Shown here one piece after another: positions 1-45,431 of a stretch of 45,431 nucleotides of DNA. This stretch comes from Spirochaetales bacterium (lineage in GTDB: Bacteria > Spirochaetota > Spirochaetia > Sphaerochaetales > Sphaerochaetaceae): contig JAHDQJ010000025.1 in the NCBI GenBank assembly GCA_018433865.1, positions 1 through 45,431 of the forward strand, in the 5' to 3' direction. The position numbers and the translations under genes were made by a program. Each line of letters opens with the position of its first letter. Within the stretch, counting starts at the first letter, position 1. The notes under the pieces were generated by a model. That model saw nothing but the letters and a program-made list of their open reading frames with translations, made no database searches and had not been told where the DNA came from.

Positions 1-11
1 CTCCGTCATTT
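1..11 (-). rRNA. rrs: 16S rRNA, extreme 5' end (cut by window edge)
   Basis: Read on the minus strand the window ends in ATGACGGAG. This is the usual sequence just before the universal AGTTTGATCCTGGCTC block of 16S rRNA, which would begin at the next base outside the window. A strong promoter and hairpin-rich leader pointing the same way support this. Only the first few bases are present, so the call is an inference from sequence memory and context. Confidence 0.55.
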
Positions 12-290
12 CATTCCGGCGACGAGCGCCGGATCTACTTTCACGTCAAGCCTTCCCCTGTCATCTCGCGGCCGCAGCTCTCCAGCTGCGACCCCAAACG
101 TTAGCTTTCACTTTCGTTCGTGAATTGACTTGGAAGCCCTTACACTTCCTGACAACTTTCGTTGTCCGTGCTCTGACCAACGGCCCCGAGAGGCAATCGT
201 CATCGCACATATCCTTCCTTCTCTTCTCTCATATCTCTGTCAAAAATCTTTCAGTTCAGGCTCGCATTCCAAGAAGGTTTCCTTGGAGCG
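12..290 (-). other. rRNA operon leader RNA, hairpin-rich, with boxA-like element
   Basis: This stretch has no credible gene. Read on the minus strand it carries a run of compact hairpins. GACAAC-GAAA-GTTGTC (about 148-163) has a GNRA tetraloop. GCAGCT-GGAG-AGCTGC lies at about 75-90, and a CCGGCG...CGCCGG stem lies at about 17-34. At 231-251 it contains AAGATTTTTGACAGAG, which resembles boxA antitermination elements of rRNA leaders. The arrangement of promoter, boxA, structured spacer and 16S start is typical of an rRNA operon leader. Confidence 0.6.
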
Positions 291-297
291 CTCGACC

Positions 298-327
298 GTT
301 ATAACAGATTTCAAATCAAAGTGTCAA
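298..327 (-). promoter_or_regulatory. Strong sigma-70-type promoter of the rRNA operon
   Basis: On the minus strand a perfect -35 TTGACA (322-327) is followed after 18 bp by TATAAC (298-303), which is preceded by TGT and so resembles an extended -10. Transcription would start near 290 and run leftward into the leader. The 180 bases between here and pgsA (328-507) hold only small hairpins, such as CAGGC-GATCT-GCCTG, and no gene. Confidence 0.7.
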
Positions 328-507
328 TACTGAATCTACACTATTTCTTGATTTTCACCAGTCATTCGGTAGGACCGTCGGCAATCTTTCAAGGACCGCC
401 AGGCGATCTGCCTGAGCAACGAGACGGATACTACCCATTTTCCCGATTCTCGTCTAGGGGGTTTTTGCAAAATCCTCGAATTTATTGTTTTTTGACCATT
501 TTACGGT

Positions 508-1104
508 TTAGCGGCTCAAATGGGAGAGCGATCCGTCCTTGATGATCGCCTTCACATAGGTTCCGAACGAGGCCACCGAAGCAGCCGCAGCAAGAGCGAA
601 AATCACCAGGAGCAATGGATCGGCCCACCCCTTCCATCCTGTTTGGGATGCGATCCTGTCCATGGCCACATAGGCGATGCCCAGCAGTCCCGAGACCGCG
701 TAGAGGACCGCTTTCGATTTTCCCCAGATGTTCGCGGCTACCGCTTTCCCCTTGCCCATCATGAGCATCCGCAAGAAGACGATCGAGAACTCACGCCACA
801 TGATGATGACGAACGACCATACGGGCATCACGCCCACCGCCGAAAGGCAGACGAAATAGGTAAGTCTGCTGAATGTATCGGCGAACGGATCCATGACTTT
901 CCCGAGATCGGTCACCAGATGATATTTCCTTGCGATGATACCGTCCAGGAGATCCGAGAGTTCCGTAAGGAGGTAGAGCAGCAACAGCAGCACTGCCGAG
1001 AGCACATCGAATGATTCACCGAACCACACGGGCAGGAAGAATGCAATGAAAAACAGCGGCGCCATGACCAGCCTGGAGACAGTCAGTTTGTTAGGTAGGT
1101 TCAT
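508..1104 (-). CDS. pgsA: CDP-diacylglycerol--glycerol-3-phosphate 3-phosphatidyltransferase
   Basis: The 198-residue integral membrane enzyme transfers the phosphatidyl group from CDP-diacylglycerol to glycerol-3-phosphate, the committed step to phosphatidylglycerol. The CDP-alcohol phosphatidyltransferase signature DG-x2-AR-x8-G-x3-D-x3-D is complete at residues 54-76 (D54, G55, A58, R59, G68, D72, D76). Several hydrophobic membrane segments flank it. Length fits PgsA, but related CDP-alcohol transferases cannot be fully excluded. The ATG is preceded by a GGGAG ribosome site inside the end of the M32 peptidase gene, 1 bp away, so the two are probably co-translated. Confidence 0.85.
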   Translation of the reverse strand: MNLPNKLTVSRLVMAPLFFIAFFLPVWFGESFDVLSAVLLLLLYLLTELSDLLDGIIARKYHLVTDLGKVMDPFADTFSRLTYFVCLSAVGVMPVWSFVIIMWREFSIVFLRMLMMGKGKAVAANIWGKSKAVLYAVSGLLGIAYVAMDRIASQTGWKGWADPLLLVIFALAAAASVASFGTYVKAIIKDGSLSHLSR

Positions 1105-1105
1105 C

Positions 1106-2617
1106 TCAATTGCTCCCTAGATATTTATTCTCAAGATACCGGCGGAAATGGGTGGCATCCAACGGTGCTCCGGTCACCCGCTCAAGCAGCTCCTTCGGAC
1201 GATACATGGCCCCGAAACGGAGTATCTTTTCATCGAGCCAGTTCCTGACCGGATGGAAGTCACCGGATGCGACCACGCTTTCGACATCCAGGTCCCGGTG
1301 CATCGCATCAAGGATCTGGGCACCATAGAGGTTGCCCAATGCGTAGGTCGGGAAGTAGCCGAGCTCTCCCATCGACCAGTGCACATCCTGGAGGACTCCG
1401 ACACGATCGCTTTCGGGCGTGATGCCGAGCAAGCTCTCCATCTTCTCGTTCCACGCATCGGGAAGATCCCGTACGGCAAGCGAGCCACTGAGCAACTTCC
1501 GCTCAAGCTCGAAACGAAGGATGATGTGCAATCCGTAGGTTACTTCATCCGCATCGACACGGATGTTCGAAGGCCGAACCCGGTTGATCGCTCGCATGAA
1601 CCGATCCAGATCCACGTATTCGGTCTGGATGGGGAAATACTCCTTGAATCGAGGGAAGAAATGGGACCAGAAGGCCCTGCTTCGTCCGATCATGTTCTCC
1701 CACAAGCGGCTTTGGCTTTCGTGAAAGGCAAAGGATGCCCCGTTGGCAAGACAGGTAAGGTGTGTCGTCTTGTTCGAGGCACCCAATTCATACAGCGCAT
1801 GTCCCGCTTCGTGTATGGAGGAAAAGAGAGGACTGACCACGCTCGGTTCGGTGTAGCGTGTGGTGATCCTGATATCATGCGCACCCAAGCTGATGGTGAA
1901 CGGGTGGGTGGAGATGCCCACGTTGCCACGATTCCGATCGAAGCCCATGGCATCGAGCACTTCGTTTGCGAAGGAGGCTTGCTTGTCCTGCGCGTAGGTC
2001 CCGTACAGGAACGTATCATCGACGGGACCTGTGTCGGCACAACCGGCGAGTATCTCCTGCAGGTCGGTGCGCATCACCGAGAACAGGCTCTCCACCTCGG
2101 CGGTACTCGTCCCCGGTTCGAACACATCGAGCAACGGGTCGTAGGGATCTTTCGCATATCCATAGGCATCGGCCTTTTGCCTCACCAAATCGATGATTTG
2201 GGAAAGAACCGGTTCGTACAGGGAAAAATCATTGGTGCTACGCGCTTCTGCCCACACTTGGTGGGCCTTGCCAGTCGTCTCCGAAAATCGTTGGACAAAC
2301 CCAGCATCCAGTTTCCGCGACCTGTCGTGCGTGCGGTAATACCAACGGATGATTCCTCGGCTGCGGTCGTCAAGGGAAGGATCTCCCTCCTCTTGATGTT
2401 CCGAGGCTCCCAAAATCGTGAGGAGCTCTCCCATCTCATCCGATGCAGTCAACTCATGCATCTTCCGGTCGAGCAATCCGAGCTGTGCGGCTCGTTCATC
2501 AACTCCTGCCGGTGGTACTGCCTCCTGATCCCACACCAACACTCCGCTGATGTGGGACAGAAGCACCATTTCCCGATCGATTGCCTCAAGAGTGGCCAAG
2601 GCGCGTTCTCGTGTCAT
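1106..2617 (-). CDS. M32-family metallocarboxypeptidase (carboxypeptidase Taq type)
   Basis: This 503-residue cytoplasmic zinc carboxypeptidase removes C-terminal amino acids from peptides. All five M32 signatures are visible: HPF near residue 239, DIRIT near 249, HEAGH near 270 (zinc ligands and catalytic Glu), HESQ near 300, and GVLQDVHW in the C-terminal part. A GTG lies directly before the chosen ATG; the ATG at 2617 is preferred because GGAG lies 6 nt before it. The gene sits between thrS and pgsA, all in one direction with gaps of 21 and 1 bp, which suggests a single transcript. The function is general peptide turnover. Confidence 0.9.
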   Translation of the reverse strand: MTRERALATLEAIDREMVLLSHISGVLVWDQEAVPPAGVDERAAQLGLLDRKMHELTASDEMGELLTILGASEHQEEGDPSLDDRSRGIIRWYYRTHDRSRKLDAGFVQRFSETTGKAHQVWAEARSTNDFSLYEPVLSQIIDLVRQKADAYGYAKDPYDPLLDVFEPGTSTAEVESLFSVMRTDLQEILAGCADTGPVDDTFLYGTYAQDKQASFANEVLDAMGFDRNRGNVGISTHPFTISLGAHDIRITTRYTEPSVVSPLFSSIHEAGHALYELGASNKTTHLTCLANGASFAFHESQSRLWENMIGRSRAFWSHFFPRFKEYFPIQTEYVDLDRFMRAINRVRPSNIRVDADEVTYGLHIILRFELERKLLSGSLAVRDLPDAWNEKMESLLGITPESDRVGVLQDVHWSMGELGYFPTYALGNLYGAQILDAMHRDLDVESVVASGDFHPVRNWLDEKILRFGAMYRPKELLERVTGAPLDATHFRRYLENKYLGSN

Positions 2618-2638
2618 CACGTTCTCCGTAATTGCCCG

Positions 2639-4387
2639 TCAGAGCATCTGCTTCGCAGCGATCTTCTCATGCAGGGAAGCCAGATAGGAATCCAAAGGCA
2701 AGCCATTCTCCTGCTTTCCGTCACGATACCGCACGGAAATCGCACGAGCTTGCATTTCCTTGTCCCCGAGCACCAGCATGTGTGGCACCTTCATCTTCTG
2801 TGCATTGCGGATCTTTGCGTTCATGCGGTCGTCACTGTCATCAAGGTACGCCCTGATTCCCTGTGCCTTCAGCGCCGCCAGGACCTCGCGACCATATTCG
2901 GTGAACACATCGGAGACGGGAATGACACAGACCTGTTCCGGGGAGAGCCACAAGGGGAACGAACCTGCGAAGTGTTCGAGCAGGACGCCGAAGAACCGTT
3001 CGATGGAGCCAAGGAGTGCCCGATGGATCATATAGGGACGCTTCTCCACGCCGTCCGAGTCTACGAAAGTCATGTTGAATCTCTCGGGCTCGTTGAAATC
3101 GAACTGGATGGTCGAAAGTTGCCACTCCCGGCCCAAGGCATCCTTGATCTTCAGATCGATCTTCGGTCCGTAGAATGCACCGCCGCCCTCGTCGATACCA
3201 TATTCGAGACCCTCCGCTTCGATGGCCTTGCGAAGTGATTCGGTCGCGGCGTCCCAACGTTCCTGCTCACCTACACTCTTCTCGGGCCTGGTCGAGAGGT
3301 AGGCTCCGATCTGCTCGAACCCGAATGAGCGGAGCATGAAGAGGGAGAACCTGAGCACTTCGCGGATTTCGGAATCCATCTGCTCGGGAGTACAGAAGAT
3401 GTGTGCATCATCCTGGGTGAACCCGCGCACCCGCATCAATCCATGCAATGCCCCGGCCTTCTCATAACGGTAGACCGTGCCCAGCTCAGCCCAGCGGAAG
3501 GGAAGTTCACGGTAGGAGTGCTTCGAGTTGCGATAGATCATGATATGGAAGGGACAGTTCATCGGCTTCGCATAGTAGTCCGCCTTGTCCATCTCCATCG
3601 AGCTGTACATGCTCTCCTTGTAGAAACCCAGGTGACCCGAAGTCTCCCACAGCCAAGCTTTGCCGACGTGGGGAGTGTAGACCATCTCATAGCCGTTGGC
3701 GTAGTGTTGCTCTTTCCAGAAGTTTTCGATCGCCATCCGGATCCTCGCACCACGGGGATGCCAGTAGACCAATCCGGGACCGGCTTCCTCATGGAAGCTG
3801 AACAGGTCCAACTCCTTGCCGAGCTTGCGGTGGTCCCGCTTCTCGATCTCTTCGAGCTTCTGCAAGTAGAGCCTGAGATCCTTCGGATTGGTCCACGCGG
3901 TAGCGTAGATCCGGGTGAGCATCGGATTGGTTTCCTTGCCCCTCCAGTATGCTCCCGCAGTGTTGAGCAGCTTGAAAGATTCGGGATTGAGTTCCTTGGT
4001 GGACTTGACGTGGGGACCTCGGCAGAGATCGGTGAATCCCCCTTGGTTATAAAGCGAGACCTCCTCATCCGCAGGAATCGCATCGATCAACTCCTGTTTG
4101 TAGACCTGATCGGAGAACAGGCGCTTGGCCTCGTCACGCGATACCACGATCCGCTTGAACTCCTTGTCATCCTTGATGATCTGCTTCATCCGCTGGGAAA
4201 TCTCATCGAGGTCCTCGTTCGTCAGGGCTCGGGGGAGATCGAAATCGTAGTAAAAACCGTTCTCGATCGCCGGTCCGATGGCGATCTGTGCGTTTGGAAA
4301 CATCTGCAACACCGCTTCTGCCATCACGTGTGACATCGAATGGCGGACTCTGGACAGTTTCTCGTCCATCTGTTCTTTCCCTGACAT
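2639..4387 (-). CDS. thrS: Threonyl-tRNA synthetase lacking the N-terminal TGS domain
   Basis: This enzyme charges tRNA-Thr with threonine. The 582-residue protein starts almost directly at the editing domain (RHSMSHVMAEAV, the HxxxH site; CRGPH later supplies the C-x3-H pair). The class II catalytic core follows, with PMNCPFH and GFTQDDAH giving zinc ligands Cys and His, IHRALLGSIERF giving the third ligand, and then an anticodon-binding domain. Full-length bacterial ThrS is about 640 residues, so about 60 residues of TGS domain are absent. The ATG has a GGAG site 6 nt upstream and follows directly on the T-box, so the short form is probably genuine. Expression is set by the threonine T-box at 4430-4742. 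Confidence 0.95.
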   Translation of the reverse strand: MSGKEQMDEKLSRVRHSMSHVMAEAVLQMFPNAQIAIGPAIENGFYYDFDLPRALTNEDLDEISQRMKQIIKDDKEFKRIVVSRDEAKRLFSDQVYKQELIDAIPADEEVSLYNQGGFTDLCRGPHVKSTKELNPESFKLLNTAGAYWRGKETNPMLTRIYATAWTNPKDLRLYLQKLEEIEKRDHRKLGKELDLFSFHEEAGPGLVYWHPRGARIRMAIENFWKEQHYANGYEMVYTPHVGKAWLWETSGHLGFYKESMYSSMEMDKADYYAKPMNCPFHIMIYRNSKHSYRELPFRWAELGTVYRYEKAGALHGLMRVRGFTQDDAHIFCTPEQMDSEIREVLRFSLFMLRSFGFEQIGAYLSTRPEKSVGEQERWDAATESLRKAIEAEGLEYGIDEGGGAFYGPKIDLKIKDALGREWQLSTIQFDFNEPERFNMTFVDSDGVEKRPYMIHRALLGSIERFFGVLLEHFAGSFPLWLSPEQVCVIPVSDVFTEYGREVLAALKAQGIRAYLDDSDDRMNAKIRNAQKMKVPHMLVLGDKEMQARAISVRYRDGKQENGLPLDSYLASLHEKIAAKQML

Positions 4388-4429
4388 GTATGCTCCTTCG
4401 TGCCAATGGGCACTCTTCGTTCAGAATAT

Positions 4430-4742
4430 CAAAAACCCCCATGCCCTCATCCTGCCGCACCCACAGCTTGGCTGTGGGCTTCGGTAAGGACGAGAACATG
4501 GAGGTCCATGTTTCCGCGGTTCCACCTTACTTCCCGCGACGACTCTATCACGCCATCACGAGCACTCATTCTCTCCCATTGCGCAGGGACTGCGGCAGGC
4601 CTACTGGAAATACCGTTCGACCTGCGGCTCGGAAGTGGTTTTCATCGGAAGCTGACGGATGCCTCACACCCGACCGTTGTACACGGAGGGACATCCTCTC
4701 ACGGACAGACAGACCCGATTACTCGTCTTCGTCGACGCCATT
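4430..4742 (-). promoter_or_regulatory. T-box riboswitch (threonine), with terminator
   Basis: The T-box core GTAAGGTGGAACCGCGG lies at 4514-4530 on the minus strand. Downstream CCTTAC can pair with GTAAGG to form the antiterminator. The competing terminator uses CTCGTCCT (4487-4494) against AGGATGAG (4446-4453), with an inner GC-rich CCCACAG/CTGTGGG stem, and ends in a U-run at 4431-4435. Upstream, stem I contains an AGTA-like and a GA-rich motif. The best specifier candidate is ACC (4637-4639, minus strand) in the context AAAACCACTTCC, a threonine codon. Uncharged tRNA-Thr would therefore allow read-through into thrS. Confidence 0.88.
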
Positions 4743-4748
4743 GGCATA

Positions 4749-4777
4749 ATAATGTGAATGAAACGAAATGATGTCAA
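4749..4777 (-). promoter_or_regulatory. Promoter of the thrS T-box transcript
   Basis: A perfect TTGACA (4772-4777) lies 17 bp from CATTAT (4749-4754) on the minus strand. Transcription would start near 4742, just before T-box stem I. The -35 overlaps the stop codon of the msrC-like gene, so there is almost no spacer between the two units. Confidence 0.6.
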
Positions 4778-5277
4778 GTGAACGGCAGGACTCGGCTGAC
4801 AATCTCAGCCGCCTTTTCCAAGAAGTGCACATCGTACGGAGCGAACCGGTCAAGAATCGGACTGTCGACATCCAGGACCCCCACAACCGTACCACCAGAG
4901 ACCAGCGGAACGACCACTTCGCTCCTGCTTGCCGCATCACATGCGATATGACCGGCGAAGGCGTGCACATCGGGAACTGTCATGGTCTCGCGCCCGGACC
5001 ATGCCGTTCCGCACACCCCCTTGCCGAAGGGAATGACCGTGCATGCGGGTGCACCCCAGAAGGGACCCAGGACCAACTGCCTCAGCTGTTCGTCGACAAG
5101 ATAGAATCCGACCCAGTTCACCCGTTCGAGATACCTTCCCAGCAATGCCGCGGCATTGGCAAGCGACGATATCCGGTAGAGCATCGTGGGACCTGACGGT
5201 TGTACCAGCGCCTCGAGTTGTGCGAGGATTTCCATGGGGTCCGCGACCTTTCCCGTCATACACACAGGTTCATGCAC
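4774..5277 (-). CDS. msrC: GAF-domain free methionine-(R)-sulfoxide reductase
   Basis: The 167-residue single GAF domain matches the free-methionine-(R)-sulfoxide reductase family (E. coli MsrC/YebR), which reduces free Met-R-sulfoxide using active-site cysteines. Family landmarks are NWVGFYL, LGPFWGAPAC, FGKGVCGTAW, HIACDAASRSEVVVPL and GVLDVDSP. Cysteines in PAC, GVCG and IACD correspond to the three redox cysteines of the family. Translation probably starts at GTG 5277 with GGAG 9 nt upstream; this overlaps the hydrogenase gene by 8 bp and implies translational coupling. As the last gene of a hydrogenase operon it suggests oxidative-damage repair, or redox coupling, beside oxygen-sensitive enzymes. 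Confidence 0.85.
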   Translation of the reverse strand: MHEPVCMTGKVADPMEILAQLEALVQPSGPTMLYRISSLANAAALLGRYLERVNWVGFYLVDEQLRQLVLGPFWGAPACTVIPFGKGVCGTAWSGRETMTVPDVHAFAGHIACDAASRSEVVVPLVSGGTVVGVLDVDSPILDRFAPYDVHFLEKAAEIVSRVLPFT

Positions 5278-6733
5278 GTTTCTTGTCTCCTATGGGTCTG
5301 GCTCCGACTTTACCAACTTCGGTCCCCTGACGCAAGCGCATCGCGATCTTCGGGTTCACCAGGACTCCCGGACCGGAGAGACATCCTCCCTCGCAGCACA
5401 TCACTTCGACCAGATCTGCCTCAGGCGGACGCTTCTCCCACGTACGCATCAGACGGACGGTCTTCTTGTCCACTCCATCGATGTTCATGACCTGGACAGG
5501 CCTGTTCGTCCTGCGCTGGACCGCATGGGCAACTCCCTGTGAGACTGCAAACTCACGACAATCGGCATAGAGCGCGGCATCGGGCAGCTCATGCGGGGAA
5601 ATCTCCTTGATATCGATGCCACGGGCCACGAGAAGGACAGCCAACTCGGAGAACGTGATGACCGTCTCGATCTCTTCGATCCGTACCGCTTCCACCTTTT
5701 TCGCGAGACATGGACCGATAAATACCAACGCAGCATCCGGATTCCGCTTCCTGCACATCTCTGCCGTGTATGCCATCGGTGAGAGGGCGCCGGAACGACG
5801 GCCCGAGAGAGCAGGTACATGCTTGTCAACCAAGTTCATGTATGCAGGACAGCAGCTGGTGGTCATGAAACCCTGTTCCGCTGCGATCCGAGCGGCGACC
5901 TCTTCTGCTTCATGTTCCGCCGTAACGTGGGCACCTTCTGCCACTTCGACCACATCAGCGAAGCCCAATGCCTTGATTCCCGCCATGATTTGTGCGAGAG
6001 AACCGGGAAACTGGCCCTCGATCGCAGGAGCGATCATCGCGACTGCTTCGCGTCCCTCCTTCAGCAGGTTCGCCAGGTGGAGCAAGGAACTTCGTTCGAC
6101 GATCGCACCGAACGGGCACGATTGCGCACAGTGTCCGCAATCGATGCATGTGTCATGATCAATCTCCACGAATCCGTCTGCATTCTTGTGCACAGCCCCG
6201 ACGGGACAAGACGCCTCGCAAGGAACCGGGACGTGTATGACCGCATGGAACGGACAGACTTCAAGGCACTTGCCGCACTTGATGCACCGTTCTTCGACGA
6301 TATGTGCTCGTCCGTTGATGAATGCGATCGCATCCTTGGGGCAGTTGGCGAGGCACGGCCTGGCAAAGCAACCCCTGCAGGAGTCTGTGATCCGATACTG
6401 TTCATCGGGACACCCGCTGCATCCCACAGCGATGGTAGTCAGTGTCGGCAACGGTTTCGGCTCTGCATGCAAGGCTTCTGACACATAGTCGGCGAGCGGC
6501 TTGTATTCGTCATCATCTTTCTCGATGTCAAAGCCGAGCAATGCCATGATCCTGTAACGGACCATCGCACGTTCCTTGTAGACGCAACAGCGGTTGGGAT
6601 CCCTGTCACGGGGAATGATGTCTATCGGCAATGAGTCGACCCGCTTCTCGAGCGTTCCTGCGAAAAACGCCTTGAGCACCTCGGTGTCGATCTTCCGTTT
6701 CATCAAGGCATATTGATTGTTGCGCTCAAGCAT
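5270..6733 (-). CDS. [FeFe] hydrogenase, group B-like, monomeric catalytic type
   Basis: The 487-residue enzyme interconverts protons and H2 in the cytoplasm. The N-terminal half (about residues 100-210) carries several cysteine clusters for 4Fe-4S centres (CSGC, CRGC...CLANC, CIKCGKCLEVC, CIDCGHCAQSC). The H-cluster motifs are all present: L1 TTSCCPAY at 291-298, keeping the proton-relay cysteine; L2 GPCLAKKVE at 340-348; L3 VMCCEGGCLSGPG at 444-456. L1 and L3 differ slightly from the classical group A forms, which together with the architecture points to group B. A strong AAGGAGG site precedes the ATG. It overlaps the ferredoxin gene upstream by 8 bp and msrC downstream by 8 bp. Maturases HydE, HydF and HydG are not in the window. 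Confidence 0.9.
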   Translation of the reverse strand: MLERNNQYALMKRKIDTEVLKAFFAGTLEKRVDSLPIDIIPRDRDPNRCCVYKERAMVRYRIMALLGFDIEKDDDEYKPLADYVSEALHAEPKPLPTLTTIAVGCSGCPDEQYRITDSCRGCFARPCLANCPKDAIAFINGRAHIVEERCIKCGKCLEVCPFHAVIHVPVPCEASCPVGAVHKNADGFVEIDHDTCIDCGHCAQSCPFGAIVERSSLLHLANLLKEGREAVAMIAPAIEGQFPGSLAQIMAGIKALGFADVVEVAEGAHVTAEHEAEEVAARIAAEQGFMTTSCCPAYMNLVDKHVPALSGRRSGALSPMAYTAEMCRKRNPDAALVFIGPCLAKKVEAVRIEEIETVITFSELAVLLVARGIDIKEISPHELPDAALYADCREFAVSQGVAHAVQRRTNRPVQVMNIDGVDKKTVRLMRTWEKRPPEADLVEVMCCEGGCLSGPGVLVNPKIAMRLRQGTEVGKVGARPIGDKKRA

Positions 6734-6989
6734 CTATCGCCTCCTTGATCAACTGCCGCAGCCGATCGACCGTGACATTCGCATGCACATTCCCATCGAC
6801 CTCCACGAAAGGAGCACCGCTTTTCGCATCCTGGACTTTGCATCCTCCGAGACACCCGGTTCCCTCTATCACGCACCGTTCCAACAGGGAGGGTTCGAGA
6901 AAATCCTCATACAGCAGAAGGTCGGCACCTCCTTGGACGAAACACGCCGTCCCCACACAAATCTTCACCGCAATCTTCCTCTGTGCCAT
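6726..6989 (-). CDS. Thioredoxin-like 2Fe-2S ferredoxin
   Basis: The 87-residue protein has the cysteine spacing of thioredoxin-fold 2Fe-2S proteins (HydA/NuoE C-terminal type): C-x4-C in KICVGTACF and C-x3-C in GCLGGC. It would carry electrons to or from the hydrogenase encoded immediately downstream, which it overlaps by 8 bp. The ATG has a clear AAGGAG 5 nt upstream. It is one of two such small ferredoxins in this operon; each lies directly upstream of one hydrogenase gene or its phosphatase pair, suggesting dedicated partners. Confidence 0.85.
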   Translation of the reverse strand: MAQRKIAVKICVGTACFVQGGADLLLYEDFLEPSLLERCVIEGTGCLGGCKVQDAKSGAPFVEVDGNVHANVTVDRLRQLIKEAIDA

Positions 6990-7009
6990 ACGTGCTCCTT
7001 CTCGGTCTC

Positions 7010-8203
7010 CTAGATGTACTCCAGGATCGTTTCTTTCAAATAGTGTTGCTCAAGCGCCCGCCGGATCCGGCTGATGATCGTCCGCCTGATGCCTATCTCC
7101 ACCGGAATGCTCGGGTCCTGGTGGGCTTCATTTATCTTGGTTCCCACGATGAACGATACTTGGTCGCTATCGAGGAGGATCGAGACGAAGCGCCTGACCG
7201 CATCGTTGGGCATGTTATGCAACGGAATCTTCTGTTCCAATGCGGTGGCCACCTTGCTCAAGGTCAACATCCCCTCCGTGACCAAGTCCATCCCTTCCAT
7301 CTTCGACGCCGGAGGAACGTCACGGGACCAGCAGGAGAGATCGACCGAGACTTTCGCACCGAACAGACGGGACACGATCTGCGCGGTCGTGCCGCCCGAG
7401 ACGATTTTCCTTCCGTCGAACTCACGGATCTTACGTCCGAGCAAGTCATCGCGCTCCTTCGTGAACGGAGGGCCGGTCACGACCAAGGTCCTCCGTGGCC
7501 TCCTGACATAGAGCACCGCGCAGGTGATGTCATCCTTCGCTGCGTAACCATCCAATGCGTACGCCTTCCTGGTGATCGCCGCCGCCAATTCGCGCGAAGA
7601 AATCTCGGGGTGTCGGCCGATCAGCTCGGAGATGAACGAGGACACCCCTGATTGGCGCCAACCGAGAGGGAATGTCTTGCCCATTCCCGATTGCATCACC
7701 CCGTCCGTGCACATGATCAGCCGGTCCCCCTCCTGCATCGTGAATGAGGACTGCCTGATCGTCTCCTCCTTGAACGCTCCCTCGCGCTTGAGATCGATGG
7801 AATTCACCTCGAAAGGGACCGGCAGGTCACGGGAGAAACGCATCGAGGGAGGATTGTCGTACTCCACCAGCTGCACCGCGATGCCCTTCTCCTCCAAGCT
7901 ACGCACATCGGCGATGGTGAATGTCGAGTAGCTGATCTTCCGCTCGTTGCATACGGGAAGCGTATTCATGATGATCTTCGCCGAATTGGTGAGGTGCATG
8001 GGACCGAACGAGAGCTTGTGCGCCATATGGGCGGTGAGGTTGGCAAGCACATTGGCCTTCACGCCGCTGCCCAATCCGTCGGAGAGGGTGCACACTACCC
8101 GATTGCCCTTTTCCTCTTTCGATTGGAGGAAGACATCTCCGCCGATCCTCTGTCCCGCCTTGTAGGTCTGGCTGTAATCGACATCGATGAAGATTCCGTT
8201 CAC
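7010..8203 (-). CDS. SpoIIE-family PP2C-type protein phosphatase with extra C-terminal domain
   Basis: The first 230 or so residues form a SpoIIE/PP2C-like metal-dependent serine/threonine phosphatase domain, with the metal-site motif LSDGLGSGVKAN near residue 40 and a later MCTDGVMQSG motif. Residues from about 230 to 397 form a further region I do not recognise, containing SGGTTAQIVSRLFG. No transmembrane segment is seen. The GTG start overlaps the hydS-like stop codon by 4 bp (GTGA) and has GAGAGG 6 nt upstream, so it is translationally coupled to the sensory hydrogenase. This points to a sensor-phosphatase pair. No partner kinase or anti-sigma factor is encoded nearby. Confidence 0.85.
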   Translation of the reverse strand: MNGIFIDVDYSQTYKAGQRIGGDVFLQSKEEKGNRVVCTLSDGLGSGVKANVLANLTAHMAHKLSFGPMHLTNSAKIIMNTLPVCNERKISYSTFTIADVRSLEEKGIAVQLVEYDNPPSMRFSRDLPVPFEVNSIDLKREGAFKEETIRQSSFTMQEGDRLIMCTDGVMQSGMGKTFPLGWRQSGVSSFISELIGRHPEISSRELAAAITRKAYALDGYAAKDDITCAVLYVRRPRRTLVVTGPPFTKERDDLLGRKIREFDGRKIVSGGTTAQIVSRLFGAKVSVDLSCWSRDVPPASKMEGMDLVTEGMLTLSKVATALEQKIPLHNMPNDAVRRFVSILLDSDQVSFIVGTKINEAHQDPSIPVEIGIRRTIISRIRRALEQHYLKETILEYI

Positions 8204-10047
8204 ACCGAGCCTCTCTGGTCTGTATCGATGAAGAATCCGTCCGGACCATCTCCGAGCGGAACCTGGAACGCGTCGATGAGGGAGTTGAGGGTGATTTCTG
8301 TCTCCGCGGCATTCTCACCGAGCAGGCTCGCGATCTGCTGGACCGTCTCCAAGCTTTTCCTGATGACTGCATCGGCTTTCTTCACCACGGTCTCCCTCCT
8401 CACGGTAGGTGTCGTGATATCCTGGAACATCGCGCCGACGAGCCGATGATGTTCTATCGTGAAGAAGATGACCTTGAGGAATTTCCCCTTGAAGTGGAGC
8501 CGGTACTGTCCGTTCGTACCACTGGTGTCGAACTGTTGGGCAAATTCCCCGTGAAAGGGGACGAACCGCTGCAGCGGCAATCCGGGGACTTTGTCAACGG
8601 CATCCGAACCCAATTCGTCATCGATGCCGGCGAACAGCTTGAGGAAGGCAATGTTGCAATCCACGATATCCAGATGCCTGTCGACGATGACGACACCCAT
8701 CGGCAAGGTTCGGAGCAGCACATCGATCTTGCTCTGCGCAAGCTTGCGCATCCTGGTGACACACATCTCGGGTTCCGCCATCCCGTCGAGATAGGCGATC
8801 GCCATGTCCCGGCATGAGTTGTACCCGCAACCGCCGCAGTTCAACTCATCCCCCGGGCCGATCTTTCCCAACTCAGAAAGTGCTTTTGCGATCTCTTGCT
8901 CAGTGAATTTGGCAAGGGGTGCCGGTCCGAGCAGGAATCCACCCGATTGTGAGCTCCCTTCCAGGATCCCATAGCCCTTGTCCAACAGCTCCGACACATA
9001 GCTTGCATCGGGAACAAAGACGGGTCGTTCACGTACGATCCTGGTTCTGGTGAATCTGATCGCTTGTCCCTTGCTGACCGCAGAAGAACGGAATCGCGAT
9101 TTCCCCGGGCCGTTGATGCAACCGCCTTCGCAGTTGAGCAATTCCAAGAATGGGGCATGCGCATCCTTCGGATTCGCCCTCAAGTCTTCCAACGTCTCGA
9201 TGACATGGGCAACGCCGGATACGGAGACCGCCTTGTCCTGGAACACGTCCTTGCCGACCGCGAAGGTCGCGACCATGCCACCCTCCACCGGATACAAGGT
9301 GCTCTCCCCGGCTTCCGCGGGAATCATGGAGCCGACCGATTCTTCGGTGATCCCCTCCTGTTGCAGCAAGGTGAGGTCCAGATGCTCCTCATCGAACCAC
9401 GCACGCAGTTCCCTGAACGTAAGGGCGATGTCCGGGTACCCGGGACTGTGATCCGCCTCCACTTTCTTCGCGATGCACGGTCCCACGAAGACTATGCCGA
9501 TATCTTTACCATAGAGGTGCCTGAGATACGCCGCGTGGCATTGCAGGGGGGAGGGAATCGGACTGAGACGTCCTATCAAGTGCGGGTGATAGCGATGGAC
9601 AAGCTCGACCACCGAAGGACAGGCGGTGGAAATCCAATCGCAACTTCCCGTCCTCCTGATATGTTCGTCGATTGCTGCGGAGACCAGGCTTGCTCCGATA
9701 GCGGTTTCCGAGATATCGGAGAATCCAAGCCTGCGCAAGGCAACCAGCACCGCTTCGGGAGTCTCCGAGAATTCGCTTGCATACGAAGGTGCGAGAGAGA
9801 CGATCACACGTTTGTGGGTTTTCAGCAACTGCTTGGCCAAGTATACATCGTCACGAATCTTCTTCGCGTGGGAGGGACAGGTGTCGACGCACTTGCCACA
9901 TGAGATGCAGCGATCGCGGACGACCGTGGCCCTGCCTTGGTCGACCTGGATCGACTTGACCGGACATGCCCGGACACACTTGTAGCAATCCCTACATTCG
10001 GTGAGTTCAGTGTAGATGGGATAGAGTTTCGGGTTGCCGTTACCCAT
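8200..10047 (-). CDS. hydS: Sensory [FeFe] hydrogenase with PAS domain (HydS-like, group C)
   Basis: In order, the 615-residue protein has: two 4Fe-4S ferredoxin motifs (about residues 18-60); an [FeFe] hydrogenase H-cluster domain (about 80-330); a four-cysteine Fe-S motif C-x2-C-x4-C-x16-C (404-429); and a PAS domain (about 437-548) with a short helical tail. L1 reads STACPS (140-145): the first cysteine of the catalytic CC pair, the proton relay, is replaced by alanine. L2 GPCIAKKVE and L3 NCEGGCINGPG keep the cluster ligands. This pattern fits group C sensory hydrogenases such as HydS of Thermotoga maritima. The start at ATG 10047 is preferred to an upstream alternative because AAGGGAT lies before it. 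It overlaps the upstream ferredoxin gene by 8 bp. Confidence 0.88.
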   Translation of the reverse strand: MGNGNPKLYPIYTELTECRDCYKCVRACPVKSIQVDQGRATVVRDRCISCGKCVDTCPSHAKKIRDDVYLAKQLLKTHKRVIVSLAPSYASEFSETPEAVLVALRRLGFSDISETAIGASLVSAAIDEHIRRTGSCDWISTACPSVVELVHRYHPHLIGRLSPIPSPLQCHAAYLRHLYGKDIGIVFVGPCIAKKVEADHSPGYPDIALTFRELRAWFDEEHLDLTLLQQEGITEESVGSMIPAEAGESTLYPVEGGMVATFAVGKDVFQDKAVSVSGVAHVIETLEDLRANPKDAHAPFLELLNCEGGCINGPGKSRFRSSAVSKGQAIRFTRTRIVRERPVFVPDASYVSELLDKGYGILEGSSQSGGFLLGPAPLAKFTEQEIAKALSELGKIGPGDELNCGGCGYNSCRDMAIAYLDGMAEPEMCVTRMRKLAQSKIDVLLRTLPMGVVIVDRHLDIVDCNIAFLKLFAGIDDELGSDAVDKVPGLPLQRFVPFHGEFAQQFDTSGTNGQYRLHFKGKFLKVIFFTIEHHRLVGAMFQDITTPTVRRETVVKKADAVIRKSLETVQQIASLLGENAAETEITLNSLIDAFQVPLGDGPDGFFIDTDQRGSV

Positions 10048-10306
10048 GGATCGATCCCTTTCGAGCCGCCAACGCGTTCTCAAGGAGGAGGACGGCTTGG
10101 TCAGGACGGACCGATGTATGCAATACGCCGTCGATCCGCATGTTCGGACCCTGGGAACAGGTTCCGAGACAGAGGTGTCCGGTCAATTCGACAACATCAG
10201 CCAGATCGTGACGCTCGACATAGGATTCAAGATAGCCAAGAGCCTTGGCGTTTCCTCGTGCGAAGCAGGAGCTGCCCATGCAAATTTCAACAACCACGGT
10301 ATTCAT
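10040..10306 (-). CDS. Thioredoxin-like 2Fe-2S ferredoxin, first gene of the hydrogenase operon
   Basis: The protein has 88 residues from ATG 10306. Cysteines are spaced as in thioredoxin-fold 2Fe-2S ferredoxins: C-x4-C in EICMGSSCF and C-x3-C in CLGTC. It probably exchanges electrons with the HydS-like protein, whose gene overlaps its end by 8 bp. There is no Shine-Dalgarno sequence before the ATG. Instead a good promoter ends exactly 6 nt upstream, so the mRNA is predicted to be leaderless. A TTG at 10321 would extend the frame but falls inside the promoter and has no ribosome site. Confidence 0.82.
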   Translation of the reverse strand: MNTVVVEICMGSSCFARGNAKALGYLESYVERHDLADVVELTGHLCLGTCSQGPNMRIDGVLHTSVRPDQAVLLLENALAARKGSIHG

Positions 10307-10312
10307 GGCCAA

Positions 10313-10341
10313 AGGATACAAAATTATCGAAAAGATGTCAA
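10313..10341 (-). promoter_or_regulatory. Promoter of the hydrogenase operon (predicted leaderless)
   Basis: TTGACA (10336-10341) and TATCCT (10313-10318) are separated by exactly 17 bp on the minus strand. Only six bases, TTGGCC, lie between the -10 and the ATG at 10306, so the expected start site is the A of the ATG. Confidence 0.65.
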
Positions 10342-10418
10342 TTAAAGAAACAGCAATAACATCATACTAAGAATACTGGGGCAAAAACCTCATATTTTAA
10401 CCATTAATTATTCATTAC

Positions 10419-10436
10419 ATGTGATTCATGTCACAT
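10419..10436. promoter_or_regulatory. Candidate Rex operator (TGTGA-N6-TCACA dyad)
   Basis: ATGTGA-TTCATG-TCACAT is an 18-bp perfect dyad in its arms. It fits the Rex consensus TTGTGAA-N4-TTCACAA in its core, but also the CRP/FNR-type TGTGA-N6-TCACA. It overlaps the rex stop codon and lies about 80 bp upstream of the -35 of the hydrogenase operon. Adjacency to rex makes Rex the more likely ligand. Confidence 0.5.
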
Positions 10437-11088
10437 TATGATGCGTTTCTGGAAATTGATTCCCGCAATGGTCGAACAAGCGCCTGCATTTAGCGGACAA
10501 CACCGCGAAGCTCGTTGCGAGATCGGTTCTTTGCAACACGATGTCGGAGGGGAGACGCAGATCCTTCGGGGCAAAGTTCCAGATCGCCTTGATTCCCGCT
10601 TCCACCAGGATGTCGGCAACCTCCTGGGCAGATTCGGCGGGTACGGTGATCACCGCGATATTGATCGCATGATCTGCGACGTACGCTTTCAACTCCTCCA
10701 TGGGATAGACGATCGTCTTCCCGATCGGTCGTCCGTATTTCGCCGTATCACGATCGAACACCGCGACGATCTTCAATCCGTAGCTTGCGAACCCTTCATA
10801 ACGGGAGAGCGCGACACCGAGATGACCGGCTCCGATAAGCACGGCGTCAGTCGCATTGTCCCACCCCAAGTTCTCGACGATGGCAGCGATCAATGCATCA
10901 ATCTCGAATCCCACCTTCGGTCGCCCTTCCACACCTGTTCCTGCCATGTCCTTCCGGACTTGTATCGGAGTCAGGCCGAGCTCCGTAGCCAACCGAGTGG
11001 CAGAAACCCACAGCTCCCCTTCTTCACGGTACTGCCGCAACAGCCTGAGATACGATGGAAATCGCTTGATTGTCGGTATTGAAATCAT
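10426..11088 (-). CDS. rex: Redox-sensing transcriptional repressor Rex
   Basis: This 220-residue NADH/NAD+-responsive repressor has an N-terminal winged-helix domain (SIPTIKRFPSYLRLL, TPIQVRKDMA) and a C-terminal Rossmann fold with VLIGAGHLGVAL (GxGxxG) for NAD(H). A domain-swap helix end is likely. The frame extends 7 codons further to an ATG overlapping the HAD gene. ATG 11088 is preferred because AGGAGG lies 5 nt before it and family members begin near ISIPTIKR. It is the last gene of the yajC-secDF-ispH-HAD-rex run, and the hydrogenase operon directly downstream is its obvious target. Confidence 0.93.
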   Translation of the reverse strand: MISIPTIKRFPSYLRLLRQYREEGELWVSATRLATELGLTPIQVRKDMAGTGVEGRPKVGFEIDALIAAIVENLGWDNATDAVLIGAGHLGVALSRYEGFASYGLKIVAVFDRDTAKYGRPIGKTIVYPMEELKAYVADHAINIAVITVPAESAQEVADILVEAGIKAIWNFAPKDLRLPSDIVLQRTDLATSFAVLSAKCRRLFDHCGNQFPETHHNVT

Positions 11089-11105
11089 CCGCTCCTCCTG
11101 GTTTG

Positions 11106-11927
11106 TCATGCATTGTCCGGAACCAAGGTCCCGACTGAATCGAGCACAAGGTTCGGCCTGTAGGCAAAGTTCTTCGGCGTATCCACATCGGAGACCCCCG
11201 ACAGAACCAGCACGGTATCGATGCCGCTCTCGATACCGCTCACGATGTCGGTATCCATGCGATCCCCGATGATCGCCGTATCTTCCCGCTTGCTTTGCAA
11301 CCGCATGAGAGCCTGACGCATCATGACGGGATTGGGCTTCCCGATGAAATACGGCTTCACATTGGCGGTGCTCGCGATGGGAAGTATGAGAGAGCCGGTC
11401 GCGGGAACGATTCCCTCCTCGCTCGGTCCGGTCATGTCAGGGTTCGTGCCGATCAAGCGGGCTCCGTTTCGCACGAGGTTCACCGCACGGATGACGGTCT
11501 CATAATTGTACGTCTTGGACTCACCGACCACCACATAGTCCGGATTGATGTCATTCATCGAGTAACCCGCCTCATAGAGGGCGTTGATGAGACCCGCCTC
11601 ACCGATAACGTAGGCAGTACCGTGGGGAACCTGCGAGGCGAGGAATCCGGCGGTCGCCAGTGCCGATGTATAGAAATGGTCTGCGTCGATCTCCATGCCA
11701 AGGCGACGCATCTTCAGCTTCAGTTCCATCGGAGAACGTTCGCTGGAGTTGGTGAGGAAAAGATAACGCTTCCCTTCACGTTGCATCCATTTCACGAAGT
11801 CAAGGACTCCCGGAAGAAGTCGGTTCCCATGATAAATCACACCATCCATATCGCAGATGAACGCACTCTTGTTACGCAACCTCTCCAACATGTCCTCGGA
11901 AGAGACGAATCTCTCGCTCGTACCCAT
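11106..11927 (-). CDS. HAD superfamily IIA phosphatase (NagD-like)
   Basis: The 273-residue cytoplasmic phosphatase of the HAD-IIA (NagD/AraL) group hydrolyses small phosphomonoesters. Motif I is CDMDGVIYHG with the nucleophilic Asp; motif II is LTNSSERSP; the C2-cap region ends in GKPNP; motif IV is IGDRMDTDI. The substrate cannot be deduced. ATG 11927 overlaps the ispH stop by one base (TGATG) and has AAGGAG 7 nt upstream; a GTG one codon earlier is less likely. The gene is translationally coupled to ispH. Despite the name there is no direct link to the nag genes further right. Confidence 0.85.
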   Translation of the reverse strand: MGTSERFVSSEDMLERLRNKSAFICDMDGVIYHGNRLLPGVLDFVKWMQREGKRYLFLTNSSERSPMELKLKMRRLGMEIDADHFYTSALATAGFLASQVPHGTAYVIGEAGLINALYEAGYSMNDINPDYVVVGESKTYNYETVIRAVNLVRNGARLIGTNPDMTGPSEEGIVPATGSLILPIASTANVKPYFIGKPNPVMMRQALMRLQSKREDTAIIGDRMDTDIVSGIESGIDTVLVLSGVSDVDTPKNFAYRPNLVLDSVGTLVPDNA

Positions 11928-12793
11928 CACGTTGCTCCTTCTTCCAATGCGGCTATCACCGCTTCGATATCCTCTGGCGGCGTGGAAGTGCCGGCAGTCA
12001 CCCCAACCCGTGGGAAGGAAAATATCTGCGGGGGAAGTTGTGAGGCCGACTCCACATGCCAGACCGGCAAGCCCTTGTCAGCGACCAAGTGGACCAATGA
12101 GGTCGTATTGGCGCTCATTTTCCCCCCGATGACAATCACGGCATCGACGATCTTGCAAAGATTCAGGATTGCCTCATGACGCCTGAAGGTGGTGGGGCAG
12201 AGTCTGTTCCCCATCTGCAACCGTTCGACGAAGCGTGCTTGCATGTGCTTCCTCAGTTCCTCGTATTGCAGTTGCGGGAAGGTTGTCTGCACCATGAGAA
12301 GTATCTTGTCCGAATTGAAATCGGGCAGATTGTCCACATCCTCGGTTGTCTCGACAACGTGGACCGCAATTACCTGTTGATGTTCATCCCATACATTGGA
12401 GAGCGCCGTGACCTCGCTATGTCCGTGCAATCCGATGATGACCACGTGTACGGACGGATCGGCATTCCGGATCATCCGTTGTGAATAGGCGACCGTTCCG
12501 CATGTGCCGTCAATGAGTACGAATCCCGCTTTCTCGAACCTGTCCCTGAGCGGATCGGCGATTCCGTGGGCGCGAATCAAGGCAATTCCCGCAGGTCCGT
12601 CCTCGGGGGCATCGATATGCCTCATGCCCGCATCCTGGAACCGTTTCACGACCGTGGGATTGTGGATGAACCAACCGATCGAATAGGCCGGAAGATTTTG
12701 CTCCTTCGCGAGAAGAAGGCAGTCCTTGGCCATTTCGATGACATGAGAGACTCCGTTGCAGTATCCCATGATGTGCGATCGTTCGATTACCAC
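11927..12793 (-). CDS. ispH: 4-hydroxy-3-methylbut-2-enyl diphosphate reductase
   Basis: The last enzyme of the MEP isoprenoid pathway, it reduces HMBPP to IPP and DMAPP with a 4Fe-4S cluster. The three cluster cysteines are C12 (GYCNGV), C97 (DGTCGTV) and C198 (LCPTTFRR). Substrate histidines lie in FIHNPTVV (H43), RAHG (H75) and HGHSE. The GGKMSANT and TAGTSTP motifs close the site. Several motifs differ from the common forms (GFCFGV, DATCP, GGKNSSNT), so this is a divergent member, but every catalytic residue is kept. The start is GTG with GGAGGG 5 nt upstream. It is 81 bp downstream of secF and overlaps the HAD gene. Confidence 0.9.
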   Translation of the reverse strand: MVIERSHIMGYCNGVSHVIEMAKDCLLLAKEQNLPAYSIGWFIHNPTVVKRFQDAGMRHIDAPEDGPAGIALIRAHGIADPLRDRFEKAGFVLIDGTCGTVAYSQRMIRNADPSVHVVIIGLHGHSEVTALSNVWDEHQQVIAVHVVETTEDVDNLPDFNSDKILLMVQTTFPQLQYEELRKHMQARFVERLQMGNRLCPTTFRRHEAILNLCKIVDAVIVIGGKMSANTTSLVHLVADKGLPVWHVESASQLPPQIFSFPRVGVTAGTSTPPEDIEAVIAALEEGAT

Positions 12794-12874
12794 GCTTTCC
12801 CTCCAGACAAAATGGCCGCCAACGCAGGTTTCCCACGAGGCGGCCAGGCATACGACTCAATCAACGTCCCATCG

Positions 12875-14179
12875 CTATTTTTTCTGCTGGCGCTTGCCTT
12901 TCAGCTTGCGTACGGCAGTGGGAATCTCGTCATCGGCGACAGGTTCCCTTGAAACGACGACAGGCTCTTTTTCCTCAATGACGGGAGTGTGACCTGTGTG
13001 TCCTACCCTCTTCTTGCCGGTAATCCAGTGCAACAAAGCCGGAGCCAGGAAGTTACAGGAGTAGGCCCCGATGACAATGCCGAACACCATCTCGATCGCG
13101 AACAGCTGGATGGCTCCCGAGGCGAGAATCGCAAGCGGAAGGATCGCAAGCACGGTCGTCAGCGAGGAGAACAATGTCCTGGTGAGCGACTGTGATACAC
13201 TGGTATCGATCAATTGCAGCAAGGAAAGGTCCTTGAGCAGGGGCTTGTTCTCCCTGACACGGTCGAAAATGACGATCACGTTGTTCAGCGAATACCCGAT
13301 GATCGTGAGGATCGCGGCGATCGTGGTCGTCGAAACCTCCAAGCGGAACAGTACGATGAAACCGATCAGGACGAACGTATCATGCACCAAGGTGATGATC
13401 GCAGCAAGCGCATACGCAAGCTTGAATCGGAACCAGATGTAGAGCAGGATCAGAACGATCGCCACCACTACGATGAGGATGGATCCGCTGACGAGGTTCG
13501 AAGAATACTTCGGACCGACGAAGTCGGATTGAAGGATCACGACCGAATCCTCGCCGAACCGAGTCTTCAGCGAGCTCGACACGGAGGTGGAAATCGCCTC
13601 CTCGGAGAGGTTTTCATCGTTTGCGAGACGCAACTGGAAGACTTGCCTGTACGCTTCTCCGACCACTTGGACCTGGGCATCATTCCCCAAGGCTTCACGC
13701 ATCTCATCGATGGTGACATAGGAGGCTGTCGCAGGATTGGCGCTGTTGAGGATGAACGGTGTCACCGACAACGAGGCGGGCAATCCGAATCCGGTGATCA
13801 GGTCGGCTGACGAGAGCGAGGGATCGAGTGCGGTCGCGACTACACCGGAGACCGTGGAGCTGATTGCTTGTGCCAAGTCTCCTGCGGTGGGGTATGTCAC
13901 GGGATCGAAATCCGTATAGTTGGCACCCGATGCATCCCTGGTGATCAGGGACACCGTTCCGCCGACAACGTTGATCGTCACCGAATCGGATCCGGTATAG
14001 GTCACCGAGAGAGCGGGAGGTGCAATCTGCACGCGCTGTGCAAAACCGCTTTGGAAGTCGATGCCGAGATTGAAACCACCGAATGCAATGTAGGACACAA
14101 TTCCGGCCAACAAGAGGAGGACCGAAACGGCAACTGCGATGAAGCGGTACTTGGTGATGGGGTAAATTTTCTTAGCCAT
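12875..14179 (-). CDS. secF: Protein translocase subunit SecF, long form
   Basis: With SecD it forms the proton-motive-force-driven SecDF complex that helps pull exported proteins across the membrane. The 434-residue protein has TM1 near the N-terminus followed by GIDFQSG. The first periplasmic domain comes next, then a five-TM C-terminal block with ITLVHDTF, GYSLNNVIVIFDRVREN and SLTRTLFSS, all typical of SecF. Typical SecF is about 300-320 residues. Here about 100 extra residues lie between GIDFQSGF and the conserved VQVVGEAYRQVFQLRL, and a charged Lys/Arg tail of about 45 residues closes the protein. The ATG has GGAGG upstream and lies 2 bp from secD. Confidence 0.93.
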   Translation of the reverse strand: MAKKIYPITKYRFIAVAVSVLLLLAGIVSYIAFGGFNLGIDFQSGFAQRVQIAPPALSVTYTGSDSVTINVVGGTVSLITRDASGANYTDFDPVTYPTAGDLAQAISSTVSGVVATALDPSLSSADLITGFGLPASLSVTPFILNSANPATASYVTIDEMREALGNDAQVQVVGEAYRQVFQLRLANDENLSEEAISTSVSSSLKTRFGEDSVVILQSDFVGPKYSSNLVSGSILIVVVAIVLILLYIWFRFKLAYALAAIITLVHDTFVLIGFIVLFRLEVSTTTIAAILTIIGYSLNNVIVIFDRVRENKPLLKDLSLLQLIDTSVSQSLTRTLFSSLTTVLAILPLAILASGAIQLFAIEMVFGIVIGAYSCNFLAPALLHWITGKKRVGHTGHTPVIEEKEPVVVSREPVADDEIPTAVRKLKGKRQQKK

Positions 14180-14181
14180 TG

Positions 14182-15906
14182 TTACTTCCTCCTCCAGCTA
14201 ACGCTCAGCCGAGGATTCTTCCCGGAGAGGGATGCATCATACATCAGTTTCACCACGAACAGCGCGTTGAACATCGAGCTGGCGATACCTACTGCGAGGG
14301 TGTTCGCGAATCCTTTGATCGAACCCGATCCGAGCTGCGAGAGCACAAGGGCTGCAATGATCGTGGTGACGTTGGCGTCCATGATCGTCCAGAACGCCTT
14401 GGCGAATCCCGCCTTCACCGAAGCGGCATCACTCTTTCCTGCTGCCAGTTCCTCCTTGATACGTTCAAGGATGATAACGTTCGCGTCCACCGCCATGCCG
14501 ACGGTGAGCACCAAACCGGCGATGCTGGTGAGCGTGAGGGTGAGGTTGAATGCAGAGAGTACCGAAAGCAGGATGATCAGGTTGAAGAGCAAGGCTACAT
14601 CTGCAATGAGTCCGCTGCCCTTGTAGATCACCACCATGAAGAAGAACACAAGTCCGAGGCCGATGAGAATCGCCACGAGACCTGCACGGACGGTATCTTC
14701 GCCCAAGGAGGCGCCGACACCTTGCTGTCCCACGACGATGAGCTCGATCGGAAGCGCCGCTGTCTTCAGGACGATGGAGAGATCACGCGCCTCATCAAGA
14801 CCGAAGCCCTTGATCTGGACACTGTTGCGGATCGGCTCGGTGATGGTTGCCATCGCCTTGACCTTTCCGTCCTGCACCACTGCCATCAGTTCGTTCGTAT
14901 TGGTGGAAGTGAGCTTGTAGAAAATCTCGCCACCAGTCGTATCGAGTTCGAAATTGACCGTGGGTTGTCCCGTGATGGGATCACTGCCGGTCACGGCGTT
15001 GGCGATATGGATACCGTCAAGACCGATCTCCTCGTTCAACACGACGAAACTGGAAAGCTCATCCAATCCGTACGCATCGTTCACATAATATGCAGTGGCA
15101 ACCTTGCCCGCGGGCAGGAAGTCGGGACGCTTGATTTGTCCCGCATCGGTGAATGCCTCGCCAGGGTTCTCGGTGAAATAGGTGTTCAACTGCGCGGTCA
15201 ATTCCTGGTCGACAATCTGGAAGGTCAACGAACCTTTACCGCGGAGGAATGAATTCACCCGTTCGGGATCGGCCGCACCGGGAATTTCGATCAGGATCTG
15301 GTCGGTGCCCTGGATGCGGATATCGGGTTCGGTGACACCGAACTGGTCGATCCGTTCGTTGAGGATCGCGATATCTTCCTGCAACAAGGCAGTGATATCC
15401 GCACCGGAGAGATTGGTGCCGGTCTTGGCCTCGTAGGCCGCGACATCAGCCTCGAGAAGGATGCTCATGCCACCACGAAGGTCGAGTCCCAGTTGCAGGA
15501 CCTTGCCGCTCAGGGTCTTCAGCTCAAGCAAAGCTGTCCTGTAATGACTTTCCAATGCATCGAACAGCCCCTGTTCGTTGTAGAAACCCCTGAAAACCGA
15601 TTCCACGTTCCAAGAACGGGGAACGTCCCGTTTCATGGATTTATAGTTTTCCTTGGCTACCGGAATCAAGAACCCGTACTGATCGGGAAGGGAACCCTGG
15701 GGATCCGAAGCGATCAACGACTTGAGTTCACGCAAGTCCCTGGTCGCCTGACCCAGCGCATACTCCCTGATCTGGAGCTTTGAGCCTGTCGCAAGATCTT
15801 TTGTCTCCTGGGGTACGAACCCGTACCACTTTACGGTCGGATAAAGGAAAATTCCACATATCACCGCAACCAGAAGAACGATGAACAATCGCCCTCGTTT
15901 TTTCAT
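14182..15906 (-). CDS. secD: Protein translocase subunit SecD
   Basis: The 574-residue partner of SecF has an N-terminal membrane anchor, followed by LQLGLDLRGGMSILLE, the SecD signature at the start of the large periplasmic P1 domain. IDQFGVTEPDIRIQGTDQILIEIPG lies further on. Six TM segments at the C-terminus include the GMAVDANVIILERIKEEL motif, which contains the conserved aspartate of the proton path. The ATG is preceded by GGAG. It lies 27 bp downstream of yajC and 2 bp upstream of secF, the standard yajC-secD-secF order. Confidence 0.95.
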   Translation of the reverse strand: MKKRGRLFIVLLVAVICGIFLYPTVKWYGFVPQETKDLATGSKLQIREYALGQATRDLRELKSLIASDPQGSLPDQYGFLIPVAKENYKSMKRDVPRSWNVESVFRGFYNEQGLFDALESHYRTALLELKTLSGKVLQLGLDLRGGMSILLEADVAAYEAKTGTNLSGADITALLQEDIAILNERIDQFGVTEPDIRIQGTDQILIEIPGAADPERVNSFLRGKGSLTFQIVDQELTAQLNTYFTENPGEAFTDAGQIKRPDFLPAGKVATAYYVNDAYGLDELSSFVVLNEEIGLDGIHIANAVTGSDPITGQPTVNFELDTTGGEIFYKLTSTNTNELMAVVQDGKVKAMATITEPIRNSVQIKGFGLDEARDLSIVLKTAALPIELIVVGQQGVGASLGEDTVRAGLVAILIGLGLVFFFMVVIYKGSGLIADVALLFNLIILLSVLSAFNLTLTLTSIAGLVLTVGMAVDANVIILERIKEELAAGKSDAASVKAGFAKAFWTIMDANVTTIIAALVLSQLGSGSIKGFANTLAVGIASSMFNALFVVKLMYDASLSGKNPRLSVSWRRK

Positions 15907-15933
15907 GATGCTCTCCGTATGATATCGATGTCT

Positions 15934-16425
15934 CTACTTGGTCTCGTTCGGTTGGTCGCCATCATCGGAAGCTGCGGGGGTCTCTTCGACGACCACGGCA
16001 TCCTCGACAGGCTCTTTCTGGGCACTTTTCGCACCCTTCTTCTTCGCAGGAGCCTCGACGGTCTCGGCTTTCTCTGTCTTTGCAGCGCCATTACCCTCTG
16101 CCTTCCTGTCAAGGATCTGTGCGATGGCGTTCTTCGAGAATTCGATCCTGGTGTTGTCATCAACCTTCACCACCACGGTCGTCTCCTTCACGGTGACGAT
16201 GGTTCCGCGGATTCCACCGATGGATACGATCTTGTCGCCCTTCTTCATCGAGGAGAGCATGTTCTTGGTCTCCTTGTCCCGCTTTTTTTGCGGCCTGATG
16301 ATCAAGAAATAGAAAATCAGGATGATGAGACCGAAGGTGATGAACGTGGTGGTCATCGATCCGGTCGAACCTGCCGAACCTGCAGCGGCACCCTGGGTTC
16401 CCAAGGTCGTCAGCAATGCATTCAT
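15934..16425 (-). CDS. yajC: Preprotein translocase subunit YajC, with charged C-terminal extension
   Basis: This small single-pass protein is associated with SecDF. The hydrophobic segment (about residues 25-45, ending FLIIRPQKKRDKE) and the SMKKGDKIVSIGGIRGTIV motif are diagnostic. The 163-residue length exceeds the usual 85-115 because of a low-complexity tail rich in Ala, Glu, Lys and Asp after about residue 110. It is the first gene of the yajC-secD-secF run; a likely promoter lies at 16472-16501. Confidence 0.93.
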   Translation of the reverse strand: MNALLTTLGTQGAAAGSAGSTGSMTTTFITFGLIILIFYFLIIRPQKKRDKETKNMLSSMKKGDKIVSIGGIRGTIVTVKETTVVVKVDDNTRIEFSKNAIAQILDRKAEGNGAAKTEKAETVEAPAKKKGAKSAQKEPVEDAVVVEETPAASDDGDQPNETK

Positions 16426-16471
16426 ACTATTTTAACCTCACTATCGGGCATGGAATTTTTACGTACCGCTT

Positions 16472-16501
16472 AACGTACCATGTTAAGCCAACAGTAGTCA
16501 A
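16472..16501 (-). promoter_or_regulatory. Candidate promoter of the yajC-secDF transcript
   Basis: TTGACT (16496-16501) and TACGTT (16472-16477) are 18 bp apart on the minus strand. The -10 lies within a dyad TTAAC-N7-GTTAA, which could be a regulator site. The start would be about 40 nt upstream of the yajC ATG. Confidence 0.4.
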
Positions 16502-16559
16502 GTTTGATATCGGGGGCCCGGAAGGGACTGTCCGGCTACCGTATACTTCGACCAGACAA

Positions 16560-16596
16560 CAAAAAGGTGGATCCCAGGACGCCTGGAATCCACCCG
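16560..16596 (-). terminator. Rho-independent terminator of groL
   Basis: On the minus strand GGTGGAT-CCAGG pairs with CCTGG-ATCCACC around a 3-nt loop and is followed by TTTTT. It lies 26 bp past the groL stop codon. Confidence 0.85.
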
Positions 16597-16621
16597 GATG
16601 AAGCGTAGTGGAGCCGATGTC

Positions 16622-18718
<2,097 letters not shown>

Positions 18719-18748
18719 TTGACAAAGGGAAAGAGGTATTGGCATACT
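18719..18748 (+). promoter_or_regulatory. Promoter of the nagB-degT-araC operon
   Basis: TTGACA (18719-18724) and CATACT (18743-18748) are separated by 18 bp. The predicted start near 18755 lies upstream of the GTG at 18798, which argues against the earlier ATG at 18762 as the translational start. Confidence 0.55.
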
Positions 18749-18797
18749 ATGTCCACTGAACATGAACATGCGAGTACCTCATGCAAAGGAGTGGCGT

Positions 18798-19562
18798 GTG
18801 AAAGAGTGGAAGAAAGAAAGATTGACTGTACGGGTCTTCAACAACCGCAGTGAAATGGGGATAGCCGCGGCGAAAGATTTTGCCTTGGCAGTCGAACGGT
18901 TGCTGAAGACCAAAGATACTCTTAACGTGGTGTATGCTGCGGCTCCGTCCCAAAATGAATTCCTGAGAGCCATGGCGAACGATGCACGCATTGATTTTCG
19001 CCGGATCGCTGCCTTCCATATGGATGAGTACACGGGCTTGTCCACCGACTCGCCCCGGTCATTCGGGAGCTTCTTGAAAAACGCCATCTTCGATCGGGTT
19101 CCTTTCAAGGAGGTTCATCTGATCAAGGGTGATACGAAGGATCCCGATGAGGAAGCCAGACGCTATAGCCGATTGTTGGCCACCCATCCGATCGATATCG
19201 TGTGCATGGGGATCGGGGAGAACGGACATATTGCGTTCAACGACCCTTCGGTCGCCGATTTCAACGATCCATTGGCAGTCAAGGTTGTAGAGCTTGAAGA
19301 GACATGCCGCCTCCAGCAGGTACATGACAAGTGTTTTCCTCAACTCTCCGAAGTACCGACACATGCGTTGACCCTGACGATCCCGACGCTCGCAAGTGCC
19401 ACATATCACTTTTGTGTGGTCCCCGCATCGTCGAAGACAAAGGCTGTCCATGATACGCTGAACAGCCCGATCAGCACCGCTTGTCCCGCTACCGTGATGA
19501 GAACCTGGGGACAACCAGTCCTCTACCTCGATCCAGACAGTGCACGCATGTTGCACGATTAG
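18798..19562 (+). CDS. Glucosamine-6-phosphate deaminase-like protein (NagB / 6-phosphogluconolactonase family)
   Basis: The 254-residue protein has the NagB-family fold and motifs: AFHMDEYTGL (substrate and catalytic Asp), MGIGENGHIAFNDP (active-site His; the classical form is GNDGHIAFNEP), and a conserved C-terminal LTLTIP segment. NagB converts glucosamine-6-phosphate to fructose-6-phosphate and ammonia. The altered NGH and NDP residues suggest a subfamily whose substrate may differ. The start at GTG 18798 is chosen because AAGGAG lies 6 nt upstream; ATG 18762 has no such site. It is followed after 9 bp by the aminotransferase. With nagA nearby, a role in amino-sugar catabolism is likely. 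Confidence 0.8.
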   Translation: MKEWKKERLTVRVFNNRSEMGIAAAKDFALAVERLLKTKDTLNVVYAAAPSQNEFLRAMANDARIDFRRIAAFHMDEYTGLSTDSPRSFGSFLKNAIFDRVPFKEVHLIKGDTKDPDEEARRYSRLLATHPIDIVCMGIGENGHIAFNDPSVADFNDPLAVKVVELEETCRLQQVHDKCFPQLSEVPTHALTLTIPTLASATYHFCVVPASSKTKAVHDTLNSPISTACPATVMRTWGQPVLYLDPDSARMLHD

Positions 19563-19571
19563 GAGCTTCAG

Positions 19572-20873
19572 ATGTCCAGATTGGCGTTGCTCGGTGGTCA
19601 GAAGACCATCTCGATCGATTACCTGAAAGCGGCTACCCTTCCCGTCGTCTCCGAGAAGGGCAAGCGGGTAGTGAATGAACTCATGGAGAAGGGAGAGATT
19701 TCACAATCCCCGATCGTCGCACGATTCGCAAGACGGTTCGCTGATTATGTGGGGACCGACTATGGACTGTGCACGAACAACGGAACCTCTGCATTGGAGA
19801 GCGCGGTATTCGCCGTCGGAGTGGCTCCCGGTGATGAGGTGATCGTCCCCTCCTACACGTTCTGGGCAAGTGTCACTCCGATCATCGCTCAGCACGGGGT
19901 TCCGGTATTCTGCGAAGTGGATCCCGATACGCATTGCATCGATCCGATGGATATCGAACGCCATGTTTCTGCAAGGACGAAGGCGATCATGGTTGTCCAT
20001 GTCTGGGGAAATCCGTGTGACATGGATCCGATCATGGAGATCGCAAAGCGCCATGGTCTGGCAGTGATCGAGGATTGCTCACATGCGCATGGAGCCTCCT
20101 ACAAGGGCCGGATGGTAGGATCGATCGGTGATGTCGGCTGTTTCAGCTTTCAGGGGTCGAAGACCCTTCCGGCCGGTGAGGGCGGCATATTGGTCACCAA
20201 CGACAGGACTTGTTATGAACGGGCTGCGGCCCTGGGCCATTATGAACTGATTCCTACCCTCCCCACAGACTCTCCGTACCACAGGTACATGTTGACAGGC
20301 ATGGGGCAGAAATTCCGTATCCACCCGTTCGCAGTCGCACTCGCGGATGCACAGCTGGACGAATTGGATGCACGGAGCGAATTGCGACGAAGGAACGCTC
20401 TCAGCTTTGAGCAAGGAATAGCAGACATTCCGTTCGTCCGCCCCCAACGTGAGCTTGATGGTGCTCACCGAGTCTTCAGTTACCACTATTTCCGCTACAT
20501 GCCGTCCACGGGAAATCCAACGGAGACCTATGCATTCCTCAAGGCATTGCACGCGGAAGGAGTTGCATGCGGGTACTGTGGATACGGACGATTGCACAAG
20601 GCCCCTCTTTTCTTGGAAGGAGGCCCTTACGGTGATTGCATCGCGAGCGATCCAAAGGTTGTCACGCCGTTACCGAGAACTGAGATGACCGCACGTACCA
20701 CGTTCCTCGCGGCACCCCGTTTTGAGACGGAATGTGATGAGCTGATACACCAATACATCACCGCGTATCACAAGGTATCCGAGCATATTGAGGAGGTCCT
20801 CGCGTACATGCGCTCGAACGACCTTTCCAAGGAATTGGCACGATTGAGCGGAAGAAGCATAGCGATGCTCTAG
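19572..20873 (+). CDS. DegT/DnrJ/EryC1/StrS-family PLP aminotransferase
   Basis: The 433-residue fold-type I PLP enzyme belongs to the sugar aminotransferase (SMAT) group. The PLP lysine is K197 in FQGSKTLPAGEGG, D168 in IEDCSHAHG binds the ring nitrogen, and NNGTSALESA binds phosphate. Members usually aminate keto-sugars attached to nucleotides or cyclitols in biosynthesis. Here the gene lies between a NagB-like deaminase and an AraC regulator in a transport and hydrolase locus, which suggests a catabolic (deaminating) or interconverting role. GGAG precedes the ATG. The substrate is unknown. Confidence 0.85.
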   Translation: MSRLALLGGQKTISIDYLKAATLPVVSEKGKRVVNELMEKGEISQSPIVARFARRFADYVGTDYGLCTNNGTSALESAVFAVGVAPGDEVIVPSYTFWASVTPIIAQHGVPVFCEVDPDTHCIDPMDIERHVSARTKAIMVVHVWGNPCDMDPIMEIAKRHGLAVIEDCSHAHGASYKGRMVGSIGDVGCFSFQGSKTLPAGEGGILVTNDRTCYERAAALGHYELIPTLPTDSPYHRYMLTGMGQKFRIHPFAVALADAQLDELDARSELRRRNALSFEQGIADIPFVRPQRELDGAHRVFSYHYFRYMPSTGNPTETYAFLKALHAEGVACGYCGYGRLHKAPLFLEGGPYGDCIASDPKVVTPLPRTEMTARTTFLAAPRFETECDELIHQYITAYHKVSEHIEEVLAYMRSNDLSKELARLSGRSIAML

Positions 20874-20884
20874 GAGCCAGGAGG

Positions 20885-21847
20885 ATGTTGCAAGAATCCA
20901 TTCCGCTGTTCACCATGCGGGACAACAAGAACAACGACCTTCCGGTGTACATCAGGACCTATGGTTCGGAACAGGTGACCAAGGGGATGCACGCACATCA
21001 GATGATCCAGATAAACTATGTCGTCACCGGCAGCATCGTCCATCAGATCAACCGATCACAATTCGTCATTACCGCGGGGGATGCGTTTGTCATCCCTCCG
21101 CTTGTACCACATGGTCTCAAACCGATCGAGGATACACCCTTCACGATAACCGAACTTGAGTTCAACCCCGAATTTCTCTGGGGCAACCTGCAACCGATGG
21201 ATCAGATGGAAGGATTCTTCGATTTTGCCTACATCGAACCGTTTCTCGTCAGCGAGAAGGAGGTCAAGCCCCGGCTGAACATTCCCGTCCGTGACCGCCA
21301 AGAGATCGTGGAGGCGTTACGGGAAATTACCGAAGAATACATGCAACAGAGGCAGGGGTTCCTCCTGGCAATCAAGGCATGTATCCTCCGCCTGCTGGTC
21401 CGCTTGGGAAGGCTCTACACACGAGAAGTCTTCATGGACGGTGAGGATGGCTTGCATGCCGAGCACTCTCGGGCAATCGGAAGGGCCCTTGCCTATATCG
21501 ATGAGCACTTCCGGCAGCAAATCGGAGTCGATCTGGTCGCGGAGCAAGCCTATCTCTCGAAGTCCTACTTCTGCTATCTGTTCAAACACTTGACCGGAAG
21601 AACCTTCCTCGAATACGTACAGGAGAAACGGTTGAACCATGCATGCCGCATGCTGATCGAGACAGACAGCAAAATCTCGGATATTGCCGTGGCCAGCGGA
21701 TTCACTACGATTCCCCACTTCAACCGGGTATTCAAACAGAAACTTGCCACATCACCGCGCCATTACCGCAAGCAGTATGGGACATCAATGGTTGCAAGAT
21801 CACCGTCAGACCTTGCGATACCCGTTCCATCGTTCCCAATACCCTGA
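20885..21847 (+). CDS. AraC-family transcriptional regulator
   Basis: The 320-residue protein has an N-terminal cupin-like sensor domain (about residues 30-110, with HAHQMIQINYVVTG and FVIPPLVPHGL) and a C-terminal pair of helix-turn-helix motifs (about 200-300: VAEQAYLSKSYFCYLFKHLTG, then IAVASGFTTIPHFNRVFKQK). Such proteins usually activate sugar-use genes on binding a small ligand. It is 11 bp behind the aminotransferase gene with AGGAGG before the ATG. Its last 42 bp overlap the convergent UroD-like gene. Likely targets are its own operon and the transport/hydrolase operon opposite. Confidence 0.9.
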   Translation: MLQESIPLFTMRDNKNNDLPVYIRTYGSEQVTKGMHAHQMIQINYVVTGSIVHQINRSQFVITAGDAFVIPPLVPHGLKPIEDTPFTITELEFNPEFLWGNLQPMDQMEGFFDFAYIEPFLVSEKEVKPRLNIPVRDRQEIVEALREITEEYMQQRQGFLLAIKACILRLLVRLGRLYTREVFMDGEDGLHAEHSRAIGRALAYIDEHFRQQIGVDLVAEQAYLSKSYFCYLFKHLTGRTFLEYVQEKRLNHACRMLIETDSKISDIAVASGFTTIPHFNRVFKQKLATSPRHYRKQYGTSMVARSPSDLAIPVPSFPIP

Positions 21848-22972
21848 GGCATCTCCACCCATGACCGATTTTTCGAGATCGGCACGGGAAGCTCCCCCGG
21901 AAATTTGCCGCTCCACTTCACGTCCGCTTGCATGCAATTGTCTGACCTTTGCTATCGTCTCCTCATTGCACATGATCGGCTCCATCACCGTGAATACGTA
22001 AGAAGCCCCACAGGATGCGGCGGAAAAGATGAAATCCTCGATCGATCGCATCGACATGTCCTGGTAGTGGAAGCTGCCAAGTCGCCAGCAGAACGGCAAC
22101 CACTCATGTGCACCGATGATCGCTGGGTTGAGTTTGGGTGAAATCCCCGGGTCGAAATCGGTGATTCCCAAGCTGGCAAGATATGGCAGGTGAGCCGGTC
22201 TCATATCTTCACAGTGCAGTTTCCTTGCAGGAATCGGAGCACGATAAAATTCCTCCCAGAACGGCAGGACCATCTCAGGCCACATATGGGGTGCATACAT
22301 CGCTGCGATATCGTCGCACAAGCGCCCATGATCAGGGAAGGGGTCGAGCACATCGCCCCCATCGACCGTGCAATAGAATTTCGTGTACTCGACAATGCTG
22401 CGGGTCACCAGGTGCATGCAATGCTTGAACAGATCGGGATCGTCATAGACGGCGTACATGCTTTCCATCCCGGACAAGGCCCAGAGCGTGGTCAACGGAC
22501 CTTCCCACTGCCAACCCCAATGGACCCGCTTGCCCGCGAACCTCTTGCGCATGATGGCCAAGTACTGTTTCTGTCTCTTGGTAAGCTCACTGGAGAAGGT
22601 GTCATCTCCTTGTACGCTTTCCAAAAGAGCCACTGCCTTGGCCAGTCCCATCGGTTGCATGTCCAGGGCAACTTGACCAGTCTTGGGAAAAATCAACGGA
22701 ATCCCCAGTGTGTTGAGATGTCCGTATTTGATCACTGGTGTGGTATAGGGAACAATCAAGGGAACATCGTCTCCGATCAATGATTCAAGACGATCCCGGC
22801 CTTCCGTGAATGCGGTGATGCACGCGTCAGGATCGCGGTAGAGATCATACATCGGAATACCGCACAGATACCCCAGCGTATCCACCGTGGCGATGACAAA
22901 CACATCAAACGGTTTTGCCAGTTCCATCGATGATCTCTGTGGTTCCGAAATTGTGTTGCGCGGATCAATCAT
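21806..22972 (-). CDS. Uroporphyrinogen decarboxylase-like (URO-D family) protein
   Basis: The 388-residue protein resembles the URO-D superfamily of TIM-barrel proteins, which includes haem-pathway decarboxylases and cobamide-dependent methyltransferases. Supporting motifs are weak individually: GWQWEGPLTTLWALSGMES, DDPDLFKHCMHLVTRSIVEYTKFY, and a central HCEDMRPAHLPYLASLGITDFDPG. Proteins of this branch are frequent in catabolic loci and are not expected to act on porphyrins. AGGAGG precedes the ATG. The gene overlaps the fusion gene upstream by 8 bp and is the last of the transport/hydrolase operon. Its tail overlaps the AraC gene tail by 42 bp in the opposite direction. Confidence 0.7.
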   Translation of the reverse strand: MIDPRNTISEPQRSSMELAKPFDVFVIATVDTLGYLCGIPMYDLYRDPDACITAFTEGRDRLESLIGDDVPLIVPYTTPVIKYGHLNTLGIPLIFPKTGQVALDMQPMGLAKAVALLESVQGDDTFSSELTKRQKQYLAIMRKRFAGKRVHWGWQWEGPLTTLWALSGMESMYAVYDDPDLFKHCMHLVTRSIVEYTKFYCTVDGGDVLDPFPDHGRLCDDIAAMYAPHMWPEMVLPFWEEFYRAPIPARKLHCEDMRPAHLPYLASLGITDFDPGISPKLNPAIIGAHEWLPFCWRLGSFHYQDMSMRSIEDFIFSAASCGASYVFTVMEPIMCNEETIAKVRQLHASGREVERQISGGASRADLEKSVMGGDASGYWERWNGYRKV

Positions 22973-25667
22973 GTTGAACCTCCTTGGCCATCGAGGAGAA
23001 GCCTTCCCATATGAGTTGTTCCAAGGAGGAGTCGAACGGTCCGGGCAGGCCGTAGTACTTGTATGCCACAGCTACCTCATAGCCCCCTTCATCGCACGCA
23101 TCTTCTCCTGGCAGGTAACCGAGCGATCCGTTCGCATACCCCACCAGCATGACCGGGGTACGGGCAAAAAGCGCCTTGATCCGCTTTCCCGGGTCTGAGA
23201 ACAATTCCCCGGGAACCATGCACAGCGTCACCGCATTCCCGATGGAGAGCACGGAGAGCTCTGCCTCTACCGATTCAGGAATCTGTGAAAGTCGGAGCAA
23301 CCTATCGATCCAGTGGCGTTGTGCCTCGACTTCCCATACCGGGTTATCATGCAACCGTACGAACGGTTCCAAATCTTCCGCTTCTTTCTGTGCACGCGCC
23401 AACTGTTCTGCATTGTCCTTCTGTAAGGCAATCAACTCTTCTCTGGACGGTATGGATCCGAATCGGCAGGAAATGGTACGCCGAACGAAACACATGTGAT
23501 TTTCCGTTTCACCACGCCGGACTGCCTTTTCCTGCAGCGAATCGAATAATCTGTCGGCAATCTCGGCACCCATGTGTTCGACATCTTCGATCGTGCCTTC
23601 CCTGAACGACGAACCGTCCGGTCCGAGCAAAGCCGGTCGGACATCGCCACACGCACCGGTCAAGGGAACCACGACCACGTGTGAACCAAACTCACGCTTG
23701 AGATGCCGTGCGATACTCCCCGGATAATCGGCAGAGACCGCTGCCACGGAAACAGCCAAGGTGGTAGGATGCACCGCCGTCTGGATCCATACGCTGCGGA
23801 TATTCCCTGCCATATCCCGGAAAATCGATGCAACCACCTCATCATCCCGGCTACCAGCGGGATTCGGACGCATCTGGATCTTTTGCGTTTTCGGATCGCG
23901 GTTTCGTCTGTTGATCCCGACAGGTACCTCGAACGTGACGGTATCGAGAGTAACGGGAGACAATCGGGGGCCGACCCTGCGCGCAGCTTCGATCAACATG
24001 CACTTCACATGTTCCATATACTCGCGGTCAGCTTCCAAGACTCCGAGATCAATGACCGGAGGTGCTGTATGGGTATGAGTGGTGCTCACGATGATGTGGG
24101 AGGTCTCCACGCCAAGAGGAGATGCCAAAGCCTCCCGTATTTCCTCAACCGTCCCGATCGAGAGCTCCAAGAGGTCAGCCACTACCAATGCGCATCTGCA
24201 ATACGGAGACTCCAACAATGAGATGCGTGCATACAAGTTGTCGAGCACCGCTTCTGACGGCATGTTCCGGGCCGCGTGTCCAGAAAGGCGGGTCCCTACT
24301 TGCGGAGTGATATCGACCTCAATGGCATCCATGGCAAGCGGGCTTTTTTTCGCAAGCACATCGTAGCAGTCTATCAAGGAGAGTCCGGTATGATATCCGG
24401 GATCCAAATCAGGAGTTGCCGGGATGACAGCTATGGGGCGACCATTGGCGTCGATTGTCTGGATAGGAATCTGGCAAGCGGACGGAACACGGAAATTTCG
24501 TGAGAATGATTGCATGCAGGTATCGAACCACTTCAATCCCCACTCGGACCATCGCGCACAACCGTTCAGTTCCTCGACCAGTGCGATGGCACGCAAAGTC
24601 TCGGGCAGGGACCACCAAGGCATCGTATCATGGATCGCCTCCCTGTTCTCTGCATCGACGCCCTTGGCAATACCCCCCGGCTCACGATATCCATAGGCGA
24701 GATTCACCTTGAGCAGCCTCATCAGCAGAAGCTTGGTCTTTTCCATCCATTGGCTGTCTATCGCCTCTTCCGGATAAGAGCTGTACATGAACCGCAACAT
24801 CTGGCCAGCAAGTCCGACAAACTCCAAAGCATGACCAGGATCGAGCAAAATGCGACCATTCTCGTCCCGGGAGGGCTTCCCATCGGGATCTATCCACTCC
24901 AACAACGTATCTTCATCAACAGAGATCCAACGGCGACCGACATTCACATGCTTTGCAAGGACCGATTCGACCAAGCTACGACCGAGAGCCGGGGCATCGC
25001 TGTCCCGTTCCAGTCGCATCAGCAGGCTTACGGCTCCAAGCGCGAGCATCTGCCCCGCATAGCTGGTACGGCCGTCGGCATACGGTTTATATTGCGATTC
25101 ATTGAAGCTGATCTGGTCGTTATGGAAATTTCCAGAAAGGATCGCATCGATGACCTGCTTCAGATATTCCTTCGCCGCACTCTTTTGGACCTTGCTTCCA
25201 TGGTAGTGATGGAACGCATACAGTCCTCTTGCACAGAAAAGGTCGCTCATCGTATAGCGGACATCAGAATCCCGACCACTATCCGTTTTCGATTCGATCA
25301 GGAAGCGCAAGTGTCCTCCCGAAACCGTCCTTGCCTGTTCCAGGTTCTGTGCGACATCATGGCCCAAGCCTATCAAGGCATCCGTGTCGATTGCGGGATA
25401 ACCGGAGAATTGGGAGAACCAGTGTACGTGTGTCGCAATCGCCTCCAAGCCACGACCTTGGATCCAACTGTATACATGATCCTTGTCCCGGATTCCGGGT
25501 ATGGAAAAATGATCGGTCCCTGTCAAGGCATCGAGTTTCAGGTCGATCCAACGGTAATCAGGTCGCAATGTGCGTCGCTTGAGCATCAGGAGCATCGTAT
25601 CGACGATGATCTCTCTCATGGTATGCAAGTGGGAAAGTACGGTTTCATGTGCGGCGTCTGTGTGCAT
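22965..25667 (-). CDS. Two-domain protein: alpha/alpha-toroid (AGE-like) fused to neutral ceramidase-like domain
   Basis: The 900-residue protein is clearly bipartite. Residues 1 to about 440 look like an alpha/alpha barrel of the N-acylglucosamine 2-epimerase kind (LLEWIDPDGKP, DPGHALEFVGLAGQ, MPWWSLPETLRAIAL). Residues about 445-900 match the neutral/alkaline ceramidase N-terminal family: VDITPQVGTRLSGHAAR and NLYARISLLE, STTHTHTAP (528-536), HPTTL (633-637), SADYPG (645-650) and TGACGDVRP (670-678). These include the zinc-site histidine motifs of that amidase family. There is no signal peptide, so it is probably cytoplasmic. Amide cleavage of an N-acylated sugar-like substrate is a reasonable inference; ceramide as substrate is unlikely in this context. 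It is coupled to the UroD-like gene. Confidence 0.75.
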   Translation of the reverse strand: MHTDAAHETVLSHLHTMREIIVDTMLLMLKRRTLRPDYRWIDLKLDALTGTDHFSIPGIRDKDHVYSWIQGRGLEAIATHVHWFSQFSGYPAIDTDALIGLGHDVAQNLEQARTVSGGHLRFLIESKTDSGRDSDVRYTMSDLFCARGLYAFHHYHGSKVQKSAAKEYLKQVIDAILSGNFHNDQISFNESQYKPYADGRTSYAGQMLALGAVSLLMRLERDSDAPALGRSLVESVLAKHVNVGRRWISVDEDTLLEWIDPDGKPSRDENGRILLDPGHALEFVGLAGQMLRFMYSSYPEEAIDSQWMEKTKLLLMRLLKVNLAYGYREPGGIAKGVDAENREAIHDTMPWWSLPETLRAIALVEELNGCARWSEWGLKWFDTCMQSFSRNFRVPSACQIPIQTIDANGRPIAVIPATPDLDPGYHTGLSLIDCYDVLAKKSPLAMDAIEVDITPQVGTRLSGHAARNMPSEAVLDNLYARISLLESPYCRCALVVADLLELSIGTVEEIREALASPLGVETSHIIVSTTHTHTAPPVIDLGVLEADREYMEHVKCMLIEAARRVGPRLSPVTLDTVTFEVPVGINRRNRDPKTQKIQMRPNPAGSRDDEVVASIFRDMAGNIRSVWIQTAVHPTTLAVSVAAVSADYPGSIARHLKREFGSHVVVVPLTGACGDVRPALLGPDGSSFREGTIEDVEHMGAEIADRLFDSLQEKAVRRGETENHMCFVRRTISCRFGSIPSREELIALQKDNAEQLARAQKEAEDLEPFVRLHDNPVWEVEAQRHWIDRLLRLSQIPESVEAELSVLSIGNAVTLCMVPGELFSDPGKRIKALFARTPVMLVGYANGSLGYLPGEDACDEGGYEVAVAYKYYGLPGPFDSSLEQLIWEGFSSMAKEVQHD

Positions 25668-25684
25668 GGTGTATCCTTGTCCGA

Positions 25685-26437
25685 TTACGGCAATCTGAAA
25701 AGTTCTTGCGCATTATCTCCCATCAAGCGGGATCTTGAGGATGCATCAGGTATCGCTTCCTCTACCATCCCCAACGCATACCCTGGATGGAACAGCGTGG
25801 TGTCGGTACCGAAGAGCACTCGATCATCTCCGAAAGTTCCGATCAACTGCAGCAACTTGTCTCCCGTCGTACAACTGGAACAAATCTCTGCATACACATG
25901 TGATCCCGCATTGGCAATCTCATTCGCAAGATACCAATCGAAACCACCGGCGTGTGCGAGGATGATCTTGAGATTGGGAAATCTCCGCAGTACCGGGAGG
26001 ACTTGCAACGGCGTCTCCCGTTCCGAACCATAGGTGTGAATCAATATGGGAAGGTCAGCCATGAATGCAGCTTCTGCAATACGGAATCCTGCATTCGTAT
26101 CGAAACGTTTTTGCTGTATCATCGGGTGGATCTTCACACCCACGAACCGCCGTGCTCTCCCTTCCGGGTTGTCGGTCCCGTAGGTCCTGATCTGTGCAAG
26201 AGACTCCTCTGGGTAATGCAAGTTCACGGTTATGTAACCAAACAGGCGTTCCTCCGCATGCAGAACCATGGCGAGTTCCTTGTTACCCGTAATGAAATCG
26301 TACCGGACAGCCCGACTGCTGGAAATGATGGTCTTGTCGATCTTCCAACGATCCATCTGGGAAACCAAATCACTCGCACTCAAGTCTGCTATGGGGAAAG
26401 ACCAGTGTCCAAGATGTGCATGCACGTCAACGGTCAT
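25685..26437 (-). CDS. Amidohydrolase family 2 (TIM-barrel) metal-dependent hydrolase
   Basis: The 250-residue protein has the amidohydrolase-2 pattern: VDVHAHLG at the N-terminus (HxH metal ligands), KIHPMIQQ, LIHTYGSE, ILAHAGG and FGTDTTLF (late Asp ligand), and a terminal MGDNAQELF helix. These enzymes hydrolyse or decarboxylate varied small molecules, and the substrate is unknown. The ATG is preceded by GGGGAGG and overlaps the paralogous upstream gene by 11 bp. Because all metal ligands are kept, this is the likely active member of the pair. Confidence 0.82.
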   Translation of the reverse strand: MTVDVHAHLGHWSFPIADLSASDLVSQMDRWKIDKTIISSSRAVRYDFITGNKELAMVLHAEERLFGYITVNLHYPEESLAQIRTYGTDNPEGRARRFVGVKIHPMIQQKRFDTNAGFRIAEAAFMADLPILIHTYGSERETPLQVLPVLRRFPNLKIILAHAGGFDWYLANEIANAGSHVYAEICSSCTTGDKLLQLIGTFGDDRVLFGTDTTLFHPGYALGMVEEAIPDASSRSRLMGDNAQELFRLP

Positions 26438-27146
26438 GGAAAATCCTCCCCAACAGACGTACCGAATTCCCCGTGAGCACCTGTTCCTTCGCTTCGGGAT
26501 ATTTCAGATCATCAAGCAAATTCATGGACGATTTGATTGCTCCGAATGGTGCTCCGGATGCAAACACCAAGTGATGCTTGAACCATGGATAGACGTATTC
26601 AATGGTACCCGGACCATGCAGAAGTCGGGTAGTGATATACAGGGATGAAGATTGACGGAACCTGACCGACCAATCCGCACTGTCATAGAAGTGCAAACTT
26701 GCGATCACTGCCATGGCATCTTCGGTCATGTCAAGCACCCGATCGATGTCAGCGACAGGAGCATCTATCAACAGGCAACAATCATGCTCGTACAACCACC
26801 CGCAAATCATCTTGGAAACCGGGTGAGAGATACTCCATGCCTGCTCCTGGGGATAGAGACGCCAGATTCGGGCTCCTGTTACCCAAGCCTTCTCGAGGAC
26901 CTGCATGCAACGCTGCTCCCCTTCCAATGGGTTCACGGTACAGACAGGGATATGCGGGGAGGAACGGAAATCAGCAAGCAACGCATCGTTTCCACTGAGC
27001 GGGTCGTACCACAATCCTTCGAGGTTGTGCATCAGCGCACAATCGATCCCTGATCCTGAAAGTAGGTTCTCAACCCGCTCACGCGAAGCATCCACGCATT
27101 GGCGGGGTGAAAAACCATAACTAACCGACCAGTCAACCGTACACAC
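26427..27146 (-). CDS. Degenerate amidohydrolase-2-like protein lacking metal ligands
   Basis: The 239-residue protein has the same overall layout as the downstream amidohydrolase, ending in FASGAPFGAIKSSMNLLDDL and VLTGNSVRLLGRIF, which align with the FGTDTTLFHP and MGDNAQELFRLP ends of its neighbour. The N-terminal VDWSVSYG replaces VDVHAHLG, and the GTD aspartate is replaced (SGAP). No HxH or HAGG histidines are seen, so metal catalysis seems lost. It may be a structural or regulatory partner of the active paralogue. The start is GTG with GAAGGGG 7 nt upstream, 4 bp after the permease gene. Confidence 0.65.
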   Translation of the reverse strand: MCTVDWSVSYGFSPRQCVDASRERVENLLSGSGIDCALMHNLEGLWYDPLSGNDALLADFRSSPHIPVCTVNPLEGEQRCMQVLEKAWVTGARIWRLYPQEQAWSISHPVSKMICGWLYEHDCCLLIDAPVADIDRVLDMTEDAMAVIASLHFYDSADWSVRFRQSSSLYITTRLLHGPGTIEYVYPWFKHHLVFASGAPFGAIKSSMNLLDDLKYPEAKEQVLTGNSVRLLGRIFHDR

Positions 27147-27150
27147 GATA

Positions 27151-27984
27151 CTACCCCTTCATACCCGTCAATGTGATTCCCTGGATAATCTTCTTGCGCA
27201 TCAACAGGAACATGATGAGCACAGGAATGATCGAGAGCATGGAACCGGCGTTGATAGGTCCGAGGTCGACGGTAAACCGGTATTGGAACATCCCGAGTCC
27301 GAGTTCCATCGTCCACAACTCCCGGCTGCTGGTGATGATCAAAGGCCAGATGAACGCAGCCCATGTCTGCTGGAATGCGAAGATCGAAATCGCTCCGATA
27401 GGTCCTCCGAGCATCGGGAATACCACAGACAGGAAAATCCTCCACTCAGAGGCTCCGTCGATGCGAGCGGCATCGAGCAGTTCATCGGGAATCGAGGCCA
27501 TGATGTTCTGGCGCATGAAAAATATTCCATAGCTCATGATAAGGTAAGGAGCTATCAATCCTATGAATTTATTCACCCATCCCATCTTCACCATGCTCAT
27601 GTACAAAGGAATCATATAGACTTCAAGGGGAACCATCGCAGTCGACAATGTAAGGATGAACAGAAAGCTTTTCAACGGAAAATTGAACTTCGCAAAGACA
27701 TAGCCCGCCACCGAGCTGGTGATGAGAATCGCCACTGTGGAGAGAGAGGCCATCAAAACGCTATTCACGAAGAACCGGGCGAACGGAGCTGTTGCGAATA
27801 CCGTCACATAGTTCTGGATGGTCACCGTATTCGGAATGAGCTGAGGTGGCCAACTCAAGACCTCGTGAGGCGGCTTCAATGAGGTGGAAAGCATCCAGAT
27901 GAAGGGCAGGACCATGATGGAAGCTCCCAATAGCAGTGACAGGTGCTTGAGTATGACCAACGGTTTCCCTGAGTAATTTTTCAT
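27151..27984 (-). CDS. Carbohydrate ABC transporter permease, MalG type
   Basis: The 277-residue inner-membrane permease has six predicted TM segments. The cytoplasmic EAA loop reads DAARIDGASEWRIFLSVVFPML, the contact site for the ATPase. It pairs with the MalF-type permease upstream, whose stop overlaps its ATG by 4 bp. The ATPase subunit is not in the window and is presumably a shared MsmX/UgpC-type protein encoded elsewhere. The cargo is probably the amino-sugar-like compound handled by the downstream enzymes. Confidence 0.93.
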   Translation of the reverse strand: MKNYSGKPLVILKHLSLLLGASIMVLPFIWMLSTSLKPPHEVLSWPPQLIPNTVTIQNYVTVFATAPFARFFVNSVLMASLSTVAILITSSVAGYVFAKFNFPLKSFLFILTLSTAMVPLEVYMIPLYMSMVKMGWVNKFIGLIAPYLIMSYGIFFMRQNIMASIPDELLDAARIDGASEWRIFLSVVFPMLGGPIGAISIFAFQQTWAAFIWPLIITSSRELWTMELGLGMFQYRFTVDLGPINAGSMLSIIPVLIMFLLMRKKIIQGITLTGMKG

Positions 27985-28946
27985 ACCAAGCCTCCTTTGC
28001 GAAGCAATCTTCGTTTATCTCTTCGCTCTTTGTTTCCGGAAATGCCGAATTGCAGCAGGGTGAGCGCGAGAATGATCAAAAAGAGAACCACCGCCTCCGC
28101 AGCGGCATAACCGGTACGGAAGTAACGGAAGGCATTTTCATAGATATCGAACACGATGGTCCGCACTGCATTGCCCGGAGCTCCTTGAGGCCCGCTGGTC
28201 ATGATGAATACCTGTGTGAACACGTTGTATGAATTGATCGTGGAAATGACCAGGACGAAGAGCATGATCGGCCTCAGCAATGGCATGATGATCCGCCAGA
28301 ATACTTGCATCGTACTCGCACCGTCGATCCTGGCTGCTTCAATGTAGGATTCGGGAATGTCACGCATTCCGACCAAAAAGATGATCATGTTGTACCCGAC
28401 GATCTTCCATACGCTCATGATGATGATCGCAACCATCGCGGTATTCGGAAACACCAACCATCCGATAGGCTCGATGCCGACCCAAGAGAGTACATAGTTG
28501 AGCAACCCATACGTCGGATCATAAATCCATTTCCAGACTACCGCCACCGGGACCATCGGCGTGATGACCGGCAAGAAGTATATGGTCTCATAGAGAGCGC
28601 TTGCCTTGGAACGTGTGGAGAGCAACGCTGCCAACAGGACCGCAAATGCAACACTGAAAAGAGTCACGAATACGGCAAAGTAGGTAGTGTTACGCAACGA
28701 GAGGACAAACAGATCGTCCGCAAACAGATCCTTGAAGTTTGTGAAACCGATGAACTGCTGGAGAGGATTCCCGATAGTCGACTGAAAGAAACTGTAGAGG
28801 AAGTTCTGGAAAATCGGAACTATCCTGACGAAGCCGAAGATCAGGATCACAGGAAGAATCGCCGTGTAGGCGAACACTCTCTTCTTGAATTCTGTCTCGC
28901 TCAGCTTCTTTCGCCCAGGAGACGATTCGGTGGATATACGTTTCAT
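27981..28946 (-). CDS. Carbohydrate ABC transporter permease, MalF type
   Basis: The 321-residue permease has a cytoplasmic N-terminus, six TM segments and the EAA loop IEAARIDGASTMQVFWRIIMPLL. The frame is open to an ATG at 28988, but that start lies inside the intercistronic hairpin. ATG 28946, with GGAAGG upstream, is preferred. It forms the heterodimeric channel with the MalG-type protein, and its position directly after the binding-protein gene is typical of CUT1 systems. Confidence 0.92.
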   Translation of the reverse strand: MKRISTESSPGRKKLSETEFKKRVFAYTAILPVILIFGFVRIVPIFQNFLYSFFQSTIGNPLQQFIGFTNFKDLFADDLFVLSLRNTTYFAVFVTLFSVAFAVLLAALLSTRSKASALYETIYFLPVITPMVPVAVVWKWIYDPTYGLLNYVLSWVGIEPIGWLVFPNTAMVAIIIMSVWKIVGYNMIIFLVGMRDIPESYIEAARIDGASTMQVFWRIIMPLLRPIMLFVLVISTINSYNVFTQVFIMTSGPQGAPGNAVRTIVFDIYENAFRYFRTGYAAAEAVVLFLIILALTLLQFGISGNKERRDKRRLLRKGGLV

Positions 28947-28969
28947 GGTTGGGTACCTTCCAAGTTTTC

Positions 28970-29003
28970 GATATATCGGGGAGCTCATGCCCCCCGATAT
29001 ATC
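28970..29003 (-). other. Intercistronic hairpin between binding-protein and permease genes
   Basis: A perfect 12-bp stem, GATATATCGGGG (28970-28981) against CCCCGATATATC (28992-29003), has a 10-nt loop. It lies 37 bp past the binding-protein stop codon. There is no U-run on the minus-strand side, so it looks like an mRNA-stabilising or partial-attenuation element that lets the binding protein be made in excess of the permeases. Confidence 0.7.
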
Positions 29004-29040
29004 TTACATGCGAATTCAATACAGTTGGGATCAAACTTCC

Positions 29041-30348
29041 TTATTCACCGAACATGTTGTAGCGTTGCAGGATTTGGTTCGTCTCGGCAGCTGCATCGGA
29101 GATGACCTTCGCGATTCCGGCAGGATTGTCCACGAGCGAGGAATCGAGGAATGCGGTGACCAGACGCTCTGCAAGACGAGTCATGAGCTCATCGAATGGA
29201 CCGATCGGGATGTATCCGAACTCTTCATACCCGGGCTCGGAAGCAATGAATGCCTTGAACTGGGGTTTGCGTGCGATGATCTCATCAAGCTTGACATCCG
29301 CGCGGGCAGGGAGCCAACCGACATTGTCGAGCATCCACTGCTGATTCGCGTCATTGACCATGAACAGTACAAAGTCCCATGCCAAGTCGGGATTCTTCGC
29401 AGCCTTGGTGACATAGAGGTTCTGGATGTTCGTGATGCGTCCCCAACGTGCATCGGAGGGAACGAGGGCCGTGTCATACTTCAGATTCGGCGCCTTTGCG
29501 GCGGTATCACCGATAACCCAGGATTCCCTGAAGAACATGGCAGCCTGTCCGAGCTGGAAAGCTTCGGCATCATGCTTGATCTTATGATCGTCCCAATTGT
29601 CCTTGTGCACTGCGTCGACGTAGAACTTGAGGGCATTCCGACCTGCATCATTGTTGTAACCGGCGTGATAGGTACCGGGAGTCTTGCCTTCGGAGATGAT
29701 TGTTCCACCCATCGGATAGAGGACGAACCACCACTTCTCAGCTACTCCGGAACCTTGTCCCGAAATCCTCAGGCTGTGACCTGCACGAGTCAGATTGCCG
29801 GCTGCATCGTACTTGGCAAGCTTCTTCGCATACTCATACATTTCGCTCATGGTCTTCGGAGGACCGGAAAGTCCGGCTTCGGCGAACATCTCGGTGTTGT
29901 AGAATAGCGAAGTGCGTCCCTGGAAGAACGGCACACCATAGACATCACCCTTGTACATGTTGTTCTTCAGCGCGAAGTCGCTGTATCTGCCCGGAGCCTT
30001 TACGAATTGGTCCACATTGGCAGGCATCTTGGGCATGAAACCGGCCTCTATGAACTTCTGGTTGGCGTACACAGATACGTCAATGATGTCAGCGACCGTG
30101 TTCGAGGGGATCGTAGCGGAGAGTTTCTGCTCGAACTCCCGCAACGGGTGGGTCACGATGTTGAATTCTACATTGGGATGGGTCTTCTGATACTCAGCGG
30201 CCGCATACTTGTAAAACGCTTCCATCTCCGGATATCCGCACCAAATCGAAAGGGTTTCCTTCCCTCCGGTTTCTGCAGCTCCGCCTGCGAATGCCATGCT
30301 TGCCACGAGCAACAGGGCGAACATGACGAGACACAATTTCCGTGCCAT
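29041..30348 (-). CDS. Extracellular sugar-binding protein of an ABC transporter (family 1)
   Basis: The 435-residue protein has a Sec signal peptide ending near AFA|GGAAE, a form common in spirochaete binding proteins; no lipobox cysteine is seen. The mature part has family-1 solute-binding features: LSIWCGYPEMEAF, YQKTHPNVEFNIV, VYGVPFFQGRTSLFYNTEMFAEAGL and a late KNPDLAWDFVLFMV. It would capture an oligosaccharide or glycoside outside the membrane and deliver it to the two permeases. AAGGAGG precedes the ATG. It is the first gene of the operon, with a promoter and operator-like dyads upstream at 30384-30437. Confidence 0.93.
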   Translation of the reverse strand: MARKLCLVMFALLLVASMAFAGGAAETGGKETLSIWCGYPEMEAFYKYAAAEYQKTHPNVEFNIVTHPLREFEQKLSATIPSNTVADIIDVSVYANQKFIEAGFMPKMPANVDQFVKAPGRYSDFALKNNMYKGDVYGVPFFQGRTSLFYNTEMFAEAGLSGPPKTMSEMYEYAKKLAKYDAAGNLTRAGHSLRISGQGSGVAEKWWFVLYPMGGTIISEGKTPGTYHAGYNNDAGRNALKFYVDAVHKDNWDDHKIKHDAEAFQLGQAAMFFRESWVIGDTAAKAPNLKYDTALVPSDARWGRITNIQNLYVTKAAKNPDLAWDFVLFMVNDANQQWMLDNVGWLPARADVKLDEIIARKPQFKAFIASEPGYEEFGYIPIGPFDELMTRLAERLVTAFLDSSLVDNPAGIAKVISDAAAETNQILQRYNMFGE

Positions 30349-30383
30349 ACACTCCTCCTTTTATGGTGTGTTGTCTGCTATGC

Positions 30384-30437
30384 AACATTTAATAATGTTA
30401 CGTGTTATTATATACCCCCCGAATATGGTGCCGTCAA
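30384..30437 (-). promoter_or_regulatory. Promoter and operator-like dyads of the transport/hydrolase operon
   Basis: TTGACG (30432-30437) and TATATA (30409-30414) are 17 bp apart on the minus strand. Overlapping and following the -10 is TAATAACA-N7-TTATTA. Directly downstream is a perfect AACATT-TAAT-AATGTT dyad (30384-30399). The 11-mer ATATAATAACA (30403-30413, minus strand) also occurs in the nagA promoter. The nearby ROK repressor is the likely ligand. Confidence 0.55.
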
Positions 30438-30720
30438 GGAAAATCTCTTGGGTCGTTGAAATTACCGAAGGTCTGACACATCATGAGAATTTGCACGACG
30501 CACCATCTGCATGGCGGGATCAAACCGCATCTGCAGAACAAACGGGAAAGATACGACAGGGGTATGGGAAGTAGCGTGATTCAGGATCTCCCGCACAGGT
30601 GTACCACTGGCAACGTCATGGTTCCGATCGGGTCTTCGGCCCTATCGTCCTTTTTGGCTCCCTATGCATGGGATCCCGAATGACACGGAATGTATGCCAT
30701 CCATCTTGCAGACCGTATGT
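30438..30720. other. Intergenic region downstream of the ROK gene
   Basis: No gene, clear terminator or repeat was recognised in these 283 bases. Together with the promoter it makes the 372-bp gap between the ROK gene and the binding-protein gene. A weak GGGCC/GGCCC-type fold near 30633-30650 is the only structure seen. Confidence 0.4.
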
Positions 30721-31917
30721 TCAATCCTGGACAGTAAGCTCTTTCTGCAATCGGTTCTTGAAGAGGCTTGCAGTACTTCCATAGATTTCACCCCGGAATT
30801 CCGGTTGCAGGAGGAGGAAAGTCACGTCATCATGCGTATACGGTGAAGTCCGACGGTAAAACTGCTCCTTAACATATGCATAAATCCCTTCATCCATAAG
30901 GAAGGGGCTGAGGAGGATGATCCGTTCCGGGTGGAGAATCTGGTAGAGAGTCGCAAGACTTTGGGCAAGGGCTTTCGCTGCCTTGCGGATGATCTCGCTC
31001 TCACCAAGATGATGCTCAAGGTAGAAAGGCCTGAAGTCATTTTCGTTTTCCGGAACACCCGGGTAGGCTTTGGAGAGCTCGGGAAGCAGAGCCCATAATG
31101 CAGCTTCCGTCTCCAGGCATCCGATGCCTCCGCATCGGCATACCGTCTCATTGTGCAAATCCACGGCAACGTGACCCGCTTCCATGATGTAACCGGGAGT
31201 TGATTCGAGTATCACGCCGTTCATCGCATAGGTGGCTCCGATGCCATAGCCCCAGTGGTAGAGGAGCGTTCCTCCCTCTTGATACTCGTTCTCATACATC
31301 AACAGGTGGTTCAGCTTGGCCTCAAGGCTCGTGGATACCAAGACCTCGGAGTTGAGTCGCTCACCGAGCTTTCCGAATGAGAAGTTCTTGATATTGGGCC
31401 AACGCATGGAGAATATCAGTTCCTGGCGAATCTTGTTGAAGTTACCGAAAAAAGACAAACCTACCCCGATGAACTTCGAACTCTCCGGGGTTTTTTCCTT
31501 CAGGGGGATGATCAGCTCCACCAACAAACGCATCAGATCATCATTACCCATCTGCAGGGAAACGTTGATCGAATTTTCTGCCAGGATGTCACCCTTGAGA
31601 TTCAGCAACACCGCTTTCAACTGCTTGGAGACGATATAGACCGCGACTCCCACCAGATAATCGGGATTCATGTAGAGCCGTATCTCCGGGCGCCCTTTCC
31701 TCCCATTGCTCTGCAGCTCACCTTCATAGACCATCCCCTGGTCGATAAGCTCGGCGACCATGTTGGAAACTGTGGTTGGACGCAATTTGAGATCGGTGAC
31801 GATTCTTTTCCTGGTAATACCCGGATCCAGGCATATCTGCTGGTAGATCAGTGCTTTTTCAGTATCCTTGATGCGGTGAGACGTCTGGTCATGAATGGTA
31901 TGCAATAGTGAAAGCAT
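30721..31917 (-). CDS. ROK-family transcriptional repressor (NagC/XylR type)
   Basis: The 398-residue protein has an N-terminal winged helix (ITRKRIVTDLKLRPTTVSNMVAELIDQGM, about residues 34-62) and a C-terminal ROK sugar-binding domain. The ROK zinc motif CRCGGIGCLET and the histidine of EAGHVAVD are present. The usual glycine-rich GIGVPGP reads GVGLSFFGNF, so ligand phosphorylation is unlikely and the protein is a sensor. It lies 19 bp behind nagA in one operon. By analogy with NagC it probably senses an amino-sugar phosphate and represses nagA and the transporter operon. Confidence 0.88.
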   Translation of the reverse strand: MLSLLHTIHDQTSHRIKDTEKALIYQQICLDPGITRKRIVTDLKLRPTTVSNMVAELIDQGMVYEGELQSNGRKGRPEIRLYMNPDYLVGVAVYIVSKQLKAVLLNLKGDILAENSINVSLQMGNDDLMRLLVELIIPLKEKTPESSKFIGVGLSFFGNFNKIRQELIFSMRWPNIKNFSFGKLGERLNSEVLVSTSLEAKLNHLLMYENEYQEGGTLLYHWGYGIGATYAMNGVILESTPGYIMEAGHVAVDLHNETVCRCGGIGCLETEAALWALLPELSKAYPGVPENENDFRPFYLEHHLGESEIIRKAAKALAQSLATLYQILHPERIILLSPFLMDEGIYAYVKEQFYRRTSPYTHDDVTFLLLQPEFRGEIYGSTASLFKNRLQKELTVQD

Positions 31918-31936
31918 GGGTGATGGGGAATCCTCT

Positions 31937-33118
31937 CTAGCTCCGAATGATATAACTTCCTGCGACCATTACATGTTCTACAACGAAATTAGGACTGAAT
32001 ACAACAATGTCGGCATCGAACCCGCAAGCAATCTTCCCTTTTCTTGTCGAAAGACCTGCGATCTTCGCCGGATTCACCGTCATCATCCGAACAGCATCGG
32101 TCAATGGGAGACCGACATCCATGTGCATGGTCCTGACCAACCGCTCTCCTGTCGCGATGCTTCCCGCGAACGCACTACGATCGGGAAGCTTCGCCACCCC
32201 ATCTTCGACGATGACCCGCTGTCCTGTCTCGTTAGCACCCAAAAGGAACTCGCCTTCTCCCAATCCTGTGGCGCGAAGCGAATCAGAGACAAGGCACATG
32301 TTTGCGGTTCCTTTCACTTTGTGTATCAAGCGTAGCAACGATACCGGCAGATGCTTTCCGTCAGCAATCACCTCAACCGGAAGATCATCAATCAGATAAC
32401 CGGCCTCGATCACACCCGCGTGCCGATAGGCATGTTTTCGAAAGACTCCCGACATGCCCGAATACATATGTGTAAGCAGGCTGAATCCTTGTTCCATCGC
32501 CTTGAGTATCGTCTCATAATCTGTGTTCGTGTGTGCCATCGAGGCTATTACGCCTCGTTTGACAAGTTCGCGTCCCATCTCCAATGCACCCGGCAACTCA
32601 GGAGCGAGCGACCAACGCTTGATATCAGGAAATTGATCAAGTAGCGGGAGGTACTCATTCGGATCCGGATCACGAATGTATCTCGGATCCTGTGCTCCGC
32701 GCTGTTCCTGTGCAAAATAGGGTCCCTCAAGATGCAACCCGATGAAGTTGGGCATGCCCGGGCTATGCTTGACTTGCAAATAAGCTTCGATGGAACGGCG
32801 GGTATCTTCGATCGATCCCGATAACGTTGTCGGCATCATGCTTGTTGTCCCATGTTCCAAGTGCATTCGCGCAGCTTTCTCATACGCATCCACGGTGCCG
32901 TCCATGAAATCGGCACCCCCTGCTCCATGCACATGCAAATCGATTAAACCTGGTGCTACATAGCTGTGCCTGACATCGAGCTCACTCTCGTGTTGTCCGA
33001 CAGTACTCCCAAGAGGTTCCACCCGTGTGATGATTCCGCTTTCGATATGGATATCGCCATCGATCATCCTGTAGGGAGTGATTATCCTTGCATTCTTGAT
33101 CACCCATGCCCGCTCCAT
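31937..33118 (-). CDS. nagA: N-acetylglucosamine-6-phosphate deacetylase
   Basis: The 393-residue cytoplasmic enzyme removes acetate from GlcNAc-6-phosphate. Metal and catalytic positions are visible: HVHGAGG near the N-terminus, HLEGPY (Glu ligand), MAHTNTDYE and LLTHMYSGMSG (His ligands), and LVSDSL (catalytic Asp). The frame extends 8 codons upstream, but ATG 33118 is preferred, with AAAGGTGG upstream. It is co-transcribed with the ROK regulator and starts from a promoter that carries an operator-like dyad. Its product would be deaminated by a NagB-type enzyme, for which the gene at 18798 is a candidate. Confidence 0.92.
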   Translation of the reverse strand: MERAWVIKNARIITPYRMIDGDIHIESGIITRVEPLGSTVGQHESELDVRHSYVAPGLIDLHVHGAGGADFMDGTVDAYEKAARMHLEHGTTSMMPTTLSGSIEDTRRSIEAYLQVKHSPGMPNFIGLHLEGPYFAQEQRGAQDPRYIRDPDPNEYLPLLDQFPDIKRWSLAPELPGALEMGRELVKRGVIASMAHTNTDYETILKAMEQGFSLLTHMYSGMSGVFRKHAYRHAGVIEAGYLIDDLPVEVIADGKHLPVSLLRLIHKVKGTANMCLVSDSLRATGLGEGEFLLGANETGQRVIVEDGVAKLPDRSAFAGSIATGERLVRTMHMDVGLPLTDAVRMMTVNPAKIAGLSTRKGKIACGFDADIVVFSPNFVVEHVMVAGSYIIRS

Positions 33119-33142
33119 GCTGTTGCACCACCTTTCTCCCAT

Positions 33143-33170
33143 ATAATAACATACAATGGTTATAATTCAA
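33143..33170 (-). promoter_or_regulatory. nagA promoter with operator-like dyad
   Basis: TTGAAT (33165-33170) and TATTAT (33143-33148) are 16 bp apart on the minus strand. The spacer is filled by the dyad ATAAC-N8-GTTAT (33146-33163). The plus-strand 11-mer ATATAATAACA (33141-33151) is shared, in the other orientation, with the binding-protein promoter. Confidence 0.5.
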
Positions 33171-33194
33171 GAAACACCTCATGCGATCATGGGG

Positions 33195-33214
33195 GACATG
33201 TCCATGAACATGTC
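33195..33214. promoter_or_regulatory. Perfect 20-bp inverted repeat, possible operator
   Basis: GACATGT-CCATGA-ACATGTC has 7-bp perfect arms and lies in the divergent region between nagA and the EamA gene. Its arms differ from the TAATAACA motif of the nag promoters, so another regulator, possibly acting on the EamA gene, is implied. Confidence 0.45.
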
Positions 33215-33348
33215 GGCATGAAGACGACAGTCCGGAAGTGACGGGAGAACCGGATGTACAGAATCCCACCGAAGGATTTTTCGATTCGTTAGACAATCCC
33301 AACCATGCCCAGCTGTACATTTTTACACTTCCGTGGCACATTCTCCGC

Positions 33349-34266
33349 ATGGAACGACGCAGTTCGATTGCACACGGCGTGGCCTTCGGAACCATATTGG
33401 TCTGGGGGACCACATTCATCGCGACCAAGATCCTCCTCGACGACTTCTCTCCGATCGAGATCCTCGTGATCCGGTTCGTCATGGGATATCTCGGGCTGGT
33501 CATATTCGACATCGTCTCAGGCAAGCGCACGACAGCGAAGCGCTTCGAGGCGAAGCAGGAACTCCTGTTCGCAGGCGCGGGGTTGACCGGGGTCGTCATG
33601 TACTACCTGCTGGAGAACTTCGCACTGACACTCACCTATGCATCGAATGTCGGGATCCTCGTCTCCATGGCACCGCTCACCACGGCTCTGCTGGCTCTTT
33701 TCTTCCTCAGGGAGGAACCGATCAAGTTCTCCCTCGTCATCGGCTTCGTCATCGCGACCGTAGGGGCAGCCCTCGTCATGTTCAACGGAACGGTCACGCT
33801 CAAACTGTCACTCACAGGCGATTTGCTTGCACTTGCCTCGACCGTGGGATGGGCGATCTATTCGATCATTCTCAAGAAGATCGATACCACGCGTTACGCG
33901 GTGACCACCTACACGAAGAAAATTTTCTTCTATGGCATCGTGTTCATGCTTCCTGTCGCCCTCCTGAGCGACTTCTCCGTCCAAGCATCCTCCTTCTCCG
34001 CAAGGAACATCCTCTTGTTGCTCTTCCTCGGCCTCGGGGCGAGTGCCACATGTTTCGTCAGCTGGAACCATGCAGTACAAGTCCTGGGAGTATTCAAGAC
34101 CAGCGCATATATCTACCTGACGCCCTTGGTCTCCCTCTTCACCGCTGCGGTGGTGCTTGCCGAACAGGTAACCCTGATGGCAATCCTCGGCTGCCTGCTC
34201 GTACTGGGCGGTCTGTATGTGTCGGAACGCAAGACGGCCAAGAACATGGAGAGCGCAGCCGCATAG
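33349..34266 (+). CDS. EamA/DMT-family membrane exporter
   Basis: The 305-residue protein shows about ten hydrophobic segments arranged as two EamA repeats (first with VWGTTFIATKILLDDFSPIEILVIRF, second with GWAIYSIILKKID). This is the drug/metabolite transporter family; substrate unknown, often amino acids or other metabolites. The open frame runs upstream to 33238, but those extra 37 residues are hydrophilic and the first TM begins just after ATG 33349. Neither start has a clear ribosome site, so the start is uncertain. A 59-bp gap separates it from tlpA. Confidence 0.82.
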   Translation: MERRSSIAHGVAFGTILVWGTTFIATKILLDDFSPIEILVIRFVMGYLGLVIFDIVSGKRTTAKRFEAKQELLFAGAGLTGVVMYYLLENFALTLTYASNVGILVSMAPLTTALLALFFLREEPIKFSLVIGFVIATVGAALVMFNGTVTLKLSLTGDLLALASTVGWAIYSIILKKIDTTRYAVTTYTKKIFFYGIVFMLPVALLSDFSVQASSFSARNILLLLFLGLGASATCFVSWNHAVQVLGVFKTSAYIYLTPLVSLFTAAVVLAEQVTLMAILGCLLVLGGLYVSERKTAKNMESAAA

Positions 34267-34325
34267 AGTTGCCGGGCGGTCCCGTTCATGGTATCTTCTA
34301 CCGATATATCAGTATGAGGTACCAC

Positions 34326-34856
34326 ATGAAAACACATTATGGAAAAATGATCGGGGCAGTGCTGCTGCTCCTCGTGTTGGCCATGAGCGTGATCGGAGCA
34401 GCCGATCTCGATGCGTTCTGGACGCTCGATCTCGAAGGGAATGAGGTGACCCAGGAAATATTCTCTCCCTACCGGCTCACATTGGTCAACGTCTGGGCGA
34501 CCTTTTGCCCCCCCTGCTTGCAGGAGATGCCCGATTTGGCTGCATTGAGTGATGAGTACGCCTCGAAGGGTGTGCAGATCTTGGGAATCGTCACCGATGT
34601 ATACCACTCCAACCAGCAGGTTTTCATGAACAACCTCGGTACCGCAAACGCCATCATCGAAAAAACCGGAGCCGATTATGTACATCTGTTGCCATCGCAA
34701 GACCTGCATGAGCTCCGGTTGAAGTACGTCCAGGTGGTCCCGGAGACGTTTTTCGTTGACAGCACAGGCAAGATCGTGGGAAAAACGTATTATGGAGCGA
34801 AGAACAAAGCAGCATGGAAAAGCGTGATCGATTCCACATTGGCTCTTCTCGACTGA
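34326..34856 (+). CDS. TlpA-like thiol-disulfide oxidoreductase, membrane-anchored or exported
   Basis: The 176-residue protein has an N-terminal hydrophobic export signal or anchor (about residues 6-25) and a thioredoxin fold with the active site WATFCPPC, the Pro-loop VVPETFFVD, and a DVYHSNQQ insert typical of TlpA/ResA proteins. It would act on thiols outside the cytoplasmic membrane. ATG 34326 has GAGG 6 nt upstream. Its last 43 bp overlap the next small gene in another frame, and a membrane Fe-S protein follows, so the three form a tight redox module. Confidence 0.87.
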   Translation: MKTHYGKMIGAVLLLLVLAMSVIGAADLDAFWTLDLEGNEVTQEIFSPYRLTLVNVWATFCPPCLQEMPDLAALSDEYASKGVQILGIVTDVYHSNQQVFMNNLGTANAIIEKTGADYVHLLPSQDLHELRLKYVQVVPETFFVDSTGKIVGKTYYGAKNKAAWKSVIDSTLALLD

Positions 34857-34978
34857 TATCCCTCATCTTCCTCATCGCCGGAGGCTGCCTGATTGCCATC
34901 GGATTGATCCGCGGTGAGCAGTTCACCGTACTGAAGAAGGCGACGATGATCTGTCTGGAGTGTATCGGCCTTGGCTAG
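34814..34978 (+). CDS. Small CXXC-motif membrane peptide (CD1871A-like)
   Basis: This 54-residue gene starts with ATG 34814 inside the end of tlpA. It encodes one hydrophobic segment (LISLIFLIAGGCLIAIGLIRGE) followed by the conserved end TVLKKATMICLECIGLG, with C-x2-C. This matches a small family known to me as CD1871A-type CXXC proteins, which sit between TlpA-like and 4Fe-4S membrane proteins. Its stop overlaps the TTG start of the next gene by 8 bp. Translational overlap on both sides indicates tightly balanced production. Confidence 0.8.
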   Translation: MEKRDRFHIGSSRLISLIFLIAGGCLIAIGLIRGEQFTVLKKATMICLECIGLG

Positions 34979-35870
34979 CGGAAGCTTCCGTGCACATGAC
35001 CGGAGAAGGAATCTGGTCCAACTGTTCACCTCGATCATATCCAACGCCTACGTCAAGGGATTTCTGGAAGGGAAGATCTATCAAGGAGACTCCAAGGCGT
35101 TCTGCGTCCCGGGCCTGAACTGCTATGCATGTCCCGGAGCATTGGGCTCCTGTCCGATCGGTTCGTTGCAGGCGGTCCTGGGATCACGGGACACTTACTT
35201 CTCTTGGTATGTAGGAGGATTTTTGGTCGCAGTCGGTGCGGGGTTCGGGCGGTTCGCATGCGGTTGGCTCTGCCCCTTCGGTTGGTTGCAGGACTTGTTG
35301 CACAAGATCAAGCTGCCGAGACGGATCAAGCGGTTGCGCAGACTTCCCGGAGAGCGCTATCTCTCCCTCGCACGATACCTTGTGCTGGTGTTGTTCGTCA
35401 TCCTCCTGCCGATGTTCGCGGTCGACTTCATCGGACAGGGGAGCCCATGGTTCTGTACATGGGTCTGCCCATCGGGAACCTTGTCGGGGTTGCTCCTGCT
35501 CGCAGGAAACGAAGGGCTGAGAAGCGTGGCCGGTTGGCTGTTTGCCTGGAAGAACCTCCTGCTTGCCATCACCGTGGTCGCCTCGCTGGTCATCTACCGC
35601 CCCTTCTGCCGGTACATCTGCCCGCTCGGTGCGATCTACGGTCTGTTCAATCCCATAGCGCTGTATCGCTTTGAGATCGACCATGAAGCATGTACCTTGT
35701 GCGGCATCTGCCAGAGAGTGTGCAAGCTCGACATCCCGGTATTCGAAAAACCGAACAGCAGCGCATGCATCCGATGCGGCGATTGCATCGCCTCCTGTCC
35801 ACACTCGGCGATCAAGAGCGGGTTTCGTGGCGTTGTTCGCAAAAGCCCATCCGTCTCAGGAAACGCATGA
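34971..35870 (+). CDS. NapH/RnfB-type membrane 4Fe-4S protein
   Basis: The 299-residue protein has several TM segments and repeated cysteine motifs: CVPGLNCYACPGALGSCPIG near residue 45, CGWLCPFG, CTWVCPSG, CRYICPLG, then two ferredoxin 4Fe-4S motifs at the C-terminus (CTLCGICQRVCK and CIRCGDCIASCP). This is the NapH/CcoG-like electron-conduit design. The start is a TTG overlapping the stop of the CXXC peptide gene by 8 bp, with GGAG 10 nt upstream. It could pass cytoplasmic electrons through the membrane to the CXXC peptide and the TlpA thiol. Its last 59 bp overlap the convergent glycerate kinase gene. Confidence 0.85.
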   Translation: MASGSFRAHDRRRNLVQLFTSIISNAYVKGFLEGKIYQGDSKAFCVPGLNCYACPGALGSCPIGSLQAVLGSRDTYFSWYVGGFLVAVGAGFGRFACGWLCPFGWLQDLLHKIKLPRRIKRLRRLPGERYLSLARYLVLVLFVILLPMFAVDFIGQGSPWFCTWVCPSGTLSGLLLLAGNEGLRSVAGWLFAWKNLLLAITVVASLVIYRPFCRYICPLGAIYGLFNPIALYRFEIDHEACTLCGICQRVCKLDIPVFEKPNSSACIRCGDCIASCPHSAIKSGFRGVVRKSPSVSGNA

Positions 35871-36972
35871 GATTGTCCATGGTCAATGCCAGATCCTCGG
35901 GTGCCCGGGCGATGACCTGGGTGAAGTCCTTGGCAACGCGATTGATACTGAAGATCGCGCTGACACCCTCGTCATAGGCAGACTCGACCGATGGCCCGAT
36001 GTCTCCGACGACAGCTACCAACGGTATCTGCCGCTTCTTGGTCCTCCGTGCGACTCCGATGACAACCTTTCCCCGCAGGCTCTGTGAATCGAGTGAACCT
36101 TCGCCCGTGAACACCAGGTCACAGCCTTCCAACAGGTCGTCGAACCGAACCAGGTCGAGGACAACCTCGATCCCTTTGGTGAGCGTGGCATCGAAGAAGG
36201 CGAGCATTCCTGCGCCCATTCCGCCGGCGGCTCCTGCTCCGGGAAGTGTGGCCACATCCTTGGACAGATCCTTCTTGACCAACTCCCCGAGATCTCGCAA
36301 CTGACCATCGAGGAACTGCACCATCCTGATGTCCGCACCTTTTTGCGGACCGAATACCGCAGCAGCTCCGGAGGTCCCCGTCAGCGGATTGTCCACATCG
36401 CACATCGCAATGATCTCGATGTCTGCAAGCGCAGGAGAACGGCCGCTCATGTCTATCGAAGCGATATCCGAAAGGCAGTTCCCCGTCGGAACGAAGGAGT
36501 TTCCCGACCGGTCGAGGAATCGTACTCCCACTGCAGCGGCAGCCCCGACTCCCCCGTCGTTCGTGGCACTCCCCCCCAGGCCGACAATGATACGTCTGCA
36601 TCCTCGCTTGACGGCATCAAGGATCATCTCTCCTACCCCGAAGGTGGTCGTCTTTCCCGGATCCTTGTGGTCTCCTACCAGAGGCAATCCCGCACAGCAA
36701 GCCATCTCGATCACCGCAGTCGTATCATCGATGATGCCGTAACATGTCTCCATCTTGTTGAAATATGGGCCTGAGACCTCGATCGATATCCGTTTTCCAC
36801 CTACCGCGGAGAGAAATGCTTCGACACTGCCCTCCCCCCCGTCCGCTACCGGAACCGAGATGATCTCTGCCTCGGGATAGTGTGCTCGGATCGCTTCTTC
36901 CATGATCGTACACACGCGCATGCTGCTCATGGTACCCTTGAACGAATCGGGAATCAGGATGATTTTTTTCAT
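35812..36972 (-). CDS. glxK: Glycerate kinase (GlxK/GarK type)
   Basis: The 386-residue enzyme phosphorylates D-glycerate with ATP. Family motifs are PDSFKGTMSS near the start, PVADGGEGSVEAF, IIVGLGGSATNDGGVGAAAA, GAAAVFGPQKGA, GAGAAGGMGAG, and FTGEGSLDSQSLRGK near the end. The frame runs to a GTG at 36987, but ATG 36972 has GGGAG 8 nt upstream and gives the normal N-terminus MKKIILIPDSFKG. It is the last gene of a three-gene minus-strand run behind two polyprenol-kinase-like membrane proteins. No functional link between them is evident. Confidence 0.92.
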   Translation of the reverse strand: MKKIILIPDSFKGTMSSMRVCTIMEEAIRAHYPEAEIISVPVADGGEGSVEAFLSAVGGKRISIEVSGPYFNKMETCYGIIDDTTAVIEMACCAGLPLVGDHKDPGKTTTFGVGEMILDAVKRGCRRIIVGLGGSATNDGGVGAAAAVGVRFLDRSGNSFVPTGNCLSDIASIDMSGRSPALADIEIIAMCDVDNPLTGTSGAAAVFGPQKGADIRMVQFLDGQLRDLGELVKKDLSKDVATLPGAGAAGGMGAGMLAFFDATLTKGIEVVLDLVRFDDLLEGCDLVFTGEGSLDSQSLRGKVVIGVARRTKKRQIPLVAVVGDIGPSVESAYDEGVSAIFSINRVAKDFTQVIARAPEDLALTMDNLMRFLRRMGFCEQRHETRS

Positions 36973-36989
36973 GGATGCTTCTCCCACAA

Positions 36990-37808
36990 TCAGCGTACGA
37001 TGAGGCTGAGACCGGAACCCACGAGCACTGCAACCATGTTGCTCAGGAAATTGACGACATCATTGTCGATCCAACGGATACCCCGGCAAAGGGGCAGCTT
37101 CCTTCCATTCCGGACCTCATGTTCGGTCACCTGGTTGCGTTCCGGATCATGATAATGGCCTTGGATCGTCGCTCCGAAGAAACTGTCCGCAACAGAACCG
37201 ACCGCTCCGGCCACCGCTACGATCGAGGCAAGGAACACCCATGAGGGATCGGAGTAATCGGCAAATGTGGCGTACCAGGCGAGAGCGATCATCAACGATC
37301 CGAGCAGACTGCTTGCAGTCCCGAGCCACGTCACGCCACCTGACATGCCCGGAGGAACGGGCCGGAAGGTCCTGATGGATAGCGGAGGCCTCTTGCTGAG
37401 GATTCCTGCCTCCCCTGCCCAGGTATCGGCCGTGCATGCGGCCACGGCAGAGCCATACATGACCAGGGCCAAGGTCCCTCCCCCGAGACCGTAATAGAGC
37501 GCAGCCGCTCCGGCCAATCCTCCGTTCGCAAGAACCTGGGCCCAATCCCTCGTCCATCCCTTCTTCTGGATGCCTTCGACCATAGATCCGATGATGGATC
37601 GGCTCACTTTCCCGAGGATGTTCGCGGTCACGAAGAACAGCATGAGGATGACCCAGCCTCCGAAACCGGCATAACGGAACGAGATGAATCCGATCAGGAG
37701 GGCACAGACAGCTCCGGAGAGGGTAAGCCACCGCAAAGACAGGGTGATGAGCGCGAGCACCAGATTCACCAGCAAGGGCATCAGATAGAGCCGGATTCCT
37801 TCGCTCAT
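36990..37808 (-). CDS. DUF92 / VTE6-like integral membrane protein (polyprenyl-phosphate kinase homologue)
   Basis: The 272-residue protein has about seven TM segments and DUF92 landmarks: GAVCALLIGFISF, ACTADTWAGEAGILSK, PGMSGGVTWLGT and GSVADSFFGATIQG. Plant VTE6, a phytyl-phosphate kinase, belongs to this family. Bacterial members are mostly uncharacterised. The start is ATG 37808, whose ATGA overlaps the stop of the upstream VTE5-like gene; an upstream TTG is less likely. Pairing with a VTE5-like kinase suggests sequential phosphorylation of an isoprenoid alcohol, by inference. Confidence 0.82.
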   Translation of the reverse strand: MSEGIRLYLMPLLVNLVLALITLSLRWLTLSGAVCALLIGFISFRYAGFGGWVILMLFFVTANILGKVSRSIIGSMVEGIQKKGWTRDWAQVLANGGLAGAAALYYGLGGGTLALVMYGSAVAACTADTWAGEAGILSKRPPLSIRTFRPVPPGMSGGVTWLGTASSLLGSLMIALAWYATFADYSDPSWVFLASIVAVAGAVGSVADSFFGATIQGHYHDPERNQVTEHEVRNGRKLPLCRGIRWIDNDVVNFLSNMVAVLVGSGLSLIVR

Positions 37809-38473
37809 AGGATACCCAAACCCCAATAGGCGAGCAGGGCCGTACCGACCGGTACGGTGAGGTTATCCAGTCCGTAAGGAGTATAGGCTTCGAGCAATGC
37901 TGCCACAGCCGCTATGAGGAACAGGAAGATCCACCACGTGACACTCCAGAGCGAGTCTATCCCATAATATAAGGAAAACACGGTGATCACGAGGATCATG
38001 ACCACGAACATCACCAGTGTCCCCTCGAGGGTCTTTCCTCCCCTGATCTTCCGTTTCCCATATCGCTTTCCCAACAGGGCCGCCATCCCGTCGCCGTATC
38101 CCATCGCCATCGCGCCCATGCCACAAGCCCACATGGGAACAGTCTGCGAGAACCCGGCAAGCACCAGGATCAAAAGGGAGATGGGGAAGTAGACCAGTCC
38201 CAGATTGCGCACCTTGTCCTTGATCCCCAGCACATTGGCAAGTCCCGTCGAGACAGCGATTGCATTGGCGATGATGAAAAGGATCGGACCGATCACCGCA
38301 TAAGCCAATGAGTCGAAGAACGCGATGAGGATGAACCACCAGTTGGAGACGCCGATGTGGATGAATTTGCGTACCGACTCCGAGGAGTACTTCTGTGAGC
38401 GGGAGAGGAGAAATCCCGAACCAATCACCACTGCGATGAAGGCGAAGGAGAAAAGCAGTCCAAGACTATTCAT
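37805..38473 (-). CDS. VTE5/dolichol-kinase-like membrane polyprenol kinase
   Basis: The 222-residue protein has six to seven TM segments and the CTP-dependent kinase family features SVRKFIHIGVSNWWF and MAMGYGDGMAALLGKRYGKRKIRGGKTLEGT, which matches phytol kinase (VTE5), dolichol kinase and the CdsA-like fold. ATG 38473 has no ribosome site, and a promoter lies just 6 nt upstream, so the mRNA is predicted to be leaderless. An in-frame ATG at 38533 would lie upstream of that promoter. It overlaps the VTE6-like gene by 4 bp. Family-based role: phosphorylation of a prenyl alcohol. Confidence 0.82.
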   Translation of the reverse strand: MNSLGLLFSFAFIAVVIGSGFLLSRSQKYSSESVRKFIHIGVSNWWFILIAFFDSLAYAVIGPILFIIANAIAVSTGLANVLGIKDKVRNLGLVYFPISLLILVLAGFSQTVPMWACGMGAMAMGYGDGMAALLGKRYGKRKIRGGKTLEGTLVMFVVMILVITVFSLYYGIDSLWSVTWWIFLFLIAAVAALLEAYTPYGLDNLTVPVGTALLAYWGLGIL

Positions 38474-38479
38474 TTCCAA

Positions 38480-38508
38480 AATATAGGTCAAAATGTGTCG
38501 TTTTTCAA
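38480..38508 (-). promoter_or_regulatory. Promoter of the VTE5-like operon (predicted leaderless)
   Basis: TTGAAA (38503-38508) and TATATT (38480-38485) are 17 bp apart. The six bases TTGGAA separate the -10 from the ATG at 38473, the same geometry and nearly the same sequence as at the hydrogenase promoter (TTGGCC). Confidence 0.6.
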
Positions 38509-38669
38509 GATATTGACAGAGATTACCACTCATGATATGTTTGTCATGCTTTCGTTTTTGAGTTGCAGCTGGTTCTTTTAATCTAGTTTCCTCGAGTCGT
38601 CTTCATCGTATTCCAAATGACCGATTAAATTGACTCAAGCATGCCGCCGAATGAAGCAATTTTAGTAGA

Positions 38670-38686
38670 ACAGGCTCAGGACCTGT
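38670..38686 (+). promoter_or_regulatory. Hairpin abutting the ribosome site of the RRM gene
   Basis: ACAGG-CTCAGGA-CCTGT forms a 5-bp stem ending one base before the GAAGGA ribosome site (38687-38692). It may tune translation, for example with temperature or by binding of the RRM protein itself. Confidence 0.4.
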
Positions 38687-38698
38687 GAAGGATGCTTT

Positions 38699-38974
38699 AT
38701 GGCAAAGAAAATCTATGTCGGCAACATGAGTTACGCCACTACCGAAGAGGAGCTTCGGGAACTGTTCGCACAGTACGGCACCGTATTGAGCGCGAACATC
38801 ATCATCGATCGTGAAACCCACCGCCCCAAGGGGTTCGGGTTTGTCGAGATGGATGAGGATTCAGCTGCAGATGCTGCGATTTCCCAGCTTGACGGCAAAG
38901 AGTTCGGGGGACGCAACCTTCGTGTGAACGAAGCGATTGCCAAGCCCCGCCCGACCAGAAGCTACCGAGACTGA
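38699..38974 (+). CDS. Small RNA-binding protein with one RRM domain
   Basis: This 91-residue single-RRM protein resembles cyanobacterial Rbp-type cold-induced proteins. RNP2 is KIYVGNMSY (residues 4-12) and RNP1 is KGFGFVEM (about 44-51), each with aromatic residues positioned to stack on RNA bases. A short basic tail KPRPTRSYR follows. It probably acts as a general RNA chaperone or post-transcriptional regulator. The upstream 165-bp gap is a candidate long leader. A strong terminator follows at 38993-39020, so it is transcribed alone. Confidence 0.92.
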   Translation: MAKKIYVGNMSYATTEEELRELFAQYGTVLSANIIIDRETHRPKGFGFVEMDEDSAADAAISQLDGKEFGGRNLRVNEAIAKPRPTRSYRD

Positions 38975-38992
38975 TTCGAAGCAAATCCGGTG

Positions 38993-39020
38993 AAGCCGTC
39001 CCCGAAAGAGGACGGCTTTT
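38993..39020 (+). terminator. Rho-independent terminator of the RRM gene
   Basis: AAGCCGTCC pairs with GGACGGCTT around an 8-base loop and runs into T residues. It lies 19 bp after the RRM stop codon and 10 bp before the end of the convergent transporter gene. Confidence 0.88.
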
Positions 39021-39030
39021 CCATGCCTGC

Positions 39031-40167
39031 TCAGCCGATCAGCCACGTGCCGACGAACACCAACACGAACAAAATGTTGACCTTCGTGAAAACCCAAAGG
39101 TAGCGCCATGAAGCCTTGGCATCATGCGCCGCGAAGAACTTGAATGATATCACGGAGGCGAGGGAGGCGATGAGTGTCCCGCACCCCCCTGCATTCACCC
39201 CGAGCAGCAATTGTGCGCTTTCGTCGGTAAAATGGGAGAGCAGCAACGCGGCCGGGACGTTGCTGAGAAATTGGCTGGCAAAGAGGGAGACCAGGAACAC
39301 CCTCCCCGAAAGCATCCGCTCGATCAAGCTCCGTACCGCCGGAAGATCTCCGAGGTTTCCCACGAATATGAAGAAACCGACGAAGGTGAGGAGCAAGCCA
39401 TAGTCAACCGTACGCAGTTGCTCCCTTCCCACGGTCACTGCAACCACCGGCACCACCAGATACCAAGGAACCACATCGAAGACCGCAAGGACCGAGAAGA
39501 CAAACAGGAGGAAGTACCGTGCAACCTTCCGCTTGTCCAATGGTGGAACATCCTCTTGGCCGGGTCCAACGATGGCCTGATTCCTGCCTCCGATGACAGA
39601 GAGCATGAGCAACAGGACGATTCCGCCCACTCCGACCAACGGAACCATGGTCACGAAGAAGTCATGAGCGTCCATGCCATAGAATGAGAAGAGGTAGAGG
39701 TTCTGCGGATTCCCCATCGGGGTCAGCGAGCTTCCGACATTCGCCGCCACCGTCTGCAACACGATGGTGATGATGATCGGTCGGGGATCCTTCAGCATGC
39801 CGAACACCACCAATGTGAACGGAACGAAGGTGATGAGTGCCACGTCATTGGTGATCAGCATCGACGAGAAGAATGCCAGTCCGACCAGAAGCGCACTGAC
39901 TTGGCGTGTCGTCTTCACCCGGGAGAGCAGACGAATGGACAGACGTTCGAACATGCCGATCGAACGGAAGGCGGAAACCACCGCCATCAAGGCGAACAGA
40001 CACCCGAGCACCTTGAAATCCATATAGGCCAAGTACTGTCTTGAAGGGGGATTCAAGAACATCGAGAGGATAGCCAGGGCCAACGAGAGCACGAGAACCG
40101 GCTCCCTCCGGACGATCCTGGCTACCCGCGTGAGAACGATCTCACCAGGCGCCGCCTCCACCACCAC
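39031..40167 (-). CDS. Anion/dicarboxylate transporter (ArsB/NhaD-CitT superfamily)
   Basis: The membrane protein of about 378 residues has ten to eleven hydrophobic segments and ion-transporter landmarks: MLITNDVALITFVPFT, a pore-loop motif with SSLTPMGNPQNLYL, and the repeat-2 equivalents FLSNVPAALLLSHF and NAGGCGTLIASLASVISF. It may export or exchange anions such as arsenite, citrate or dicarboxylates; which one cannot be told. The start is uncertain. GTG 40167 with GGAGGAGG upstream is preferred over GTG 40197. Either lies inside the Gly-rich end of the DUF2207 gene, so the two overlap and are translationally linked. Confidence 0.8.
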   Translation of the reverse strand: MVVEAAPGEIVLTRVARIVRREPVLVLSLALAILSMFLNPPSRQYLAYMDFKVLGCLFALMAVVSAFRSIGMFERLSIRLLSRVKTTRQVSALLVGLAFFSSMLITNDVALITFVPFTLVVFGMLKDPRPIIITIVLQTVAANVGSSLTPMGNPQNLYLFSFYGMDAHDFFVTMVPLVGVGGIVLLLMLSVIGGRNQAIVGPGQEDVPPLDKRKVARYFLLFVFSVLAVFDVVPWYLVVPVVAVTVGREQLRTVDYGLLLTFVGFFIFVGNLGDLPAVRSLIERMLSGRVFLVSLFASQFLSNVPAALLLSHFTDESAQLLLGVNAGGCGTLIASLASVISFKFFAAHDAKASWRYLWVFTKVNILFVLVFVGTWLIG

Positions 40168-42013
40168 CGAACCCTCCTCCGGAGAATCCGCCGCCACCGA
40201 ACGACGAACCGCCGAAACGAGATCCGGGGCTCGACTTCGGCGTAGTGACCACCGACGAGAGAAGCGCGGTGTTGCACCTGTTCAACATGGAACTGAGCAC
40301 CATGGCATTCCACACAGTATGGTTGCCCATATACCATGAGGGAGGCTCAAGTGTGATCGAGGAGAATTTATTCGCCCACTTCTTCTCCAGTCCCAATACT
40401 ATGGCGAACGACAGCACATGATAATAGAACGCAGGATCTTCTTCAATCATCCGTTTCAGCTGATCCATCTCGACCTTCTCGATGAAATCCCTGAATCCGA
40501 GGATTTCCTCGAGCTTCCGCCGGCCGAACTCGCTTCGCTGGATGGTGATGATGGCGAACAATGCGAGCGGGACGCTCGAGAACAAGTGTAGCGGGACTGC
40601 GTACAGGATGTCTTCCACGGGGGAATCGGCCATGAAGCCGCAGAAGAACAGGAGCAAACCGCCGAATGCGAACACAAACACGAAGAGAGCGAACCAAAAC
40701 AGCCGCTTGCCCGCTTTGCTGATGTGCCATGCACGCATCATCACGTGGAAGAGGACCAAGAACGAAATGGAGACGAACAACGCCACGGCGAACAGTACGA
40801 AAGTCTCGGGACCGACATGGTTGCCTGTGGTGATGAGTGCATACGCTATCGCAGGAACGATCAGCATGAGTGCGGTCAATGCAGCCTTGTTTCTCGATTT
40901 CACGCTCGCCAGCGCCCGTTCTCCCCGATAGTGGTGATCAATCGTCTTCCTGAGCTTCTGGTAGGAGACGAAAAACTTGCCTTCCAAGTCCTTGGCTCCC
41001 ACCACGCCCTTCGAACCGCTCGAGAAGAAATCATTGAACATCTGCATCTCATGCTTGGTCGCTCCCTTCGGATCGTTTCCCTTGATGAATGAAAACTTCT
41101 TGCCATCCTCGACGATCGTAAGGCAGCCCTTGTCCGCCCAATAGAAGATCATCGCCGTCACATCCTTCGGATCTAACGATTCGTCGATGATATACCCGAC
41201 ATCGAGCGGGCTCATGCCCTCCGGAGGTGAGAAACGGGGAACGATGATGAGGTCCTTGTCCCGACCATAGCGGTTCCACGAGAGCCAGGCGAGAATGACC
41301 AGGGCCAACAAGACGAGCAGGAACGGAATCTTGTAGATCGCCTGCCAATCGGTACGAGGCAGGAAATAGCCCTGTGGCATCTCCACACGTACCGTGACAG
41401 CCTCTCCCGGATCCAACGTGGTGGAATTGCCCGTAAGGACGGTACCATCCGCTGACAGGTTCCACGAGACGCCCTCGGCACTCGTCGTGCCCCAGACTCC
41501 GCGGGTGAAATGGATGCGATCTGCGCTCACGGGAGAGGGAAACGTGATGGAGAATGAAAATGCACCGATTGGGACCTGCCAATCCTCTCCCACGATATTG
41601 AAGTAGAACTCATCATACTCTGCATAGGGGTCCTCTCCGATATCATAGCGATAGGATATGGCATATTCTTGCATTCCCGTTACGGTCCGGTCGGCATCCC
41701 CGACCCGGATGGTCACATAGGAACCTTCACGCATGACGGAGAAAGTGTCGCTGGCCTTCACCGCGGAGACACGGACTTTCACCCGATCACGCAGACCGTC
41801 CTCGAAACGGTAGTCGACAGGAAGCACCCGATAGAACCCATGAAGTGGGGTGTGAAAATCCATCACGATCCGTTCGTCCACTTCATAGACGCCTTGTTCC
41901 GTTATCCGCAGGTCACTGTGCATCCGGACGATATCATACCCCGAAGCCGCCCAGAGGGACATCGAGAAGAACAACAAGAGACAAACGATGCGTGCGACAC
42001 GATACCTGGTCAT
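40142..42013 (-). CDS. DUF2207 membrane protein with glycine-rich tail
   Basis: The 623-residue protein has a signal peptide or TM at residues 5-23. An extracytoplasmic beta-rich DUF2207 domain follows (about 25-215, including YRVLPVDYRFEDG), then a TM near 230-250, a cytoplasmic region with LIVVPRFSPPEGMSPLDVGYIIDE, and further TM segments near 380-480. It ends in a low-complexity Gly/Ser/Phe tail ending GGGGAW. The function of DUF2207 is unknown; it commonly pairs with LemA, as here with a 2-bp gap. A role in envelope or membrane homeostasis is usually suspected. Confidence 0.88.
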   Translation of the reverse strand: MTRYRVARIVCLLLFFSMSLWAASGYDIVRMHSDLRITEQGVYEVDERIVMDFHTPLHGFYRVLPVDYRFEDGLRDRVKVRVSAVKASDTFSVMREGSYVTIRVGDADRTVTGMQEYAISYRYDIGEDPYAEYDEFYFNIVGEDWQVPIGAFSFSITFPSPVSADRIHFTRGVWGTTSAEGVSWNLSADGTVLTGNSTTLDPGEAVTVRVEMPQGYFLPRTDWQAIYKIPFLLVLLALVILAWLSWNRYGRDKDLIIVPRFSPPEGMSPLDVGYIIDESLDPKDVTAMIFYWADKGCLTIVEDGKKFSFIKGNDPKGATKHEMQMFNDFFSSGSKGVVGAKDLEGKFFVSYQKLRKTIDHHYRGERALASVKSRNKAALTALMLIVPAIAYALITTGNHVGPETFVLFAVALFVSISFLVLFHVMMRAWHISKAGKRLFWFALFVFVFAFGGLLLFFCGFMADSPVEDILYAVPLHLFSSVPLALFAIITIQRSEFGRRKLEEILGFRDFIEKVEMDQLKRMIEEDPAFYYHVLSFAIVLGLEKKWANKFSSITLEPPSWYMGNHTVWNAMVLSSMLNRCNTALLSSVVTTPKSSPGSRFGGSSFGGGGFSGGGFGGGGGGAW

Positions 42014-42015
42014 GC

Positions 42016-42564
42016 CTAGAACCGTACGTTCACCTGGGAACGTTCTTCATCAGCAATGGTGAGATAGGGCAGCTTGGCAAAGTGGGCGATGCTGGCAACA
42101 ATCGAACTCGGGATGGTCTGTACCATGGTATTGATATCGTTGATCACCGCATTGTAGTACTTGCGGGCATGCAACAGCTCCTCCTCGATCTTCTGCAACT
42201 GGGACTGCAAATCGAGGAAGCCTTGGTTCGCCTTCAGGTCGGGATAACTTTCACTCAATGCAAAAAGACTCTTCAACGTAGAGGAGAACGCATTCGACGC
42301 CTCGTTCTTCTCCGTGAGCGTCGTGGCACTCATCGCCTTGTTGCGAGCCTCGATCACCGCGGTGAGGGTCTGGCTCTCGTGTTTTGCGTATCCTTTCACG
42401 GTCTCCACAAGATTGGGGACCAGGTCATACCGTTTCTTCAGGTGTGCATCGATCGCCGCGGCAGACTCCTCGCTCTGGTTCCTCAGGCGAACCAGCTTGT
42501 TGTATGTTGCGACTCCATAAAGGAGAATCACCACCACTACCGCACCAACGATTATCCAGGCCAT
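42016..42564 (-). CDS. lemA: LemA family protein
   Basis: The 182-residue protein has an N-terminal membrane anchor followed by a long helical domain with the LemA motifs YNKLVRLRNQSEESAAAIDAHLKKRYDLVPNLVETVKGYA, SESYPDLKANQGFLDLQSQLQKIEEEL and ARKYYNAVINDINT. The exact biochemical role is unknown. LemA proteins generally occur with membrane proteins such as DUF2207, and here they are adjacent. GGGAGG precedes the ATG. It is transcribed away from argR. Confidence 0.93.
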   Translation of the reverse strand: MAWIIVGAVVVVILLYGVATYNKLVRLRNQSEESAAAIDAHLKKRYDLVPNLVETVKGYAKHESQTLTAVIEARNKAMSATTLTEKNEASNAFSSTLKSLFALSESYPDLKANQGFLDLQSQLQKIEEELLHARKYYNAVINDINTMVQTIPSSIVASIAHFAKLPYLTIADEERSQVNVRF

Positions 42565-42655
42565 GTAAAACCTCCCGAGAAATCAAGTTCCGCACCAACC
42601 TCATGCGGCTATGCCAATCATATAACCATGTCATGGATTCGTCCAGAGATTCAGC

Positions 42656-42684
42656 TTGTATTGTCAACGATACTCATGTATATT
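42656..42684 (+). promoter_or_regulatory. argR promoter
   Basis: TTGTAT (42656-42661) and TATATT (42679-42684) are separated by 17 bp. The -10 lies inside the ARG box at 42677-42690, the arrangement expected for autorepression. Confidence 0.55.
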
Positions 42685-42690
42685 CATACA
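42677..42690. promoter_or_regulatory. ARG box (ArgR operator)
   Basis: TGTAT-ATTC-ATACA is a perfect dyad matching the ArgR half-site pattern TGNAT-N4-ATNCA. It overlaps the -10 of the argR promoter. Confidence 0.6.
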
Positions 42691-42726
42691 AGGAAATGAG
42701 AATATTTATACTGATTGGAGATGTGC

Positions 42727-43197
42727 ATGAAGGAACGACATAACAGATTGTCAGTGGTCAAGGAGCTGATCAAGAACAATAGGATCGACAACCAGGACAT
42801 GCTTCTGGAACTGCTTGCCAAGGAGGGATTCACCGTAACCCAGGCTACCCTCTCGAGAGACCTGAAGATGCTGAAGGTCGGCAAGATCTCGGACGGTTGG
42901 TCGGGGTATTATTATGCGCTTCCGGAGAACGATCTCATCTCGGAATCGGAAAAAAGTTATATCCAGGACGTTCGCCGCGGAGTGCTCTCCATCGAGTTCA
43001 GCCACAATTTCGGTGTCATCAAGACAAGAAGCGGCCATGCAAACAGCGTAGCGCTGGCGCTCGATATCCTCGGACTTCCCGAAATTCTCGGGACGCTTGC
43101 GGGGGATGACACGATCTTCGTCATCCTCAGGGAGGGAATGACCAAGGAAGACTTGCTGGAAAGCTTCAAGATGAGAATCCCCGAGATCGATACCTGA
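42727..43197 (+). CDS. argR: Arginine repressor ArgR
   Basis: The 156-residue regulator has an N-terminal winged helix (VTQATLSRDLKMLKVGK, about residues 35-51) and a C-terminal hexamerisation and arginine-binding domain with LGTLAGDDTIFVIL. The start at ATG 42727 is chosen because TGGAG lies 6 nt upstream; earlier in-frame TTG and ATG codons overlap that site. No arginine genes are adjacent, so it acts in trans, and its own promoter holds an ARG box. It is divergent from lemA. Confidence 0.92.
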   Translation: MKERHNRLSVVKELIKNNRIDNQDMLLELLAKEGFTVTQATLSRDLKMLKVGKISDGWSGYYYALPENDLISESEKSYIQDVRRGVLSIEFSHNFGVIKTRSGHANSVALALDILGLPEILGTLAGDDTIFVILREGMTKEDLLESFKMRIPEIDT

Positions 43198-43273
43198 ACC
43201 TGATTCATATTGCCTGCACACGACTCCTGCATTACACTGTGGATACCCATCATACCAGGAGAGGAGTCAATCC

Positions 43274-44857
43274 ATGCAGTTCAAGAATCTTTCCGAATCA
43301 CCCCATTTTGCAACCCTTGCAAAGACCAAACCGGTCGACCTGCACGAAGTCCTCGATCACCAGCGCATAGCAGGATCGACCATTTGCGTCGGCGGAGGTC
43401 TTGCCTACAACTGGGCTGCGATGCCCATCGACGCGACCCACCTGGAGCTTTTCCAAAAGTTGGCTGATGACATGGAGCTGGTCGAAAAGTATCAGGCACT
43501 CCTTGCCGGCGAGACCATGAACACCGGAGAGAAACGTCTCGTGCTACACCATCTGACACGCGGCAGGGTGCTTGGAGAGGACACCACCGTCTTCGCGGAT
43601 GGCGAAGAGAAGGGGGCGTTCTACCAGGAGCAGTCGGCGCGGATAGCGAAGTTCGCGAAGGATGTCCGGTTCGGACAGCTTGTCGGATCGACCGGGAAAC
43701 CGTTCTCGACCGTCGTGCAAATCGGAATCGGGGGAAGTGATCTCGGACCACGTGCGCTGTATCTTGCCCTGAAAGGGTGGGCGGCCGGTGCCAAGATTGA
43801 CCACATGGAGGCACGATTCATCTCCAACGTGGATCCCGATGATGCGGACGACGTGTTCGAGGGACTCGACTTCGAGACAACACTCTTCATCCTGGTGACC
43901 AAGAGCGGGACCACCCAGGAAACACTTACGAACTATGAGTTGGTGCGCAAGGCGATGCATGCCGCAGAGATCGAGGGGTTCGATCCCTCGAGACATATGG
44001 TAGCCGTCACCAGCAAGACAAGTCCTCTCGCAAACTCTTCAGACTTCCTCGAGGCCTTCTATATCGACGATTACATCGGCGGAAGATATTCCTCGACCAG
44101 CGCGGTCGGAGCGGTGGTCCTTTCCCTCGCGTTCGGTCCCTCCGCATTCAAGCGATTCCTCGATGGGGCCCACCAAGCCGACTTGGCCGCGCTCGAACCG
44201 CAGGTCACCAAGAACGCGGCGATGCTGGATGCACTGATCGGTGTCTACCTGCGCAATGTGCTGGGAATGCCGTTCACCGCGATCCTCCCCTACTCGCAAG
44301 CGCTCTCGCGCTTTCCTGCCCACTTGCAGCAACTTGACATGGAAAGCAACGGGAAGCAGGTCAACAGGGATGGCAAGCCGATCGGGTATGCCACCGGACC
44401 GATCATCTTCGGTGAGCCGGGAACCAATGGCCAGCACTCCTTCTACCAGTTGCTTCACCAAGGAACCGACATCGTCCCGCTGCAATTCATCGGGTTCAAG
44501 AATTCGCAAAGGGGCAAGGACATCGAGACGGAGGGATCGACCAGCCAGACCAAGCTGCTGGCAAACCTGATCGCGCAGATCGTCGCGTTCGCCCTTGGGA
44601 AAGAACACGAGTCGCCGAACAAGAGATTCCCGGGGAATCGGTGTTCCAGCGTGATCTTCGGAGAGATGCTTACCCCCGAAGCGCTCGGAGCATTGCTCGC
44701 CCATTATGAGAACAAGGTCATGTTCCAAGGCTTCGCGTGGAATATCAACAGTTTCGACCAAGAGGGAGTGCAGCTCGGCAAGGTGCTTGCGGGCAAAGTC
44801 CTCGCCGGTGCGAAGGATGACGAACAACTTACCGCATACATGAAGCTTCTCAGCTGA
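43274..44857 (+). CDS. pgi: Glucose-6-phosphate isomerase
   Basis: The 527-residue glycolytic enzyme interconverts glucose-6-phosphate and fructose-6-phosphate. Both PGI signatures are present: IGGRYSSTSAVG near residue 257 and GEPGTNGQHSFYQLLHQG near 378. IGIGGSDLGPR binds phosphate. The substrate loop ESNGKQVNRDG and the C-terminal catalytic lysine region NSFDQEGVQLGK are present. GAGAGGAG lies upstream of the ATG. It has its own terminator at 44878-44914 and is 76 bp downstream of argR. It would take up the fructose-6-phosphate produced by NagB-type deamination. Confidence 0.97.
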   Translation: MQFKNLSESPHFATLAKTKPVDLHEVLDHQRIAGSTICVGGGLAYNWAAMPIDATHLELFQKLADDMELVEKYQALLAGETMNTGEKRLVLHHLTRGRVLGEDTTVFADGEEKGAFYQEQSARIAKFAKDVRFGQLVGSTGKPFSTVVQIGIGGSDLGPRALYLALKGWAAGAKIDHMEARFISNVDPDDADDVFEGLDFETTLFILVTKSGTTQETLTNYELVRKAMHAAEIEGFDPSRHMVAVTSKTSPLANSSDFLEAFYIDDYIGGRYSSTSAVGAVVLSLAFGPSAFKRFLDGAHQADLAALEPQVTKNAAMLDALIGVYLRNVLGMPFTAILPYSQALSRFPAHLQQLDMESNGKQVNRDGKPIGYATGPIIFGEPGTNGQHSFYQLLHQGTDIVPLQFIGFKNSQRGKDIETEGSTSQTKLLANLIAQIVAFALGKEHESPNKRFPGNRCSSVIFGEMLTPEALGALLAHYENKVMFQGFAWNINSFDQEGVQLGKVLAGKVLAGAKDDEQLTAYMKLLS

Positions 44858-44877
44858 TCAATGCAAACCGTGCAATC

Positions 44878-44914
44878 AAAGGAGGCTGCAATGAAGAATC
44901 GCAGCCTCCTTTTC
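44878..44914 (+). terminator. Rho-independent terminator of pgi
   Basis: AAAGGAGGCTGC pairs perfectly with GCAGCCTCCTTT around an 11-base loop. The symmetrical A and T ends could also serve the opposite strand. Confidence 0.88.
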
Positions 44915-44931
44915 CAAGACGGACGATTTCG

Positions 44932-45292
44932 TCAGATCCTGACCAGTACATCCAGATGAATTGCCAGATAGTCATGAACTCCGACGGGGATGTCACTCAA
45001 GCTATCTGATGCATCAAGTTTAATCGGGAAGGGTCCGGCGTTGGGCCGATCAAGAGGAATCACATCATAGCCTTTGATCTTTACCGTCTCAGACCCATCC
45101 TTCAAAACCATATTGGGTCCAAGTCCAATGGTAAGCAAGCCCAGGGACTTAGCATAAGAAGCAGTGGCATCGACAACTCTAAGTACAACACTCCGAGAAC
45201 ATCCTGTTTGAGAGATTGGATTCTCAGGACCTGCAGAAGCGAGTCTTCAATCGCTTTATAAAGAGACCAACAGGACAAATCGGAGATCGGTT
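44932..45292 (-). pseudogene. Broken, unidentified gene interrupted by the IS element
   Basis: On the minus strand a protein-like reading can be followed in two frames. One covers about 45292-45200 (containing WSLYKAIEDSLLQVLRIQ). The other runs from about 45230 to the stop at 44932 (VVDATASYAKSLGLLTIG, GYDVIPLDRPNAGPF, LSDIPVGVHDYLAIHLDVL). Neither has a good start, and the upstream end runs into the IS end at 45293. The frame change and truncation suggest a decayed gene whose 5' part lies beyond the insertion. I do not recognise the family. Confidence 0.4.
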
Positions 45293-45431
45293 GTAAGCGC
45301 ACTATAAATCACGATTCAAAATCAATCTGAGAACTTCTATCCTCTAGTCCGGAGGCATAAGATGGAAATACGGTTTGAGGATTATGATTTCTACGTCAAA
45401 CCCGGGGCAACCGATATGCGCAAATGCTCGC
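45293..45431 (+). mobile_element. Left end of an IS66-family insertion sequence (cut by window edge)
   Basis: GTAAGCGC at 45293-45300 is the typical terminal sequence of IS66-family elements. A TnpB reading frame begins 69 bp further in. No TnpA frame precedes TnpB, so the element would be of a compact type. The other end and the target duplication are outside the window. Confidence 0.65.
45362..45431 (+). CDS. tnpB: IS66-type accessory protein TnpB, N-terminus only
   Basis: The first 23 codons are visible, starting at ATG 45362 with GGAGG 7 nt upstream. The conserved KPGATDMRK matches the TDMRK motif near the start of IS66 TnpB (OrfB) proteins, accessory factors of the IS66 transposase. The rest lies outside the window. 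Confidence 0.75.
   Translation, partial: MEIRFEDYDFYVKPGATDMRKCS

Follow-up and report, generated by a model that had tools for sequence, protein, structure and literature searches.

The window analysed here is the whole 45,431-nt stretch of DNA, and it carries six minus-strand genes lying behind rex (4774–10306) that overlap by 4–8 bp at four of their five junctions (Table 1). The initial annotation of this DNA had described a six-gene operon at this point, made up of a PAS-bearing hydrogenase, a SpoIIE-type phosphatase, two 2Fe-2S proteins, a group B hydrogenase and a methionine sulfoxide reductase. Pfam and NCBIfam scans of the window (PF01257 and PF02906 were each found twice) bore out the layout and the domain assignments of the first five, with the PAS domain, which falls below the Pfam cut-offs, being taken from an AlphaFold2 model. 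These five genes, encoding HfsA, HfsB/HydS, HfsC, a second 2Fe-2S protein and HfsD, form the core set. Of 41 genomes searched, 40 of them relatives of the one that holds the window, many carry the HfsA-B-C-2Fe2S-D block in the same order, and as it is also found widely elsewhere, the gene order is not due to chance. The locus is the Sphaerochaetaceae-type spirochaete version of an already known bacterial gene set. It is ordinary in kind and well conserved, and its function has already been hypothesised in the literature.

Table 1. Genes and sequence features of the hfs region, with positions in the window
Feature	Position	Strand	Description	Match	Junction with following gene
rex	10426–11109	-	redox-sensing repressor, upstream neighbour	NF003994 equivalog
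Inverted repeat TGTGACATGAATCACA	10420–10435	not assigned	between rex and hfsA, at the end of rex
Putative promoter	about 10304–10341 (boxes 10313–10341)	-	TTGACA-N17-TATCCT, 6 bases before ATG 10306
hfsA-like	10040–10306	-	thioredoxin-type [2Fe-2S] protein, four cluster cysteines	PF01257, E = 3.4e-8	8-bp overlap
hfsB/hydS	8200–10047	-	PAS-bearing group C-type [FeFe] hydrogenase; starts at ATG 10047	PF02906 + PF04060	4-bp overlap
hfsC	7010–8203	-	SpoIIE-type phosphatase with C-terminal alpha/beta domain	PF07228, E = 2e-11	20-bp gap (7010/6989)
Second [2Fe-2S] gene	6726–6989	-	thioredoxin-type, paired with hfsD	PF01257, E = 3.9e-6	8-bp overlap
hfsD	5270–6733	-	monomeric [FeFe] hydrogenase, group B1	TIGR04105	8-bp overlap
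Reductase	4774–5277	-	GAF-type free methionine-R-sulfoxide reductase	PDB 3ksf, E = 1.3e-41

Rex scored 252.8 bits against its equivalog model, for which the cut-off is 130 bits. Its gene ends approximately 120 bp upstream of the operon ATG, and among the 41 genomes searched rex is often found directly upstream of the hfs block. The start of hfsA is probably the ATG at 10306; the reading frame is open from a TTG at 10321 as well, but the ATG is preferred because this TTG overlaps the conserved -10 box of the putative promoter. Both promoter boxes are identical in three genomes of the genus, and the transcript may be leaderless. At the end of rex lies TGTGACATGAATCACA, a perfect TGTGA-N6-TCACA palindrome of which six examples occur genome-wide, compared to none for a reversed-pattern control, and which is not kept base for base in relatives. 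It has the shape of a Rex- or CRP/FNR-type operator, and its role as a candidate Rex operator is only suggested.

All iron-sulfur and H-cluster ligands are present in HfsB, namely eight N-terminal cluster cysteines (for two [4Fe-4S] clusters), an H-domain with the four H-cluster cysteines (STACP, GPCIAKK and CEGGCINGPG motifs) and a further four cysteines of the PF04060 site near the C-terminus, preceding the PAS domain and a helix. The protein has alanine where group A enzymes carry the proton-transfer cysteine (STACP). Pfam matches to PAS models were below the cut-offs (PAS_8, E = 0.006; PAS_9, E = 0.016), and the AlphaFold2 model (pLDDT 88.6) predicts a PAS topology of strand-strand-helices-three strands at about residues 450–542, which is followed by a long C-terminal signalling helix. 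With an H-domain and a C-terminal FeS site that both score above the Pfam cut-offs, a model-based PAS domain and an adjoining Ser/Thr-type phosphatase gene overlapping by 4 bp, HfsB shares the make-up of the 'phosphatase-linked' [FeFe] group C3 (HydS) of HydDB (PMC5037454), a match set by domains and the neighbouring gene rather than by the HydDB classifier. The alanine at the position of Cys299 of CpI and the PAS domain are likewise features of HydS of Thermotoga maritima, a low-activity sensory type (PMC10055695). A search of viral contigs for relatives of HfsB found none. Two HfsB-HfsC pairs occur in tandem in Ancylomarina/Marinifilum (L105, L113, L116), where the second HfsB has serine in place of an N-terminal cluster cysteine and a TKCP version of the L1 motif.

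The phosphatase site of HfsC is intact in an alignment of 17 sequences, in which the metal-binding aspartates (D23, D42, D167, D224 and D225) and the GD, SDGLGSG, DG and DD motifs of SpoIIE/PP2C phosphatases are invariant, in support of the phosphatase named in the initial annotation. This part is followed by a domain of ~160 residues (about 237–397; window 7013–7519) with an alpha/beta fold, an invariant GGTT motif and a near-invariant GTxINEAHQDP motif. No Pfam model recognises this region, a sequence comparison with the PDB gave nothing significant, and Foldseek gave no match at E ≤ 0.001 for the domain, which is predicted with high confidence (pLDDT 91.4). The top matches using VIA-align were domains of NuoG, FwdB and FdhF, with 7awt_G aligning at a Z of 10.6 and an rmsd of 3.5 over 120 residues (12% identity). 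This predicted likeness to the NuoG/FwdB/FdhF alpha/beta domain is a resemblance and implies no function. In one relative (G009; L045:4951–5388) a domain of the same type adjoins an HfsA gene with no phosphatase part detectable.

HfsC is the sole SpoIIE phosphatase of the genome. A search of the genome for a stand-alone STAS protein found none, and a classical RsbV/SpoIIAA substrate is therefore unlikely. The gene content differs accordingly from that of SpoIIE/RsbU partner switching, with no stand-alone STAS protein and with HATPases sitting at other loci.

HfsD belongs to the monomeric group B1, scoring 490.4 bits against TIGR04105 (curated cut-off 450), and has TTSCCPAY, GPCLAKK and CCEGGCLSGPG motifs in which TSCCP is retained; a review places the HfsD of Thermoanaerobacterium saccharolyticum in group B (PMC8924675). 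The last gene of the operon encodes a free methionine-R-sulfoxide reductase (fRMsr), with its three conserved cysteines aligned to those of PDB 3ksf. It is found beside hfs only in Sphaerochaetaceae-type loci and is absent from several of those. This gene is thus a lineage-specific neighbour and not part of the core, and because its distribution is confined to part of the Sphaerochaetaceae, its inclusion in the circuit by the initial annotation was rejected.

The closest described counterpart is hfsABCD of Thermoanaerobacterium saccharolyticum (PMC5707799; PMC11837493), which likewise has a small HfsA followed by a PAS hydrogenase HfsB, a serine phosphatase homolog HfsC and a ferredoxin-linked HfsD in one operon, a likeness judged by gene content and the published description rather than by alignment. 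The A-B-C-D order is that described for T. saccharolyticum (PMC11837493), an additional 2Fe-2S gene being placed after C and before D. The locus in the window differs from hfsABCD in this second 2Fe-2S gene before HfsD, in having rex directly upstream and the reductase after it, and in the lack of HydEFG. The HydS cluster of Ruminococcus albus likewise combines a group C hydrogenase and a phosphatase that are co-transcribed with a fermentative hydrogenase, but it has an alcohol/aldehyde dehydrogenase and the partner hydrogenase is reported as group A1 there and is of group B1 here (PMC6776011). That cluster was 111-fold down in an H2-consuming co-culture, and H2 sensing by HydS was proposed, the phosphatase being one 'that may modify downstream regulators' (PMC6776011). 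The idea of an H2 sensor acting on a phosphatase, which was also put forward in the initial annotation, is therefore a published hypothesis already, and an unproven one. The operon extends this proposed scheme to a Sphaerochaetaceae-type spirochaete.

A scan of named genomes identified at least 585 relatives of HfsC, and gene neighbourhoods were read in the best 80 by similarity, a sample which leans to close relatives. In 79 of these 80 loci the gene immediately before HfsC is HfsB. Of those with sufficient room, again among the best 80 of at least 585, HfsA lies just before HfsB in 64 of 75 and HfsD lies downstream of HfsC in 36 of 67; the second 2Fe-2S gene accompanies hfsD in 34 of the 36. 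A separate catalytic HydA-type hydrogenase is found elsewhere in the locus in 12 of the others, and four Bacillota carry the HfsB-HfsC pair by itself, neither HfsA nor HfsD being close by. As read from record titles, these 80 loci span more than ten phyla (Spirochaetota, Bacillota, Bacteroidota, Acidobacteriota, Verrucomicrobiota, Planctomycetota, Nitrospirota, Cloacimonadota, Hydrogenedentota, Synergistota, Pseudomonadota and others). Because the adjacency of HfsB and HfsC is kept while the neighbouring hydrogenases differ, the pair is a stable module that is exchangeable as to its catalytic hydrogenase, occurring beside different ones or none. The HydS-phosphatase linkage relied on in the initial annotation is thus conserved elsewhere. 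It is highly improbable that the six genes are mere neighbours under a shared promoter, with sensor and phosphatase functionally unlinked; the reductase does behave in this manner, but the HfsB-HfsC adjacency persists over this phylogenetic range among otherwise different neighbours. Its conservation across more than ten phyla makes this module a worthwhile candidate for reconstitution.

The values of dN/dS between two congeners were 0.063 for HfsB, 0.040 for HfsC and 0.045 for HfsD, with secD at 0.048 for comparison, showing purifying selection on all three, and the genes are thus maintained. A value for rex (the window against L027) was discarded as an alignment artefact.

Taking these data together, it is likely that the locus is an hfsABCD-type operon in which an HfsB-HfsC sensor-phosphatase pair, usually with HfsA, stands together with a fermentative hydrogenase of group B (the 2Fe-2S protein and HfsD), with redox input through HfsB switching HfsC. 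A shift in redox or ligand state at the hydrogenase domain of HfsB would change the PAS domain and helix, and this change would switch HfsC, which would in turn dephosphorylate a target protein. Such dephosphorylation may reset fermentative electron disposal, by analogy to the hydrogenase and adhE expression of T. saccharolyticum and R. albus. Two observations count against this mechanism. The first is that the HfsB-HfsC pair is not accompanied by a kinase or substrate gene, as neither a kinase nor a STAS gene was recurrent beside HfsC in the 80 loci. The operon itself holds no substrate or kinase gene, and the description of it as a complete circuit in the initial annotation is not supported. 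The second is that in T. saccharolyticum deletion of hfsC had an outcome unlike that of hfsB deletion (PMC5707799). The deletions otherwise favour the mechanism: loss of hfsA or hfsB raised the ethanol yield and loss of hfsB also raised hydrogenase activity, whereas deletion of hfsC or hfsD left the ethanol yield at that of the wild type, and hfsC and hfsD were required for high ethanol yield (PMC5707799). The 111-fold fall of the R. albus cluster in co-culture is likewise in its favour (PMC6776011).

The genome is 99.9% complete and has five [FeFe]-hydrogenase genes, and HMM searches of it for HydE, HydF and HydG, the canonical [FeFe]-hydrogenase maturation proteins known to be required for assembly of the active site, found none of the three, with the T. 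maritima control, which possesses all of them, matching each time. Of 19 hfs-bearing genomes, this one included, 12 lack all three (G000, G001, G002, G003, G004, G007, G013, G015, G016, G021, G024 and G040), and two of these, G004 and G024, are single-contig genomes. All three are present in six (G018, G019, G022, G027, G029 and G031), with G006 having HydF only. The four Bacillota with a lone HfsB-HfsC pair are also without HydG, which was found in 30 of 49 further HfsC genomes, most of them metagenome assemblies in which single absences mean little. A literature search for maturase-less hfs genomes returned no paper, with many relevant papers lying outside that search. The lack of all three maturases makes H2 sensing doubtful in this organism, and cellular redox state is a safer description of the HfsB input than H2. 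Of the proposal that H2 acts on the phosphatase, the linkage and the intact phosphatase site stand, while its H2-sensing part is placed in doubt here by the missing HydEFG.

Either these are proteins free of the [2Fe] subsite, acting as redox and not H2 sensors, or there is a maturation route of a new kind. It is quite possible, if short of probable, that the hydrogenase-domain proteins of the clade work without [2Fe], HfsB being an iron-sulfur redox sensor and HfsD an electron-transfer or vestigial protein. The joint absence of the maturases in 12 of the 19 genomes and the HydG-less Bacillota argue for this, but the TSCCP and MPC residues expected of catalytic enzymes are retained in HfsD and HydA, and selection on HfsD is purifying. 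It appears rather unlikely that HfsB genuinely senses H2 by means of a full H-cluster whose assembly bypasses HydE, HydF and HydG or relies on highly diverged forms of them. Such sensing would fit with the PCxxK lysine and the four H-cluster cysteines of HfsB, which are the same in HydG-less genomes as in those that have HydG, with the contig C29 group A hydrogenase, in which the catalytic motifs are complete (ITSCCPAW, MPCTAKKFE and EVMACRGGC), and with the low dN/dS of HfsB, HfsC and HfsD (0.04–0.06) in the maturase-less genus. However, the same cysteines also bind a plain [4Fe-4S] cluster, so their conservation is no proof of a [2Fe] subsite, and we know of no bacterial alternative to HydEFG, which counts against an H-cluster made without it. 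We similarly consider it unlikely that the Sphaerochaetaceae keep several [FeFe] hydrogenases, HfsB-HfsC included, competent without HydEFG through an undescribed H-cluster route; if H-clusters are assembled by another route, H2 sensing stands after all. With the maturases absent, there must be a new maturation route or else a use of the hydrogenase fold that dispenses with [2Fe]. This absence matters more than the operon, as [FeFe]-hydrogenase genes by themselves do not allow H2 production, uptake or sensing to be deduced in this clade, and it is the absence, rather than the operon, that deserves follow-up.

With redox input through HfsB retained as the preferred reading, a possible source of the opposing kinase activity lies elsewhere in the genome. 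On contig C18 (L144:8177–9968) an RsbT/SpoIIAB-like ATPase gene directly precedes and overlaps a group D-type (TamHydS-like) hydrogenase gene, and the two are adjacent in all relative loci with both sides readable. One ATPase flanking a group D-type hydrogenase has been noted in T. mathranii (PMC8163306). HfsC could be the phosphatase arm of a switch, with the RsbT/SpoIIAB-like ATPases found next to the genome's other hydrogenases (C18 and C29, with a CBS fusion on C4) acting as the kinases. The lack of any SpoIIE protein other than HfsC in the genome and the constant adjacency of the ATPase/group D pair are in keeping with this, as is the co-occurrence of the pair with HfsC (13/19 versus 3/22; Fisher p = 0.0005, uncorrected for phylogeny), which is to be treated as a lead and not a finding. 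Set against these, six HfsC genomes are without the ATPase/group D pair, none of the 80 loci has an RsbT-type ATPase beside HfsC, and the genome offers no stand-alone STAS protein as a classical substrate; such an arrangement is judged improbable.

A second small HATPase gene occurs on contig C29 inside a HydABC-type cluster (L145, about 8840–9110). The CBS-domain/RsbT-like ATPase fusion on contig C4 (L191:2934–5026) lies next to a PHP-domain gene, with no hydrogenase seen nearby, and is a conserved paralogue in many relatives.

Follow-up and report, generated by a model that had tools for sequence, protein, structure and literature searches.

The 45,431-nucleotide contig JAHDQJ010000025.1 of a Spirochaetales bacterium (the window) carries a dense array of genes for sugar uptake, amide hydrolysis and amino-sugar metabolism, which raises the question of what compound is degraded there and by which chemistry. 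A first-pass annotation had proposed the uptake and catabolism of an N-acylated amino-sugar or aminocyclitol-like compound, and all the elements that it named (importer, fusion protein, amidohydrolases, UroD-like protein, DegT, NagB-like protein, NagA, and AraC and ROK regulators) were located in the window. The genes are real and form two tight convergent blocks, 18762–21847 on the plus strand and 33142–21806 on the minus strand. Within each block, neighbours overlap or lie 4–52 bases apart, an operon-like order whose one exception is the gap of 372 bases between the ROK regulator and the binding protein.

In the 900-residue protein encoded at 22965–25667 (−), a sugar epimerase of the AGE type and an amidase of neutral-ceramidase fold are genuinely fused. 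The AGE half (residues 1–432; 24372–25667, −) matched the curated Pfam profile GlcNAc_2-epim (E-value 2.3e-8; 34.1 bits, cut-off 23.4) and carries the QGR, GHxxE and (Y/F)H motifs, with the catalytic His pair and Arg, that are common to unfused AGE proteins. Its structural model was of low confidence because few relatives went into the modelling, and epimerases were found at a Z-score of about 8 among a helical background. The other half (residues about 440–900; 22965–24350, −) was assigned by profile, structure and metal-ligand motifs. Alone it fell under the Pfam cut-off (19.9 against 32.1 bits); a profile built with its relatives matched neutral ceramidases at 1.6e-19, and the predicted structure aligned to Pseudomonas aeruginosa neutral ceramidase with Z 37.4 and rmsd 3.6 over 402 residues. 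The His, His, Glu and Tyr metal-ligand motifs align and are conserved. While this half thus resembles the neutral ceramidases of P. aeruginosa (2zws) and human (4wgk) in fold and metal-ligand motifs, the chain is much shorter, is fused to an epimerase and lies in a sugar operon, and the active-site Ser of the ceramidase GDxSP motif was not found in it, the sequence there being GDVRP. The conserved residues suggest that the AGE half would epimerise or isomerise a sugar at C1/C2, and that the ceramidase-fold half may hydrolyse an N-acyl amide in a metal-dependent manner. Such a role would give a function to bacterial ceramidase-like proteins, which are now annotated after the lipid enzyme.

The divergent NagB-like protein (NagB*; 18762–19562, +; Pfam Glucosamine_iso, 1.4e-17) bears on whether the sugar is phosphorylated. 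In it, AAAPS (within FAAAPS) replaces the TGGTP phosphate loop of glucosamine-6-phosphate deaminase, and the score lies far below every NagB equivalog cut-off among the NCBIfam models. The TGGTP loop was absent from 93 of the 93 members of the NagB* subfamily examined, which have F/Y-A-A/S-A-P instead and retain Asp72, His143 and Lys208; despite the missing loop, databases name these proteins glucosamine-6-phosphate deaminase or 6-phosphogluconolactonase. The SIS partner encoded in related operons has likewise lost its phosphate loop: a conventional relative reads SNSGRN at the position of its NAYGIN. The source genome separately encodes a canonical NagB that has a normal-type loop and shares 61% identity with the E. 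coli protein. The NagA-type deacetylase (31937–33142, −) scored 251.6 bits against TIGR00221, the equivalog model for GlcNAc-6-phosphate deacetylase, above its cut-off of 225.65. The anion-binding Arg227 is kept in 77 of 79 NagA proteins compared, and the window protein keeps the equivalents of both Arg227 and His251. These NagA features, the intact active-site residues of the AGE half and the kinase-sized ROK proteins present elsewhere in the source genome would fit a phosphorylated ManNAc/GlcNAc-like route, in which AGE would turn N-acyl-mannosamine into N-acyl-glucosamine, which would be phosphorylated by a kinase from another locus and then taken to fructose 6-phosphate by NagA and NagB*. 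We consider this route doubtful, as the phosphate loops of NagB* and the SIS protein are replaced in every member examined, canonical NagB is encoded separately, and the ceramidase-fold amidase would be left without a role. Kinases also argue against it. No hexosamine kinase or PTS was found among the scanned locus genes and no kinase was seen in the core operons described below; ROK and PfkB kinase queries around NagB* returned only repressor-length ROK proteins and one PfkB in a single species, and one genome that bears a core operon (G111) gave no ROK match at all. The queried kinase types do not travel with the module. Entry into glycolysis, as first proposed, found no direct support.

The locus shares a NagA equivalog, a NagB superfamily member and a NagC/Mlc-like ROK regulator with GlcNAc catabolism (nagA, nagB and a kinase or PTS), but it lacks a kinase, its NagB* has no phosphate loop, and the epimerase–amidase fusion is extra. 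Bacteroides fragilis degrades sialic acid and ManNAc with an AGE-type epimerase. The combination of AGE, NagA and a NagB-like protein is common to that system and the window locus, but the latter has neither lyase nor kinase; no lyase-family Pfam match for N-acetylneuraminate lyase was found among the locus genes. The first-pass annotation knew of no pathway with this gene set, and we found no characterised one in the open-access literature searched, where the pathway appears undescribed; such an absence proves little.

The importer consists of a CUT1 solute-binding lipoprotein (29041–30348, −; SBP_bac_8, 1e-30) and two permeases (27151–27984 and 27981–28988, both −; BPD_transp_1), and no dedicated ATPase was found among the locus genes; UgpC is usually carried by the relatives' operons on alphaproteobacterial plasmids. 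Compared with the counterparts in those operons, the binding protein is 38–41% identical and the permeases are 47–50% and 38–43% identical, respectively. The plasmid operons, from Martelella, Microvirga, Devosia, Ponticoccus and Nitratireductor, are uncharacterised and share orthologous importer, NagB*, NagA-like, AGE and ceramidase-like genes with the window. Their AGE and ceramidase-like proteins are separate, they encode the SIS protein and a LacI regulator, and, unlike the window locus, they lack DegT, UroD and the Amidohydro_2 pair. Overall, a core of importer, AGE, ceramidase-like amidase, NagA-like and NagB-like proteins, usually with the SIS protein, recurs with AGE and ceramidase unfused on these plasmids, in Bacillales (L063 and L068) and in two genomes of the same class (L158 and L159). 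The gene set is therefore not unique. The recurrence of the core in unrelated lineages indicates a real module and, across several phyla, strengthens the catabolic reading, and since the usual sugar kinase is missing there too, the core probably belongs to a so far uncharacterised pathway of amino-sugar degradation. The proposal of an N-acylated amino-sugar locus was thus partly supported and can be sharpened: we give roughly even chances to the reading that the locus serves the phosphorylation-free catabolism of a small N-acylated amino sugar. The window NagB* groups with clostridial NagB* proteins that adjoin Gfo/Idh/MocA proteins, not with those of the AGE–ceramidase operons, so the locus is a mosaic. 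Gfo/Idh/MocA proteins occur beside many NagB* genes.

Two regulators are encoded in the locus, an AraC-type protein with a cupin domain (20885–21847, +; HTH_18, 1e-22; AraC_binding, 6.2e-14) and a ROK-family protein (30721–31917, −; ROK, 4.6e-20) whose nearest NCBIfam models are Mlc and NagC. The expected co-regulation found no backing in an operator search over the three promoter regions (nagA, binding protein and nagB), in which the best matches were no better than those in shuffles. The missing shared site would suit a chance neighbourhood of unrelated genes, as would the UroD-like gene and the amidohydrolase pair, which are rare and unlinked elsewhere. The overlapping, co-directional genes and the same core with an orthologous importer in several lineages make that reading most improbable; where the core is concerned, the conserved gene sets already contradict it, and it could apply to UroD and the amidohydrolases alone.

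The conserved core does not include UroD, DegT or the two amidohydrolases, which are local additions. The UroD-like protein (21806–22972, −) was not significant by Pfam (E 0.039; 13.4 bits, cut-off 23.9), and its AlphaFold model (pLDDT 85.9) has the predicted fold of the uroporphyrinogen decarboxylase/MtaA methyltransferase superfamily, with Foldseek matches to MtaA at 3.8e-9 and UroD at 3.7e-8. As a pathway marker it was rejected: it occurs in one of 292 genomes of the phylum (the source genome) and in 12 of 245 of the class that includes G306, where it does not adjoin the other window genes, and the plasmids searched gave no UroD match. The Amidohydro_2 protein (25685–26437, −; 1.4e-24) has metal-binding motifs. 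The adjoining gene (26427–27146, −) has no Pfam match and no metal-binding residues, and we call its product a degenerate amidohydrolase-like partner solely because it is paired with the first, an arrangement seen again in one other locus (L225); it too was discarded as a marker, with one weak relative in 245 genomes.

The DegT/DnrJ/EryC1/StrS aminotransferase (19572–20873, +; DegT, 2.8e-84) has as its best solved relatives 8gyh and sugar and scyllo-inosose aminotransferases. The last of these are what speaks for an aminocyclitol or inositol-derivative pathway, as first suggested, and they are some among many DegT relatives. No inositol-pathway enzymes were found among the scanned locus genes (Pfam and NCBIfam), the relatives of AGE, NagA and NagB all act on aldoses, and the core occurs elsewhere without DegT, making such a pathway very unlikely. 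DegT also directly adjoins ceramidase-like genes in four unrelated loci. Together with the two amidases of every core operon and the Gfo/Idh/MocA proteins beside many NagB*, this agrees with a route for di-amino or 3-amino sugars (e.g. 2,3-diacetamido-2,3-dideoxy uronate), in which two amidases would take off two acyl groups, DegT, running the WbpE reaction backwards, would remove the amino group at C3, and NagB* would remove the one at C2. We take Gfo/Idh/MocA to be the class of WbpB. Both a PLP enzyme and a 3-dehydrogenase take part in the biosynthesis of 2,3-diamino uronate-type sugars (PMC10622841). The other core operons lack DegT, however, the window locus has no Gfo-type reductase, and many keto sugars are substrates of DegT enzymes; we regard this route as unlikely.

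For the kinase-free degradation of an N-acylated amino sugar, the following order of steps can be envisaged. The CUT1 importer would take up the sugar, as its orthology suggests; the fusion protein would act at C1/C2 and on an N-acyl group; NagA would deacetylate the amino group at C2; and NagB* would deaminate and isomerise the 2-amino sugar so freed, yielding a ketose and ammonia. DegT may take off a further amino group or stand in for the SIS enzyme of related operons. A function would thereby fall to the widespread NagB-like subfamily that lacks the phosphate loop.

What the sugar is we infer from gene neighbours. UxuA and a mannitol-dehydrogenase-family protein follow in the same operon in Agrobacterium CFBP6624, which belongs to the Gfo variant rather than the AGE–ceramidase variant, and on two Nitratireductor plasmids; a third Nitratireductor plasmid has UxuA at the same operon position. 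In a third locus of the source genome, a TRAP importer, of a class typical of carboxylates, is surrounded by genes for NagA*, SIS* and a NagB-like protein. The UxuA/UxuB genes and the TRAP importer hint at a substrate with a C6 carboxylate, an N-acyl hexosaminuronate. Its carboxylate would occupy the usual phosphate position, and the product of NagB* would then be fructuronate. An N-acyl-2-amino (or 2,3-diamino) hexuronic acid is, with low confidence, the likeliest substrate class. We hold still more loosely to the full scheme, a kinase-free catabolism of N-acyl hexosaminuronates (perhaps 2,3-diamino uronates that derive from the surface polysaccharides of bacteria) in several phyla, with NagB* as a 2-amino-2-deoxy-uronate deaminase and the ceramidase-fold protein as a sugar N-deacylase, here part of a bifunctional fusion. 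Were the substrate an amino uronate, the locus would show how such sugars in the surface polysaccharides of some bacteria are consumed by others. UxuA was rejected as a general partner, being found at one of 80 genome-collection loci searched (L097), and no UxuA family member is present in the source genome (99.9% complete) or in a Bacillales genome (G296). The beta-N-acetylhexosaminidase carried by a Bacteroidota relative points instead to a neutral amino sugar.

The gene set named in the first-pass annotation is present as described and forms two convergent blocks. The plus-strand block (18762–21847) carries a NagB-like gene (18762–19562) followed by genes for a DegT aminotransferase and an AraC-type regulator, with intergenic spacings of 9 and 11 bases. 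On the minus strand (33142–21806) are genes for NagA, a ROK regulator, a CUT1 importer (binding protein and two permeases), a pair of amidohydrolase-like proteins, a fusion of 900 residues and a UroD-like protein. Within this block, most adjacent genes overlap or lie 4–52 bases apart; a single 372-base gap precedes the binding-protein gene and may contain a promoter. The locus is flanked by a chaperonin-like (Cpn60) gene (16622–18358, minus strand) and a thioredoxin-like gene at 33333. A plus-strand open frame of 593 codons (16598–18379), antisense over the Cpn60 gene, matches no Pfam family and probably does not represent a gene.

The fusion of an AGE-type epimerase with a ceramidase-like amidase (22965–25667, minus strand) is real, and its coding sequence is a single open frame. 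Residues 1–432 match the AGE family in Pfam (34.1 bits, cut-off 23.4). The second half scores weakly against the Pfam ceramidase model; a profile of this half and its relatives matches the neutral ceramidases of human (1.6e-19) and Pseudomonas (4.4e-16), and its predicted structure, with pLDDT mostly above 90, superposes on the Pseudomonas enzyme with Z 37.4 and rmsd 3.6 over 402 residues. In alignments, the ceramidase half retains the metal-ligand motifs HxH, HP, GE and GY, but the conserved serine of GDxSP in neutral ceramidases is replaced by arginine. The AGE half, whose structural model is of low confidence, retains the family Arg and both His motifs in its alignment. The roles given to these residues are those known for the two families. 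Among 296 genomes of the phylum, the fused form occurs only in the window's own genome. A clostridial genome (G306) has a strongly expanded ceramidase-like family, with thirteen matches (loci L115, L120, L127 and others).

A plasmid search with the fusion as query led to alphaproteobacterial operons that encode the two halves separately. Those of Martelella, Microvirga, Ponticoccus, Devosia and Nitratireductor comprise LacI, a NagB-like protein of the window's divergent subfamily (loop-less NagB, lacking the phosphate loop of GlcN6P deaminase), a SIS protein, a NagA-like protein, the ceramidase-like amidase, a binding protein, two permeases, AGE and usually UgpC, except that AGE in Ponticoccus is tail to tail with the remaining genes. 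Identity to the window proteins is 47–51% for loop-less NagB, 38–41% for the binding protein, 38–50% for the permeases, 28–31% for AGE, 24–27% for the ceramidase and 27–30% for NagA. Fredinandcohnia and Paenibacillus have the order sodium symporter, AGE, ceramidase-like, loop-less NagB, NagA and SIS, and two genomes of the window's class have LacI, loop-less NagB, symporter, AGE, ceramidase-like, SIS and NagA. Scanning 84,980 genomes with loop-less NagB as query yielded at least 576 relatives; of the 85 loci inspected, about 70 have a NagA nearby. In Clostridia and Bacteroidota, loop-less NagB and NagA are accompanied instead by Gfo/Idh/MocA oxidoreductases; the 80 genome loci L029–L108 contain a large loop-less subfamily from these two groups, typically together with NagA and, in many cases, two such oxidoreductases. 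The earlier proposal of an undescribed locus for catabolism of an N-acylated amino sugar or aminocyclitol-like compound is right in outline, but an aminocyclitol is not needed. A better description of the locus is a kinase-free module for amino sugars that is shared across phyla and that, in the window's genome, has a fused epimerase–amidase and local additions; we infer its reactions throughout.

The substrate appears to be non-phosphorylated, mainly because two unrelated phosphosugar folds, loop-less NagB and SIS, have lost their phosphate loops and no recognised hexosamine kinase occurs in the core operons (alphaproteobacterial, Fredinandcohnia/Paenibacillus or same-class genomes). All 93 aligned loop-less NagB proteins carry F/Y-A-A/S-A-P at T41-G-G-T-P45 of E. 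coli NagB. They keep D72, H143 and K208 (the R172 column is not reliably aligned), and N and D replace D141 and E148 in every one. The canonical NagB proteins that these genomes also encode retain a TG loop, and the one in the window's genome is 61% identical to that of E. coli. Core-operon SIS proteins have N-A/S-Y-G-I-N, compared to S-N-S-G-R-N in a conventional relative. Homology searches with ROK and PfkB kinases as queries returned, near loop-less NagB, only regulator-length ROK proteins and, in one species, a PfkB. Of the ten ROK-locus queries, one was a NagB neighbour that matched loop-less NagB itself and was left out. NagA, by contrast, retains in 77 of 79 proteins the Arg that pairs with phosphate in the E. 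coli enzyme, as might be expected if another anion took the place of phosphate at C6.

The substrate is possibly a uronate. The Nitratireductor operon runs on into a mannonate dehydratase (UxuA) gene on three plasmids, with a mannitol-dehydrogenase-family gene annotated ahead of it on two. In Agrobacterium CFBP6624, an operon of loop-less NagB, NagA and CUT1 genes, of the variant with Gfo/Idh/MocA in place of AGE and ceramidase, ends in genes for both enzymes. Both also occur, together with an AGE protein, near a more distant NagB-like protein (39%) of Ancylobacter. Fructuronate and mannonate, on which the two enzymes act, are the products expected if loop-less NagB were to deaminate 2-amino-2-deoxyglucuronate. 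A third locus of the window's genome (L221; contig 15, 13000–32900) encodes a NagA-like protein 45% identical to that of the alphaproteobacterial operons, a TRAP importer (DctP, DctM), a SIS protein of the type associated with loop-less NagB and a NagB-like protein in which a TGAS loop is retained; TRAP importers mostly take carboxylates. TctA/TctC genes lie near this locus. The uronate is a lead rather than a finding, because UxuA is absent from the window's and Fredinandcohnia genomes and near loop-less NagB in only one of the 80 genome-collection loci, and because a loop-less NagB cluster of Spirosoma includes a beta-N-acetylhexosaminidase.

The window locus looks to have been assembled from parts of different origin. 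Its loop-less NagB groups in the tree with clostridial proteins and not with those of AGE–ceramidase operons, several supports on the path being weak. DegT, the UroD-like protein and the amidohydrolase pair are its local additions to the core. DegT directly adjoins ceramidase-like genes in four unrelated loci, one of them the second locus of the same genome (L152; contig 33, 143000–162000), which contains, in this order, UroD-like, ROK, ceramidase-like, DegT, Gfo/Idh/MocA and PIG-L de-N-acetylase genes with CUT1 permeases upstream. The combination of UroD, ROK, ceramidase and DegT occurs twice in this genome. The two UroD-like proteins share no significant sequence similarity, and clostridial UroD homologues are not linked to other window genes. 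The pair of amidohydrolases, one with and one without metal ligands, recurs as a pair in another locus (L225), beside a glutamate dehydrogenase gene. In the window, the protein at 26427–27146 is the one without metal ligands, and its partner is apparently active.
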